Shown: piece by piece, positions 1 through 51,653 of the stretch | Position numbering within the stretch: position 1 is the first letter of the stretch | Layout: every line of letters begins with the position of its first letter | Origin: Nitrospira sp. CR1.2 | Lineage (GTDB): Bacteria; Nitrospirota; Nitrospiria; Nitrospirales; Nitrospiraceae | Assembly: GCA_014055495.1 (NCBI GenBank) | Contig: WIAG01000024.1 | Coordinates: 1-51,653, forward strand | Direction: 5' to 3' | Length of the DNA: 51,653 nucleotides | Translations under genes and position numbers: made by a program | The notes under the pieces: generated by a model | The model's input: only the letters and a program-made list of their open reading frames with translations | Databases searched by the model: none | Told to the model about the DNA's origin: nothing

Positions 1-1786
1 CCTCCAGTTCGGAGAGAATTGTTCGCCAGCAGACCGGGCACCAGGGCGGATTGTTTTGGTTCATCCGGCATTCCAGCACCGGTCGGAAGAGCCCGGTCGT
101 ATAGGAGCCTGCAGCCCCTTCAAACGCACCCACGCTGGTGCGTCGATTCCACCCGGCAGGTGGCCGGGCGGCATTTGTCGGTAACGGGGTAGTGGGAGCG
201 ACGAGGTCGAACCATTTCAACATGGTCCAATCCGACGGCGTCTCCGAGGTATTCGGGTACCTGCTCACGCCGGTGAACGTCTCCCCGGCGCTGTCGTTGA
301 CGTATTCATCGCCCAGAGCAAACAGGTTGTGCCCCATCTCATGGGCGACCGTCGCCATTCCACTGCCTTCCGTAAAATAGCCGGTGCCGGGGCCGACCGA
401 GCTGCATCCTCCCCAGGTGTCCGACTTGACGAGCACAATGACATGCTCGGCATCGGGAGCGAACCGCTCACGCAGTTTTTCGATGCGCGTGTCCGTAAAC
501 GTCGACAGATCGAACCAACAACGGTCCCAGCTGTCGTTGGGGATGAGACCGAGCCGAGAGAATTTGAACACATCGGAGACGATGGTGCCTCTCGAGTTGT
601 AGCGCCGCTCCCGAACGCCGGACTCCACGGATACCAAGTCGACCCGAACGACACGAAAGGCGTCTTGATGCAACAGCAGCTGGTCCAGGCGCAACGCGCC
701 CAGAACTTGGCTGGTGACCTGTGACCGATAGGCATGCATGTCGGTCTCGGCATACCCGTCTCCCATGATCAGAATCGAGAGTTTCGGATCAGATCCTGGA
801 CGACCCACCACATGCTCGGCGCGATCGTGGAGGGCTGTGCCGTGGTTCACCCACGTCCAGCGGGTCCCATCCCACGTGCGTTCGTACAACCGTCCGCTGG
901 CCGTGGATACAAAGAGCTTACTGTCCATCATGGCGGCACCGGGGGCGGCGTTGACGGTCGTGCCGGGCGGCGTGTCGTGGTCCACCCAGACCCACCGACT
1001 ACCGTTCCATAGCCGTTCATACAGGTGCCCATTGCCGGTTCCGACGAACAGTTTGCTGTCCATCATGGCGGCGCCGGGAGCCGTGGCGACGGTCGTCCCG
1101 GGCGGCGCGCCGTGGTCCACCCAGACCCACTGACTCCCATTCCACACTCGTTCGAATAGTCGTCCGTCCGCGGCGCCGACGAACAGTTTGCTGTTCATCA
1201 TCGCCGCCCCGGGCGCCGTGGCCACCGAGGTGCCGACCGGCAGGCCATGATCGACCCAGACCCATTGGGTCCCGTTCCAGACGCGTTCGTAGAGCCGCCC
1301 GTTCGCGGTCCCGACGAAGAGTTTGCTGTCCATCATGGCGGCACCGGGCGCCGTGGCGACAGTGGTGGCGGGCGGCGTGCCGTGGTCGTTCCACGCCCAA
1401 CGTCCCAGGTCGTTCCGCCAATGCCGCTCCCACAGATGCCCGTCGTCCGTGACGACAAAGAACTTCTCGTTCGACATTTCCGCGCCGGGACCGTGCACGA
1501 TGGGACGATTGCCCGGGCGGCCATGGCTGTTCCAGGCCCAGCGTCCGAGATCGCTCCGCCAATGCCGCTCCCACAGACTGCCGTCGGCCACGACGACAAA
1601 CAGTTTTTCGTCCAGCATCGCCGCGCCGGGCGTGCCGGTGACGGCACTGCCGGAAGGTTTGCCATGGTTGATCCAGATCCACTCGTCTCCATCCCACCAT
1701 CGCTCGTACAGGTCGGTGAAGTCGCCGTTCAGGCGTGAGACGAAGAGCTTGCTGTCTAACATGGCCGCGCCGGGTCCGCTAATCAT
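1..1786 (-). CDS. M64-family zinc metallopeptidase with N-terminal seven-repeat propeller-like domain (3' end cut by window edge)
   Basis: The frame stays open from 1786 to the left edge (595 codons), so the C-terminus is missing. Residues about 11-315 are seven repeats of 45-48 residues, each with a core like LYERxWNGxxWxWxxHG and ending near APGAAMMD. Seven such units suggest a seven-bladed beta-propeller of the DUF346/PLL lectin kind. The peptidase part follows from about 320; HEMGH at 482-486 and GDEY at 492-495 match the zinc site of the M64 (IgA peptidase) family, and a Cys-rich tail (LECRM, CPVCW) is present at the edge. The ATG at 1786 is the only Met near the start. The frame extends upstream to a stop at 1859-1861 with faint repeat similarity, and there is no signal peptide, so the true start may be lost or frameshifted. 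The family assignment is strong; the substrate is unknown. Confidence 0.85.
   Translation of the reverse strand, partial: MISGPGAAMLDSKLFVSRLNGDFTDLYERWWDGDEWIWINHGKPSGSAVTGTPGAAMLDEKLFVVVADGSLWERHWRSDLGRWAWNSHGRPGNRPIVHGPGAEMSNEKFFVVTDDGHLWERHWRNDLGRWAWNDHGTPPATTVATAPGAAMMDSKLFVGTANGRLYERVWNGTQWVWVDHGLPVGTSVATAPGAAMMNSKLFVGAADGRLFERVWNGSQWVWVDHGAPPGTTVATAPGAAMMDSKLFVGTGNGHLYERLWNGSRWVWVDHDTPPGTTVNAAPGAAMMDSKLFVSTASGRLYERTWDGTRWTWVNHGTALHDRAEHVVGRPGSDPKLSILIMGDGYAETDMHAYRSQVTSQVLGALRLDQLLLHQDAFRVVRVDLVSVESGVRERRYNSRGTIVSDVFKFSRLGLIPNDSWDRCWFDLSTFTDTRIEKLRERFAPDAEHVIVLVKSDTWGGCSSVGPGTGYFTEGSGMATVAHEMGHNLFALGDEYVNDSAGETFTGVSRYPNTSETPSDWTMLKWFDLVAPTTPLPTNAARPPAGWNRRTSVGAFEGAAGSYTTGLFRPVLECRMNQNNPPWCPVCWRTILSELE
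933..1756 (-). repeat. Tandem coding repeats (45-48 codons) in the M64 peptidase gene
   Basis: Within the peptidase gene a unit of about 135 bp (45 codons) is repeated, with near-identical phrases such as gtccatcatggcggc recurring about every 135 bp between 925 and 1330. Older, more diverged 47-48 codon copies lie at the N-terminal side (1330-1750). The downstream copies are much more alike than the upstream ones, which suggests recent duplication or gene conversion of blades 4 to 6. Confidence 0.85.
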
Positions 1787-1861
1787 GCGATCCTCGAATG
1801 AAGGCTCCGTCGAAAAACCGGAGACATGGAAAAATGAACGCCACAGAATATGATCGAATCA

Positions 1862-2068
1862 TGTGGGTGCTGAGGCCACGCAGTGAGCTCTCTGTGAAAT
1901 TCGTCACCGTCGGCAGGTGGTAGTTTGCGACTGGCGACTCTGCTCCGTTCCTGTCGGCCTCGATGCGGCGCATTATCTGCGCCTGTGTGGATTCAGTCAA
2001 TGCAGGCACCATGACACGAGGGGCGTATGCCTCCAGGCAATAAGCGTGATCGATGCGAGACGCCGTTG
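1862..2068. other. Gene-poor spacer
   Basis: The stretch between the peptidase start and the toxin remnant holds only short overlapping frames with no recognisable protein and no clear promoter or RNA element. With the remnant it forms about 660 bp of probably non-coding DNA. Confidence 0.5.
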
Positions 2069-2394
2069 CTATGCGAGAGGTGGTAGGGCGACGGGGCGCT
2101 CCCATGATGGCCGCACGCAGGCCCGGAGGAACAGTTCTCCTGTCGGTCCCGGCCGCCTAAACCGCTTGAGTGCTTCCTGATAGATCGCGAGATCTTCGCG
2201 CTTGCCAATAGCGACGACTTCAACCAGGATCTGCTGGTCCATAAATCGGTACACGATACGGATCGATTTGTTTTTGCTGCGTAGAGTTTGTCGTAGCCGG
2301 TGAGAGCTCTCGTTATTTGATTCGCGTTCATGACTATCTCTGCTACCCTCTGATTCCTCAGGCAAAAGTAATTGAGGTCTGCGTGTTCTCGCAT
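2069..2394 (-). pseudogene. RelE/ParE-type toxin remnant, frameshifted
   Basis: Two overlapping minus-strand frames together spell one RelE/ParE-like toxin. One gives ALTGYDKLYAAK (to about 2265); after a one-base shift in the AAAAACAAA run near 2267 the other gives KSIRIVYRF and ILVEVVAIGKRE and ends around ALKRF near 2159. The reading then runs on into unrelated sequence to 2069. The N-terminal half of a normal 80-100 residue toxin is poorly preserved, and no antitoxin gene lies beside it. It is most likely a dead toxin gene. A sequencing error in the A-run is the alternative, but the missing N-terminus argues for decay. Confidence 0.6.
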
Positions 2395-2447
2395 TCCTGC
2401 CGCGGCTCCTCGCCGGATTTCTGACTCATGGAAGGACGGTGGACGTT

Positions 2448-2840
2448 ATGAACCCTGCTCCTCAGGTGACATTCACGGCTGATTTCTTCAAGCCCCTCCC
2501 CGGCGAGGAGGAGCACACCAATCCCGGCTGTTATGGCCAAGCCTTGGCCAATTGGCTGGCCGATCGGTTTCGGGAGCGAGGGGTATCGGTAGAGGGAGTC
2601 ATTCCGGAAGATTTCGGCTGGGTCGTGATGGTCTCGCGTACGCCGTTCATGCTGTGGCTGGCTTGCAGCAACACGGAAGACAGTACCACCGAATGGACAG
2701 TCTACCCGGTCGCGGAATTATCTGTCGTGCAGCGCCTGTTGAAGCGTGTTGATCCGGCGCCGGAGATCGAACGGTTGAGGGCCCATCTGGCTGAGTTGGT
2801 TCCTTCGATTCCAGGCGTCACGAATGTCGTCTGGGAGTGA
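2448..2840 (+). CDS. Small conserved hypothetical protein (130 aa)
   Basis: An acidic soluble protein of about 130 residues without signal peptide or membrane segment. It carries a GQALANWLADRFRERG helix and an EDFGWVV strand, a pattern I associate with small uncharacterised proteins of proteobacteria and Nitrospira; no function is known to me. The ATG at 2448 is preferred over the GTG at 2439 because the GGAAGGA at 2430-2436 is correctly spaced only for the ATG. It stands alone, with an inverted repeat (AGCGAA/TTCGCT, 2893-2911) downstream that could be a weak terminator although it has no T-run. Confidence 0.75.
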   Translation: MNPAPQVTFTADFFKPLPGEEEHTNPGCYGQALANWLADRFRERGVSVEGVIPEDFGWVVMVSRTPFMLWLACSNTEDSTTEWTVYPVAELSVVQRLLKRVDPAPEIERLRAHLAELVPSIPGVTNVVWE

Positions 2841-2892
2841 ACGCGCAGAACCCGCGCTGGTCAGGGTCGTCCCGGGTTGCTTCTCCCCGGCG

Positions 2893-2911
2893 AGCGAATG
2901 TTTGGTTCGCT
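2893..2911. repeat. Inverted repeat AGCGAA-N7-TTCGCT
   Basis: A perfect 6-bp inverted repeat with a 7-nt loop between the small hypothetical gene and the hicBA-like pair. No T-tract follows, so a terminator role is uncertain; it could also be part of the toxin-antitoxin control region. Confidence 0.4.
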
Positions 2912-2927
2912 AGACATTGGCTTCGGA

Positions 2928-2948
2928 TATGATTAGCATGGCGCTAAT
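2928..2948 (+). promoter_or_regulatory. Candidate hicBA promoter -10 and operator
   Basis: TATGAT at 2928-2933 is a good -10 element (5 of 6 matches) although no convincing -35 is visible. It overlaps the palindrome ATTAGC-atggc-GCTAAT (2932-2948), which ends 21 nt before the HicB-like start codon. Autoregulation of toxin-antitoxin operons through a palindrome overlapping the promoter is usual, so I read this as a candidate operator. Confidence 0.45.
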
Positions 2949-2969
2949 GGAGCTAGACGGAGGGAAAGA

Positions 2970-3176
2970 ATGACCGAGCTCATCTTCATGGTCGAGGAGG
3001 CGCCGGAGGGCGGTTTCGTGGCTCGATCCCTAGGCCCATCGATTTTCACGGAGGCTGACTCGCTCGCCGAACTTCCGGAAAAGGTGCGAGATGCCGTCCG
3101 TTGTCACTTTGAAGATGGAGAGGGCCCTAAGGTGATCCGACTCCATCATGTTCGCGAGCAAGTTATCACTGCATGA
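2970..3176 (+). CDS. HicB-like antitoxin (short form)
   Basis: This 68-residue protein has the short HicB fold pattern: strand FMVEEAPEGGFVARSLG, then a helix (SLAELPEKVRDAVRCHF) and a C-terminal strand. It would bind and neutralise the HicA-like protein encoded next, with which it overlaps by 4 nt (ATGA), indicating translational coupling. The start has a good ribosome site (GGAGGGAAAG). The C-terminal DNA-binding domain of full-length HicB is absent, as in the stand-alone short HicB_lk family. Order is antitoxin first, opposite to the classical hicA-hicB. Confidence 0.8.
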   Translation: MTELIFMVEEAPEGGFVARSLGPSIFTEADSLAELPEKVRDAVRCHFEDGEGPKVIRLHHVREQVITA

Positions 3177-3415
3177 GGCTTCCTCGGGATGTATCGGGAA
3201 GCGATCTGGCCCATATTCTTCGGAAACTGGGCTATTCAATCACGAGACAAACCGGCAGCCACCTGAGGCTCACGACCACCGAGCACGGTGAGCACCATAT
3301 TACGATTCCTCAGCATAGCCCTCTTCGCATTGGAACACTCTCCGCAATCCTCACCGACGTTGCCCTACACTTTGAGTTGACCCGCGAGCAACTCCATCAG
3401 CAACTCTTTGAGTGA
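3173..3415 (+). CDS. HicA-like mRNA interferase toxin
   Basis: An 80-residue protein of the HicA (YcfA, double-stranded-RNA-binding-like) family. LRKLGYSITRQTGSHLRLT contains the characteristic helix, the Gly-Ser-His with the presumed catalytic histidine, and the following strand; HHITIPQHSPLRIGTL is the second conserved block. It is probably an mRNA-cleaving toxin held by the preceding HicB-like protein. The frame is intact and complete, so the module may be functional. Confidence 0.85.
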   Translation: MRLPRDVSGSDLAHILRKLGYSITRQTGSHLRLTTTEHGEHHITIPQHSPLRIGTLSAILTDVALHFELTREQLHQQLFE

Positions 3416-3420
3416 CCGCC

Positions 3421-3573
3421 ATGGGCTTGGACGAGATTCTCTTTCGCGGCATCAACGGCGTGGCTGGGCAGTCGAGCCTGCTCGATTGGATCGGCGTGGA
3501 ATTGGCCAAGCCGGGTAACCTGCTGGAGCAAAGAAAAGGGGTCGGGAGTCTTTTCTTCACAGCCTCACGCTGA
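3421..3573 (+). pseudogene. 5' stump of a PAP2 phosphatase paralogue, cut by the RAYT element
   Basis: From ATG 3421 the first 35 codons (MGLDEILFRGINGV... to ELAKPGNLL) match the N-terminus of the complete PAP2 gene at 7644; I count 79 of 105 identical bases. At about 3526 the similarity stops and the frame reads into the terminal repeat of the RAYT element, ending at a TGA at 3571-3573. The rest of the paralogue is not found on the other side of the element. This is a truncated copy, not a recent duplication, because the identity is only about 75%. Confidence 0.75.
3531..3557 (+). repeat. Left inverted repeat of the RAYT element
   Basis: The 27-nt sequence is the reverse complement of the right end; 23 bases pair without mismatch before a 3-nt difference in the outer A/T-rich part. 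Confidence 0.8.
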
Positions 3574-3592
3574 ACTCGCTACAAATTTCTCC

Positions 3593-4262
3593 ATGCCACG
3601 CCGCCCACGTCTCGCTGCTGGAGATCTCTCCTACCACGTCCTGAACCGCCACGTCGGTCGACTCCCTTGTTTGAGAGACCCACTGACTACGCCGCCTTTG
3701 AAAAGATTCTGGCCGAAGCCCAGGCCGCCTCTCGCATCCGCATCGCCGCCTATTGCCTGATGCCCAATCACTGGCACCTGCTGCTGTGGCCCGGACATGA
3801 CGGTGAGCTTTCGGAAATTCTCCGCTGGATCACGGTTACCCACACCCAACGATGGCATGCCACGCACCAGACCGCTGGGACCGGCCCGGTCTATCAAGGC
3901 CGCTTCAAGTCGTTTCCCGTCCAATCCGATGAGCATTTCCTCACCGTCGCCCGCTATGTGGAGCGCAATGCTCTCCAGGCTAACCTGGTAGACCGGGCTT
4001 AAGACTGGTAGTGGTCCAGCTTCTGGCGACGATCACAGGGAGAACCCAACCTAACAGCATGGCTCAGTGACTGGCCGGTAGAAAGGCCACGTGATTGGGT
4101 GACGCGGGTGAGTCGCCCCCAGAGCGCATCTGAATTGGAAGCGCTGCGGGTGAGCGTGTAACGTGGGCGGCCGTTCGGCGAAGAAGCTGGGTGCAGCGGA
4201 TGACAAAACGATTTGGAATGGAATCGACCTTACGGCCACGGGGACGGCCAAAAGAGTCCTAA
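3593..4262 (+). pseudogene. REP-associated tyrosine transposase (Y1/IS200-like), inactivated
   Basis: The start MPRRPRLAAGDLSYHVLNR is typical of RAYT proteins. One base is missing near 3665 (RLP then LFERP in another frame). The body holds the catalytic HUH-type motif MPNHWHLLLWP, the ITVTHTQRWHA block and GRFKSFPVQ; a tyrosine-bearing helix (ARYVERNALQANLV) precedes a TAA at 4000-4002. Translation of the DNA beyond still gives RAYT sequence (GEPNLTAWLSDWPVERPRDW) with further stops (TAG about 4009, a TAA about 4160), one more frameshift near 4190 and the natural end at 4260-4262. At least three stops and two frameshifts: an old, dead copy. Confidence 0.85.
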
Positions 4263-4290
4263 GAAAAGACTCCCGACCCCTTTGTTTCTT
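4261..4290 (-). repeat. Right inverted repeat of the RAYT element
   Basis: Matches the reverse complement of the left repeat over 23 bases, immediately after the ancestral stop codon of the transposase gene. Confidence 0.8.
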
Positions 4291-4295
4291 CCCAA

Positions 4296-4400
4296 GCAAA
4301 GGCCTCGGAGTTGTTAACGCCGGAAGTGCAGGCAGCACTTACTGCACTCGATGATTGGTTAAAGTCCAGTGATGAGCAGTACTGCAGAAATGTCGTCTAA
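4296..4400 (+). pseudogene. Tail of a truncated unknown gene, probably from a cassette
   Basis: Directly right of the RAYT element a 34-codon frame reads like a natural protein C-terminus (SELLTPEVQAALTALDDWLK then CRNVV, stop TAA at 4398-4400). The stop lies inside GTCTAAC, the first arm of an attC-like site, exactly as at 7102-7108. I read it as the last part of a cassette gene whose 5' end was lost with the element. The product is not recognised. Confidence 0.4.
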
Positions 4401-4454
4401 CTCCTCCATCGGGTGGAAGTCCGAACGGCTTTGCCTTTCTGCCGCCGCCCATGG
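4395..4454 (+). repeat. attC-like recombination site A (degenerate)
   Basis: GTCTAAC at 4395-4401 fits the attC consensus RYYYAAC. The following arm CCATCGGGTGG (4406-4416) pairs with CCGCCCATGG (4445-4454), one bulge and one G-T pair, like the L''/L' stem of attC sites; the sequence tccatc-N-gggtgg is close to the commonest attC arms. A clean GTTRRRY partner is missing nearby; GTTGAGT (4527-4533) or GTTAGGC (4601-4607) are candidates but make the site too long or unsymmetric. Probably decayed or rearranged. Confidence 0.45.
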
Positions 4455-4642
4455 CCACGATGATTCCTAGCACTGTTTCCTTGGACATAAGATGCCGTGG
4501 GACAGCAGGAGAACCATTGACAAGTTGTTGAGTGTGCGCAAGAATCCCGCACCATCTCGCGCCTTACGGATGGGTCTTGTGCTGGCTAGTATCCTCAATA
4601 GTTAGGCTGCAATCGCGAAATCTTAGTCCGCGGTGAGAGTGG
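4401..4642. other. Short gene-less stretch within the cassette region
   Basis: Contains attC-like site A and ends with the core-site motif GTTAGGC at 4601-4607, 36 nt before the next start codon. No open frame with protein character was seen. It may be the remains of a gene-less or deleted cassette. Confidence 0.4.
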
Positions 4643-5755
4643 ATGCTTCTTGCTAGAATTCAACGCGACCTATTCGACTTTACCGATCGGGATCCGGAAG
4701 ATTTCGGTGGTCTGGTTGAGTTCTGGTATCGGGCAAACAGTGAAGTTCTGTCTGCGGCTCTGTCGGGTCACACTGGGGTCAATCTCATCCTCAACGTAAC
4801 GTCGTTCCGCAACTTCGAAGCACTTGCAAAGAAGATGTTCCTGATTGCTGACACCCTGATCCTTCGCGATACACGAGACTGGGCATCTGACAATGCTAGT
4901 TATCGATCTATTCCAATGCCCGTCGATGAATATCGACCGGGCTATATTCCAGAAGTACTTGACGAATTGCAGAATCTTCGGCCCTCTCCATTGACGCTCC
5001 TTTATCGCCCGGGGCTTGCTTGGACGAGCAAATCAAAGACACTGAACAACGGGCTGAAAGTTGCCTATGCTGGCTGGTCTTATCACAGCATACCGTCTGA
5101 GTTCTTGGAATGGATTGGAGGCCCCGGACGCGAGTACATGAAAACGGGCCAGATCATTTACGCCCCGTTCATCCCACCCCTGAATATGGAGCTCGAGTTT
5201 CTCAAGCATCAGGTCAACCTCCCAGAACAGTTCGGCGCTTATTCCCTGTTTCATGAACGGCACGAATGGCTTACGGACGATCGTCTTCAGGCGTTGCTGT
5301 CTCTGCAGGTCCCATTTTTAGATGGGATTGACATCACAACAATCTCAAAGGTCAAGGAGGACAACTATGACGCCTTTAGCGCGTTTAGCCGGACACTTCT
5401 TGATTCAGTGAACGGCATTAAGTCGTTGGTTGGTACTGAGGGGTTTGCTAGAGAGGTGCGAAGCATTCAACGAAACCAGATCGATGCTGCGCTGAATGAT
5501 GTGAAAAAGACATTTGCGAGAATCGAGAAATCAAGTGTCCTTCGCAAGATGGGCATTCTCACAGGCTTAGTCGGACTGGACGCAGTTGCGTTCATGGGGG
5601 TGCCGGTTACAACAATTACTACTGGGGTGGTAGCGAGCGCAGTAGCCATGATTGCTGACCGCGTCGCACAGCTCAAAGACCAGGGCGAAATCAGTGACAA
5701 GAAGGGATACTTCCTTTGGAAATTGCAGGCTGCTCAAACCAAGGTTCACGCCTGA
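4643..5755 (+). CDS. Unknown cassette-borne protein, 370 aa, with C-terminal hydrophobic segment
   Basis: I do not recognise a family. The first 280 residues look soluble and rich in aromatic residues; residues about 305-340 (GILTGLVGLDAVAFMGVPV and on) are hydrophobic and may form one or two membrane helices, preceded by a charged helix (DVKKTFARIEKSSVLRKM). The gene begins 36 nt after the core-site motif GTTAGGC and its stop is 7 nt before the GCCTAAC of attC-like site B, the layout of a promoterless integron cassette gene. The base composition is clearly lower in GC than the housekeeping genes further right, which supports transfer. A stress or defence role would be speculation. Confidence 0.8.
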   Translation: MLLARIQRDLFDFTDRDPEDFGGLVEFWYRANSEVLSAALSGHTGVNLILNVTSFRNFEALAKKMFLIADTLILRDTRDWASDNASYRSIPMPVDEYRPGYIPEVLDELQNLRPSPLTLLYRPGLAWTSKSKTLNNGLKVAYAGWSYHSIPSEFLEWIGGPGREYMKTGQIIYAPFIPPLNMELEFLKHQVNLPEQFGAYSLFHERHEWLTDDRLQALLSLQVPFLDGIDITTISKVKEDNYDAFSAFSRTLLDSVNGIKSLVGTEGFAREVRSIQRNQIDAALNDVKKTFARIEKSSVLRKMGILTGLVGLDAVAFMGVPVTTITTGVVASAVAMIADRVAQLKDQGEISDKKGYFLWKLQAAQTKVHA

Positions 5756-5762
5756 CATTGCA

Positions 5763-5866
5763 GCCTAACAACGGCATGCATCCGACCTCAAGTTAGTTTG
5801 AACGTCATCGAGAACTTGTGCCGGTTTTGGCGTCGAGTGCGCGGCGGGTGATGCTGGCCGTTGGGT
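5763..5866 (+). repeat. attC-like recombination site B
   Basis: GCCTAAC (5763-5769, RYYYAAC) and GTTGGGT (5860-5866, GTTRRRY) frame 104 bp and pair at all seven positions counting two G-T pairs. Inside, GGCATGCATC on the left pairs with GATGCTGGCC on the right with a bulge, as L'' and L' arms do. Size and symmetry fit attC sites (about 57-141 bp). It separates the 370-aa gene from the 230-aa gene, both in the same direction. Confidence 0.65.
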
Positions 5867-5908
5867 GTCGAAGGAGGCGCCTCTGCATTGCAAGCGAGGT
5901 GAAGCATC

Positions 5909-6601
5909 GTGAAAGATGAGCTGCTTGATAGGCTTCATCGCTGTTACGCGGCCATTGACGCCGCGGTGGAAGGCGACCTGAGCAAGTTCCCACCGAAGAT
6001 CATTGCTGGCGAGAAGCAGTTCGGCCTCTACCAGGATTTTCTTGATGGCCTTACGGAGCCCCAGATCTCTAACTTGGCGCATACGCTGATCCACAACATC
6101 GCGAACCTCCGAGATCATCTTCGCCGATGGGCTGGGAAGAATGGCCTAGATCAAAAAGATATTGAAAGAACAATCGCCGGTTGCGCGGCGCTACAGATGA
6201 TTATTGATCTCTCCAACAACGACAAGCATGGTTATCCGTCGCGGGATGGTGGTCACTCTAAAAGATCGCCCAAGCTGCTGGACGTGAAGCGTGTTCTAAG
6301 GATGTCAGCTGGTCCCGTCGCGGGATTGGGAATAGCAATCGTGTTTATGCCCACTGGGCCGAAGCAGATTGCTTCTGGAGGCGGATTCTCACAGGTTCTT
6401 GTTACCGGTTCAGTCGTTGACGGCAGCGGTGCGCCTCTCGGCGATCTGTACGAGCTTGGAATCGAAGCACTAAAGGCATGGGAGCGACAGTTTGCAGCGT
6501 TCGGCATCGGTTCTGGGCAGTATAACTCGCGGCTTAAGCGGAGCGCCAAACAGTTACGCTGTAGGGTTCCCGTCGCGCTGCGCGCGCCGGCGCTCGCTTA
6601 G
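5909..6601 (+). CDS. Unknown cassette-borne soluble protein, 230 aa
   Basis: Starts with GTG 5909 behind GAGGTGAAG, 43 nt after the presumed recombination point of site B. The N-terminal half is helical (LIHNIANLRDHLRRW, then IIDLSNNDKHGY); the NDKHG block recurs in uncharacterised proteins with HEPN-like helical bundles, but I cannot assign the family. The second half is beta-rich (VAGLGIAIVFMP, FSQVLVTGSVVDGSG). The last 20 residues or so (AKQLRCRVPVALRAPALA) are encoded by attC-like site C, a known side effect of cassette insertion, so the ancestral protein was probably shorter. Confidence 0.75.
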   Translation: MKDELLDRLHRCYAAIDAAVEGDLSKFPPKIIAGEKQFGLYQDFLDGLTEPQISNLAHTLIHNIANLRDHLRRWAGKNGLDQKDIERTIAGCAALQMIIDLSNNDKHGYPSRDGGHSKRSPKLLDVKRVLRMSAGPVAGLGIAIVFMPTGPKQIASGGGFSQVLVTGSVVDGSGAPLGDLYELGIEALKAWERQFAAFGIGSGQYNSRLKRSAKQLRCRVPVALRAPALA

Positions 6602-6616
6602 TCGCAATGTTTGGGT
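6545..6616 (+). repeat. attC-like recombination site C
   Basis: GCCAAAC (6545-6551) pairs with GTTTGGGT (6609-6616). Next to them AGTTACGCTG faces AGTCGCAAT with two bulges. Total length 72 bp. Both outer arms carry one extra base against the consensus (AAAC/GTTT rather than AAC/GTT), a compensated change that keeps pairing. It lies between two same-direction unknown genes, and the next start codon is only 12 nt beyond. Confidence 0.55.
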
Positions 6617-6627
6617 GAGCAGCAAAT

Positions 6628-7107
6628 ATGCCATACCGATCATCTTCCGGTTTGATTGTGATTGTCAGCGCGTTTGCATTCGTTTTGGGTCTGTGGCGTC
6701 TTGCGACGTCGGGGCGCTGGCGCTTGTTTGCGGTGGTGATAGGGGCGTTTTTCGGGTACGCAGCTCTCCTTTGCGCCATTTTCCTAATCCACGATGCCCA
6801 TCTCCGGATATGGACCGCAGTCGTAGTCGTAATTGGCTTTCCCGCGTGGATCATGGCCGGCCCGATTGTGTATGGTATGTCATCGCGCCCACCAGAACAA
6901 TTGTTTGGCGAAACGTCAACCAATCCATCTGCTCGTAGCATTCGGTATCGAGGAGCAATCGCTCTTTTCCTCGGTGTAACTGCGTGGTGCTACGGCGTGT
7001 TCGGCTCAAATTTGTCGCGCAAGCTCGAACTGGTCGTTCTCGGGGTGGCGCTTTATGGATTTGTAATCGGTGGCTATTGGTTACTTAGTGGAAAGAAGTT
7101 GGTCTAA
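6628..7107 (+). CDS. Unknown cassette-borne integral membrane protein, 159 aa
   Basis: Four to five hydrophobic segments can be seen: about residues 8-24 (LIVIVSAFAFVLGLW), 32-53 (LFAVVIGAFFGYAALLCAIFL), 61-82 (WTAVVVVIGFPAWIMAGPIV), 109-125 and 133-153. No family recognised; small polytopic proteins of this kind are common in integron cassettes. Its start is 12 nt after site C and its TAA stop is inside GTCTAAC of site D, leaving no room for its own promoter, so it would depend on transcription from upstream. Confidence 0.75.
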   Translation: MPYRSSSGLIVIVSAFAFVLGLWRLATSGRWRLFAVVIGAFFGYAALLCAIFLIHDAHLRIWTAVVVVIGFPAWIMAGPIVYGMSSRPPEQLFGETSTNPSARSIRYRGAIALFLGVTAWCYGVFGSNLSRKLELVVLGVALYGFVIGGYWLLSGKKLV

Positions 7108-7180
7108 CTACACCATTGAGGTGGACGCGCTCCTTCATTGTGAGCGTTCCGCGACATCCGATGCCGGTAACAAGTTAAAA
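7102..7180 (+). repeat. attC-like recombination site D
   Basis: GTCTAAC (7102-7108) contains the stop codon of the membrane-protein gene. The arm CATTGAGGTGGACGCG (from 7113) can pair with CGCGACATCCGATG (7150-7163) with bulges, and the wording ccattgaggtggacg is close to frequent attC arms. The right core is imperfect: GTTAAAA (7174-7180) fits five of seven pairing positions. 79 bp in total. Confidence 0.55.
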
Positions 7181-7643
7181 TTTTTGTGGTCAGTCCCATT
7201 TTCGAATGCCCGCCAGGTTCATAACACAAACGCATCCGGCCCGATTTGTCAGTACGCCGGAGACGATGCCTTTTATTCGTTCGGTGCGACTCACAGCGGC
7301 AGACTGCCACCGACACTGGCATCCAACCTCTCGATGACGCCAAGCACCAAGCAGAGTTCGAGTATGAGGGAGTTACTAAGGCATGGATTGACGCTGTCTA
7401 GATTGGGCGCTGCAGGGCACCGGTTCTGCGTCATGGCGCCCAACGCGAGGACGGACGACTGAGGGGCAATAGGTTTAGACTGAGTTATGCCCCCATTTTT
7501 CGAGTCATACCTTCGTCGATGCGAGAGTAGCCTTTCTTGCTAATGCACACCCTTCAGTTTGACTGCAATTCCCTGCCCGTTTTCCCACTCAACCTTGCAT
7601 CGAATCATTTGACTGATCCCTCCCGACCCTTTATCGTCGCGGC
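7181..7643. other. Intergenic stretch after the cassette region
   Basis: No convincing gene. A frame ending with TAG at 7399-7401 reads like a protein tail (KHQAEFEYEGVTKAWIDAV) and may be the remnant of a further cassette gene. Right after it TTGGGCGC (7403-7410) and GCGCCCAA (7436-7443) form a perfect 8-bp GC-rich inverted repeat with a 25-nt loop. The open frames crossing this stretch in other phases look random. Confidence 0.4.
7403..7443. repeat. GC-rich inverted repeat TTGGGCGC/GCGCCCAA
   Basis: Perfect 8-bp stem, 25-nt loop. The arms carry GTTRRRY-like and RYYYAAC-like cores in inside-out order, so it could be a broken cassette junction; no T-run follows, so it is not a standard terminator. 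Confidence 0.45.
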
Positions 7644-8222
7644 ATGGGTTTCGACGAAACGCTCTTTCGTGCGATCAACGGTCTGGCCTGGCGGTCGGCG
7701 TTCGTCGATTGGCTGATGGTCGAATTGGCCAAGCCGGGCAACCTGCTGTTTCCCGTGCTCCTGGCTGCAGGCTATTGGGCCTGGGTCAATTGGCGCGAAT
7801 GTGTGATCGGCGGGGCGATGCTGGCGGGAGTGGTCGGCGCGACGGATGCGCTCGGCACCCAGCTCAAGGGCTTGGTGCAACGCCCGCGCCCCTGTGTCAC
7901 GCTTGCGGATGTGCATCAATTGCTGGGTTGCGGCGGGGCCTTTTCCTTTCCCTCCAATCACGCAGCCAATACTGCGGCGGCGGCGGCGTTTTTCCAGGTG
8001 CTCTATCCGAAATCAGGCTGGATCAGCTGGCCCTTGGTGGCCGCAATCGGCATTTCACGCGTGTACATCGGGGCGCACTATCTCACGGACGTGGTCGGAG
8101 GCTGGCTCGTGGGTGGCTTGATTGGGGCGGGGGTGGCCTATTTCCTGAGCCGTTGGTCTCGCTTCCGGCCGGTTACCAAATCGGACTCTTGCTCGCAGGC
8201 TCAGGCCGGCTCGATTTCGTGA
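7644..8222 (+). CDS. PAP2-family phosphatase, membrane-bound
   Basis: This 192-residue integral membrane protein carries the three acid-phosphatase motifs: KGLVQRPRP (about 75-83), FPSNHA (about 103-108, PSNH instead of the usual PSGH) and SRVYIGAHYLTDVVGG (about 138-153) with the nucleophilic-site histidine and partner aspartate. Family members dephosphorylate lipid phosphates such as undecaprenyl pyrophosphate or phosphatidic acid on the outer face of the inner membrane. Five to six membrane helices are apparent. A truncated paralogue stands at 3421. There is no strong ribosome site before the ATG. Convergent with the COG0523 gene, 3 nt apart. Confidence 0.9.
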   Translation: MGFDETLFRAINGLAWRSAFVDWLMVELAKPGNLLFPVLLAAGYWAWVNWRECVIGGAMLAGVVGATDALGTQLKGLVQRPRPCVTLADVHQLLGCGGAFSFPSNHAANTAAAAAFFQVLYPKSGWISWPLVAAIGISRVYIGAHYLTDVVGGWLVGGLIGAGVAYFLSRWSRFRPVTKSDSCSQAQAGSIS

Positions 8223-8225
8223 CAG

Positions 8226-9185
8226 CTATCCAGCCAGGCAGGCGAGGAGGGACGTTCGATAGTGTTCCTGGTCGTAGTTGCGCCCGATCAAGACCAGGAC
8301 ATGCTCCGGTTCATCGAGCAGCATGACCGGCGCCACCGTGCTTGTTCGGGGCGGAAAAAACTGAAACTCCTGTAGCTCCGGCTCTCCTTCAAATCGAAAG
8401 AATCCCTTCGCGCGTTCCAATCCCTCCGGTAAGGACTTCATCCATTCCATGAACTGTGTGCGGTCGAGCGGTTTCGGCAAGCGCACGGTGGTGACCATTG
8501 GGTGATGCGATGCGCGGGCCTCGTGCCTGCTCTCTGCCGCGGACAATTTCCCAAAGGATACGTTCGTCGGAGTGGCACGGGTTTGGGGAGCGGCGAGGAG
8601 GGCAGCCACGTCGAGCCTGGCGTGATTGGTCTCCCAGAGCCGGCCGTGCGGATTGAGGTGAGTAATGGTCTCGCGGAACTGCTCCCAATGGCCGGGAATG
8701 TAGAGATCGCGTTTGTTGAGGATCAGGTCATCCGCATACCGGATGGCATTGCGCGTGACGAGTTCCGCCATGCCGGTTTCCGGCAGCGGGATGGGATGCA
8801 GCATGGCGAAGATCCGTTCGAGTTTCGCCATGCGTGACACATAGACGTCCGTCACCGCATCGACCACTTCCGCCGGGTCGGCCATGCCTGAGCATTCCAG
8901 CACGATCACGGTCGATTCGTAGTCCTGCACCAGCTGCGCAATGCTCCAGGCCAGGTCGTCCTTGGTGTCGCAACAGATGCAGCCGCCGGCCAGGTTGAGG
9001 ACCTGCTCCGCGATCGTGCCCGCGCGTGGCCCGTCGATGCTGACTTCTCCCGCTTCGTTCATCAGCACGCCGACCTTGTGCCCCTGGCTGTTCCACTGTT
9101 CGAGGAGGCGCATGAGCAGGGTGGTCTTGCCGGCGCCGAGCGACCCGCAGAGCATGTAGAAGGGGATGGGAAGAGCCTGTGTCAT
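8226..9185 (-). CDS. COG0523 / CobW-type metal-handling GTPase
   Basis: 319 residues from the ATG at 9185. It has the P-loop GSLGAGKTTL, the putative metal site GGCICC, ECSGMADP (G3 region) and NKRD (guanine specificity), followed by the smaller CobW C-terminal domain (residues about 215-319). COG0523 proteins are GTP-dependent metal chaperones for zinc, cobalt or nickel sites. ATGs at 9194 and an alternative start at 9230 exist, but homology-like sequence starts at LPIPFYMLCG, so 9185 is chosen. The neighbouring CDF exporter, same strand, supports a role in metal balance; which metal cannot be told. Confidence 0.88.
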   Translation of the reverse strand: MTQALPIPFYMLCGSLGAGKTTLLMRLLEQWNSQGHKVGVLMNEAGEVSIDGPRAGTIAEQVLNLAGGCICCDTKDDLAWSIAQLVQDYESTVIVLECSGMADPAEVVDAVTDVYVSRMAKLERIFAMLHPIPLPETGMAELVTRNAIRYADDLILNKRDLYIPGHWEQFRETITHLNPHGRLWETNHARLDVAALLAAPQTRATPTNVSFGKLSAAESRHEARASHHPMVTTVRLPKPLDRTQFMEWMKSLPEGLERAKGFFRFEGEPELQEFQFFPPRTSTVAPVMLLDEPEHVLVLIGRNYDQEHYRTSLLACLAG

Positions 9186-9295
9186 GCGCCCCATTGTAGC
9201 CGGTGAAGTCCTGTGACGGCTAGGTGGCACTATCGCAAGCAGCCCGGGGACAAAGAGATCTTGTGATCACGGCCAGATGGTCGGGCAGGTTTCCC

Positions 9296-9318
9296 GGCGG
9301 ATTGTTTCACCATCCGCC
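9296..9318 (-). terminator. Possible hairpin after the CDF gene
   Basis: GGCGGAT and ATCCGCC form a 7-bp stem with a 9-nt loop at the end of the CDF gene. There is no T-run, so rho-independent termination is doubtful. Confidence 0.3.
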
Positions 9319-10259
9319 TAATGGTGGCTGTGCAGGAATTCCGGATGCGAATGTTGGTCGTGGAGTTTGGAAAGGTCGCAATGAACGGCGTCGGGGTGGC
9401 AGCATTCGGTTTCGAGTTGGATCGTGAGGTGCTTGATGCCGAACTCCGATGTCACCCGGTTGCGGATCGTTTGGAGGAGGTCGGTCGTTAAGGCCTGATC
9501 GTCGCCGTCGACTTGTACGTGGGTGGTCATCATGATGAGGCGTGGCTCAACCGCCCAGATGTGGAGGTCATGGACGTTCTTGACGCCGGGGATGGATTCG
9601 ATGGTGGCTGCCACAAGCGCCGGGCTCACGCCGGGCGGGGTGGACTCCAGGAGAACCTCAAGCGATTCTTTAAAGAGTGGCCAGGCGCCACGGACAATCG
9701 CGATGACGACAAAGAGGCTCACGAGTGGGTCGAGTACGGACCAACCGGTCAACATGATGATGCCGCCGCTCACGACGACGCCGAGCGACACCCAGGCATC
9801 GCTCAACATGTGCCAAAAAGCACTGCGGATATTGAGGTCGTCTTTCGCGCCATGCTGGAGCAGCAGGGCGATGGAGAGATTGGCCACGAAGCTGACCAAG
9901 GCGATCAGCATGACCCATCCTCCGGGGACGGGGACGGGAGCCATCAAACGTTCGATGCTCACGAGCGTAATGCCGCCGGCGGTGAGGAGCAGAATGAAGG
10001 AATTGAGAAACGCGGCGACGATCCCGGCTCGATGATAGCCGAAGGTGCGGCTGTCGGTCGCGGGTCGGGCTGTCAGAACATGTGCATACAGCGCTAGGAA
10101 CAGGGAGCCTTGATCGACAAGGTTGTGCCCCGCGTCTCCGATCAAGCCGATGCTGTTGGTGAGGAACCCGCCGGCAAATTCCGCGACGACGATGACGGCG
10201 TTGATCGCCAGCGCGATTCTGAGTTGGGAGCGGAGTTCATGGTAGGTGTGAGGAACCAT
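9318..10259 (-). CDS. Cation diffusion facilitator (CDF) heavy-metal exporter
   Basis: 313 residues with six membrane helices of the CDF family, exporting Zn2+, Co2+ or Cd2+ in exchange for protons. The two HxxxD transport-site motifs are present (GHNLVD about 46-51; HMLSD in helix V), followed by a cytoplasmic domain (STPPGVSPALVAATI and VHDLHIW). The C-terminus is His-rich (HDQHSHPEFLHSHH), a probable metal sensor or buffer. The ATG at 10259 is preferred; a TTG start at 10295 would add 12 residues. The GGCGGAT/ATCCGCC inverted repeat at 9296-9318 abuts its stop codon. Confidence 0.93.
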   Translation of the reverse strand: MVPHTYHELRSQLRIALAINAVIVVAEFAGGFLTNSIGLIGDAGHNLVDQGSLFLALYAHVLTARPATDSRTFGYHRAGIVAAFLNSFILLLTAGGITLVSIERLMAPVPVPGGWVMLIALVSFVANLSIALLLQHGAKDDLNIRSAFWHMLSDAWVSLGVVVSGGIIMLTGWSVLDPLVSLFVVIAIVRGAWPLFKESLEVLLESTPPGVSPALVAATIESIPGVKNVHDLHIWAVEPRLIMMTTHVQVDGDDQALTTDLLQTIRNRVTSEFGIKHLTIQLETECCHPDAVHCDLSKLHDQHSHPEFLHSHH

Positions 10260-10383
10260 CGGTTTCAGTGTCTCACGAGAGAGTGAAGAGGGCAAGCCGT
10301 GGTGACGTCTTCAAGTGCCTGCGGATGGGAGTTCGCGATCTTCCAGTTTCAAGTGGCCGTGGACGGACGTGCGAGGTGTGGAG

Positions 10384-12168
10384 TTATTGCTCGGCTGCCA
10401 GAGCCTTGAGTTCTTCGCCGGTGATCGTTTCTTTTTCCAGTAGCACCTCAGCGGCACGCCGCAGGATGGCTTCCTGGCTCTTGATGAGATCGCGCGCCCT
10501 TCCATACTGCTCGTCGATCAGGAGCCGGACTTCGCAGTCGATTTCGCGCGAGGTCTGTTCGCTATAGTCACCCGGCGTTTGCGAGGGGCCGGTTTGCAGG
10601 AAGAGCGACTGCCGGTCCCGCTCCAGGCTGACCTGCCCGAGTTTTTCGCTCATGCCGTAGGCCTTGACCATACTCTTGGCGATATCGGTGGCCTTGCGCA
10701 AATCGTCCTGCGCGCCGGTGGAGACCTCGCCGTAAATGACTTCCTCCGCCGCGCGGCCGCCCAGCAGGATGGCGATGCGATTTTTCAGCTCGGACACGGT
10801 CATGAGAAAGCGGTCTTCGGTCGGGAGTTGCATGGTGTAACCCAGCGCGGCAATACCTCGAGGAATAATTGAGATTTTGTGAACCGCATCGCCGCCTGGA
10901 ATGGAAAGAGCCATCAGCGCATGACCGACCTCATGGTGGGCGACCCGGGCCCGTTCCATTTTATTCAGCACCCGATTTTTCTTTTCCAACCCACCGATGA
11001 CCCGCTCGACCGCCTCCTGTAATTCAGACAGGCTCACGGTGTCCTTACCGCGCCGTACGGCCAGCAAGGCCGCTTCGTTGAGGAGATTCGCCAGATCGGC
11101 CCCGACGAAGCCTGGTGTCATGGCGGCAATGGTGTCGAGATCCGCCTGGTTGGCGAGGGTGATGCTGCGCGCGTGGACTTTCAAAATGGCGAGGCGCCCG
11201 ATCTTGTCCGGCCGGTCCACGAGTACCTGACGGTCGAAGCGGCCGGCTCGCAGCAGTGCGGGGTCCAGAATCTCCGGGCGATTAGTGGCGGCCACGAGAA
11301 TGACACCGACGCGGGAGTCGAAGCCGTCCATTTCGACCAGCAATTGATTCAGCGTCTGTTCCCGTTCTTCGTGCGCCATCGGACCGACCCCGCGGGCTTT
11401 GCCCAGCGCGTCGAGTTCGTCGAGGAAGATGATGCAGGGGGCCTTGCCCTTGGCCTGCTCGAAGAGGTCGCGGACTCGGGCCGCGCCGACGCCGACGAAC
11501 ATCTCCACGAACTCCGAGCCGCTGATCGAAAAAAACGGCACGCCGGCCTCACCAGCGACCGCCTTCGCGAGCAGCGTCTTGCCGGTGCCCGGAGGTCCGA
11601 CGAGCAGAATGCCCTTCGGAATCTTGCCGCCGAGGCGCCTGAATTTCTCCGGCGTCTTGAGAAATTCGATGATCTCTTCCAGTTCCTGCTTCGCCTCGTC
11701 GACGCCCGCTACGTCGGCAAAGGTGACCTTGACCTCGTTCTCCACATAAATTTTGGCCTTGCTTTGGCCGACCGTCATAAAGCCCTGGCTCTGGCCCATG
11801 CGGCGCAGCAAAAACCACCAGACTCCGAAGAACAGGACGATCGGCAAAATCCAGGACAAGACATCCCGGAACAGGGTGCTTTCGATCATGCCCGTCACTT
11901 TGACCTGGTGTTGGGCGAGGCTGCGGAGCAGATCCGGGTCTTCAATGCGGATGGTATGGAAGACTTTATCTTCCTTCATCTTGCCGTGAATGATTTGAGG
12001 CGAGACCGTCACTTCAGTGACCTTGCCCGCTTCCACGGCGCCCTTGAAATCGCTGTAGGGAATTTCACTGGGATTAAAGAGCGTAGGCAGAAAGGTCTGG
12101 ATCAGGATCAGGACCCAGAGGGCGATGAACATGTACCAGATGGAGAATTGTCGTTGTTTGGGATCCAT
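10384..12168 (-). CDS. ftsH: ATP-dependent zinc metalloprotease FtsH
   Basis: 594 residues from ATG 12168 ([14 protein letters not shown]). Two membrane helices (about 10-27 and 103-122) flank a periplasmic domain. The AAA module has Walker A GPPGTGKT, Walker [11 protein letters not shown], and the second region of homology [19 protein letters not shown]; the peptidase has HEVGH with a downstream aspartate-bearing helix. It degrades misfolded membrane proteins and short-lived regulators at the inner membrane as a hexamer. The frame is open 125 codons further upstream but that part is not FtsH-like. Slightly shorter than the usual 610-650 because the acidic tail is brief. Confidence 0.95.
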
Positions 12169-12249
12169 AGCAGTGTCTCGCGATGTCGTGCGCCGTTGGG
12201 ATGCGTGGAGCAACCGTTCGAATGTCGTCGTGGCTGTCTTACAGCATAC

Positions 12250-12278
12250 AAGGTAGTACCGGGAGGAGTGAAGGTCAA
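12250..12278 (-). promoter_or_regulatory. Candidate ftsH promoter
   Basis: On the minus strand TTGACC (12273-12278) and TACCTT (12250-12255) are 17 nt apart, about 80 nt before the ftsH start. The -35 is good and the -10 poor, so this is a weak call. Confidence 0.3.
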
Positions 12279-12302
12279 TGCCGGATGAACGGTCTCGCTC
12301 GC

Positions 12303-14273
12303 TTAACCGCCTGACGGCACCTGGAAGACGTACACATTGTGTTTGACGAACAGAAGGGTGAGGAGGCGGGGTAGGTCCTTCAGTCGGAGATCCAAGACCC
12401 GCTCTTCGGGGCCTGAGAAGTCCAACACCTTGTACAGATCGTGCATTCTCCGGAACTCTCCGGTATTCAGGACGACGTGTGTGATGCCTTCTGCTCGAAT
12501 CCGATTCCGAAGCTGTTCGGGCGATGCCGCTTCCCGGACCCACTGAGCCAACGGATGTTCATGGATGGGGTAGGGTGCCAACGCAGGCCGATCGAAGTAG
12601 TATGGGCGCGTTTCGCCGATGAACAGAATTCGGGCATCGGGCGGGATCTTGTCACGGACATATCGCGCCGACTCGGCATGATCCACCATGCGGGCTAGAT
12701 AGGCTTCCCGGGATTCCTGGCCCAATGCGACCTGCCGGGAGTGAAACACTTCGTCATGTTCTGTGGCGAATCGAGTGAGCCCCCAGATTCCCAGAAGGGT
12801 CAGCCCCACGAGGCCTGCGGCTTGGATGGGTCGCCGCACGCAGCTCAACAGCAGGGGGAGCAGCGCCAATCCGACCAGCAGTGCGGGCGCGAAAAACCGT
12901 GTGGTAGTCGAGGTCGCGATCCAGCCTGCGCCGGCGACGGTCACGAAGAGGCAAGCGGCCAGACTCCGTCGTCTGGCTGTGTGATCTTCTGTGCTCAAAT
13001 AGACCAGGATCGGCAGGACGAGGGCCAGGCAAACTCCGGCGACCGCCGGTATGCCCGCATCCGATGCAGACCCGAAACGCTCCGGCGCAACGACCATGTC
13101 GTAGGGAAGGCGGAGCAGGTCCGTGAGGGTCGGGGAAGTGCCGATCGACGGGAGGTCGCCGCGCAGCTTGGCTTGGCTGGCCTCGTCCCAGAGGTGGCCG
13201 CCGAACAACCGATATCCCAGGGGATAGACCGGATCGCCCGTGAGCATCCAGGCGCGCGCCCACCAGGGACCGGCCGTTCCGATCATGACGAACCAGGCCA
13301 GCAGAAGATGCCGAGCGGACCATCCGACGGCGAGGGCTGCGGCGGTTTCAGCCACGATCCACAGCGGCCCCGAGAGTTTGACGCCGGCTGCGAGCCCCCA
13401 CAGCAGTCCCACCGCCAGCCAGGGTGATGGCCCTGAGCCGGAACTTATCAGGAGTGCGCCGGCTCCGATGACCGCCAACGACAGGGCGCTTTCAGCGAAG
13501 GGCAAGGTGCCGAGAAACAGGAAGGTCGGCGACGATGCCAATGCGCAGGCGATGGCAAAGCCGAGCCATGGGAGTCGACGGGGGAAGAGCGCCGTTTCTG
13601 CAAACGCCCACAACGCGATCCACGCGGCAATCCACGAGGCCATATGGGCGGCGCGTGCGCCGAGGTCCCCTTGAAGGAAAATGCCCCATCCGAGCAGGAG
13701 GTCCGATACGTGGGGCATGAAGGTAAAGTAGGACCAGGAGAAGGCGGGCAACGATCCGGTCCGGAGGGCGTATTGCGGAATGGGCAAGTGATAGGCGAGT
13801 TCGTCGTAAAACACCGGCGGGATGGTCGCCCATAACCAGGCTGTCAGCCAGATCCCTCCCACGGCGATGCCTTGGCTGAAGGCGACGAGGGTGTCCGGGC
13901 AGAGCGTAACGGGACGAACGGTCCGAACGGTCTGGATGGCTGAATAGAGTCCGAATCCGATGACGGCGATTCCGGCCCATTGATAGTAGCCCGCCATTCC
14001 GGACAGCTCCACGATCAGGCCGAGCACGGCGGTTCCGGTCGCCAAATCTGTTGCAAGGACCAGCGTGGGACGGGTTCGAACATCGGGAGGAAGCAGCAGT
14101 CCGAACGCCCGATCGAGGCAGAGGCCCGCACCGTGTGCGGCCATGAGCAGCGACAGGGGCACCAGGAGCAGGACGAGTCGCGATGGGTCGAGGAGGCCCG
14201 TTCCCAGCGTGACGACCAGAATCGCGGACAGCAGGAGCGGTCGTGGGTCCGTTTGATGTTCGTCTGGGAGCAT
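12303..14273 (-). CDS. Multi-pass membrane glycosyltransferase-like protein (GT-C type)
   Basis: 656 residues with about 11-12 membrane helices. After the second helix group comes PPVFYDELAYHLPIPQYAL, an acidic loop motif typical of GT-C enzymes that take sugars from polyprenyl-phosphate donors (ArnT/PMT-like). A soluble C-terminal part (from about 530; RILFIGETRPYYFDRP, GITHVVLNTGEF) resembles those of uncharacterised bacterial members. The ATG at 14273 has AGGG at a suitable distance; a GTG at 14315 would overlap the upstream gene. It follows a radical SAM gene and a dolichyl-phosphate-type GT2 on the same strand, so the three probably act together on a surface glycan or lipid. The exact substrate is unknown. 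Confidence 0.75.
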   Translation of the reverse strand: MLPDEHQTDPRPLLLSAILVVTLGTGLLDPSRLVLLLVPLSLLMAAHGAGLCLDRAFGLLLPPDVRTRPTLVLATDLATGTAVLGLIVELSGMAGYYQWAGIAVIGFGLYSAIQTVRTVRPVTLCPDTLVAFSQGIAVGGIWLTAWLWATIPPVFYDELAYHLPIPQYALRTGSLPAFSWSYFTFMPHVSDLLLGWGIFLQGDLGARAAHMASWIAAWIALWAFAETALFPRRLPWLGFAIACALASSPTFLFLGTLPFAESALSLAVIGAGALLISSGSGPSPWLAVGLLWGLAAGVKLSGPLWIVAETAAALAVGWSARHLLLAWFVMIGTAGPWWARAWMLTGDPVYPLGYRLFGGHLWDEASQAKLRGDLPSIGTSPTLTDLLRLPYDMVVAPERFGSASDAGIPAVAGVCLALVLPILVYLSTEDHTARRRSLAACLFVTVAGAGWIATSTTTRFFAPALLVGLALLPLLLSCVRRPIQAAGLVGLTLLGIWGLTRFATEHDEVFHSRQVALGQESREAYLARMVDHAESARYVRDKIPPDARILFIGETRPYYFDRPALAPYPIHEHPLAQWVREAASPEQLRNRIRAEGITHVVLNTGEFRRMHDLYKVLDFSGPEERVLDLRLKDLPRLLTLLFVKHNVYVFQVPSGG

Positions 14274-14298
14274 GTCGGCCCTGGATTCGATCCGCAGG

Positions 14299-15852
14299 TT
14301 ATCCGGCTTGCACACGGGTGACAGCCGTGCCGGAAGACACTCGGAGAATCGAGGTGGGAATGTTGCCTTGTCCCATCGAGTGCTCGAAGCGAATCGAGGT
14401 TGTACCGGGATTAAAAGGGATGTTCAGGCGGCTCCGGACCTCGGTCTCGAGCCGATCTCGCAGGCGCACGAGCTCTTCGCCGGTCACGTGATCCGTGTAG
14501 ACGTACGCGCGATAGTGTCCCGGGATGCCTTTGTAGTATTCGACGGTTTCCCGGTAATCGACCTCCAGGCTATGCAGACGATCTCCATTTTGGGGAGACG
14601 TATAGGTCCAGACTCCCGGACCGGTTTCCACGGCTTCGTCGAAATACGGAGTGCCCGGATAGGTCGTGATGACCGTTGCATCGAAGTCGTCGGGTTTGAC
14701 GGCCAGGAGCCAGTCCTGGGTGGCTTGCACGGTGTCCGGCGACTCCCCGGGATGTCCGATCGACATCAACGCCTTCACCTTCAATCCGTGGCGTGTGGCG
14801 ATCTCCATGCAGCGGGTGTTATCGGCTTGGGAGGCCTGTTTGTGGATTGTGGTGAGAATCCGCTCGTGCCCGGACTCGAAGCCGACGAGAATCCATCGGA
14901 AGCCGGCGTTGAACATGGCCTCCGCCTGTGCGTCGGTGAACAACTCGGCTTTCACGAAACCACGGAGACGGAATTCGACTCCCAGACGGCGTTGCGCGGC
15001 GGCGATCAGACGCATCAATTCAAGCATGTTCGGGTTGACGTTCAACTCGTCGTCATAAAGCATGAACCCGGTCACGCCGTAGGTCGTGTGGAGATGGAGC
15101 ATTTCTTCAACGATATGACCGGCCTCGCGCATGCGGGTGCGCCGCAGCATGGGACTCTTTCGTCCCCCGCAGAATCCACAGCCGAAGGGGCAGCCGAGTT
15201 GCGCGATCATGGAGAGGGCTCGAACGCCGTCGATCGAATAGCGGTAGCTCGCGACATCCACCAAGTGACGGGCGGGAAAGGGAAGGTGCGCCAGCTGGTG
15301 GCTGGAGAGGAACAGCGGGGATGCAGGGTTGTCGCCGTCGACAATTTTAGGCGGCTGAGGGCCGAGGGCATGGAAGACCGCGAATTCGCCGTCGCCGATC
15401 ACGAGCACATCGAACATGTCTTCCAATTGTCTCCAGGCACGATGGGCGCGGCCGCGGAGATGTCGGGTCGCTTCATGGCGGCGTGCCGCATGGATCAAGG
15501 TGGCATGCGGGCCGCCGAGGATGATCCGTGCTTCCGGCCGCAGCGTTCGAATCCGACGTTGAATGATACTGGCGGCAGGCATCTGCGGAGTGGTCGCCGT
15601 AAGACCGTAACAGGTCGTGCGGCTGCGAGACAGGTGCTGAGCCACCACCTCTTCGTAGTTGGCGACACCTGAGAGGTCCAGCACCTCGACCGCGAAGCCC
15701 GCCTGCTCCAGCATGGCCGCGACTTTCAGAATTCCCAGCGTCATGAACACGCGCTCGTCCAGTAAGAAGATCGACGGAGGGATGATGAGACAGATACGTT
15801 GTATCGAGGCAGCGATCTTCGGCGCCGGGGGCGGAACGATCTTCATGGTCAT
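14299..15852 (-). CDS. B12-binding-type radical SAM enzyme
   Basis: About 517 residues from the ATG at 15852, which overlaps the stop of the upstream GT2 gene (ATGA), implying coupled translation. The N-terminal half (RICLIIPPSIFLLDERVF, LGGPHATL) looks like a cobalamin-binding Rossmann domain. The radical SAM core has the cluster motif CPFGCGFC (C-x3-C-x2-C) at about residue 225, then YDDELNVNP and GFESG. Such enzymes usually methylate or rearrange unactivated carbons in lipids, cofactors or natural products. Alternative starts at 15867 and further upstream lie inside the GT2 gene. The specific reaction cannot be given. Confidence 0.85.
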   Translation of the reverse strand: MTMKIVPPPAPKIAASIQRICLIIPPSIFLLDERVFMTLGILKVAAMLEQAGFAVEVLDLSGVANYEEVVAQHLSRSRTTCYGLTATTPQMPAASIIQRRIRTLRPEARIILGGPHATLIHAARRHEATRHLRGRAHRAWRQLEDMFDVLVIGDGEFAVFHALGPQPPKIVDGDNPASPLFLSSHQLAHLPFPARHLVDVASYRYSIDGVRALSMIAQLGCPFGCGFCGGRKSPMLRRTRMREAGHIVEEMLHLHTTYGVTGFMLYDDELNVNPNMLELMRLIAAAQRRLGVEFRLRGFVKAELFTDAQAEAMFNAGFRWILVGFESGHERILTTIHKQASQADNTRCMEIATRHGLKVKALMSIGHPGESPDTVQATQDWLLAVKPDDFDATVITTYPGTPYFDEAVETGPGVWTYTSPQNGDRLHSLEVDYRETVEYYKGIPGHYRAYVYTDHVTGEELVRLRDRLETEVRSRLNIPFNPGTTSIRFEHSMGQGNIPTSILRVSSGTAVTRVQAG

Positions 15853-16556
15853 CCGATCGGGAGCCATCGCCACTTGAGGATGGTCCAGAGAATGACCATC
15901 CCGTGTCGCCAGGTGATTTTCTTGCCTTGTGAGTAGGTGCGGGGTACGTAGCGGATAGGGACTTCCTCGATCTGAGTGCCCTTGCGGATCAATTTGCACA
16001 TCAATTCATTGTCGAACTCGAATCCTCTGGCCTGAACGGGGGTGTCCAGGAGCACTCGCCGTAAGAAGGCTTTGTAACAGCCTTCATAATCCGTGAAGTG
16101 TTTGTCGTACAGCCGATTGGTGACGGCCAGGATGACCAGGTTCCCCACATAGTGATTCCAGTAGGGCGAGCGACGTTTCCCCCAGAATCGAGGGCGTTCG
16201 TGCAGGAAGCGTGAACCCATGACGGCTTCGCACCGTCCCTGCAGGAGGGGGGCGATGACGGCGGCATAATCGTCGGGTGTGTACTCGAGATCCGCATCCT
16301 GGAACAGGACGATGTCTCCGGTCGCCGCTTTGATTCCGGTCGTCAGCGCCCCGCCCTTGCCGACGTTGACGGGATGGCTGATGGGGACGATCCCCGTGAG
16401 GTGTTTCATGATGTTCTGCGTGCGATCGGTCGAGGCGTCGTTGACGACGATGATTTCTTTCTGCACCTGCCCCAGATCGACGGCCTGGATTCGGCGCACG
16501 ACTGCTTCGAGCGTCTCCTGCTCGTTGAATGCCGGAATGATGATCGAGAGTTTCAT
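15849..16556 (-). CDS. Family 2 glycosyltransferase, dolichyl-phosphate mannose synthase-like
   Basis: 235 residues starting MKLSIIIPAFNEQETL at ATG 16556. GT-A fold signatures: VVNDASTDRT, the DAD metal site in LFQDADLEYTPDD, GSRF, and the acceptor-site region (GFEFDNELMCKL). It likely moves a sugar from a nucleotide donor to polyprenyl phosphate at the inner face of the membrane. That product could feed the GT-C-like enzyme encoded downstream. There is no C-terminal GtrA-like membrane domain, but a hydrophobic end (MVILWTILKWRWLPI) may tether it. Confidence 0.88.
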   Translation of the reverse strand: MKLSIIIPAFNEQETLEAVVRRIQAVDLGQVQKEIIVVNDASTDRTQNIMKHLTGIVPISHPVNVGKGGALTTGIKAATGDIVLFQDADLEYTPDDYAAVIAPLLQGRCEAVMGSRFLHERPRFWGKRRSPYWNHYVGNLVILAVTNRLYDKHFTDYEGCYKAFLRRVLLDTPVQARGFEFDNELMCKLIRKGTQIEEVPIRYVPRTYSQGKKITWRHGMVILWTILKWRWLPIG

Positions 16557-16703
16557 TGTGCGAGCGTCGGGCCGGTCACCGGTCGTCGGCGAGAAGCATG
16601 AGACGTTATGGTGGAGCATCACGTAGAAGGCCTGCACTGTCAACGAATTCCGCGATTGAGGCGGTGCGTCGGAACAGGGGCAGCGAACGGAACGCAAGGG
16701 TGG

Positions 16704-17573
16704 CTAGGGCGTGTGGCGCGGTCTCAGTCGTTCCGAGAGCACCGGGTATTGAGCGGTTCCCATGCCGAAGTTGCCGGTGGCGACGTCGGCTGCGATGACA
16801 CGTAACGTGATGCCGTCGGGCGCGTCTTTGGAGAGCGGCACGAAGAACGGCGCCTCGAACCGACTCTTCTCTCCGGCGTAGAACATCTGCAACCGTTCCA
16901 CGATGCGGTCCCCGATCAACAGTTCGGCGTAGATGTGAATTTTTCGCGAATCCCAGTCGCTGTGCGGCCGGACCAAGGCGCCGGAGAGGGTGCGGACCGA
17001 GGCCTTCAGCATGACATCTTCTTTCGCGATGAGCGGTTCCCCGGGTTTGGGCGATTCGAGTTGGACCAGGTACCCGTACAGATGGAGCACGATACCGTCG
17101 TTGGTCAGGTCGTGGCCGGGAATCAGCAGCACCGTTTTGCTCGCGCGCTGCAGGGCCTTGGGGTAGGCCATGGGGCCTTCAGCGGTGATTTCCACCAGGG
17201 TCGGGCGGGCCAGATCGAGTGTCGCACTGAACGCCGCGGCGGGGCGTCCGCTGTAGAGCGGTTCCTCCATGAGGTGCGGCGTACGCATGATTTGTGTCTG
17301 ATCGCCGGGTTCTCCCTGCTGGAGTCCGGAGGCAAGCAATTGCCCGGTTGCCAGGTCGGTGATGGTGACGCGTGCGCCGCCGACGTCATGCCCCAGGACG
17401 AGGGACCGGTGCGCGACGACGCGGACGAGCACCGTCGTGGGCACAGGGTCGTTGTAGTGGGCTTTATTCTCGATCTCGGATTCGGACGGTTCCGGGGTGA
17501 ACGCGGCGCTCACGCTGCTCAACAGCACGAGAACGCAGGTGCCGATCAGCCGGGTGAGAGAGGCGCGGTTCAT
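16704..17573 (-). CDS. Secreted protein of unknown function, 289 aa
   Basis: Begins with a clear signal peptide (LIGTCVLVLLSSVSAAF, cleavage about residue 24). The rest is predicted beta-rich with several Ig-like stretches (GARVTITDLATGQLLASG; LVEITAEGPMAYP; GITLRVIAADVATGNFG). I do not recognise a family. It overlaps the end of metG by 4 nt and is probably transcribed with it; the GT2 gene follows after 147 nt. A carbohydrate- or envelope-related role is only suggested by this position. Confidence 0.75.
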   Translation of the reverse strand: MNRASLTRLIGTCVLVLLSSVSAAFTPEPSESEIENKAHYNDPVPTTVLVRVVAHRSLVLGHDVGGARVTITDLATGQLLASGLQQGEPGDQTQIMRTPHLMEEPLYSGRPAAAFSATLDLARPTLVEITAEGPMAYPKALQRASKTVLLIPGHDLTNDGIVLHLYGYLVQLESPKPGEPLIAKEDVMLKASVRTLSGALVRPHSDWDSRKIHIYAELLIGDRIVERLQMFYAGEKSRFEAPFFVPLSKDAPDGITLRVIAADVATGNFGMGTAQYPVLSERLRPRHTP

Positions 17574-19588
17574 TTCACTTTGGTACCGGGGTCCACGTCT
17601 TCGACGAACGTGGCGAGTCCCCGCACTTCGCTGTCGCCGGCCGCGAGGACCATGCCCTGCGATTCGATGCCCATGAGTTTGGCCGACTTCAGGTTCGCCA
17701 CGATGACGATGGTTTTCCCGATCAGGGCATCCGGTTCGTATTTCTTGCCGATGCCGGCGACAATTTGCCGTTGCTCGGTGCCGAGGCTGACTTGGAGCTT
17801 GAGCAGCTTCTCGGATTTGGGTACCCGTTCCGCCGCCAGGACCTTGGCCGCTCTGAGCTGCACCTTCATGAACTCATCGATGGTGATCTGAGCCGGTTGC
17901 GCAGCGGCCGGGGCGGCAGCCGGTGTGGTGGCCGGAGCCGGCGATTGTGGTGCAGCGGGGCCGGCGGTCTGGGCGGCGGCAGTGGGTTGCGGGGATGCGG
18001 GTGTCTCGCTCACGGCTTTGGCTCCTTGTGGTTTGGATTCGATGCGGGGGAACAGGGAGGCACCTCTTTGGATGGTGCTGCCAGCCAGCGGCGCATCCCA
18101 ATGGACGGCGTCTGCCGTCAGCGGTTTGGAAAAGTCCACCGACAATCCAAGTTGTCGGATCATCTGCGCGGCGGCATTCGGCATGAATGGATAGAGCAGC
18201 AACGCCAGCAGTCGTAGGGCGCGGGCTGAGGTGTTCAGCACGGTGTGCAACTGCGGTTGTGACTCCGGCTGCTTCGACAGTTTCCATGGCGCACTCTTGT
18301 CGATGTATTCATCGCAGATGCCGTTGATCTCCTCGATCGTCAGCAGCACGTCTCGAAACAGCAAGGCACTGAAACCCGTTTCGGTTTTGCCGGGGAGTTG
18401 CAGGGCCAACTCCTCGATGCGTTGTTCCAATTCCGGCAGCACAGCCGGGCCCCGTTCTGGGATGACGCCGGTACAGGACCGTTCGATCATGGTGAGCGTA
18501 CGGCTCAAGAGGTTGCCGATTCCGTTCGCGAGTTTGGCGTTGACGGTCGTCACCAGCGCGCTGTGCGAGAAATCCCCGTCCTGCCCGAACGGCACTTCCC
18601 GCAGGAGGAAATAGCGGAATGCGTCTGCGCCGAACTGGTCGACCATCTTATTGGGATCGACGACGTTGCCGCGGCTCTTGGACATTTTCTCGCCGTCCAC
18701 CGTCCACCAGCCGTGGGCGAAGATGGTCTTCGGCAAGGGCTGCCCCAGCGCCATTAACATGGTGGACCAATAGACGGCATGTGTGGTGAGGATGTCCTTT
18801 CCCACCAGGTGGACATCGGCGGGCCAGTAACGCAAGCCGGCCGGCTGTCCTTGAGGCAGGTATTCGAGTGCGGACATGTAATTGACCAGCGCGTCGAACC
18901 AGACGTAGGTCACGTAGTCCTTGTCGAAGGGGAGTTCAATGCCCCAGGACAGTCGAGATTTGGGTCGTGAGATCGAGAGGTCGCCCAGCTTTTGAGTCTG
19001 CAAAAATCCGAGGACCTCGTTGCGGCGCGAGGCGGGGCGAATGAAATCCTCGTGATGCCGGACGTGATCGATCAGCCGTTCCTGATACTGGCCCATCCTA
19101 AAAAAATAATTGTGTTCGCTCAGCTGTTCGATGGGCCGCTTACAGTCCGGGCAGAGGCCGCCGACGACATCTTTTTCCGTCCAGAACCGCTCATCATATG
19201 TGCAATACCATCCAGTGTAGTCTGCCTTGTAAATCAACTGCTTATCATGCAGCTGTTGAAGATATCGTTGAACCACGGATTGGTGTGGTTTGTCAGTGGT
19301 GCGGATAAAGGCATCGTGGGAAATGTTCAACCGATCCCAGAGGTGTGTGAACTGTGGCGCGAGGCGGTCGCAGTGGGTCTGCGGATCGACGCCGGCCTTG
19401 GCGGCGGCCTGCTGCACTTTCTGACCGTGCTCGTCGAGCCCGGTCAGAAAGAATACCTCACGTCCGCGCAACCGCCAGTATCGGGCGAGGACATCCGCGG
19501 CAACGGTGGTGTAGGCGTGGCCGATGTGGGGCACGTCATTGACGTAGTAAATCGGTGTCGTGATGTAGAAGGTGTTGGGTGTCGTCAT
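17570..19588 (-). CDS. metG: Methionyl-tRNA synthetase with C-terminal tRNA-binding domain
   Basis: 672 residues. The class I signature HIGH is at 21-24 and KMSKS near residue 305 (EKMSKSRGNV). The zinc-binding knuckle CTYDERFW...CPDC lies between them. After an Ala/Pro-rich linker (about 525-565, AAPQSPAPATTPAAAPAAAQ) comes an EMAP-II/Trbp111-like OB-fold domain (ITIDEFMKVQLRAAKVL to the end), giving dimerisation and tRNA binding. It charges tRNA-Met for initiation and elongation in the cytosol. The start ATG is chosen because MTTPNTFYITTPIYYVND aligns with the family. Confidence 0.97.
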   Translation of the reverse strand: MTTPNTFYITTPIYYVNDVPHIGHAYTTVAADVLARYWRLRGREVFFLTGLDEHGQKVQQAAAKAGVDPQTHCDRLAPQFTHLWDRLNISHDAFIRTTDKPHQSVVQRYLQQLHDKQLIYKADYTGWYCTYDERFWTEKDVVGGLCPDCKRPIEQLSEHNYFFRMGQYQERLIDHVRHHEDFIRPASRRNEVLGFLQTQKLGDLSISRPKSRLSWGIELPFDKDYVTYVWFDALVNYMSALEYLPQGQPAGLRYWPADVHLVGKDILTTHAVYWSTMLMALGQPLPKTIFAHGWWTVDGEKMSKSRGNVVDPNKMVDQFGADAFRYFLLREVPFGQDGDFSHSALVTTVNAKLANGIGNLLSRTLTMIERSCTGVIPERGPAVLPELEQRIEELALQLPGKTETGFSALLFRDVLLTIEEINGICDEYIDKSAPWKLSKQPESQPQLHTVLNTSARALRLLALLLYPFMPNAAAQMIRQLGLSVDFSKPLTADAVHWDAPLAGSTIQRGASLFPRIESKPQGAKAVSETPASPQPTAAAQTAGPAAPQSPAPATTPAAAPAAAQPAQITIDEFMKVQLRAAKVLAAERVPKSEKLLKLQVSLGTEQRQIVAGIGKKYEPDALIGKTIVIVANLKSAKLMGIESQGMVLAAGDSEVRGLATFVEDVDPGTKVK

Positions 19589-19633
19589 GAGTTGTGAATC
19601 GAAGATAACAAGATGACGAGGGGTAAAGCTAGA

Positions 19634-20665
19634 TTATCGTAAGCGGTCGGTGGTGCCGGGCGGGGTCAGGAGTTGCCGGACTCGCAGCAGGGTGGTTTCG
19701 AGGGCGATTTGAATGTTCAGATTCCGATGCGCCTGGCGCTCCAGCCTATCGAGGTCCCCGATGAGATTCAGCAGTTCGTCGATGTCGATCCGTTCGGCCA
19801 GCTGCTGCATGTCGGCCCGCTGGTCGAGGTTGAGAATATGGTCGGCGCCGGCACCGACCGCGATGAGGAGCATATCGCGCAGCCAGCGCTGCAACCAGTC
19901 GAAGGCTTCCGGGCCGCGGTCGCCTTTGGCCAGGGCTTCCGCCGCTGCGAGTACCGTGGAGAATGACTGCAGGCCTTTGGTCGAAAAGATGGCGGCGAAC
20001 TCTTTCTGGTTGGTGCGGGCCTGTTCGAGATCGCACTCCAGCGCGCGTCCCAATTGCCCGTCGCTGAGCACGGCGAGAAAGCGCGCGTCGGCAGGTGGAA
20101 GTTCGCGCTTCAGGATAACGGCGGCTTCGACCTGCGTTTGCGCCGGGGGCGTGAGCCGCAGGGATTGGCAGCGGGAGCGAATTGTTGCCGGGAGCGCGTA
20201 GGGCCGGCTCGACACGAGCATGAAAAGGCTGTGATCGGGAGGCTCTTCCAATGTTTTCAGCAACGCGTTGGCGGCGCCGATGGTCATGCGATCCGCTTTG
20301 TCGATCAGGCAGATTTTGCGATTGCCGATCAGCGGGCGATAAATCATCTGATGCTCGATGTCGCGAATGGATTCAATCTTGATTTGGGGATTGGCCATCT
20401 CCTGATCCGGCTCGATGACCAGGAGGTCCGGATGGGTGCGTGCCTCCACCTGGCGACAGGCCCGGCAGGTGCCGCAGGCGTCCGGCTGCTGGGCGTCGGA
20501 CAGGGTTTCGCAGAAGAGGGTTTGTGCGAGACGCAGGGCCAGTAGGCGTTTGCCGATACGGTCTTCGCCGTGGAGCAGATACGCATGGGCCAGACGGTTT
20601 TGCACGATCGCCGATCGCAGGAGGGCTTTGGCCTGTTCGTGTCCGATGATGTCAGCGAAGGGCAT
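19634..20665 (-). CDS. holB: DNA polymerase III delta' subunit
   Basis: 343 residues. AAA+ clamp-loader fold: HAYLLHGEDRIGKR (P-loop position, with Arg where Ser/Thr would bind nucleotide, so ATP binding is unlikely, as in E. coli delta'), zinc module CGTCRACR with a preceding Cys, sensor-like DKADRMTIGAANALLKTLEEPP, and SRC-like arginine motif RSRCQSLR. It is the stator subunit that helps load the beta clamp. It overlaps the end of tmk by 14 nt; tmk-holB order is common. Confidence 0.92.
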   Translation of the reverse strand: MPFADIIGHEQAKALLRSAIVQNRLAHAYLLHGEDRIGKRLLALRLAQTLFCETLSDAQQPDACGTCRACRQVEARTHPDLLVIEPDQEMANPQIKIESIRDIEHQMIYRPLIGNRKICLIDKADRMTIGAANALLKTLEEPPDHSLFMLVSSRPYALPATIRSRCQSLRLTPPAQTQVEAAVILKRELPPADARFLAVLSDGQLGRALECDLEQARTNQKEFAAIFSTKGLQSFSTVLAAAEALAKGDRGPEAFDWLQRWLRDMLLIAVGAGADHILNLDQRADMQQLAERIDIDELLNLIGDLDRLERQAHRNLNIQIALETTLLRVRQLLTPPGTTDRLR

Positions 20666-21374
20666 GCCGGACCTGTGCGGTTCGTGGTGGTTTCATGCGT
20701 GGCGCGGGCGAGTCGGCGTCTTGCCGTGCAAGCCGGTTCAGCATCGGTGACACGATACGGGCGACGGCGCGGGCGACCCTCTCCTGCGAGGGGCGCGCGG
20801 AGACGATCCTCACGCGTTGGGAGTGGTGCTTCGCCAGATCGAGAAAGCCCGCGCGGACTTTCCGGTGGAACCGGAGAGATTCGCGGTCGAGCCGATTCGT
20901 CTCGCTGGCGGATCGCCGCCGAGCCAGGCCGGTGGTCACAGGCAGATCGAACAACAGCGTGAGGTGAGGCGTCACGGCGTGGGTCGCCAGCCGGTTGAGT
21001 CGTTCGAGCATGGGCACATCCAGCCCACGGCCATATCCCTGGTAGGCGAGCGTCGAGTCGCTGAATCGGTCGCAGAGCACGATGGCCCCGCGCGCGAGCG
21101 CCGGTTCGATGACCTGGGCCACATGTTGACGTCGCGCAGCGAACACCAGAAAGGCTTCCGTCTCGGCCGCTACCGGTTCGTCGGTGCGATCGAGCAACGC
21201 GGCGCGGATTTTTTCCGCGAGCGGTGTGCCGCCCGGTTCCCGGGTTTCCACGGTGCTGTGCCCCTGCCGGCGAAGGTATTCTCCCAGGAGGCGGGCCTGG
21301 GTGGATTTTCCGCACCCCTCGATCCCCTCCAGGGTGATGAACAGACCTCGCGGCGACTGATGGTGTCGTGTCAT
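20652..21374 (-). CDS. tmk: Thymidylate kinase
   Basis: 240 residues from ATG 21374. P-loop EGIEGCGKSTQ, the TMP-binding REPGGTP, DRFSDSTLAYQGYGRGL with the DRY/F-type motif, and the LID region (RRRSASETNRLDRES). It phosphorylates dTMP to dTDP in DNA precursor synthesis. The C-terminal 30 residues are Arg-rich and less conserved. Longer starts up to 21524 are not homologous. Divergent from the DUF502 gene. Confidence 0.96.
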   Translation of the reverse strand: MTRHHQSPRGLFITLEGIEGCGKSTQARLLGEYLRRQGHSTVETREPGGTPLAEKIRAALLDRTDEPVAAETEAFLVFAARRQHVAQVIEPALARGAIVLCDRFSDSTLAYQGYGRGLDVPMLERLNRLATHAVTPHLTLLFDLPVTTGLARRRSASETNRLDRESLRFHRKVRAGFLDLAKHHSQRVRIVSARPSQERVARAVARIVSPMLNRLARQDADSPAPRMKPPRTAQVRHALR

Positions 21375-21448
21375 GGTTTGGGCCTGAAAAGTTCGGGGAA
21401 AAAGAGGGTGGATCCTATTCCAAGTGATTGAAAATAGCAAGAAAAGGC

Positions 21449-21478
21449 TTGCGACGACCGGCAAAAGCCCAGTATCAT
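21449..21478 (+). promoter_or_regulatory. Candidate sigma-70-type promoter for the DUF502-glmU-glmS run
   Basis: TTGCGA (21449-21454) and TATCAT (21473-21478) are 18 nt apart, about 30 nt before the DUF502 start in a 134-nt divergent intergenic region. -35 matches 4 of 6 and -10 matches 5 of 6 consensus positions. Confidence 0.45.
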
Positions 21479-21508
21479 GACGCTCTACCAGGGACCCCTC
21501 AGCCGCGC

Positions 21509-22183
21509 ATGGTGAAAGCTTCATTAAAACGCTATTTTCTCACCGGTTTGCTGGTGATCATCCCTATCTGGGGCACCATCCTGATTCTGAAGACACTGTT
21601 CGTCAGTTTGGATGGGATTCTCGGCGACGCGGCTGCCCGGCTTGTGACTCCAGGGTACTACGTACCAGGTTTGGGAATCGCCGCGCTCATTCTGCTGATT
21701 TTCATGACCGGGTTGTTCGCCGCGAATTTCATCGGGCGCCATGTGGTGCGGCAATGGGAGAGTCTGCTCAATCGTGTGCCGGTGGTGCGCGGGATCTATT
21801 CCACGATCAAGTCGATGATGGACATTTTGTCCTTCGCGGAACGCGAGACCTACCGGCGGGTGGTGTTGATCCAGTTTCCTAAGAACGGTCACTACTGTTT
21901 TGCGTTCGTGACCGGCGTGACGAAGGGCGAAATGCAGCAGTTGTCCCCGGACCCCCTCGTGCACGTCTACGTGCCGACCTCTCCCAACCCCACGTCCGGG
22001 TATTTCCTGTTGGTGCCTGAGCGCGAAGTGATCGCGGTGGACATCACCGTCGAAGAGGCTATGAAGTTGATTGTGTCGGGTGGACTCTATACCCCGAACC
22101 CATCGTCTGGTGTCTCCTCCCCCGGCGGCGGCAAATCGTGGGCGCCGATCAAGCAGCCCGATGCACGCGTACAGGTCGGTTGA
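21509..22183 (+). CDS. DUF502 family membrane protein
   Basis: 224 residues from ATG 21509 (MVKASLKRYFLTGLLV). Two membrane helices (about 11-32 and 55-76) and the family hallmarks TGLLVIIPIWGT, VRGIYSTIKSMM and FVTGVTKGEM; the rest is cytoplasmic. Function is unknown to me. It precedes glmU by 50 nt on the same strand and may share a promoter with it. The frame opens further upstream to 21428 but family similarity starts at MVKASLKR. Confidence 0.9.
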   Translation: MVKASLKRYFLTGLLVIIPIWGTILILKTLFVSLDGILGDAAARLVTPGYYVPGLGIAALILLIFMTGLFAANFIGRHVVRQWESLLNRVPVVRGIYSTIKSMMDILSFAERETYRRVVLIQFPKNGHYCFAFVTGVTKGEMQQLSPDPLVHVYVPTSPNPTSGYFLLVPEREVIAVDITVEEAMKLIVSGGLYTPNPSSGVSSPGGGKSWAPIKQPDARVQVG

Positions 22184-22233
22184 TCGCGGCTTCACTCGAC
22201 AACCCCCTGTCGATTACGTATGGTGAAAACGCT

Positions 22234-23859
22234 ATGACTCATTCATTGCACGACAATGCCGTGTCTTCCTCCGTGCCTGGGCTCGGCGTCATCATCATGG
22301 CGGCGGGGCTCGGCAAGCGCATGAAGTCGTCGTTGGCCAAGGTGCTGCATCCGGTCGCCGGGCGGCCGATGGTGCTGTATGTGCTCGATATCGCCTGCGG
22401 CCTGGCGGAACAGGGCGTGGCGGTGGTGGTCGGACATCAGGGGGCCGAGGTGCGCAAGGTCGTCGACGCGGTCGGCGGGCAGGTGGCCGTTGCGGAGCAG
22501 ACGAAGCAGTTGGGGACCGGCCATGCGGTCCTGCAAGCGCGACCGGTGTTTACCGGCGTCGCGCACCGCCGCCCCACCCGGTACCTGATTTTGAACGGCG
22601 ATACGCCCTTGTTGACGGAATCGACCGTGCGACACTTGCTCGCGATGCACGATGCGCAGGGCGCGGCCGTGACGCTGCTGACCGCCGTGCTCGACGATGC
22701 CACCGGCTATGGGCGTGTGATCCGGCAGCGCCGCGAGGAATGGCTGCAGGGGGCCGCGGATAATCGGGTGCAGAGCATCGTGGAAGATAAGGATGCTTCC
22801 GAGGCCGAACGGCTCGTGCGCGAAATCAACGTCGGGACCTACGTCGTCGACGGCGAGTTCCTCTTTCCGGCGCTCGACACACTCGATCCCCGGAATGCGC
22901 AAGGCGAGTACTATCTGACCGACATCGTGCACATGGCCGTGCAGCAAGGGCGCACCGTCTCCGCGTTACGCTTGCGGGACATCGATGAAGGATTGGGCAT
23001 CAACAGCCGCGTGCAATTGGCTGAAGCCGAGAATGTGATCAGGCAGCGCATCCGAGTGCGTTGGCTGGAAGCCGGCGTGACGATGCGGGATCCGGCGTCC
23101 ACGTGGATCGATGCCGGGGTGACGATCGGGCGGGACACGCTGTTGTATCCGAACGTGACACTCGAAGGCCGGACGGTGATCGGCGACGAGACGATCGTGC
23201 ATTCGGGCACGCGGATCACCGACTGCCGTATCGGCAACCGGGTGGAGATTCTCGATCATTGTGTGTTGCGTGACTCGCGGGTGGATGAAGACGCTCACCT
23301 CGGACCGTTTGCGCATCTGCGGCCCGGGGCGATCATGCGGCGCAAGGCCAAGGTCGGGAATTTCGTTGAGATGAAGAAGGCTGAACTCGGAGAAGGGTCC
23401 AAAGCCAATCACTTGAGCTATCTTGGCGACGCGCGCATCGGCACAGGCGTCAATATAGGGGCCGGGACCATTACGGTGAATTATGATGGCGTAAATAAGC
23501 ATCAGACCGTGATTGAGGACCATGTCGCCGTCGGGAGCGACACACAGATCATCGCGCCTGTGACCATCGGGCGAGGTTCGGTGATCGCCGCCGGCACAAC
23601 GATCACGCAGGATGTCCCGGCGGATGCGTTGGTGATTTCACGCGTGCCCCAGGTGACGCGTGAAGGATGGGCGGCGCGGCGGCGCGCGTTGCTGAGCGGA
23701 CAGGTCCCGCCTCCGGCGCCGAAGTCGGTGTCTGCGGTGAAGACCCGCACGAGTGCGAAGCCCGCGAAGGCGGCATCGAAGCCAAAGGCGGCGGTCCGTT
23801 CGGCCAAGAATGCGGCTAAGAAGAAGCAACCGGCAGTTCAACGTTCGAAACGGAGGTAA
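22234..23859 (+). CDS. glmU: Bifunctional UDP-GlcNAc pyrophosphorylase / GlcN-1-P acetyltransferase
   Basis: 541 residues. N-terminal pyrophosphorylase: IMAAGLGKRMKSSLAKVLHP, LNGDTPL, GTGHAV, GEYYLTD. From about 270 a left-handed beta-helix with hexapeptide repeats, including GNFVEMKKAELGEGSKANHL and NIGAGTITVNYDG that form the acetyltransferase site. It makes UDP-GlcNAc for peptidoglycan, LPS and exopolysaccharide. Unusual: from about residue 497 a 45-residue tail rich in Lys, Ala and Pro (SAKPAKAASKPKAAVRSAK), like a histone H1 tail, extends beyond the normal end (about 455 residues in E. coli). glmS follows after 9 nt. Confidence 0.96.
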   Translation: MTHSLHDNAVSSSVPGLGVIIMAAGLGKRMKSSLAKVLHPVAGRPMVLYVLDIACGLAEQGVAVVVGHQGAEVRKVVDAVGGQVAVAEQTKQLGTGHAVLQARPVFTGVAHRRPTRYLILNGDTPLLTESTVRHLLAMHDAQGAAVTLLTAVLDDATGYGRVIRQRREEWLQGAADNRVQSIVEDKDASEAERLVREINVGTYVVDGEFLFPALDTLDPRNAQGEYYLTDIVHMAVQQGRTVSALRLRDIDEGLGINSRVQLAEAENVIRQRIRVRWLEAGVTMRDPASTWIDAGVTIGRDTLLYPNVTLEGRTVIGDETIVHSGTRITDCRIGNRVEILDHCVLRDSRVDEDAHLGPFAHLRPGAIMRRKAKVGNFVEMKKAELGEGSKANHLSYLGDARIGTGVNIGAGTITVNYDGVNKHQTVIEDHVAVGSDTQIIAPVTIGRGSVIAAGTTITQDVPADALVISRVPQVTREGWAARRRALLSGQVPPPAPKSVSAVKTRTSAKPAKAASKPKAAVRSAKNAAKKKQPAVQRSKRR

Positions 23860-23868
23860 CGGCGACCT

Positions 23869-25701
23869 ATGTGTGGCATCGTTGGCTACGTGGGAAATCA
23901 GGATGCGGTCCCGATTTTGTTGAACGGGTTGTCGAAGCTGGAGTATCGCGGGTACGACTCGGCCGGGGTGGCGATTCAGCGCGGGGAGAAGATCGAGATT
24001 CGCCGCAGCGTCGGCAAGTTGATCAATCTGCAAAAGTCACTGGAGCAGAAGGCCGTCGCCGGTATGTGCGGCATCGGCCATACGCGCTGGGCGACGCACG
24101 GCAAACCCTCCGAGCAGAACGCGCATCCACATCGCTCCGAGAGCTGCGTCCTCGTGCACAACGGCATCATCGAGAACTACGTCGAGCTCAAGCAGCGTCT
24201 TTTGAAGGACGGGTACAAGTTTCAGTCCGAGACGGATACGGAAGTCGTGGCGCATCTCATCGATACGCATATGACGAAGGGCAAGTTGCGTTTGGCGGAT
24301 GCCGTTCGCGCGACGGCCAAGGAAATTCGAGGGAGTTATGCCATTGCGGTGATCTCGGAGCACGAGCCCGGTGTGTTGATTGCGGCGCGATCCGGTTGTC
24401 CGCTGGTTATCGGTCGCACCGCGGAGGCGTCATTCGTCGGCTCGGATGTGATGGCGATGTTGTCTCACACGAGGGATGTCACGTTTCTGGAAGAAGGCGA
24501 TGTGGTTGAAGTCACGGCGGGAGGTGTCGCCATTACGGATCTCGACGGGCGGGCCGTGACGCGCAAGAAGACGAAAGTGACGTGGGATGCCTCCGCGGCT
24601 GAGAAGAGCGGATATCCCCATTTCATGTTGAAGGAGATTCACGAACAGCCTCAAACGATACTGGATACCATTCGAGGCCGGTATTCCTATGAGAGCGGCG
24701 AGGCGGACCTGCCGGATATCGGCCTGACGCCGAAACAGTTTGCCGACGTGGGGCGCATCTGGATCGTCGCGTGCGGCACGAGCTGGCATGCAGGCCTGGT
24801 GGGAAAATATTTGCTGGAGGAAATGGTCCGCACGCCGGTGCAGGTCGATATCGGCAGTGAATTCCGGTATCGCGATCCCTTGATTGAAAAGAACGATCTG
24901 TTCATCACGATTTCGCAATCGGGTGAAACGGCCGACACCCTGGCCGCCGCTCGGGAAGCCAAGCAAAAGGGCGCGCGTGTCGTGTCGATCGTCAATGTGG
25001 TGGGCAGTACGCTGGCGCGTGAGTCCGATGGTGTGCTCTACACGCACTGTGGTCCAGAGATCGGTGTGGCGTCCACCAAGGCGTTTACCAGCCAATTGGC
25101 GGCGTTGTATATGTTGGCCTTGCACCTCGGCCGGGTGCGCGGGGTACTGAGTGTGGCGGACGGCAAGTCCTGGCTTGATCGCCTGGTGACGCTCCCGGCG
25201 CTGGTCAAGCATGTGCTCGGCCGCGAGGCGGAGATTCTGGCGATTGCCAAGCGCTACTATAAGAAACCCGATTTTCTTTACCTGGCCCGGGGGATCAATT
25301 TCCCGATTGCGCTCGAGGGCGCGCTGAAGCTCAAGGAAATTTCCTACATCCATGCAGAGGGATATGCCGCGGGAGAAATGAAGCACGGACCCATTGCGCT
25401 GATCGATAAGGACATGCCCGTGGTGGTATTGGCGCCACGCGACCGGTTATATGAGAAGACGGTCAGTAACCTCATGGAGGTGAAGGCGCGCCGGGCGCCG
25501 GTGATTGCGTTTGTGGCGGAGGGCGAGCGCGAGTTGGGAAAAATCGCCGATGCGGTGTTCACGATTCCCGACGTGCATCCGCTGCTGTCGCCCATTCTGT
25601 TCACGATCCCGTTGCAGTTGCTGGCGTATCATATCGCCGTGTTGCGCGGGGAGGACGTGGATCAGCCTCGCAACCTGGCCAAGAGTGTGACGGTAGAATA
25701 G
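23869..25701 (+). CDS. glmS: Glutamine-fructose-6-phosphate aminotransferase
   Basis: 610 residues. The N-terminal nucleophile Cys follows the start Met (MCGIVGYVG). Glutaminase motifs RWATHGKPSEQNAHPH and HNGIIENY; two SIS sugar-isomerase domains (CGTSWHAGL; ISQSGETADT; TKAFTSQLAAL) and the C-terminal DQPRNLAKSVTVE that closes the active site. It makes glucosamine-6-phosphate, the substrate route for GlmU encoded just before it. There is no glmS-ribozyme between the two genes (9 nt). A 120-nt hairpin structure follows. Confidence 0.97.
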   Translation: MCGIVGYVGNQDAVPILLNGLSKLEYRGYDSAGVAIQRGEKIEIRRSVGKLINLQKSLEQKAVAGMCGIGHTRWATHGKPSEQNAHPHRSESCVLVHNGIIENYVELKQRLLKDGYKFQSETDTEVVAHLIDTHMTKGKLRLADAVRATAKEIRGSYAIAVISEHEPGVLIAARSGCPLVIGRTAEASFVGSDVMAMLSHTRDVTFLEEGDVVEVTAGGVAITDLDGRAVTRKKTKVTWDASAAEKSGYPHFMLKEIHEQPQTILDTIRGRYSYESGEADLPDIGLTPKQFADVGRIWIVACGTSWHAGLVGKYLLEEMVRTPVQVDIGSEFRYRDPLIEKNDLFITISQSGETADTLAAAREAKQKGARVVSIVNVVGSTLARESDGVLYTHCGPEIGVASTKAFTSQLAALYMLALHLGRVRGVLSVADGKSWLDRLVTLPALVKHVLGREAEILAIAKRYYKKPDFLYLARGINFPIALEGALKLKEISYIHAEGYAAGEMKHGPIALIDKDMPVVVLAPRDRLYEKTVSNLMEVKARRAPVIAFVAEGERELGKIADAVFTIPDVHPLLSPILFTIPLQLLAYHIAVLRGEDVDQPRNLAKSVTVE

Positions 25702-25703
25702 TC

Positions 25704-25823
25704 GGATGATGAACATGGCTTCCCACTGCGTTCTCGGTCGCTCGGCATCCTGCGACGTACCCCAAGGGTACGCCTCGTCGCCGGGCTTCCTGCGGCCTTG
25801 TCGGAAGACCATGTTGATCATCC
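25704..25823. repeat. 120-nt complex hairpin element between glmS and gatC
   Basis: Outer arms GGATGATGAACATGG and CCATGTTGATCATCC pair with one mismatch near the middle, extended inward by CTTCC/GGAAG. Inside are a second hairpin CGACGTACCC-caa-GGGTACGcctCGTCG (about 25752-25780) and GC-rich bulges. It ends 22 nt before gatC and starts 3 nt after glmS. This architecture fits a REP/MITE-type dispersed palindrome or a structured RNA; no protein-coding frame was seen. It may serve as terminator or mRNA stabiliser. Confidence 0.65.
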
Positions 25824-25844
25824 TCTAAGAATCGAGAGGGAGTA

Positions 25845-26138
25845 ATGGAGATCACGAAGCAGGAAGTCGAGAAGGTGGCCAAGTTGGCGCGGCTGGCGTT
25901 GAGTGAGGCGGAGACCACGGCCTTCTCGCAACAGTTGAATCAGATTGTGGCTTATGTCCAGAAGCTCAAGACGTTTTCCACGGAAGGTGTGGAGCCGACG
26001 TCGACGGTGCTGGGACAGACCAACGTGTTTCGTCCGGACGCCGTCGAGGCGTCGTTGTCGGCTGAGCAGGCGGTGGCCAACGCTCCTGATGCGGAGGCGA
26101 GCTGTTTCCGGGTGCCGAAAATCATTCAAGAATCCTAA
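25845..26138 (+). CDS. gatC: Asp/Glu-tRNA amidotransferase subunit C
   Basis: 97 residues, helical start KQEVEKVAKLARLALSEAE typical of GatC, and a C-terminal extended part with the conserved FRPD (NVFRPDAVEASL) that wraps GatA. It stabilises the GatAB complex that converts Glu-tRNA-Gln and/or Asp-tRNA-Asn to the amide forms. First gene of a run that also holds panD, gatA and gatB; RBS GAGAGGGAG. Confidence 0.93.
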   Translation: MEITKQEVEKVAKLARLALSEAETTAFSQQLNQIVAYVQKLKTFSTEGVEPTSTVLGQTNVFRPDAVEASLSAEQAVANAPDAEASCFRVPKIIQES

Positions 26139-26163
26139 GCGATCGAAGGAGTACGAGCCGACT

Positions 26164-26529
26164 ATGTTTCGACAAATGTTGCGGGCGAAGATACATCGGG
26201 CGACGGTGACCGAGGCCTGTCTGGAATATGAGGGCAGCCTCACGGTGGATGAAGACCTGCTGGATGCGGCGGGGATTTTGCCGTACGAAGCGATCGTCTG
26301 CTCCAATCTCAACAACGGCGAGCGGTTCATGACCTACGCCATGAAGGGGAAGCGGGGGAAGGGCGAGATTGTGTTGAACGGACCGACTGCCCGCAAGGCG
26401 GCGGTGGGCGATCAGATCATTATCTTCTGCTATGAGTATTACAGCGACGAGGAAATCAAGCGGCATAAGCCGCGGATTATCCAGGTCGATGGCAAGAACC
26501 GGATTACTCGTAAGGTTGTGAAACGCTGA
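26164..26529 (+). CDS. panD: Aspartate 1-decarboxylase (proenzyme)
   Basis: 121 residues. The self-cleavage site is Gly24-Ser25 ([11 protein letters not shown]), generating the pyruvoyl group; Lys9 ([10 protein letters not shown]) and Tyr/Asn blocks ([25 protein letters not shown]) match the family. It makes beta-alanine for pantothenate and coenzyme A. It lies between gatC (25 nt gap) and gatA (one-base overlap, TGATG), an uncommon place; other pantothenate genes are not nearby. Confidence 0.96.
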
Positions 26530-28010
26530 TGTCATTGATGTCGATACATAAGTTGACGCTGGCGGAATTGCAGCGCCGGTTTACCGCCGGTGATGTGACG
26601 GCGACGGAGATCGTGCGGGCGTATTTTCTGCGAGTGACCAATGCCGAACCGAAGATCAAGGCCTACCTGACGCAGTGCAAGGAGGCGGCGTTCGCCCAGG
26701 CGGAGCGGCTCGATCAATCGTTGAAGGGGTGGCGCAAAACCACGCCGATGATGGCCATGCCGCTGGCGGTGAAGGACAACATCTGCACGGAAGGCGTGCG
26801 CACGACCTGCGCGTCACGGATGTTGGAGACGTTCGTGCCGCCCTACGACGCGACGGTGGTCGCCAAATTGCGCGCACAGAACTACCTGCTGCTCGGAAAG
26901 ACCAACCTGGACGAATTCGCGATGGGCTCGTCGACCGAGAATTCGGCGTTCGGAGCCAGCCGGAATCCCTGGAATCTCCAAGCCGTTCCGGGTGGATCGA
27001 GCGGCGGTTCGGCGGCGGCGGTGGCGGCGGATGAATGCGTCGCGGCATTGGGGTCGGATACCGGAGGGTCTATTCGTCAACCGGCGGCGTTTTGCGGCGT
27101 CGTCGGCTTGAAGCCGACCTACGGCCGGGTTTCCCGCTACGGATTGGTGGCGTTCGCCTCGTCCTTGGATCAGATCGGTCCCATCACGAAGGATGTGACG
27201 GATGCCGCGATCCTGCTGGGTGCGATCGCCGGCCACGATCCCCGGGATTCGACGTCGGCCGATGTGCCCGTCCCGGATTATCTCAAGGCTCTGAAGCGAA
27301 AAGATTTGAAGCGTCTGAAGGTGGGCGTGCCCGCGGAATACTTCGCCGACGGCCTCGATCCTGAAGTGGAGCAGGCCGTTCGGACGGCCATAGAGGGGCT
27401 GCGGGAACTCGGCGCAGACCTCCGCGAGATCAAGCTACCGACGACGGATGCGGCTGTGGCGACCTACTATGTCATTGCAACCGCAGAAGCCAGCTCGAAT
27501 CTGGCCCGTTACGACGGGGTGAGGTTCGGGCGGCGGGCCGAAGAGAGCAGAGATTTGTTGGATATGTATTTGCGAACCAGAGCGGAGGGATTCGGGGCGG
27601 AGGTGAAACGCCGGATCATGCTCGGGACCTATGTGCTGAGCGCCGGTTATTACGATGCCTATTATGGTAAGGCACAGGCGGTACGGACCCTGATTCGGCA
27701 GGAGTTCGAATCGGCCTTCGGGGGCGTCGACTTGATCGTGACGCCGGTGACTCCGACCACGGCCTTCAAGTTCGGTGAAAAGTCTCAAGATCCGTTGCAG
27801 ATGTATCTGTCGGACATCTACACGATCTCGGCCAATCTGGCCGGCCTGCCCGCCATATCGTTGCCCTGCGGCTTCAGCAAGGCCGGGTTGCCGATCGGGC
27901 TGCAGCTCATCGGGCGGCCGTTCGAAGAGGAAACCCTGCTGCGCGGGGCCCATGCCTACGAGCAGGCCACCAACTGGCGGGCAAAAAAACCGGTGGTTCG
28001 GTCGGCCTGA
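26529..28010 (+). CDS. gatA: Asp/Glu-tRNA amidotransferase subunit A
   Basis: 493 residues, amidase-signature enzyme. Catalytic Lys in PLAVKDNI, Ser-cisSer triad in [12 protein letters not shown] and [16 protein letters not shown]. It liberates ammonia from glutamine or asparagine for use by GatB. The ATG at 26529 overlaps the panD stop; a second in-frame ATG is at 26538. Normal length (about 485). Confidence 0.97.
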
Positions 28011-28023
28011 TAAGGGAGTCCGT

Positions 28024-28425
28024 ATGATTGTCGAAGTCGCCGCTATTCTGGTTGCGATCGCATTCGCGGTGCTGGTCGGGTATTTGGTGCCGCTGTTGAT
28101 TCAAGTGCGTAAGACGGTCGCGGAAGCTGAGACGCTGGTGACCAAGCTCAATGCCGACCTGCCGACGCTGGTGACGGAGCTTCGGGCCATGAGTCAGAAC
28201 TTGAACGACCTGACGGAGCAGGCCCGCGGCGGGGTTGAACATGCGGCCGTGTTGCTGCACGCGGTGGGAGAAGTCGGCGAGTCGGTCAATCAGATGCATA
28301 GTTTGGTGCGAGGATCCGGCGGGACGTTACTGGCGAATGTGGCCAGCGTGGTGGCCGGGCTTCGTGCCGCGAAACACGTCGTGACGGAACGTTTCAAAGA
28401 GGGAGGGCATCACAATGGCGGATAA
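28024..28425 (+). CDS. DUF948 family small membrane-anchored protein
   Basis: 133 residues: one N-terminal membrane helix (VAAILVAIAFAVLVGYLVPL, residues 4-23), then a long helical coiled-coil-like region (KTVAEAETLVTKLNADLP and on) as in DUF948 proteins, whose role is unknown. Overlaps the following YtxH gene by 11 nt. Such a pair (DUF948-YtxH) is frequently linked to envelope stress in Firmicutes; here it sits inside a translation-gene operon. Confidence 0.8.
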   Translation: MIVEVAAILVAIAFAVLVGYLVPLLIQVRKTVAEAETLVTKLNADLPTLVTELRAMSQNLNDLTEQARGGVEHAAVLLHAVGEVGESVNQMHSLVRGSGGTLLANVASVVAGLRAAKHVVTERFKEGGHHNGG

Positions 28426-28738
28426 TCATCATGGTCCATCGTCGGCGGCGGTCTTGTTGGGATTCTTGAGCGGAGCCGCGCTGGGTGCGGTGGCGGCCAT
28501 TCTGTTGACGCCACGTACCGGCCAAGAGTCACGGGACCTGTTGCGCGGTTACGCGCGGCGGGCGGAGGACGGGCTTCGGGATCTGGTCGAGGATGCCGGC
28601 GAGCGGTTTGAAGGCGCGGTGGAAGAAGGCCGTGACTTTATCGAATCCAAGAAGTCCGTATTGCGCGAGGCCTTCGATGCGGGGCGTGACGCCATGCGGC
28701 GGGAGCGGGAGCAGTTCACCAAGGGAGAGCAGGGTTGA
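28415..28738 (+). CDS. YtxH domain protein
   Basis: 107 residues. A Gly/Ala-rich membrane helix ([21 protein letters not shown], ending in the family's LTPxxGxExR motif) followed by a charged amphipathic helix rich in Glu and Arg. Function unknown; related to gas-vesicle/GvpP-like and general-stress YtxH proteins. Overlaps gatB by 4 nt. Confidence 0.8.
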
Positions 28739-30168
28739 GCGTGGCCTACGAAGTCGTCATTGGGGTGGAGGTGCATGCGCAGTTGCGCACGCAGTCGAAA
28801 TTGTTCTGTCCATGCGGGACCATGTTCGGCCGAACAGCCAATTCGCAGACCTGTCCTGTCTGTCTGGGGTTACCCGGCAGCCTGCCGGTGATTAATGAAC
28901 AGGCTGTGGAGATGGCGGTGCGCGCCGGGTTGGCGATGAACGGGACGATCGGCGCACGCAATCGCTTCGCCCGTAAGAATTATTTTTATCCCGACTTGCC
29001 TAAGGGCTATCAGATTTCTCAATACGAGGCGCCGATCTGCGAGCACGGGTGGCTGGAGATTACTGCGGGCGGGGCTCGGAAGCGTGTGCGTATCCGGCGG
29101 GCCCATTTGGAAGAAGATGCCGGAAAAAATCTGCACGAAGCCGGCAGCGGCATGAGTCTCGTGGATCTGAACCGGGCCGGGACGCCGCTGCTGGAGATCG
29201 TCACCGAGCCGGATCTGAGTTCGTCGGAAGAGGTGGTGGCGTATCTGAAGGCCTTGCGCGAGCTCCTCATGTATCTCGATGTCTGCGACGGAAACATGGA
29301 GGAGGGGAGTTTCCGGTGCGAGCCGAATCTCTCGCTCCGTCCTGTGGGACAGGCGGCCTATGGAACGAAAGTGGAGTTGAAGAACATCAACTCGTTTAAG
29401 TTCGTCAAGGATGCGGTTGAGTATGAAATCAAGCGGCAAACCAAGGTGCTGAGTGAAGGTGGGAAGATCCATCAGGAAACCAGGCTCTGGAATCACGAAC
29501 GTGGCGAAACGGCGGTGATGCGCAGCAAGGAGGAGGCGCATGACTACCGCTATTTCCCGGACCCTGATCTGGTACCGCTGGAGATCTTGCCTGAACGGAT
29601 TGCGCAGTTGCGCCAGGGGTTGCCGGAACTGGCCTCGGCGAAGCAGGAGCGGTTTACTCGCGAGTACGGTATTCCGGAGTACGACGCCGGGATCCTGACC
29701 TCCAACAAAGCCTTGTCGGTGTACTTTGATGCCTGTGTCCACCTGTATCCCCATCCCAAGACGGTCAGCAATTGGGTGATGGGCGAGTTGTTGCGGGAGC
29801 TGAATCAGGCCGGCATTGAGGCGGACGCCTCTCCGGTCACACCAGAACGGCTGGTCGAGCTGCTGACGCTGGTCGACCAGGGAGTCGTGAGCCTGAAGGT
29901 GGCCAGGGACATTTTTCCGGAGATGTATGCCTCGAGCAAGACGCCGGCCCGGATTGTTCAGGACAAGGGGCTCACACAGGTCTCGGATGAAGGGGCGTTG
30001 GTGTCAATCATTGATGAAGTCTTGAGGAATAACCCTGCTCAGGTGGCGCAATTTAAGGAAGGCAAACGGCAGGTGCTGGGGTTTCTCGTCGGGCAGGTGA
30101 TGAAGGCGTCCGGTGGGAAGGCGAATCCTGGTAAGGTCAATGAGTTGCTGAAAAAAACCTTAGTGTGA
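28735..30168 (+). CDS. gatB: Asp/Glu-tRNA amidotransferase subunit B
   Basis: 477 residues. Signatures: [31 protein letters not shown] (zinc cysteines), [17 protein letters not shown], and [10 protein letters not shown]; a C-terminal YqeY-like tRNA-binding domain ends in LKKTLV. It activates the misacylated tRNA and transfers ammonia delivered by GatA. Start codon is TTG at 28735 (overlapping the previous stop) or GTG at 28741; both fit the GGGAGAGCAGGG upstream. Its presence implies this organism forms Gln-tRNA and/or Asn-tRNA indirectly. Confidence 0.96.
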
Positions 30169-31536
<1,368 letters not shown>

Positions 31537-31541
31537 CCGAC

Positions 31542-31904
31542 GTGATCATTAAACCGAACCGTGGGCGTGACTGGCTGGATTGGCAGCGGAAGGTGTGCTC
31601 CGCCGGTAAATGGGTGGGGCTCGGCGCGCTGGTCTTCATGATGGGCGCGCTGCTGTTCGGGGACATGGGCATCGCGCGGTACATGCATTTACGCGAGCAC
31701 GCAGAGCAACTGGATCAGGAATTGGCTGATTTGCAGCGATTGAACGGCGAACTGCGGGCCGACCTCGACCGTGTGCAGTACGATTCGACCAGGATCGAGG
31801 AGCTGGCTCGAGAACGGTTGGGCTATGTGCGGAAGGGAGAAACCGTGTATCAAATGTCACCGAACGGAGACAAGGAGCGGCCGTCCACCGTCAGAACACC
31901 ATGA
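31542..31904 (+). CDS. ftsB: FtsB/DivIC-like septum formation initiator
   Basis: 120 residues from GTG 31542. A membrane helix (WVGLGALVFMMGALLFGDMGI, about 26-46) is followed by a coiled coil (LREHAEQLDQELADLQRLNGELRADL) and the family end IEELARERLGYVRKGE. It would join FtsL and FtsQ in the divisome at midcell. eno-ftsB linkage is common in bacteria. Overlaps era by 4 nt. Confidence 0.88.
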   Translation: MIIKPNRGRDWLDWQRKVCSAGKWVGLGALVFMMGALLFGDMGIARYMHLREHAEQLDQELADLQRLNGELRADLDRVQYDSTRIEELARERLGYVRKGETVYQMSPNGDKERPSTVRTP

Positions 31905-32785
31905 AATTCGGCAGTGTGGCGATCATCGGGCGGTCGAACGTGGGGAAATCTACGCTCTTGAATCGCCTCTTGAAGGAAAAGATCGCAATCGTATCCGATA
32001 AGCCGCAAACGACCAGGACGCGAATCCTGGGTGTGGCCCATGTGGACGGGGCGCAGATCGTCTTTTTGGACACACCCGGATTCCATGAGCCGCATCATTT
32101 GTTGAACCGCCGCATGGTGCGTACGACGCTGGATGCCTTCGATGATGCCGATGTGTTGTATGTCGTCGTCGAAGCCACGGCTCAGCCGGGACCCGGTGAT
32201 TTAGGCGTGATCGAACACGTGAAACAGGCGGTCGCCAAACAGGCGCGTCCGGTGGTGTTGGTGATCAATAAGGTCGACCTGGTGAACAAGGCGCGATTGC
32301 TTCCCTTGATGGAGCAGTACCTGCGGATTTTCCCCTGGACTGAGATTGTACCGGTGTCGGCTCAGACCGCCGATAATACCGATCGGTTGTTGACGGTCAC
32401 TGTGTCGCTGCTGGAGGAGGGGGAAGCGACCTACGGCGACGACGTCATTACGGATCAGTCGATGCGGACACTGGCGGCCGAGCTGGTGCGAGAGAAGATC
32501 CTGCAGCAGACATATGAGGAGATTCCCCATTCGGTGGCGGTTGAAATCGAAGAGTTTGTGGAAACGAAGAAGCTGATCAAGATCGGTGCCGTCGTGTTGG
32601 TCGAAAAAGAGTCTCAGAAGGGCATTCTCATCGGGAAGCACGGTGAACGGCTCAAGCAGGTGGGGACGGCGGCACGCGAAGAGATGGAACGATTGTTCGG
32701 GGTGAAAGTGTTTTTGAGGGTGTGGGTCAAGGTGCGCGAATCGTGGCGAGAGGACGAACAAACCCTCGCGGAGCTTGGTTATTAA
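31901..32785 (+). CDS. era: GTPase Era
   Basis: 294 residues. G1 GRSNVGKSTLLNRLL, G2 region KPQTTRTRILG, G3 DTPGFHEP, G4 NKVD, G5 VSAQTADN; then a KH domain (IKIGAVVLVEKESQKGILIG) binding the 3' end of 16S rRNA. It assists 30S maturation. Coupled to ftsB (ATGA) and overlapping mgtE. Standard length. Confidence 0.97.
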   Translation: MKFGSVAIIGRSNVGKSTLLNRLLKEKIAIVSDKPQTTRTRILGVAHVDGAQIVFLDTPGFHEPHHLLNRRMVRTTLDAFDDADVLYVVVEATAQPGPGDLGVIEHVKQAVAKQARPVVLVINKVDLVNKARLLPLMEQYLRIFPWTEIVPVSAQTADNTDRLLTVTVSLLEEGEATYGDDVITDQSMRTLAAELVREKILQQTYEEIPHSVAVEIEEFVETKKLIKIGAVVLVEKESQKGILIGKHGERLKQVGTAAREEMERLFGVKVFLRVWVKVRESWREDEQTLAELGY

Positions 32786-34229
32786 CGATCTTACCATTCA
32801 ACCGTCGGAGCCGGCGCGACTCCCTGACAAGGAGCCGCTCGGGAAAGATGCGTCTCGGGAGGCCGTGGTCACCGGTCAATCGAAGTCCGATGCGCGTCTG
32901 GTATCCATTCAACGGCTCCTGCGCCGCGGCGCCATCACGAACCTGGCGAAGATGCTGGCGCGGATGCATCCGGCGGACATTGCGAATGTCATCGACCACC
33001 TCTCGTCGTTAAAAGAAAAACGCGAAATTTTCGAGCTGGTGCGCGGAGACGTCAAGCGCGGGCAGGTGCTGAGCGAGTTGGACGGCGAGAGCATCACGCT
33101 GGTGTTGTCCGACCTCTTGCCTTCCGATGCCGCCTGGCTGCTTAAGGATCTCGGCTCCGACGATATCGCCCACATCTTGAGTGTGATTCCCAACGAGCGC
33201 GCGAAGGACATTCTGGCGTTGATGCGCACGGAGGACTCCACCGAGATCGCCGACCTCTTGAAGTATCCGAAGGGGACGGCCGGCGGCATCATGACCACGG
33301 AGTTTTTCGCCCTCTCGGAGGATGCCACCGCGCAGGAAGCCATTCGCCGTCTGCAGCAGGCGACCGATGCGGAGATGGTGTTCTACATCTACGTGACGGA
33401 CAAGGAGGACCGGCTGGTTGGAGTGTTGTCGCTCCGTCAGTTGTTGACCGTTCCGCCGGCGACCCCGCTTAAGAACATCATGACCCGTGACCTGATCAGT
33501 GTGGCCGTGGACATGGATCAGGAGGAAGTCTCGCGCCAGGTGGCGAGTTACAACCTGCTGGCCATTCCGGTCGTGGAGCGGGACGGAAAATTGGTCGGGA
33601 TTATCACGGTGGACGACGTGGTCGACGTCATTCGGGAGGAAGCCACCGAGGACATGTTGAAGATGGCCGGGGCCATTGAGGAGGATTCGATGTTCAAGTC
33701 CTCCAGTATGGTCGCCGCCCGTGTTCGGCTTCCCTGGTTGTTTACCAATCTGGTAGGAAGTTTGTTGTCCGGCATGCTGCTCTGGTTGTTTCGCTACACG
33801 ATTCAGGAAGTGGTGGCCATCGTCAGTTTCATCCCGGTCATCGCGGCCATGGGCGGCAACGTCGGTCTCCAGTCATCCACACTCATCATCCGCGGCCTGG
33901 CGACCGGCATGGTCGAACTGACCGATGTCTGGAAGATTTTCTATCGTGAAGCGAAGATCGCATTCCTGATGGGCATCGCCTGCAGCCTCATGCTGACGAT
34001 TGTCGGGTGGTTATGGCACCAGGTGTTTCTCGGTATGGTGGTGGGCGTGTCGCTCATTACGGCCTTCCTTGTCTCGACCAGCATGGCCACCGTGATGCCG
34101 ATTGTCTTGAAGCGCATGGGTGTCGATCCCGCCGTTGCGGCCGGACCATTTGTGACGACGGCCAACGATATCACCGGTATCGCCATTTATCTTACGCTGG
34201 CGACGATCTTTCTTGAGCAGATTCGATAA
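32775..34229 (+). CDS. mgtE: Magnesium transporter MgtE
   Basis: 484 residues with the N-domain (MLARMHPADIANVIDHL), two CBS domains (about 165-290; IMTRDLISVAVDMDQEEV, IIGITVDDVVDVI) sensing Mg2+, a connecting helix and five membrane helices including PVIAAMGGNVGLQSSTLIIRG and the pore-lining region. The start is uncertain: TTG 32775 overlaps era by 11 nt and there is no ATG before residue about 60; the N-domain leaves some slack. No riboswitch is seen upstream. Confidence 0.93.
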   Translation: MVINDLTIQPSEPARLPDKEPLGKDASREAVVTGQSKSDARLVSIQRLLRRGAITNLAKMLARMHPADIANVIDHLSSLKEKREIFELVRGDVKRGQVLSELDGESITLVLSDLLPSDAAWLLKDLGSDDIAHILSVIPNERAKDILALMRTEDSTEIADLLKYPKGTAGGIMTTEFFALSEDATAQEAIRRLQQATDAEMVFYIYVTDKEDRLVGVLSLRQLLTVPPATPLKNIMTRDLISVAVDMDQEEVSRQVASYNLLAIPVVERDGKLVGIITVDDVVDVIREEATEDMLKMAGAIEEDSMFKSSSMVAARVRLPWLFTNLVGSLLSGMLLWLFRYTIQEVVAIVSFIPVIAAMGGNVGLQSSTLIIRGLATGMVELTDVWKIFYREAKIAFLMGIACSLMLTIVGWLWHQVFLGMVVGVSLITAFLVSTSMATVMPIVLKRMGVDPAVAAGPFVTTANDITGIAIYLTLATIFLEQIR

Positions 34230-34283
34230 CGATGCGATGGAGAGTTGCGCGGTGCCGGCTACTCCTCGCCCCTGGGTGGTGAC

Positions 34284-35030
34284 ATGCCGCTGGTGAAGAC
34301 GGCCGCGATCGTGTTGCATAGCCGGAAGTGGGGGGATGCCGATCGGATCGTCACGTTTTACACCATGCGATTCGGCAAACTGCGCGGGGTTGCCCGGGGT
34401 GCGCGCCGGCTCAAGAGCCGGTTGGGCGGCATGATCGAACCGTTTACGCTCTGTCAGCTCGATTTGTTCGAAAAACCCGGCGACTCGCTCTACCGGATTT
34501 CGCAGGTGACCATTGATGAGCCGTTCTCAAAGTTTCGTGACGATCTCACGCTCATGACTGCGGCCGGCCGCATGGTCAACCTGGTCAACGCCGTCATGGC
34601 GGAAGGCGATGCGGAACCCCGTGTCTTCGACATGCTGGAGTCCGGGTTGCGCCTGTTGCTGGACAGCCGCGACGCGGCGTGGACGACGGTGTTGTTTCAG
34701 ATTCGCTTGCTGGGCATGACCGGATTTCGACCGCAGACCGAGCAATGTGCGACCTGCGGGCAGGTCCGTCAGGGGCCGCTCCCGCAATTCTCCCCAGTGG
34801 CCGGAGGGATGGTATGTGATCGGTGTGCGAGTCGCCAGCCGTTTCGGTGTACGGTCCTGTCCCGCGGGAGTGTCGCGTTTCTTCATCAGGCGTTACAGAT
34901 TCAACCTGCATTGTTGAGCCGGTTGCACGCGGCCGGTCAGGTGCGGGCCGAGGTAGAGTCGGTGATCGAGAGTTATGTCACCGTAGTGGCGGGGCGGCGA
35001 TTGCCGCCGGTCGATTTCCTGACCGGCTAA
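34284..35030 (+). CDS. recO: DNA repair protein RecO
   Basis: 248 residues from ATG 34284 (MPLVKTAAIVLHSRKWGDAD). OB-fold N-domain with the conserved YTMRFGKLRGVARGARR, followed by a helical part with a zinc finger (CATCGQ...CDRC). It loads RecA onto SSB-coated gaps together with RecR. The frame is open to 34245 but the family start is at 34284. Preceded at 55 nt by mgtE. Confidence 0.94.
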   Translation: MPLVKTAAIVLHSRKWGDADRIVTFYTMRFGKLRGVARGARRLKSRLGGMIEPFTLCQLDLFEKPGDSLYRISQVTIDEPFSKFRDDLTLMTAAGRMVNLVNAVMAEGDAEPRVFDMLESGLRLLLDSRDAAWTTVLFQIRLLGMTGFRPQTEQCATCGQVRQGPLPQFSPVAGGMVCDRCASRQPFRCTVLSRGSVAFLHQALQIQPALLSRLHAAGQVRAEVESVIESYVTVVAGRRLPPVDFLTG

Positions 35031-35074
35031 GATGGGTGCAAGGGTGCGTCGGGTCTAGGTATGAGGGGGCATGG

Positions 35075-35437
35075 ATGGGTATGAGTGAATTGGTTCTTGA
35101 ACCCGCGGATATGGATTGGGTAGACAAGGGTGTCTTGAGCATTACGTGGAGTGACGGCCACAAGGCCCGTTATCCGGTCCGGTATCTGCGGCAGCACTGC
35201 CCCTGCGCCGGCTGTACCGATGAATGGACCGGCGAACTGCGACTGAAACCGGATGATGTGCCCATACTCATCATGCTGCAGGATATTCAGCCTGTCGGAC
35301 GGTACGCGTTTCAGATTGCGTGGAGCGATGGGCATGACACGGGGATCTACTCCTATGCCTTCCTTCGCAAGTTATGCCAATGTGATCTCTGTCAGCCCGT
35401 GAAGCCGGTGGAGCCGCGTTCGAGGCGATTGCTGTAA
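35075..35437 (+). CDS. DUF971 domain protein
   Basis: 120 residues. LSITWSDGHKARYPVRYLRQ, then cysteine pairs CPCAGC (about 46-51) and CQCDLC (about 102-107), typical of the DUF971 (gamma-butyrobetaine-hydroxylase-like N-terminal) family, probably a zinc or Fe-S binding accessory. ATG 35075 (MGMSELV) follows GAGGGGGC at 6 nt; an ATG six bases later is possible. Role not established. Confidence 0.85.
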   Translation: MGMSELVLEPADMDWVDKGVLSITWSDGHKARYPVRYLRQHCPCAGCTDEWTGELRLKPDDVPILIMLQDIQPVGRYAFQIAWSDGHDTGIYSYAFLRKLCQCDLCQPVKPVEPRSRRLL

Positions 35438-35483
35438 CCATCACGACCATGGTCGCCAGGAAGCGACAGGGGAGGCGCAGCAG

Positions 35484-35945
35484 ATGAGCATTCGTCGACT
35501 GATCGGTGCGGGGTGGTGGATGTGGCTTGGCCTGCTCCCGGTGGCCTGTTCGAGCATGCCGCCGATCGATCACCAAAAGCAGCTCGTCCGATCGGGCGAT
35601 TTTCGGATTCAGCAACTGACGCCCAGGGCCTTCGTGGATACCTGGGGTGAGCCCACATACACACACCAGCAGTTCACGCACTTTTTCGGGATGCAGGATG
35701 GGCGCTTGATTCCTCAGGCACGCCTCGCGCTCGGCGAATCCCCGCAAGGCTGGGAAACCGGGTTGGCTGCCGGTGACGCGTTGTTTCTCGCCTATGCCGA
35801 TCACGGATACTATCTGGTGTTTCTCGATGGCCTGCTCGTCTACCATGAGGCCATGACAGCCGAGAAGGTGCATGCAGTCGGAAAGACCTGGAAGTATGAG
35901 TCTCAGTTCAAGACGCGGCTGGAATCGTCGCCCGGCCTGAAATAG
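35484..35945 (+). CDS. Putative lipoprotein, 153 aa
   Basis: The signal peptide ends in the lipobox LPVAC (Cys about 22), so a lipid-anchored envelope protein is likely. The mature part reads as a SmpA/OmlA-like or small beta fold (QQLTPRAFVDTWGEPTYTHQ, FFGMQDGRLIPQ, YYLVFLDGLLVYHEAMT). DTWGEP is often seen in such lipoproteins. Function unknown. RBS GGGGAGGCG; glgA begins 14 nt after its end. Confidence 0.75.
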   Translation: MSIRRLIGAGWWMWLGLLPVACSSMPPIDHQKQLVRSGDFRIQQLTPRAFVDTWGEPTYTHQQFTHFFGMQDGRLIPQARLALGESPQGWETGLAAGDALFLAYADHGYYLVFLDGLLVYHEAMTAEKVHAVGKTWKYESQFKTRLESSPGLK

Positions 35946-35959
35946 GTACGCATCCGCTT

Positions 35960-37486
35960 ATGGAATCCGCGTTCGCGCAACGTCCCCTCAACATTTGCAT
36001 GGTGGCATCGGAGTTCGTCCCTTTGGCCAAGACCGGCGGCCTCGCGGATGTCGTCGGTGCCCTCGCCAGTGAATGCGCTTCGCTCGGGCATGATGTCGCT
36101 GTGGTCTTGCCCGCCTATCGCCAGGTGGATGCGCTCGGTTATGAGACGGCAGATCTCTGTACCCTGACGATCCCCATCGGGGACGGGATGCTTGATGCTC
36201 GCATTCAGGAGGTGTTCGTTCCCGCGCTACGGGTCTCTGGTTCGGGGCGCTTGCGTATTTTCCTTGTTCGGCATGATCCGTTTTTCTCACGGTCTGGCCT
36301 GTATCAGGAGGCCGGCCGTGACTTTCCGGACAACCTCGAGCGGTTTGTCCTGTTTTGTCGAAGTGTGATGGAACTGCTGCTGCATCTCCACGGCAAGGAA
36401 CAATGGCGCACAGATCTGCTGCATCTCCACGATTGGCAGGCGGCGCTCTGTGCCGTCTATCTGCGGACCCTGTATCACGAGCAGCCCTCGCTTAGTCGGA
36501 CACGAAGCGTGTTGACGATTCACAATTTAGGCTATCAAGGAGTATTTCCTGCAGATCAGTTTGCCGTGATGGGCTTGCCTGGCCGCCTGTTCACACCTGC
36601 CGCGCTTGAGTTTTATGGGCGTGTGAATGTGTTGAAGGGAGGACTCGTGTTTGCCGATCGTCTGACCACGGTGAGTCCGACGTACAGTCAGGAGATTCAG
36701 ACCGCAGAATACGGGTGTGGTCTCGAAGGGGTGATCACCGAGCGAAAGTCCGTGTTATCGGGGATCGTCAATGGTATCGATGCGAAACTGTGGAACCCGA
36801 TGACCGACCACTACCTGCCGGCGCCGTACACTCCTTCCGACCTTTCCGGAAAGCGTCGTTGCAAGCAGGCGCTGCAGCGGGAGCTCGGGCTTCGTGTGAT
36901 CAAAGGCCCGCTCCTGGCCGTGATCGCCAGACTGACCAGCCAGAAAGGCATCGATTTAGTCATCGATATTGTGCCGGAACTGATGGCGCTCAACGTTCAG
37001 ATCGTGATCCTCGGGACAGGGGACCCGCTCTATGAACGGCAGGTGCGGGAGCTGGGGGAGCGGTACCCCGGTCGAATGGCCGTCCGCAATGTGTTTGATG
37101 AGGGGCTCGCTCACCGCATTGAGGGCGGCGCCGATATGTTTCTCATGCCCTCCCGCTATGAGCCGTGCGGACTGAGTCAGCTCTACAGTCTGCGTTACGG
37201 GACCGTGCCCATTGTGAGAAAGACCGGTGGCTTGGCCGATACGGTTGTGGGCTACACACCGACCAGCGTGAAAGAGTCGCGAGCGACTGGTTTCACGTTT
37301 ACAGACACCAACTCGACTTCACTGTTGACGGCTGTTCTGTTGGCGCTCTCTGTCTACCGGAAAAAAGCAGACTGGCACCGTCTCATCAAGGCGGGGATGG
37401 AGCAGGATCTGTCCTGGACTCGCTCGGCGTCGATCTACGTTCAGCTGTTTCAGGACCTGGTTTCGGGCGGGAGGACGGGTACGTAG
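35960..37486 (+). CDS. glgA: Glycogen (starch) synthase
   Basis: 508 residues, GT5 family. The N-terminal KTGGLADVVGAL (KxGGL, residues about 22-33) binds the ADP-glucose phosphate; HDWQAALCAVYL, and the C-terminal MPSRYEPCGLSQLYSLRYGTVP holds the catalytic Glu. It elongates alpha-1,4-glucan from ADP-glucose. Nitrospira-type bacteria store glycogen, so this fits. Convergent with a lipoprotein gene 22 nt away. Confidence 0.95.
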   Translation: MESAFAQRPLNICMVASEFVPLAKTGGLADVVGALASECASLGHDVAVVLPAYRQVDALGYETADLCTLTIPIGDGMLDARIQEVFVPALRVSGSGRLRIFLVRHDPFFSRSGLYQEAGRDFPDNLERFVLFCRSVMELLLHLHGKEQWRTDLLHLHDWQAALCAVYLRTLYHEQPSLSRTRSVLTIHNLGYQGVFPADQFAVMGLPGRLFTPAALEFYGRVNVLKGGLVFADRLTTVSPTYSQEIQTAEYGCGLEGVITERKSVLSGIVNGIDAKLWNPMTDHYLPAPYTPSDLSGKRRCKQALQRELGLRVIKGPLLAVIARLTSQKGIDLVIDIVPELMALNVQIVILGTGDPLYERQVRELGERYPGRMAVRNVFDEGLAHRIEGGADMFLMPSRYEPCGLSQLYSLRYGTVPIVRKTGGLADTVVGYTPTSVKESRATGFTFTDTNSTSLLTAVLLALSVYRKKADWHRLIKAGMEQDLSWTRSASIYVQLFQDLVSGGRTGT

Positions 37487-37508
37487 AGGGAAATCGGCGA
37501 TCAACGGA

Positions 37509-37997
37509 CTAACGGAGAGCCGCCTGGAGGGTCAGCTGGAGGTGCGCGAGTCGTTCCCTCGCCTGAGCGGTGTAGTAGGAGTAGTCGGAATCCGCATGGC
37601 TGTGCAGCACGTCGCGAAATTGATCCATGGCCAATTCTGCGTCCCCGGCGGACATCGCGAGCTCGCCTGCGTGAATGCCGCATGATGCCGCCATGGCACG
37701 AACATCAACCGCTAGGCGTGATGCGGGTTGGCTGACCATGGACTTCAATCTCGTCGGCAGGAGGTTGTCGAGCGGTGACCGGGGAAGTTGAGCCAGGCTC
37801 ACGTCGCGTAATTTGTTGGCGTCCAGAAGCGCGGCCTGGGTCTCCTCGGTGGAAAGGCAATGCGTATAGGTGCTCCAGACGTCCATGAACCGGACGTTGT
37901 CATAACGAACTGGGGTTGTCACCGGACTGGATTGGCACCCAACGGTCGCGAGCGCCAGGAGCAGGGTTCCGACTAGGCTGATAATCCCCTTCCGCAT
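37509..37997 (-). CDS. Putative lipoprotein, 162 aa
   Basis: From ATG 37997: basic residues, then SLVGTLLLALATVGC with lipobox Cys about residue 20. The mature part is helical and TPR-like (AGDAELAMDQFRDVLHS, then YYTAQARERLAHLQLTL). I do not recognise the family. GGAAGGATT about 11 nt upstream serves as ribosome site; a start at 38090 would place 31 extra residues before the signal peptide and is unlikely. Divergent from the phosphonate genes across 511 nt. Confidence 0.72.
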   Translation of the reverse strand: MRKGIISLVGTLLLALATVGCQSSPVTTPVRYDNVRFMDVWSTYTHCLSTEETQAALLDANKLRDVSLAQLPRSPLDNLLPTRLKSMVSQPASRLAVDVRAMAASCGIHAGELAMSAGDAELAMDQFRDVLHSHADSDYSYYTAQARERLAHLQLTLQAALR

Positions 37998-38508
37998 CTG
38001 ATCCAATCCTTCCCGGAGAGTGGAGTCGAGAGTCTCTAACGTCTGTATCTGTTTGGCAAGCAACTGTCGGGCCAGAATGGTTTTTTGCAAATAATTGAAA
38101 TATTGGGTTATATCTGACTGTTTCCTGCGGGCCCTGTCTCAATAAAATTTCACTGTGTGGAATAGAACACGAAAACCGACAGTCGGCTACGCATTGAAGG
38201 CATCGCAATGGGTGTGACTCGTGCAGCGTCCGTTGACCGGGTGGAGACCGGGGGGTGGTGTTGAAATCGGAGTTGATCGGCCATCTAGCATGGGGAGGCC
38301 GGCTTGGTGTAATACTCCCTAGCAAATCTTCGGCGGCGACCTTCCGGTGAGCATGCGTGGTTAATAAAAGCCCGCTGCCTTCTATGGGAGTGCTTTTGGA
38401 GTTGTCCCGCAGCCAAAAGGACCGGTGCGATCCCTCACCATTTCGACACAGGTCCCCGTTCAACTGGTTGAGAGGCCGGACATTCTTTGAGGAAAGGTTC
38501 CTCCGTAC
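37998..38508. promoter_or_regulatory. Long divergent intergenic region before the phosphonate genes
   Basis: 511 nt without a convincing gene. Around 38086-38115 it is AT-rich and contains TTGCAA and TTATAT 17 nt apart on the plus strand, a possible but weak promoter. Immediately before the PEP mutase start GAGGAA-agg-TTCCTC (38489-38503) forms a 6-bp perfect hairpin that overlaps the ribosome site. No sigma-54 motif could be found with confidence. Confidence 0.4.
38489..38503 (+). promoter_or_regulatory. Hairpin covering the PEP mutase ribosome-binding site
   Basis: GAGGAA (38489-38494) pairs perfectly with TTCCTC (38498-38503) across a 3-nt loop, ending 6 nt before the ATG at 38509. The purine-rich arm is the only Shine-Dalgarno-like sequence there, so the stem would hide it and could tune translation. 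Confidence 0.35.
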
Positions 38509-40143
38509 ATGAATCCGAGACAACCGCTGACCAAACCTCGCCAATTTCGCACGCTGCTGCAGTCTGAGCAGTTGGAATTCATTTGTGAAGCGCACAATGG
38601 CCTGAGCGCAAAAATCGTGGAAGAAGCAGGTTTTGCCGGGATCTGGGCCAGCGGGCTCTCCATCTCGGCTCAGTTTGGCGTTCGCGACAACAATGAAGCC
38701 AGTTGGACACAGGTCCTCGAAGACTTGGAGTTCATGTCTGATGCGACGAAGGTGCCGATCCTGCTCGATGGGGATACGGGATACGGCAATTTCAACAACA
38801 TGCAGCGCCTGATCCGAAAACTGGAGCAGCGCAATATCGCCGCAGTGTGTATTGAGGACAAACTCTTTCCCAAGACGAACAGCTTCCTGAAGGGTGACGC
38901 GCAGCCGATGGCGGACATGCAGGAATTTTGCGGCAAGATCAAAGCCGGGAAGGATGCGCAGACCGATCCGGACTTTTGCATCATTGCTCGAGTTGAGGCC
39001 TTCATTTGCGGGTGGGGGCTGACCGAGGCGTTACGCCGGGCGGAGGCCTATCACCAGGCCGGGGCAGACGGTATTCTCATTCATAGCGCACTTTCGGTCC
39101 CCGATGAGATCCTCGCGTTTAAGCGAGAGTGGGGTAGTCGTTGCCCCGTCGTCATCGTCCCCACGAAGTATTATGCGACGCCCACGGATGTCTTCCGCCA
39201 ACATGGTTTTTCCATGGTGATTTGGGCCAATCACATGTTGCGGGCGGCGGTGGCGACAATGCAAAAGACCGCCCGAGCACTCAAACAGAGTGAGAATCTC
39301 TTGTCGATCGAAGATAGGGTGGCGCCGGTGTCAGAAATCTTTCGTCTGCAAAATGCCGCTGAACTGCTGGAGGCGGAGGAACGTTATCTTCCGCGCGGCG
39401 CTGAGGGCACATCGGCGGTGGTGCTGGCGGCGTCACGGGGAGAGGAACTGGGGGAATTGACAGCGGATCAGCCCAAAACGATGGTGAAGGTTCAGGGAGC
39501 ACCGATTCTGTCCCACATCGTCGATGCCTACAATGCGGTCGGGATCAAAGACATCCTCGTGGTGCGCGGATACAAGAAGGAGGCGGTGCGTCTTCCGAAT
39601 TTGACCTATGTGGATAATGCGCAGTTTGCTGACAACGGGGAGCTGGCTTCATTGTCACTGGCTTTGCAATCGAGGAAGGGGCATTTTCAGCCGACGATTA
39701 TTTCGTATGGCGATGTGTTGTTCAATAAGTATATCCCGCAGGCCCTGTGCCAGGAGTCGGATGACTGCGTCATCTTTGTCGACAGCAACTGGCAGGACCA
39801 AACCAGTTATGCCCGTTTAGGTGGGTTTGCCGAGTGCACCGTCCCGAATTCGCGGAAAGCATTCAATGCGAAGGTCTATCTGAAACAACTGGGAGGGGCG
39901 ATTTTGCAGGATTCGATCCACGGCGTGTGGATGGGATTTCTCAAACTGTCTCCCAAGGCGGCAGCTATGGTCGATCAGCTCCTTATGGAGATACTCGCCC
40001 GCCCGGGTAATCGGAAAGCCGGCATTCCGCAGTTGCTTCAGGAGTTGCTTAGCCGGGACTATCAGATACGGGTCTTGTACACGGTCGGACATTGGCTGGA
40101 CATCAATAGTCTTGACGATGTGGTGCAGGCCGGCAACTTTTGA
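38509..40143 (+). CDS. aepX: Phosphoenolpyruvate mutase fused to a nucleotidyltransferase
   Basis: 544 residues. Residues about 15-290 form a PEP mutase of the isocitrate-lyase superfamily: DGDTGYGNF (metal-binding Asp), the diagnostic [12 protein letters not shown] (EDK-x-FPK-x-NS) and IIARVEAF. It rearranges PEP to phosphonopyruvate, the entry to phosphonates. Residues about 300-544 are an NTP-transferase domain ([33 protein letters not shown]) of the type that activates sugars or phosphonates; the usual Gly of LAAGxG is Ser here. The fused domain probably makes a nucleotidyl-activated phosphonate. The gene for phosphonopyruvate decarboxylase follows after 108 nt. Start ATG is at the natural PEP mutase N-terminus. 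Confidence 0.92.
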
Positions 40144-40251
40144 TGGGTACCGATCATGATCAGGTGTGGTGGTATTCGAAAGGGGTGAGTGTGTGATTCT
40201 CAACGCCCATTGCTGCGTTCGTGGCGGGTGCACGTGTTGGAGATCTAGGGC

Positions 40252-41382
40252 ATGATTGATCCTCAGAAATTTGTCGCGTGCCTGCAAGGTAACGATGTCG
40301 ACTTCTTTGCAGGCGTACCGGATTCCCTGTTGAAAGAACTGTGTGCCTGCCTGGACTCCGTTCTTCCAGGAGACCGGCATGTCATCGCCGCCAATGAAGG
40401 AGGCGCGGTTGCGCTCGCACTCGGCTATCACTTTGCGACGCGGAAGATTCCTCTTGTGTATCTGCAGAACTCAGGCTTGGGGAATATCATCAATCCGTTG
40501 CTGTCATTGGCCGATGCCGAAGTCTATTCTGTTCCCATGTTGCTTGTCATCGGCTGGCGAGGAGAACCGGGGGTTCACGACGAACCTCAGCATAAGAAAC
40601 AAGGGCGCGTGATGCTCCCGATGCTTGAGGTCATGGAAATTCCCTATTCCATCCTGGGGCCAGATCTGGAAGATGCTGGGGGTACACTTGAACGGGCCTT
40701 GGCCACCGTTCGGAAGGCCAGCGCGCCGTACGCGCTTGTCATTAAGAAGGGAACGTTCCAACCCTTTACGGGCCTAGGAGGTCCGAAGGCGGCGACATTT
40801 GAGCTTTCACGGGAGCAGGCCATACAGCACGTTCTTGAGGCACTGGATGATCGCGACATTGTCGTCGCCACGACCGGTATGGCCTCGCGAGAGGTGTATG
40901 AATACCGAGCGTGCAAAAAACAAGGACATCAACGGGACTTTTTGACTGTTGGAGGAATGGGGCATGCTTCTCACATTGCTCTTGGGTTGGCGCTCAAAAA
41001 GCCTGATCGATCCGTTTATTGCCTAGACGGGGACGGTGCGCTGCTGATGCACATGGGCGGGCTTGCCATTACCGGAGTTTTGAAGCCTCGGAATCTGAAG
41101 CACATTGTATTAAACAATGGCGCCCATGATTCGGTTGGTGCGCAGCCGACAGTGGGGCTCAGCGTCGACATTCCTGGAATTGCGCGTGCTGCCTTCTACG
41201 AGCAGGTGTCGCGGGCGGAAACGCGAGAGCAATTGCTGTCGCACCTAACCGGGTTGAAGCATTCGCCAGGGCCTAGCTTGTTGGAGATCCGAGTGTGTTG
41301 TGGCGCCAGGAAAGATCTGGGGCGGCCAGCGAGTACTCCGGTTCAGAACAAGAGTTCCTTCATGGATTTTTTGGAAGGCTAG
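40252..41382 (+). CDS. aepY: Phosphonopyruvate decarboxylase
   Basis: 376 residues, thiamine-diphosphate dependent. GVPDSLLKELC at the start, AANEGGAVALALGYH with the activating Glu, and the cofactor motif GDGALLMHMGG...VLNN (GDG-x-NN), with GAHDSVGAQPTVG. It turns phosphonopyruvate into phosphonoacetaldehyde, pulling the unfavourable mutase reaction. Ribosome site GGAGATCTAGGGC. No phosphonoacetaldehyde aminotransferase or reductase is encoded in the window, so the next step must be elsewhere. A perfect palindrome follows. Confidence 0.94.
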   Translation: MIDPQKFVACLQGNDVDFFAGVPDSLLKELCACLDSVLPGDRHVIAANEGGAVALALGYHFATRKIPLVYLQNSGLGNIINPLLSLADAEVYSVPMLLVIGWRGEPGVHDEPQHKKQGRVMLPMLEVMEIPYSILGPDLEDAGGTLERALATVRKASAPYALVIKKGTFQPFTGLGGPKAATFELSREQAIQHVLEALDDRDIVVATTGMASREVYEYRACKKQGHQRDFLTVGGMGHASHIALGLALKKPDRSVYCLDGDGALLMHMGGLAITGVLKPRNLKHIVLNNGAHDSVGAQPTVGLSVDIPGIARAAFYEQVSRAETREQLLSHLTGLKHSPGPSLLEIRVCCGARKDLGRPASTPVQNKSSFMDFLEG

Positions 41383-41390
41383 GGGGAGTC

Positions 41391-41428
41391 ATGTGGAGCC
41401 TCACGCACGAGTGCGTGAGGCTCCACAT
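41391..41428. terminator. Perfect 38-nt palindrome between convergent genes
   Basis: atgtggagcctcacgcac is followed by ga and its exact reverse complement: an 18-bp stem with a 2-nt loop, 8 nt after the decarboxylase stop. The gene on the other side (LuxR-type, minus strand) ends at 41688, so the structure is placed for a two-way terminator, although it lacks a T-run. It could instead be a mobile palindrome. Confidence 0.6.
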
Positions 41429-41687
41429 ATATGCTAGACATTACAGGGTGGGGCCAGCAGGTTAATCAGGTAGTGCCTGTGCCGCCGTCGTGGGTGCGCG
41501 GCGTCTCTGAGGAATTGACGTCGGATGCGAGGATGAGTTGGGGATGATCTCCCATGCTCTCACCGTTTCCCTGGCAGAGGCACGTGTTTGCAGGTGAACG
41601 GTTTAGGGGTTGACTCGATGCAGTAGCGCTAGCGGGGGCGGCACACAACCTGTCTATTGGCTGGACTGTGGCTGTGGGCGTTGAGTG
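41429..41687. other. Convergent intergenic remainder
   Basis: No gene or clear site other than the palindrome at its left end was recognised; short frames here look random. Confidence 0.5.
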
Positions 41688-42299
41688 TTAGGAGCGAAAA
41701 ATTTGGACTAGAACTCCTGTTCGGGTGGTGGAGTTTGTTTTTCGCATGATGTGCTTGATGTGTTCCTTGACGGTTTGTTCGGTAATCTTGAGCGCATTGG
41801 CAATCTCCTTGTTCGTCCAACCCTTTGCCAGGTTTTCGACCACCGACTGCTCTCTGTTAGTGAGCTGAAATCGTTCTTTGGCCTGGTCGGTGCTGAGTTG
41901 TTGTCGCCGCCCCAATTCTTCCAACGTCACGACAAGGCGCGCATATTGGACTCCGCCACGATCCGGCAGGCCGAAGCCTCGAAGGAGCACGGGTTGGTTA
42001 GGGTTCCCTGCGATCCGCTTCACCTCAAACTGTTCCCAATCTTTTGCTTCAGTACGGACTTGAAGAGCCTTGATGATTTCCGCACAGAGCTCGGTGAGCA
42101 CGGATGGAAGCACTCCTTGCGCTGACTTGGCCGGTGCGCCACCATTCTCTGCCATATTAATAAGTTTTGACAATTCGGTGGCTTGTCGATTCATGTGCAA
42201 CAATTGCATGGAAGTAGACAGCACGACAATTCCCGCACCCGCACGTTGGTCGGCCAGATTATCTGCTGGTTCCTGGGAGGAGATAGCATTGAGAGCCAC
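41688..42299 (-). CDS. LuxR-type (NarL/FixJ-like) transcription regulator
   Basis: 203 residues. The C-terminal LuxR HTH is clear: LTNREQSVVENLAKGWTNKE with IANALKITEQTVKEHIKHIM (about 137-190). The N-terminal part (GIVVLSTSMQLLHMNRQATEL) looks like a PAS fold rather than a phospho-receiver; there is no conserved Asp, so control by a small ligand or a protein partner is more likely than by a histidine kinase. Divergent from the exopolysaccharide operon, hence its likely regulator. Confidence 0.88.
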   Translation of the reverse strand: MALNAISSQEPADNLADQRAGAGIVVLSTSMQLLHMNRQATELSKLINMAENGGAPAKSAQGVLPSVLTELCAEIIKALQVRTEAKDWEQFEVKRIAGNPNQPVLLRGFGLPDRGGVQYARLVVTLEELGRRQQLSTDQAKERFQLTNREQSVVENLAKGWTNKEIANALKITEQTVKEHIKHIMRKTNSTTRTGVLVQIFRS

Positions 42300-42893
42300 G
42301 GCAATACTCCGTAAGGTTCGTAATCTCGCTAGACAATTGATCTGTTTCTGATAACCTAAAGCATGTAAGCGCTACTAGTAATGCTACATAATACTTTCGA
42401 GGTAGTCAAATTATACTTCTGAGGGAGTCATCTGTACATCATTGGTATTGTTCGTCACGGCTGGTGCCTCTATACTTCGAATATCAATAACCTCATTGAT
42501 CAGCTTGATTAGCCATTCGGTCGTAATTCGTTGCGTTAATCATCGCGTGGTTATATTGGGGGGTGCCTACCTAGCCGTTTGCCGACAGCTGCCGTTGACG
42601 TCTTTCAAATTAATCAATGGTTTATGTTCTCTCTGTGAAAAACGAGTTTGACGGATCGAAGCGGTATTCTAGAGACGCACTAGTACTCGAATAGTTTAGG
42701 CTGGGTGGGCGCATGTGAGTGCGGTATCGAGTCAAGCTCCAAACAAATATCATGCCGATCTGATCACCTAGGGCGTCCCCTCGTTGGTTCGGATCCAAAA
42801 GAGCATATCTGGTTGGAAGAAATGGCTGCAGGCGGGCGCAGCAGGTCCGGTTGTTGTAAGTGGCGAGATGGAATTTCCTCAGGAGAATAAGTC
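42300..42893. promoter_or_regulatory. Divergent control region of the regulator and the exopolysaccharide operon
   Basis: 594 nt, AT-richer than the genes around it, with no convincing coding frame. It contains two 22-bp-spaced copies of ATACTT-n-GAGG-n-AGTCA (42391 and 42413), a related TATACTTCGAATATC near 42471 and an ACTAGTACTCGAATAG near 42678. A good ribosome site (CAGGAGAA) precedes the first operon gene. Confidence 0.5.
42391..42434. repeat. 22-bp direct repeat, possible operator
   Basis: The two 22-bp units begin ATACTTTCGAGGTAGTCA and ATACTTCTGAGGGAGTCA, differing at few positions. The spacing of 22 bp is two helix turns, as expected for a dimeric regulator bound on one face. The region lies 92 nt from the LuxR-type start codon. 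Confidence 0.5.
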
Positions 42894-43595
42894 ATGAATG
42901 TTATGATTTTCCTTGGCGCAATTATCCTTTCGGGGAACTTTGTCGGTCTTGCACTCGCTGGTCAGGTCGATCCGGTGTCCAAACCGATTCTGATCGCGGC
43001 CGCCTCTTCCGCGACAGCCTCTCCTAGTGCACGTCATGGGGGAGAAGGAGCGGAGAAATCTTCTCTGACTGTGACTCCAGATTACATAATGGGCCCTGAA
43101 GATGTGCTCGAAATCACGGTGTGGAAGAATGCGGATCTGTCCAAGCAAGTACAGGTTCGGCCGGATGGAAGAATATCGCTTCCGCTCATCGGCGATGTCT
43201 CCGCTGTGGGAAGAACTGCGGCGCAATTGACGGAGGAAATCTCTGCGCGATTGAAATCCTATATGGAAAACCCCACTGTCTCTATTCTCGTCCGTGAGGT
43301 CAACAGCTACCAGATTTATGTGCTCGGTGAGGTGAATGCGCCTGGGAAGTATCCTCTGAAAAGTAAGACCACTCTGCTGCAGGCGATTACGATTGCTCAT
43401 GGGTTTACTCAGGTGGCAGCGCGCAACAAGATTGTCGTGTTTCGATTTGGAAAAGACGGCGAAGGGTTGAACAAGATCAAAGCGAGTTACGACGATATTG
43501 TACTCAGGGATGGGTCGGATCAAAACATCGAGCTAAAGCCGGGTGACCAGATAGTGGTGCCTTCGGAAACGATGGTGGTCTTGCCCTCAAGATAA
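42894..43595 (+). CDS. Polysaccharide export protein, Wza/EpsA-like (first copy)
   Basis: 233 residues with a signal peptide (FLGAIILSGNFVGLALA). Poly_export domain: YIMGPEDVLEITVWKNADLS, then RPDGRISLPLIGDVSA, and an SLBB domain (YVLGEVNAPGKYPLKSKTTL). It should form part of the outer-membrane export channel. No lipobox Cys is visible, unlike the second copy, so it may be soluble or paired with it. The stop overlaps the next ATG (TAATG). Confidence 0.88.
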   Translation: MNVMIFLGAIILSGNFVGLALAGQVDPVSKPILIAAASSATASPSARHGGEGAEKSSLTVTPDYIMGPEDVLEITVWKNADLSKQVQVRPDGRISLPLIGDVSAVGRTAAQLTEEISARLKSYMENPTVSILVREVNSYQIYVLGEVNAPGKYPLKSKTTLLQAITIAHGFTQVAARNKIVVFRFGKDGEGLNKIKASYDDIVLRDGSDQNIELKPGDQIVVPSETMVVLPSR

Positions 43596-43648
43596 TGCTC
43601 GGCCGCTCAGTACTGTCGGCGGAATCACGAGCTAAAGGAGTGAGGAAA

Positions 43649-44272
43649 TTGAAAACTTTCGGTTGCAGATGGTTTCACGGGGGGGTATGTATTGCTGTCA
43701 GCTCTATTCTGGCTCTCTCGGGTTGCTGGATCGGCGGCGAGCAGATAGATTTCAACGTCACGTATATCCCACCAAATGAGTTCTTGTTGGGCCCTGAGGA
43801 TGTCCTCGTTGTCAATGTGTGGAGAAATCAGGAGCTTTCAAGAGAAGTAATCATTCGCCCGGATGGGAAGATTTCGATGCCTTTGATCGGCGATGTTCAG
43901 GCTGCAGGCATGACATCAAATGTCCTCGCAAAGCGAATTGCTGATGGCTTGGCCGAATTCATGTCTAATCCCACCGTCTCGGTCCAAGTCAAAGAAGTAA
44001 ATAGTTATTATGTCTACGTACTCGGGGAAGTATCAAAGCCTGGAAAGGTTCCTTTGAAATCGTATGCTACGGTGTTGCAAGGTATTTCGCTGGCCGGAGG
44101 GTTTACAACTTTTGCCTCAAGAAACAAAATCCATGTTCTCCGCGTTGTGCCCAATGGTCAGGGGCAACCAAAACAGGTTCAAATCCCCGTGCCTTATGAG
44201 GATATCATTCAAGGCAAGAATTCGGAGGGTAACTTCTTTCTCAAGGCTGGTGATGTCATTGTTGTGCCATAG
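43649..44272 (+). CDS. Polysaccharide export lipoprotein, Wza/EpsA-like (second copy)
   Basis: About 207 residues from TTG 43649. This start is preferred because AAAGGAG lies 8 nt upstream and gives a classic lipoprotein signal (CIAVSSILALSGC). An ATG at 43595 coupled to the previous stop would add 18 residues. Poly_export and SLBB regions mirror those of the first copy (LLGPEDVLVVNVWRNQELS, VYVLGEVSKPGKVPLKS). A tandem duplication of the exporter gene; the copies have diverged. Confidence 0.86.
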   Translation: MKTFGCRWFHGGVCIAVSSILALSGCWIGGEQIDFNVTYIPPNEFLLGPEDVLVVNVWRNQELSREVIIRPDGKISMPLIGDVQAAGMTSNVLAKRIADGLAEFMSNPTVSVQVKEVNSYYVYVLGEVSKPGKVPLKSYATVLQGISLAGGFTTFASRNKIHVLRVVPNGQGQPKQVQIPVPYEDIIQGKNSEGNFFLKAGDVIVVP

Positions 44273-45863
44273 CCAATTTTTGAGAGTGTGGAAATTCACT
44301 CTGTGGGCTGTGGTCTTGTTGTTCGCGAACTTGTCTGGCTTGTCGGATTCAGCTGCCCAGCAGATTCGGGTTGTGCCGTCAGTTTCGGTACTTGAGCGTT
44401 ACGACAGTAACGTTTTCTTTACGCCCAAATCCCTGCTTGCACCTGGAACAACAGCCGATGACCTTATCACGACGGTCACGCCTCAGCTGAACTTCATGCA
44501 GAGTAATTCCCTCGTGAAGACGAACCTATCAGTTGGCGCAGTCGTGCAGAAGTTTGTCAATAACTCGGCTCTTGACAACGTAGGGTTCAACGGCAGTGCT
44601 GGGATTGATCTCGCCCAAGCGGTCAATAGGGTGTTGCCGAGGATGCGAGGGTTTCGGGTTTTTGGGACATATCAGTACACTCCATCGGCACCGGCATTTG
44701 GAGCGGGTGGATTGGGGGCGGGCGGAGGTGGATTCGGCGGAGGTGGATTCGGTACAGGTGGTTTTGGGGTTGCTGGGCCAGTTGATTCAGGTCTACTCAC
44801 CCAACGAATCAGGACTACCATGTTTAACGTAGGCCTGTCTAATTCCTACTCTCTCTCTCCTACGACCGATTTTCAGACAAATTACACATATTCCCAACTC
44901 AGCTTTGGCGGGAATCTAACGCCGACTTCAACTACAGCGGGGCAGCCACAAACCACGGTATTCGATACGCAAACCCATTCCATTTCAGCTGGGCCAACGT
45001 CGAAAATTTCTGCGATTGACACCCTAACCGTGAAATACACATTCAATCAAATGTCCCAGGGGCAGTTTGGAGACTTTGCTACGCACAGCGGCACGGTAGG
45101 CTGGGGACGAAGCTGGACCAAGGAGTGGAGTTCCTCTATCAACGGAGGCTTGACCCTAGTTGAACCCATTCCGGATGTCTCAGCTAGCGGGAGCCAGAGA
45201 AGAGTCCCGGCGACAATGATGCCGACAGGTGGGTTTAGTGTGAGTTATGTGTCGGGCTCGTCTTTCCTTCGTAAACTGGGAAGTGAGATTCAGGAAGTCA
45301 CGGGAAGTAGCGGAGGGGGGGTGGCAGGTGGTGGTGGGTTCCTCCCCCTTCTTGCTGGAATGAACATGCCCGGAGGGATCGCTTCCCCAGGATCGTATCG
45401 CGTTACTCTTATGTACAATTTGGGGGTATTTCCTAGCTTTGTTCAGACTGCCGGGCCTATCTATACACACACCATAATGCTGGGAAGCATGGCTGGGATT
45501 ACAGACAGGTTGAGTGCCCAGGCTCTATTTAACTTTGCCAACAGTAGCTTTACGTCTGATTCCATCGGGACAAATTTCACGACGTACGGAACAACTGTAG
45601 GGCTTACGTACCTCATCACACCCATGTTTACCGCCCAGCTTAGTCACCAGTGGTTGATGTTTGATACTCAAACGAGTGGGGTGAGCGCTGGCGATCTTGG
45701 CTTTTCGAAACAGGTTATTTTGCTGGGCTTTACGTATGCGTATTCTCCTCGTGGCGACTTCTTTCGGGCCGGTGCCTTCTGGGAAGGTACGTCCGGTGCC
45801 TCTTCGTCTGCTGAGTCAGGAACGGGTAAGTCAGGATCAGGAGGGGTGGATATAAAGAAATGA
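44253..45863 (+). CDS. Outer-membrane beta-barrel protein of the exopolysaccharide operon
   Basis: 536 residues from ATG 44253, overlapping the export gene by 20 nt. Signal peptide (LWAVVLLFANLSGLSDSAA). Many alternating amphipathic strands of a large barrel (VSVLERYDSNVFFTP is the start typical of exosortase/EPS-associated OMPs, ending in a Tyr/Phe strand). An unusual Gly-rich loop of about 25 residues (GAGGGGFGGGGFGTGGFG) lies near residue 155. It probably serves as the polysaccharide's passage across the outer membrane; the family is assigned from pattern only. Confidence 0.75.
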   Translation: MSLLCHSQFLRVWKFTLWAVVLLFANLSGLSDSAAQQIRVVPSVSVLERYDSNVFFTPKSLLAPGTTADDLITTVTPQLNFMQSNSLVKTNLSVGAVVQKFVNNSALDNVGFNGSAGIDLAQAVNRVLPRMRGFRVFGTYQYTPSAPAFGAGGLGAGGGGFGGGGFGTGGFGVAGPVDSGLLTQRIRTTMFNVGLSNSYSLSPTTDFQTNYTYSQLSFGGNLTPTSTTAGQPQTTVFDTQTHSISAGPTSKISAIDTLTVKYTFNQMSQGQFGDFATHSGTVGWGRSWTKEWSSSINGGLTLVEPIPDVSASGSQRRVPATMMPTGGFSVSYVSGSSFLRKLGSEIQEVTGSSGGGVAGGGGFLPLLAGMNMPGGIASPGSYRVTLMYNLGVFPSFVQTAGPIYTHTIMLGSMAGITDRLSAQALFNFANSSFTSDSIGTNFTTYGTTVGLTYLITPMFTAQLSHQWLMFDTQTSGVSAGDLGFSKQVILLGFTYAYSPRGDFFRAGAFWEGTSGASSSAESGTGKSGSGGVDIKK

Positions 45864-48214
45864 ACACGCGTACGCTAGCTCCAGAGGATTATTGGCGTGC
45901 AGTTGTTAGCCGCAAGTGGCTGGTGATTACTACGATACTTGTGTGTTTGGGTATTGCAGGGATAGTGTGCGCGTTGATACCGAAGGTGTATCTCTCCGCC
46001 ACGAAAATGTGGTTCGAGGGGGCTAAAATCGAGGAGTCGATTGTAAGCGGTCCCAATCCTGCCGGGGGAGTATACTCTCCTACGCTGGACGACCGAGTGA
46101 TGGAGGTACGACAGTTCGTCATGGGGCGGAAAACGCTAGGCCAGATCGCAGGCGAGTTCGGACTGTTTGGGTATCTCAAGGATCAGCCTGATGCGACAGA
46201 GTCTGAGAACGCCATCCGTGCCATGCGAGGCTCTATTAAGGTCGAGCCTACGAAGGACAAACTGTTCATTACCCTATCATTTTCGAACGAAGATCCAATC
46301 ATCGCCAGAGATGTCACATCTCGACTCAGTGATCTCTTTATTGAAGAAACGTTGAAGGATCGTGAGCGAGGTGTTGAGGCGGCGGAAGATTTTCTTGGGC
46401 TTGAGTTAAAGCATGCGAAGGCAGAGTTAGAGGCCAAAGAGAAAATTATTTCAGAGTTTAAGCAGCAGCATTTGGGGGAATTGCCTCAACAAATTGATGC
46501 AAATTTGCGCAAACTGGATCGTCTCCAGGAGGACATGCGCACTCAAGGTGAGCAGTCCCAGAGTCTAGCCAATCGCCTCGTTCAACTTGATAAATCGATT
46601 AAGGATTATGAGGAGACAGGAGAAGTCAGTGGCGATTCTCCAATCGGGGCGTCCAGTAAAAGAAACAAAGATCCTCGCCTGGGGAGAATTAAGGAATTGG
46701 AGCGGCGATTGGTAGAGCTGTCCTCGATGTACAAGGATACGTACCCTGATCTTGTCCAAGTTAAGGAGGAGATCCGAAAGCTGAAGGAAATGACTTCGGC
46801 TCAGTATCGTGACCTTTTGCCGGATGGTGAGTCGGACGACGAACCGATAGCTGCGAAAAAATCCAAACGAAAAGCGATTGATCCCTACCACGCTGAGTTG
46901 TTAAAGCAACGGGACGAGATCGTACTCGAGTTGGATGCAGTGAAGCGTCGTCAAGCTCATATCGCCGTTGAGATGTCTCAATATGAAAGAAGAGTTGAGC
47001 ATACACCCGAGCGGGAACAACGATTGAAGACGCTTGAAAGAGACTATGAAAACCTTCAGAAGAATTACCAGTCGCTCTTGGATAAGAAGTTGACCGCCGG
47101 CATGCAGAAAAGTTTGGCGCAGGGACGTAAGGGAGCGAAATTCAGTATCGTAGATCCAGCATACACACCCGTTGTACCTGTTATCCCTAACATTCCGCTG
47201 ATCATGGCCGCAGGACTTGTGCTGGGTTGTGCGTTGGGATTTGGAGGCGCGGTCGGCTTAGAGCTCATGGGGCGAGGGTTCCGCTCCGCAGAGGAAGTTG
47301 AGATCACACTGGGTCTTCCCGTGATTGCCTCTATCCCACTGTACGAAAGCGCATTCGGTGGAGCCATGCAAACAGTCAGAGCGCTGTCCGGTAAGAACCG
47401 TGCATCCTCGCTGATGCTGCCGGGTGGCGGGAAGCAGGGCGGCGCTGACGTGCAGGGTGTTGGCGGCCTACCTGCTGCATCTGTTAGGCAGAGGGGGCAG
47501 AATGGTCAGTTGCACGCCCCGACCCCAGGGTTGGAGTTGGTATCCATGTGGCGACCGCTCTCGTTTGTTGCAGAGCAATATCGCGTTGCAGCTACCAGAC
47601 TTGAATTGATGACTGGTGATCGAAAGAGCACGGCTATTGTCGTGACAAGCGCGGTGATGGGGGAGGGAAAATCCTCCACGGCGCTTAATTTGGGGTATGT
47701 CCTTGCTAAAGACCTCGATCGACGAACGATCGTAATTGATTGTGATCTCAAGCGACCAATGCAGCACATTTATGCGGGTGTCTGGCAGCACCCGGGGTTG
47801 GTGGAAGTGCTGCGAGGTACAAAGGCGATCGAGGACTGTGTGCAGCGTCTGGGAGAGTCGGGTCCGTGGATTCTTCCGGCAGGATCAGTTGGCGACAATC
47901 CGGTTGGGTTAGCCAAAATGCATCAATTGGCTGATTTAGTCGCGGAACTTAAAGAAAAGTATGACTATGTCATCATAGACGCTCCTCCGGTGCTACCACT
48001 TGCCGACATGCAAGTTCTTGCAAGTACGGGGGACCTTATCGCCTATGTGGTGAAGGCAAGCATGACGGGACGGGATGTTGTACAAAAGGCACTCAAGGCT
48101 CTCGGAGAGAATGCCAACCTTGGGATTATTTTGAATGGCCTCGATGCCCATACCACTCCGTATTACATGCAGCAGGAATATTACCGCGAAGCGCACCATG
48201 AACAGCTCAAGTAA
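45860..48214 (+). CDS. Wzc-like chain-length determinant with BY-kinase domain
   Basis: 784 residues. N-terminal membrane helix (WLVITTILVCLGIAGIVCAL), Wzz domain, long periplasmic coiled coils (about 170-420), second helix (IPLIMAAGLVLGCALGFGGAV) and a cytoplasmic tyrosine-kinase domain: Walker A VMGEGKSSTALNL, Walker A' VIDCDLKRP, Walker B VIIDAPPVLPLAD. The C-terminus has a tyrosine cluster (PYYMQQEYYREAHHE) for autophosphorylation. It regulates polymer length and export. Overlaps the barrel gene by 4 nt and the priming-transferase gene by 17 nt. Confidence 0.93.
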   Translation: MNTRTLAPEDYWRAVVSRKWLVITTILVCLGIAGIVCALIPKVYLSATKMWFEGAKIEESIVSGPNPAGGVYSPTLDDRVMEVRQFVMGRKTLGQIAGEFGLFGYLKDQPDATESENAIRAMRGSIKVEPTKDKLFITLSFSNEDPIIARDVTSRLSDLFIEETLKDRERGVEAAEDFLGLELKHAKAELEAKEKIISEFKQQHLGELPQQIDANLRKLDRLQEDMRTQGEQSQSLANRLVQLDKSIKDYEETGEVSGDSPIGASSKRNKDPRLGRIKELERRLVELSSMYKDTYPDLVQVKEEIRKLKEMTSAQYRDLLPDGESDDEPIAAKKSKRKAIDPYHAELLKQRDEIVLELDAVKRRQAHIAVEMSQYERRVEHTPEREQRLKTLERDYENLQKNYQSLLDKKLTAGMQKSLAQGRKGAKFSIVDPAYTPVVPVIPNIPLIMAAGLVLGCALGFGGAVGLELMGRGFRSAEEVEITLGLPVIASIPLYESAFGGAMQTVRALSGKNRASSLMLPGGGKQGGADVQGVGGLPAASVRQRGQNGQLHAPTPGLELVSMWRPLSFVAEQYRVAATRLELMTGDRKSTAIVVTSAVMGEGKSSTALNLGYVLAKDLDRRTIVIDCDLKRPMQHIYAGVWQHPGLVEVLRGTKAIEDCVQRLGESGPWILPAGSVGDNPVGLAKMHQLADLVAELKEKYDYVIIDAPPVLPLADMQVLASTGDLIAYVVKASMTGRDVVQKALKALGENANLGIILNGLDAHTTPYYMQQEYYREAHHEQLK

Positions 48215-49265
48215 ATCGGATCAGGAGACGGGCCTAGAGTCTTTACCCGCTCGGCAGCCGCTCGTGTCAGTCTCGGTTAGTTTCCCAAAATTTACGAGGC
48301 GAGTCTTGATCCTCGGGGTTGGGCCGCTAGCGAGAGACTTGTGCCAAACGCTCCTTGCAAAACGGGTCGGTTTTACTGAAGTTGTTGGGTTTTTGGACAA
48401 AGATGCGAGTCGTGTCGGCGAGCGCTTGGTTAATCCAACCATCATAGGAACCTACGACCAACTGTTTGAGATTGCCGAGCGATATCAAGTGCACACCGTG
48501 GCGGTCTGCTTAGAGGACCGCCGTGCCGTGCTACCCGTTCAAACCTTGTTAGATATGAAGGCCATGGGCCGAGATGTGGTTGATGGTCACTACTTGTATG
48601 AGGAAGAGTCTGGGCGGCTTTCGATTGATCACCTCAAACCGAGTGCCTTGATCTTTTCAACGGGTTTCCGTCGGCGGCTTCTCACAATGCTATTAAAGCG
48701 GGCTTTGGACGTGATTGTAGCAGCGATTGGAATGGTCGCGTTGTTGCCACTCGTTCTGGTTTTGTCCGTGCTCATCAAATTAGACTCCTCTGGCCCAGTG
48801 TTTTACCGGCAGATGCGTGTGGGGTTGCGAGGGCGCCCGTACATGATCTGGAAGTTTAGATCCATGCGTCAGGATGCTGAGCAGAGCGGCGCACGATGGG
48901 CATCCAGCGAGGACCCACGTGTGTCTAGAGTTGGTCGTTGGATCAGGAAATGGAGATTGGACGAGCTTCCCCAACTGATCAATGTTTTAAAAGGGGAAAT
49001 GAGTTTGGTCGGCCCAAGACCTGAGCGACCTGTATTTGTCCAAGAGTTGAGAAACACAATTCCTTATTACGATTTGAGGCATACGGTCCGTCCGGGAATT
49101 ACTGGATGGGCGCAGACACGCTTTCGGTACGGCGCTTCGAAAGAAGATTCGCACGTAAAGCTGCAATATGATCTGTTCTATGTCAAGAATTTGTCCTTGG
49201 CCTTAGATTTGCGCATCGTGGTGCACACGGGGAAGGTTATGTTTATGGGGGAAGGAGCACGGTAG
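48198..49265 (+). CDS. Undecaprenyl-phosphate sugar phosphotransferase, EpsB-type
   Basis: 355 residues. An N-terminal CoA-binding-like Rossmann domain (RVLILGVGPLARDLCQ) as in EpsB/WbaP-like proteins, one or two membrane segments (VIVAAIGMVALLPLVLVLSVL), and the bacterial sugar transferase domain from about 165: VFYRQMRVG, IWKFRSMR, LDELPQLINVLKGEMSLVGPRPERP, GITGWAQ. It starts repeat-unit assembly by moving a sugar-phosphate onto undecaprenyl phosphate. ATG 48198 overlaps the kinase gene. Confidence 0.92.
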   Translation: MNSSSKSDQETGLESLPARQPLVSVSVSFPKFTRRVLILGVGPLARDLCQTLLAKRVGFTEVVGFLDKDASRVGERLVNPTIIGTYDQLFEIAERYQVHTVAVCLEDRRAVLPVQTLLDMKAMGRDVVDGHYLYEEESGRLSIDHLKPSALIFSTGFRRRLLTMLLKRALDVIVAAIGMVALLPLVLVLSVLIKLDSSGPVFYRQMRVGLRGRPYMIWKFRSMRQDAEQSGARWASSEDPRVSRVGRWIRKWRLDELPQLINVLKGEMSLVGPRPERPVFVQELRNTIPYYDLRHTVRPGITGWAQTRFRYGASKEDSHVKLQYDLFYVKNLSLALDLRIVVHTGKVMFMGEGAR

Positions 49266-49274
49266 AGGGGGCAA

Positions 49275-50204
49275 ATGCCAGATACAATTGCCAAACATTG
49301 CCTTTCATTTGATGTCGAAGAGCATTTTCAAGTCTCTGCTTTTGAATCTCCTATGAGACGGCGGCATTGGGATCAATACGAGAGTCGTGTAGAGGCTAAT
49401 ACCGAAAAATTGTTGGAGTTGCTGGGCAACAGACGGGTGCGGGCAACTTTTTTCGTGCTTGGGTGGGTGGCGGAGAGATATTCCTCCCTGGTTCGTCGGA
49501 TTGCATCGGCGGGACACGAAATAGCGTCGCATGGATATGCCCACGAGCTCATAACAGCTCAAACGCCTGCTGCTTTTCGCGACGATATTCGCAAGGCTAA
49601 GGGGATTCTGGAAAATATTCTGTCGCAACAAGTATTGGGCTATCGCGCGCCGAGTTTCTCAATCACCAAAGACACAATGTGGGCAACTCAAATACTCGTC
49701 GAAGAAGGGTATGTCTACGATTCGAGTATATTCCCTGTGCTGCATGACCGCTACGGAGTTCCCTCCGCTAATCCAGATGTGCACCAATTGTTGACGAGCT
49801 CCGGTCTACTGTGGGAAGTCCCTCCCTCGACGGTTAAATGTTTGGGGGTACGCGTGCCTGTCGCTGGGGGAGGGTATTTTCGGCTTTACCCGTACCCGCT
49901 GCTCCGCACACTACTCCGTAAACTGGAAACTGAGGGCTCATCTTTGGTGATGTACATGCATCCTTGGGAATTTGATCCGAACCAGCCAAGAATGGAAGGT
50001 TCTATCATGTCACGACTTCGACACTATATGAACCTTGATAAGACAGAGCTTCGGCTGCGAGCACTCCTCCAAGATTTCTCATTTTCCTCCATACAGGAAG
50101 CGTTTCCTCAAATTGCGCACCACCACAGACTGCGGACAGAGGCGTCTGCTAATGTAGGAGGAAATTGTTCCCCCGCAAGTTCATCGGATGTTCTCCTGAA
50201 TTAA
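49275..50204 (+). CDS. Polysaccharide deacetylase (XrtA/PEP-CTERM-type)
   Basis: 309 residues of the NodB-homology family. SFDVEEHFQ (Asp-Asp-type metal site), TFFVLGWVAER, GHEIASHGYAHE (two His metal ligands) and YRAPSFSI. It would remove N-acetyl groups from the exported glycan. LSFDVEEHFQVSAFE is the wording of deacetylases seen next to exosortase systems, but no exosortase gene is in the window. No signal peptide is visible, so cytosolic or non-classical location. A gene-less stretch follows. Confidence 0.88.
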   Translation: MPDTIAKHCLSFDVEEHFQVSAFESPMRRRHWDQYESRVEANTEKLLELLGNRRVRATFFVLGWVAERYSSLVRRIASAGHEIASHGYAHELITAQTPAAFRDDIRKAKGILENILSQQVLGYRAPSFSITKDTMWATQILVEEGYVYDSSIFPVLHDRYGVPSANPDVHQLLTSSGLLWEVPPSTVKCLGVRVPVAGGGYFRLYPYPLLRTLLRKLETEGSSLVMYMHPWEFDPNQPRMEGSIMSRLRHYMNLDKTELRLRALLQDFSFSSIQEAFPQIAHHHRLRTEASANVGGNCSPASSSDVLLN

Positions 50205-50638
50205 CGTGCGATGATCAGGGTTTGGGTTGAGATCGAAGAGTTTCAACCGGTTGGATTTAAGAGCTGGTGCTTCCTCGTATAACGTGTATCGGTTCTCCCA
50301 TTGCTCGACTTTTGGGGAAGAGTGCTACGGTTCTCGGGCTAATCTACTTCTCTCCTATCTTGGCTGGCTATTCATCGATACAGCCTGCGGTGCTGTAGTG
50401 AATACTGGCATGCCATAGCTCACTGAGGGGTCTTGAACAGTACATTCCTGTCAACAGGGGGTTTTGCCTGGTCTGCTACTCTTGTAATGTGGTTAGCACA
50501 CGGATTTATCGCGGCAGTCGGTGTCGACGATCTTTGCAACTTCTGCCAATTGCAGGCTGAGTGATTGCATCGAAGGGAAATTAGCCGTGCGCAGCGAGTC
50601 TTGGGGCCGATTATGATATCTCACGATTTGGAGTGATC
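50205..50638. promoter_or_regulatory. Intergenic region before the ABC exporter genes
   Basis: About 430 nt without a convincing gene; short frames look random. Space for a separate promoter, but no clear motif was seen. The exporter's ribosome site TTTGGAG lies 6 nt before its ATG. Confidence 0.5.
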
Positions 50639-51484
50639 ATGGCGTCTGCGTTCGCGCACGAAGATTCCTGTACCGTGGTGATTGAGCCACGTGAAGGATA
50701 TGTACAAGTGGGTTGGTGGGAGCTTTGGGGTGCCCGAGAGTTGTTTTACTTCCTGGCCTGGCGAGATCTCAAGACGCGTTATGCCCAGACGGCCATCGGA
50801 GCCAGTTGGGCTCTCATGCAACCACTCCTTAGTACGCTAATTTTTACGCTTGTGTTTAGCTATTTGGCAAAGGTTCCATCAGATGGATTGCCATATCCGC
50901 TTTTTGCTTTTGCGGCAATTTTACCCTGGTCTCTGTTTTCAAAGAGCCTTGAACGCAGCACCTTGAGTGTTGTTACCGAGGGAGGCCTCATAAAAAAGGT
51001 TTACTTTCCAAGGCTGATTATTCCAATTTCGTCCACCTTCATCAATCTAGTAGATTTTGCTGTCGGGCTTCTGATTCTTGTCGGGATGATGGCTTGGTAT
51101 CAGCTGGTGCCGCAGTGGACGGTTATCTTTTTGCCCCTGTTTGTAGCGGTTGCTCTACTCGCCGCTCTGTCCGTAAGTCTGTGGCTTTCAGCGCTTAATG
51201 TTAAGTATCGGGATGTGGCTTCTGTGGTCCCTCTGATTACTCAGCTGTGGATGTTTGCATCCCCCGTCCTGTATCCCGCATCGTTGGTTCCAGAGTCGAT
51301 TCGTTGGTACTACGGTCTGAATCCGATGGCGGGAGTCATTGAGGGGTTCCGGTGGGCCTTGTTTGGGAAAACCGCTCCTGACTGGAGCATGGTGAGCGTG
51401 AGTTTAGCTGTGGTGTTGGTCTTGTTGGTGGGAGGCGTCATGTTTTTCAGGAGGGTGGAGCGGACCTTCGCCGATGTAATTTAG
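50639..51484 (+). CDS. ABC-2-type polysaccharide exporter permease, Wzm-like
   Basis: 281 residues from ATG 50639 (a GTG at 50633 is less well placed). A soluble N-terminus with ELFYFLAWRDLKTRYAQT typical of Wzm/KpsM proteins, then six membrane helices including PLLSTLIFTLVFSYLA and PLITQLWMFASPVLYP, ending in FRRVERTFADVI. It forms the channel for lipid-linked glycan export with the ATPase encoded directly downstream. Both exporter types (Wza/Wzc and ABC) occurring side by side is noteworthy. Confidence 0.92.
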   Translation: MASAFAHEDSCTVVIEPREGYVQVGWWELWGARELFYFLAWRDLKTRYAQTAIGASWALMQPLLSTLIFTLVFSYLAKVPSDGLPYPLFAFAAILPWSLFSKSLERSTLSVVTEGGLIKKVYFPRLIIPISSTFINLVDFAVGLLILVGMMAWYQLVPQWTVIFLPLFVAVALLAALSVSLWLSALNVKYRDVASVVPLITQLWMFASPVLYPASLVPESIRWYYGLNPMAGVIEGFRWALFGKTAPDWSMVSVSLAVVLVLLVGGVMFFRRVERTFADVI

Positions 51485-51653
51485 ATGAGTGAGACTGCGG
51501 TCAGCGTGAGTGGTTTGTCCAAGCGGTATCGGTTGGGCGCGACCCATGCGTCAGAGGGCTCCCTCGCCGGAGCGCTCTCCCAGGGACTCCGTCGCCTCGT
51601 GGGGCGGCGCCCCGGCGTGGCCGGACCGACCGGCAACACCCTCTGGGCGTTGC
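51485..51653 (+). CDS. ABC transporter ATP-binding protein, Wzt-like (5' part only)
   Basis: Starts directly after the permease stop (ATG 51485) and runs to the right edge: SVSGLSKRYRLGATHASEG, then an Arg/Gly-rich segment, LVGRRPGVAGPTGNTLWAL. That order (VxxLSKRY... WAL) is typical of polysaccharide/teichoic-acid export ATPases whose Walker A comes later. The last 100 bases are much richer in GC than the preceding 8 kb of the operon. Confidence 0.8.
   Translation, partial: MSETAVSVSGLSKRYRLGATHASEGSLAGALSQGLRRLVGRRPGVAGPTGNTLWAL

Follow-up and report, generated by a model that had tools for sequence, protein, structure and literature searches.

The window, as the whole 51,653-nucleotide stretch analysed here is called, belongs to a 4.06 Mb draft genome of Nitrospira sp. 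CR1.2 in 167 contigs, with a completeness of 99.98%. Toward its left end lie the remains of one gene, within which sits a REP-associated tyrosine transposase (RAYT) unit, followed by three genes and by sites with paired boxes of the attC type (Table 1), whose conserved architecture is R″-L″-L′-R′ with extrahelical bases. The segments that these sites delimit, called cassettes 1 to 3, are short, carry one ORF each in the same direction, and leave little intergenic space. An earlier, sequence-only reading of this DNA had placed the three same-strand ORFs correctly, and the leaders of 36, 43 and 12 nt that it reported are confirmed when measured from the R′ boxes. Stop codons in the TAAC of an R″ box are confirmed for ORF3 and for the truncated upstream gene. 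It was also right that the composition differs, since the cassettes have 51–56% G+C versus 58–63% for the enolase, FtsH and PAP2 genes, with the qualification that the right end of the window is equally low (about 50–52%).

Table 1. Features of the array and of the transposase unit at its left side (window positions)
Feature	Positions	Strand	Description
RAYT unit	3524–4283	+	gene 3667–4002; sits within the cassette-0 gene
Cassette-0 gene, 3′ end	4293–4404	+	36 codons left; stop within GTCTAAC
attC A, degenerate	4399–4607	+	R″ GTCTAAC 4399–4405; R′ GTTAGGC 4601–4607; inner arms not recognisable
Left closing arm, cassette 1	4601–4613	+	GTTAGGCTGCAAT; 13/13 complementary to 5757–5769
Cassette 1	4602–5860	+	cut G^TT; between R′ GTTAGGC and R′ GTTGGGT; 1259 nt
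ORF1	4643–5755	+	370 aa
attC B	5763–5866	+	R″ GCCTAAC; R′ GTTGGGT; 38.3 bits, E=1e-6 in the window
Cassette 2	5861–6609	+	flanked by R′ of attC B and R′ of attC C; 749 nt
ORF2	5909–6601	+	230 aa as read
attC C	6520–6615	+	R″ GTATAAC 6520–6526; inner arms CTTAAGCGgAGCGCC/GGCGCTCGCTTAG; R′ GTTTGGG 6609–6615
Cassette 3	6610–7146	+	537 nt; G066 has the ORF3 homolog as a cassette
ORF3	6628–7107	+	159 aa; stop TAA inside GTCTAAC
attC D, internally deleted	7102–7152	+	R″ GTCTAAC; R′ GTTCCGC; from alignment with the G066 attC

Because an Rfam scan of the window returned no match, a dedicated attC covariance model, R1, was made from 31 sites adjoining the integron integrases of relatives with intact integrons (65 positions, 20 pairs). 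No window site entered the training set, and the searches were run with filters off. Site B ranks first in the whole genome (E=8e-5), followed by a site on contig C97 (973–1035, 29.5 bits) and one on contig C27 (6400–6464, 23.5 bits), and the best match in the window after site B reaches 10.8 bits. The C97 site (locus L071) stands near the start of its contig, and the short gene after it terminates close to another GCCTAAC; the site is probably another cassette remnant. The main comparison genome is that of Ca. N. defluvii (G017, FP929003.1), a single contig from the same genus, in which the ortholog of site B scores 35.5 bits.

In a circular cassette, the end of the R″ side pairs with the start of the R′ side. 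In cassette 1 the right closing arm, ATTGCAGCCTAAC (5757–5769), pairs with the left one along its whole length, forming a perfect inverted repeat, and the two are the sole GTTRRRY/RYYYAAC pair in the window with at least 9 consecutive matches; 20 mononucleotide-shuffled windows held 0 or 1 pair each with at least 10 matches. This pairing sets the left boundary of cassette 1 at 4601. The sequence-only reading had put that boundary at a site spanning 4395–4454, which must be corrected: the true boundary is the GTTAGGC at 4601–4607, and positions 4399–4405 are the R″ half of an older attC. As for the arm-pairing scans, a strict version missed site B, probably because its two spacers are of unequal length, and a relaxed version put it at the top of the window. 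ORF1 has no Pfam, PADLOC or PHROG family.

Cassette 2 ends in a weaker site. The left inner arm of site C has one extra base without a partner, a feature of the R1 training sites too, and the bottom strand of the site folds with z=-2.36, but the score is 7.4 bits in the window (6520–6616) versus 18.2 bits for the Ca. N. defluvii site (GTATAAC...GTTTGGGC). The two copies differ at few bases, two of which are at the R′ end. The gene has also changed: relative to its Ca. N. defluvii homolog, ORF2 has one base fewer near residue 202, just ahead of GTATAAC, so that the stop in this motif is missed and the frame runs through site C to 6601, while the homolog ends after 205 aa with its stop in the R″ box GTATAAC. 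No protein family was found for ORF2. Its homologs in two other genomes of the family (G085 and G150) are cassettes with fully paired 11-bp closing arms (11/11), and the one in G150 has a 37.8-bit attC and a relic of an integrase gene (intI) upstream.

The product of ORF3 is probably a membrane protein; the family search gave matches to membrane families, all of them weak. Site D, at the end of this cassette, has no R1 match in the window and is recognisable solely by homology to an intact attC of 31.6 bits in G066. By this alignment, part of the hairpin is missing from the window copy, which ends near 7152. In G066 the ORF3 homolog is 76% identical, its closing arms GTTAGGCGAGC/GCTCGCCTAAC pair at 11 of 11 positions, attC matches stand on both sides, and the cassette lies about 1 kb behind a 60-codon relic of an intI 3′ end. 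In the window, the closing arms of cassettes 2 and 3 are no longer complementary. Mean pLDDT values of structure predictions were 31 for ORF1 and 36 for ORF2, too low for the models to be used; plasmid searches with ORF1–3 and viral-contig searches with ORF1 and ORF2 found nothing.

To the left of cassette 1, the cassette-0 remnant corresponds to the C-terminal end of a protein that is intact, at 257 aa, in Ca. N. defluvii (85% over 39 aa); the cassette-0 protein gave a sub-threshold HEPN match. G139 has a homolog of this gene as a cassette whose closing arms span 13 bp and whose attC scores 35 bits; the array in which it lies has four attC matches. Thus, for three of the four array genes (0, 2 and 3), relatives occur as single cassettes with closing arms of 11–13 bp in other Nitrospiraceae, and two of these homologous cassettes stand behind intI 3′-end relics. 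Site A itself was rejected as a full attC: R1 does not match it, it has no stem with at least 9 pairs, and its bottom-strand fold, like that of site D, is no better than that of shuffled sequences, so that each of the two sites taken alone is indistinguishable from chance.

The RAYT unit is bounded by a 23-bp perfect inverted repeat (3535–3557/4261–4283), and the same unit is present in G029 in inverted orientation. Upstream of it, positions 3417–3525 repeat, in truncated form, the first 108 bases of pap2 (7640–7748 in the intact gene, 77% identity), which gives the impression that another pap2 region was joined on here. Further left, at 909–1630, there are internal repeats about 135 bp apart and an apparently fragmented reading frame, where Ca. 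N. defluvii has an open gene of 598 aa. In several Nitrospira genomes, attC-like sites precede pap2 at varying distances of up to about 5 kb (L106:14417-14479, L114:3098-3157, L115:15011-15082 and L123:11333-11392), and weaker ones in L111 and L113, and also at L072:923-987.

How well, then, had the letters alone defined the sites? Of the four intervals given by the sequence-only reading, site B was exact and the others were not: the start proposed for site C (6545) falls inside its left inner arm, the true start being 6520, and the end proposed for site D (7180) is too far to the right. Its view that sites A and D are degenerate holds, as neither is matched by R1, the one being half-recognisable and the other internally deleted. 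It had further named, as a combination that would speak against an integron, the rejection of all sites by covariance models and the conservation of the three genes at one place in related genomes; for the models the outcome is the opposite, with site B strongly accepted here and site C accepted in Ca. N. defluvii. The bottom-strand folds that it proposed bear out site C; they lend nothing to A and D.

Another question concerns the integrase. In the window there is no IntI match, and in the whole genome no match to TIGR02249 exceeds the curated cut-off. The search for intI elsewhere in the genome nonetheless yielded one relic, on C27, of 58 codons from the IntI C-terminus, 71% identical to an IntI of the family and accompanied, on the same strand and about 0.85 kb further downstream, by a weak attC. 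The flank of this relic maps to 3.171–3.174 Mb in Ca. N. defluvii, where the array is about 290 kb away; this genome, which has the same array, has no intI match at E<=1e-30. PF00589 and weak TIGR02249 matches on C36 and C144 were not taken for integron integrases, since they fall short of the IntI cut-off and share 27–32% identity with IntI of the family.

The suggestion that the integron lies outside the usual hosts needs revision, because integrons are native to this family: intI matches above the curated TIGR02249 cut-off occur in 18 of 175 family genomes and attC matches in 20 of the 29 genomes of the genus, and integrase-less arrays have been reported in Ca. N. inopinata. In the arrays examined in the family, attC sites share the strand of intI and are found downstream of it, and intI points toward the array. 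Partial intI matches are mostly 3′-end (C-terminal) fragments, and the three that were inspected are near cassettes (L053:7319-7489, L105:8740-8919 and L076:4855-4989). This C-terminal bias may have arisen through 5′-side losses, or the C-terminus may merely be easier to detect.

The array as a block is present only in the window genome and in Ca. N. defluvii, with 95% identity, the decayed site A included. ORF1 was found in these two genomes alone among 172 family genomes, and ORF3 in three of the 172. In both genomes the block is beside pap2, but at different places relative to the neighbours; conservation of the genes at one position, as the counter-case of the sequence-only reading would have it, is therefore not seen. 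Synonymous divergence between the two genomes is 0.085 for ORF1, 0.057 for ORF2 and 0.104 for ORF3, against 0.74 for the neighbouring pap2. These low values (0.06–0.10 for the block), together with the different positions, mean that the block was probably exchanged horizontally between the two lineages. The decay of site A is common to both, and the comparison indicates that the exchange would have come after it. The dN/dS ratios range from 0.25 to 0.46 (0.25 for ORF1, 0.46 for ORF3), rough values that rest on few changes; they indicate purifying selection on ORF1–3.

Taken together, the feature is very probably an integrase-less integron cassette array (CALIN) in decay, consisting of the truncated cassette 0 and three cassettes of one gene and one attC each. 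The sequence-only reading had called it a CALIN, and this is upheld by the acceptance of site B by the attC model, by the complete pairing of the cassette-1 arms and by the homologs that are cassettes. A Nitrospira integron integrase would have recombined the folded bottom strand of attC sites, and the genes would have been gathered in circular form and lined up in tandem, all in one orientation; the array would later have parted from, or outlasted, its integrase gene. It has subsequently been eroded by the RAYT unit, by an attC deletion and by a frameshift. We infer that an IntI built the array and that the array is now immobile, and likewise the route by which the block moved. Ca. N. defluvii has two attC sites at E<0.05, and the window has a strong site and a weak one. 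Under the IntegronFinder 2 default of at least two attC sites, a CALIN call might fail here, since site B alone passes the model, site C is weak and sites A and D give nothing.

A complete integron has an intact intI and an attI beside the array, and here there is only the C27 relic. Could the array nevertheless belong to an intact integron whose intI is on another or an unassembled contig, the CALIN label being an artefact of assembly? A draft in this many pieces could miss an intact intI, and such genes are known in the same genus; the array, however, is surrounded in the 51.6-kb window by pap2 and other chromosomal genes, the nearly complete genome has no intI above the cut-off, the single-contig Ca. 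N. defluvii has the array and no intI match at the threshold given above, and the C27 flank is far from the array there. We consider this explanation very improbable. Still less credible, to the point of being nearly negligible, is a plain operon encoding hypothetical proteins, with palindromes that arose by chance and no integron at all: the folds of sites A and D alone would suit it, but not the genome's top-ranking attC, the 13-bp closing arms, the single-cassette homologs in G066, G085, G139 and G150, or the sporadic distribution.

A different kind of explanation gives the leading role to the REP-associated transposases, or to another element, which would mainly have moved the block, with the cassettes as passengers. 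The RAYT unit truncates the array here, a second such transposase adjoins the array in Ca. N. defluvii, and the position of the block beside pap2 has changed. Yet the units are on opposite sides in the two genomes, interrupting the array rather than bounding it, and the cassette boundaries track attC and not the RAYT ends; such an element could account for the movement of the block but not for the cassette structure, and we think it improbable as the main agent. Within the CALIN reading, the region upstream of pap2 is possibly a cassette hotspot, where attC-like sites seem commoner than their genome-wide rarity suggests. It is a tentative idea, rather doubtful at present, that integrase-less blocks pass between Nitrospira lineages into this hotspot and so spread where no integrase is resident, whether through homologous recombination, RAYT units or an integrase that acts in trans.

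CALINs are already known in Nitrospira, as the IntegronFinder 2 paper presents two of them in Ca. N. inopinata as its case from this genus (PMC9024848), and the present array extends integrons beyond those two. In the open literature we found no paper on complete Nitrospira integrons, many subscription journals being outside the search. Side by side, the window and Ca. N. defluvii lend themselves to the question of how cassettes persist and move after loss of the integrase.

Like other CALINs, including those of Ca. N. inopinata, the array consists of same-direction, functionally uncharacterised genes separated by attC sites without intI; it differs in being older, with one strong site, truncated by a transposase and horizontally exchanged with Ca. 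N. defluvii. The chromosomal integrons of Treponema, in which intI is transcribed toward attI and of which T. phagedenis keeps a relic (PMC3607928), share with the intact integrons of this family a layout of intI and cassettes on one strand with the array downstream, and the T. phagedenis relic is likewise an integrase-less remnant with attC sites and cassettes. They belong, however, to another phylum, and many Nitrospiraceae here retain an intact intI or its 3′ end only. Also close are the intact Nitrospiraceae integrons found here (for example G037, G055 and G089), which have the same attC structure and, within the same host family, homologous cassette families; they differ in retaining several strong attC sites and an intI that exceeds the TIGR02249 cut-off.
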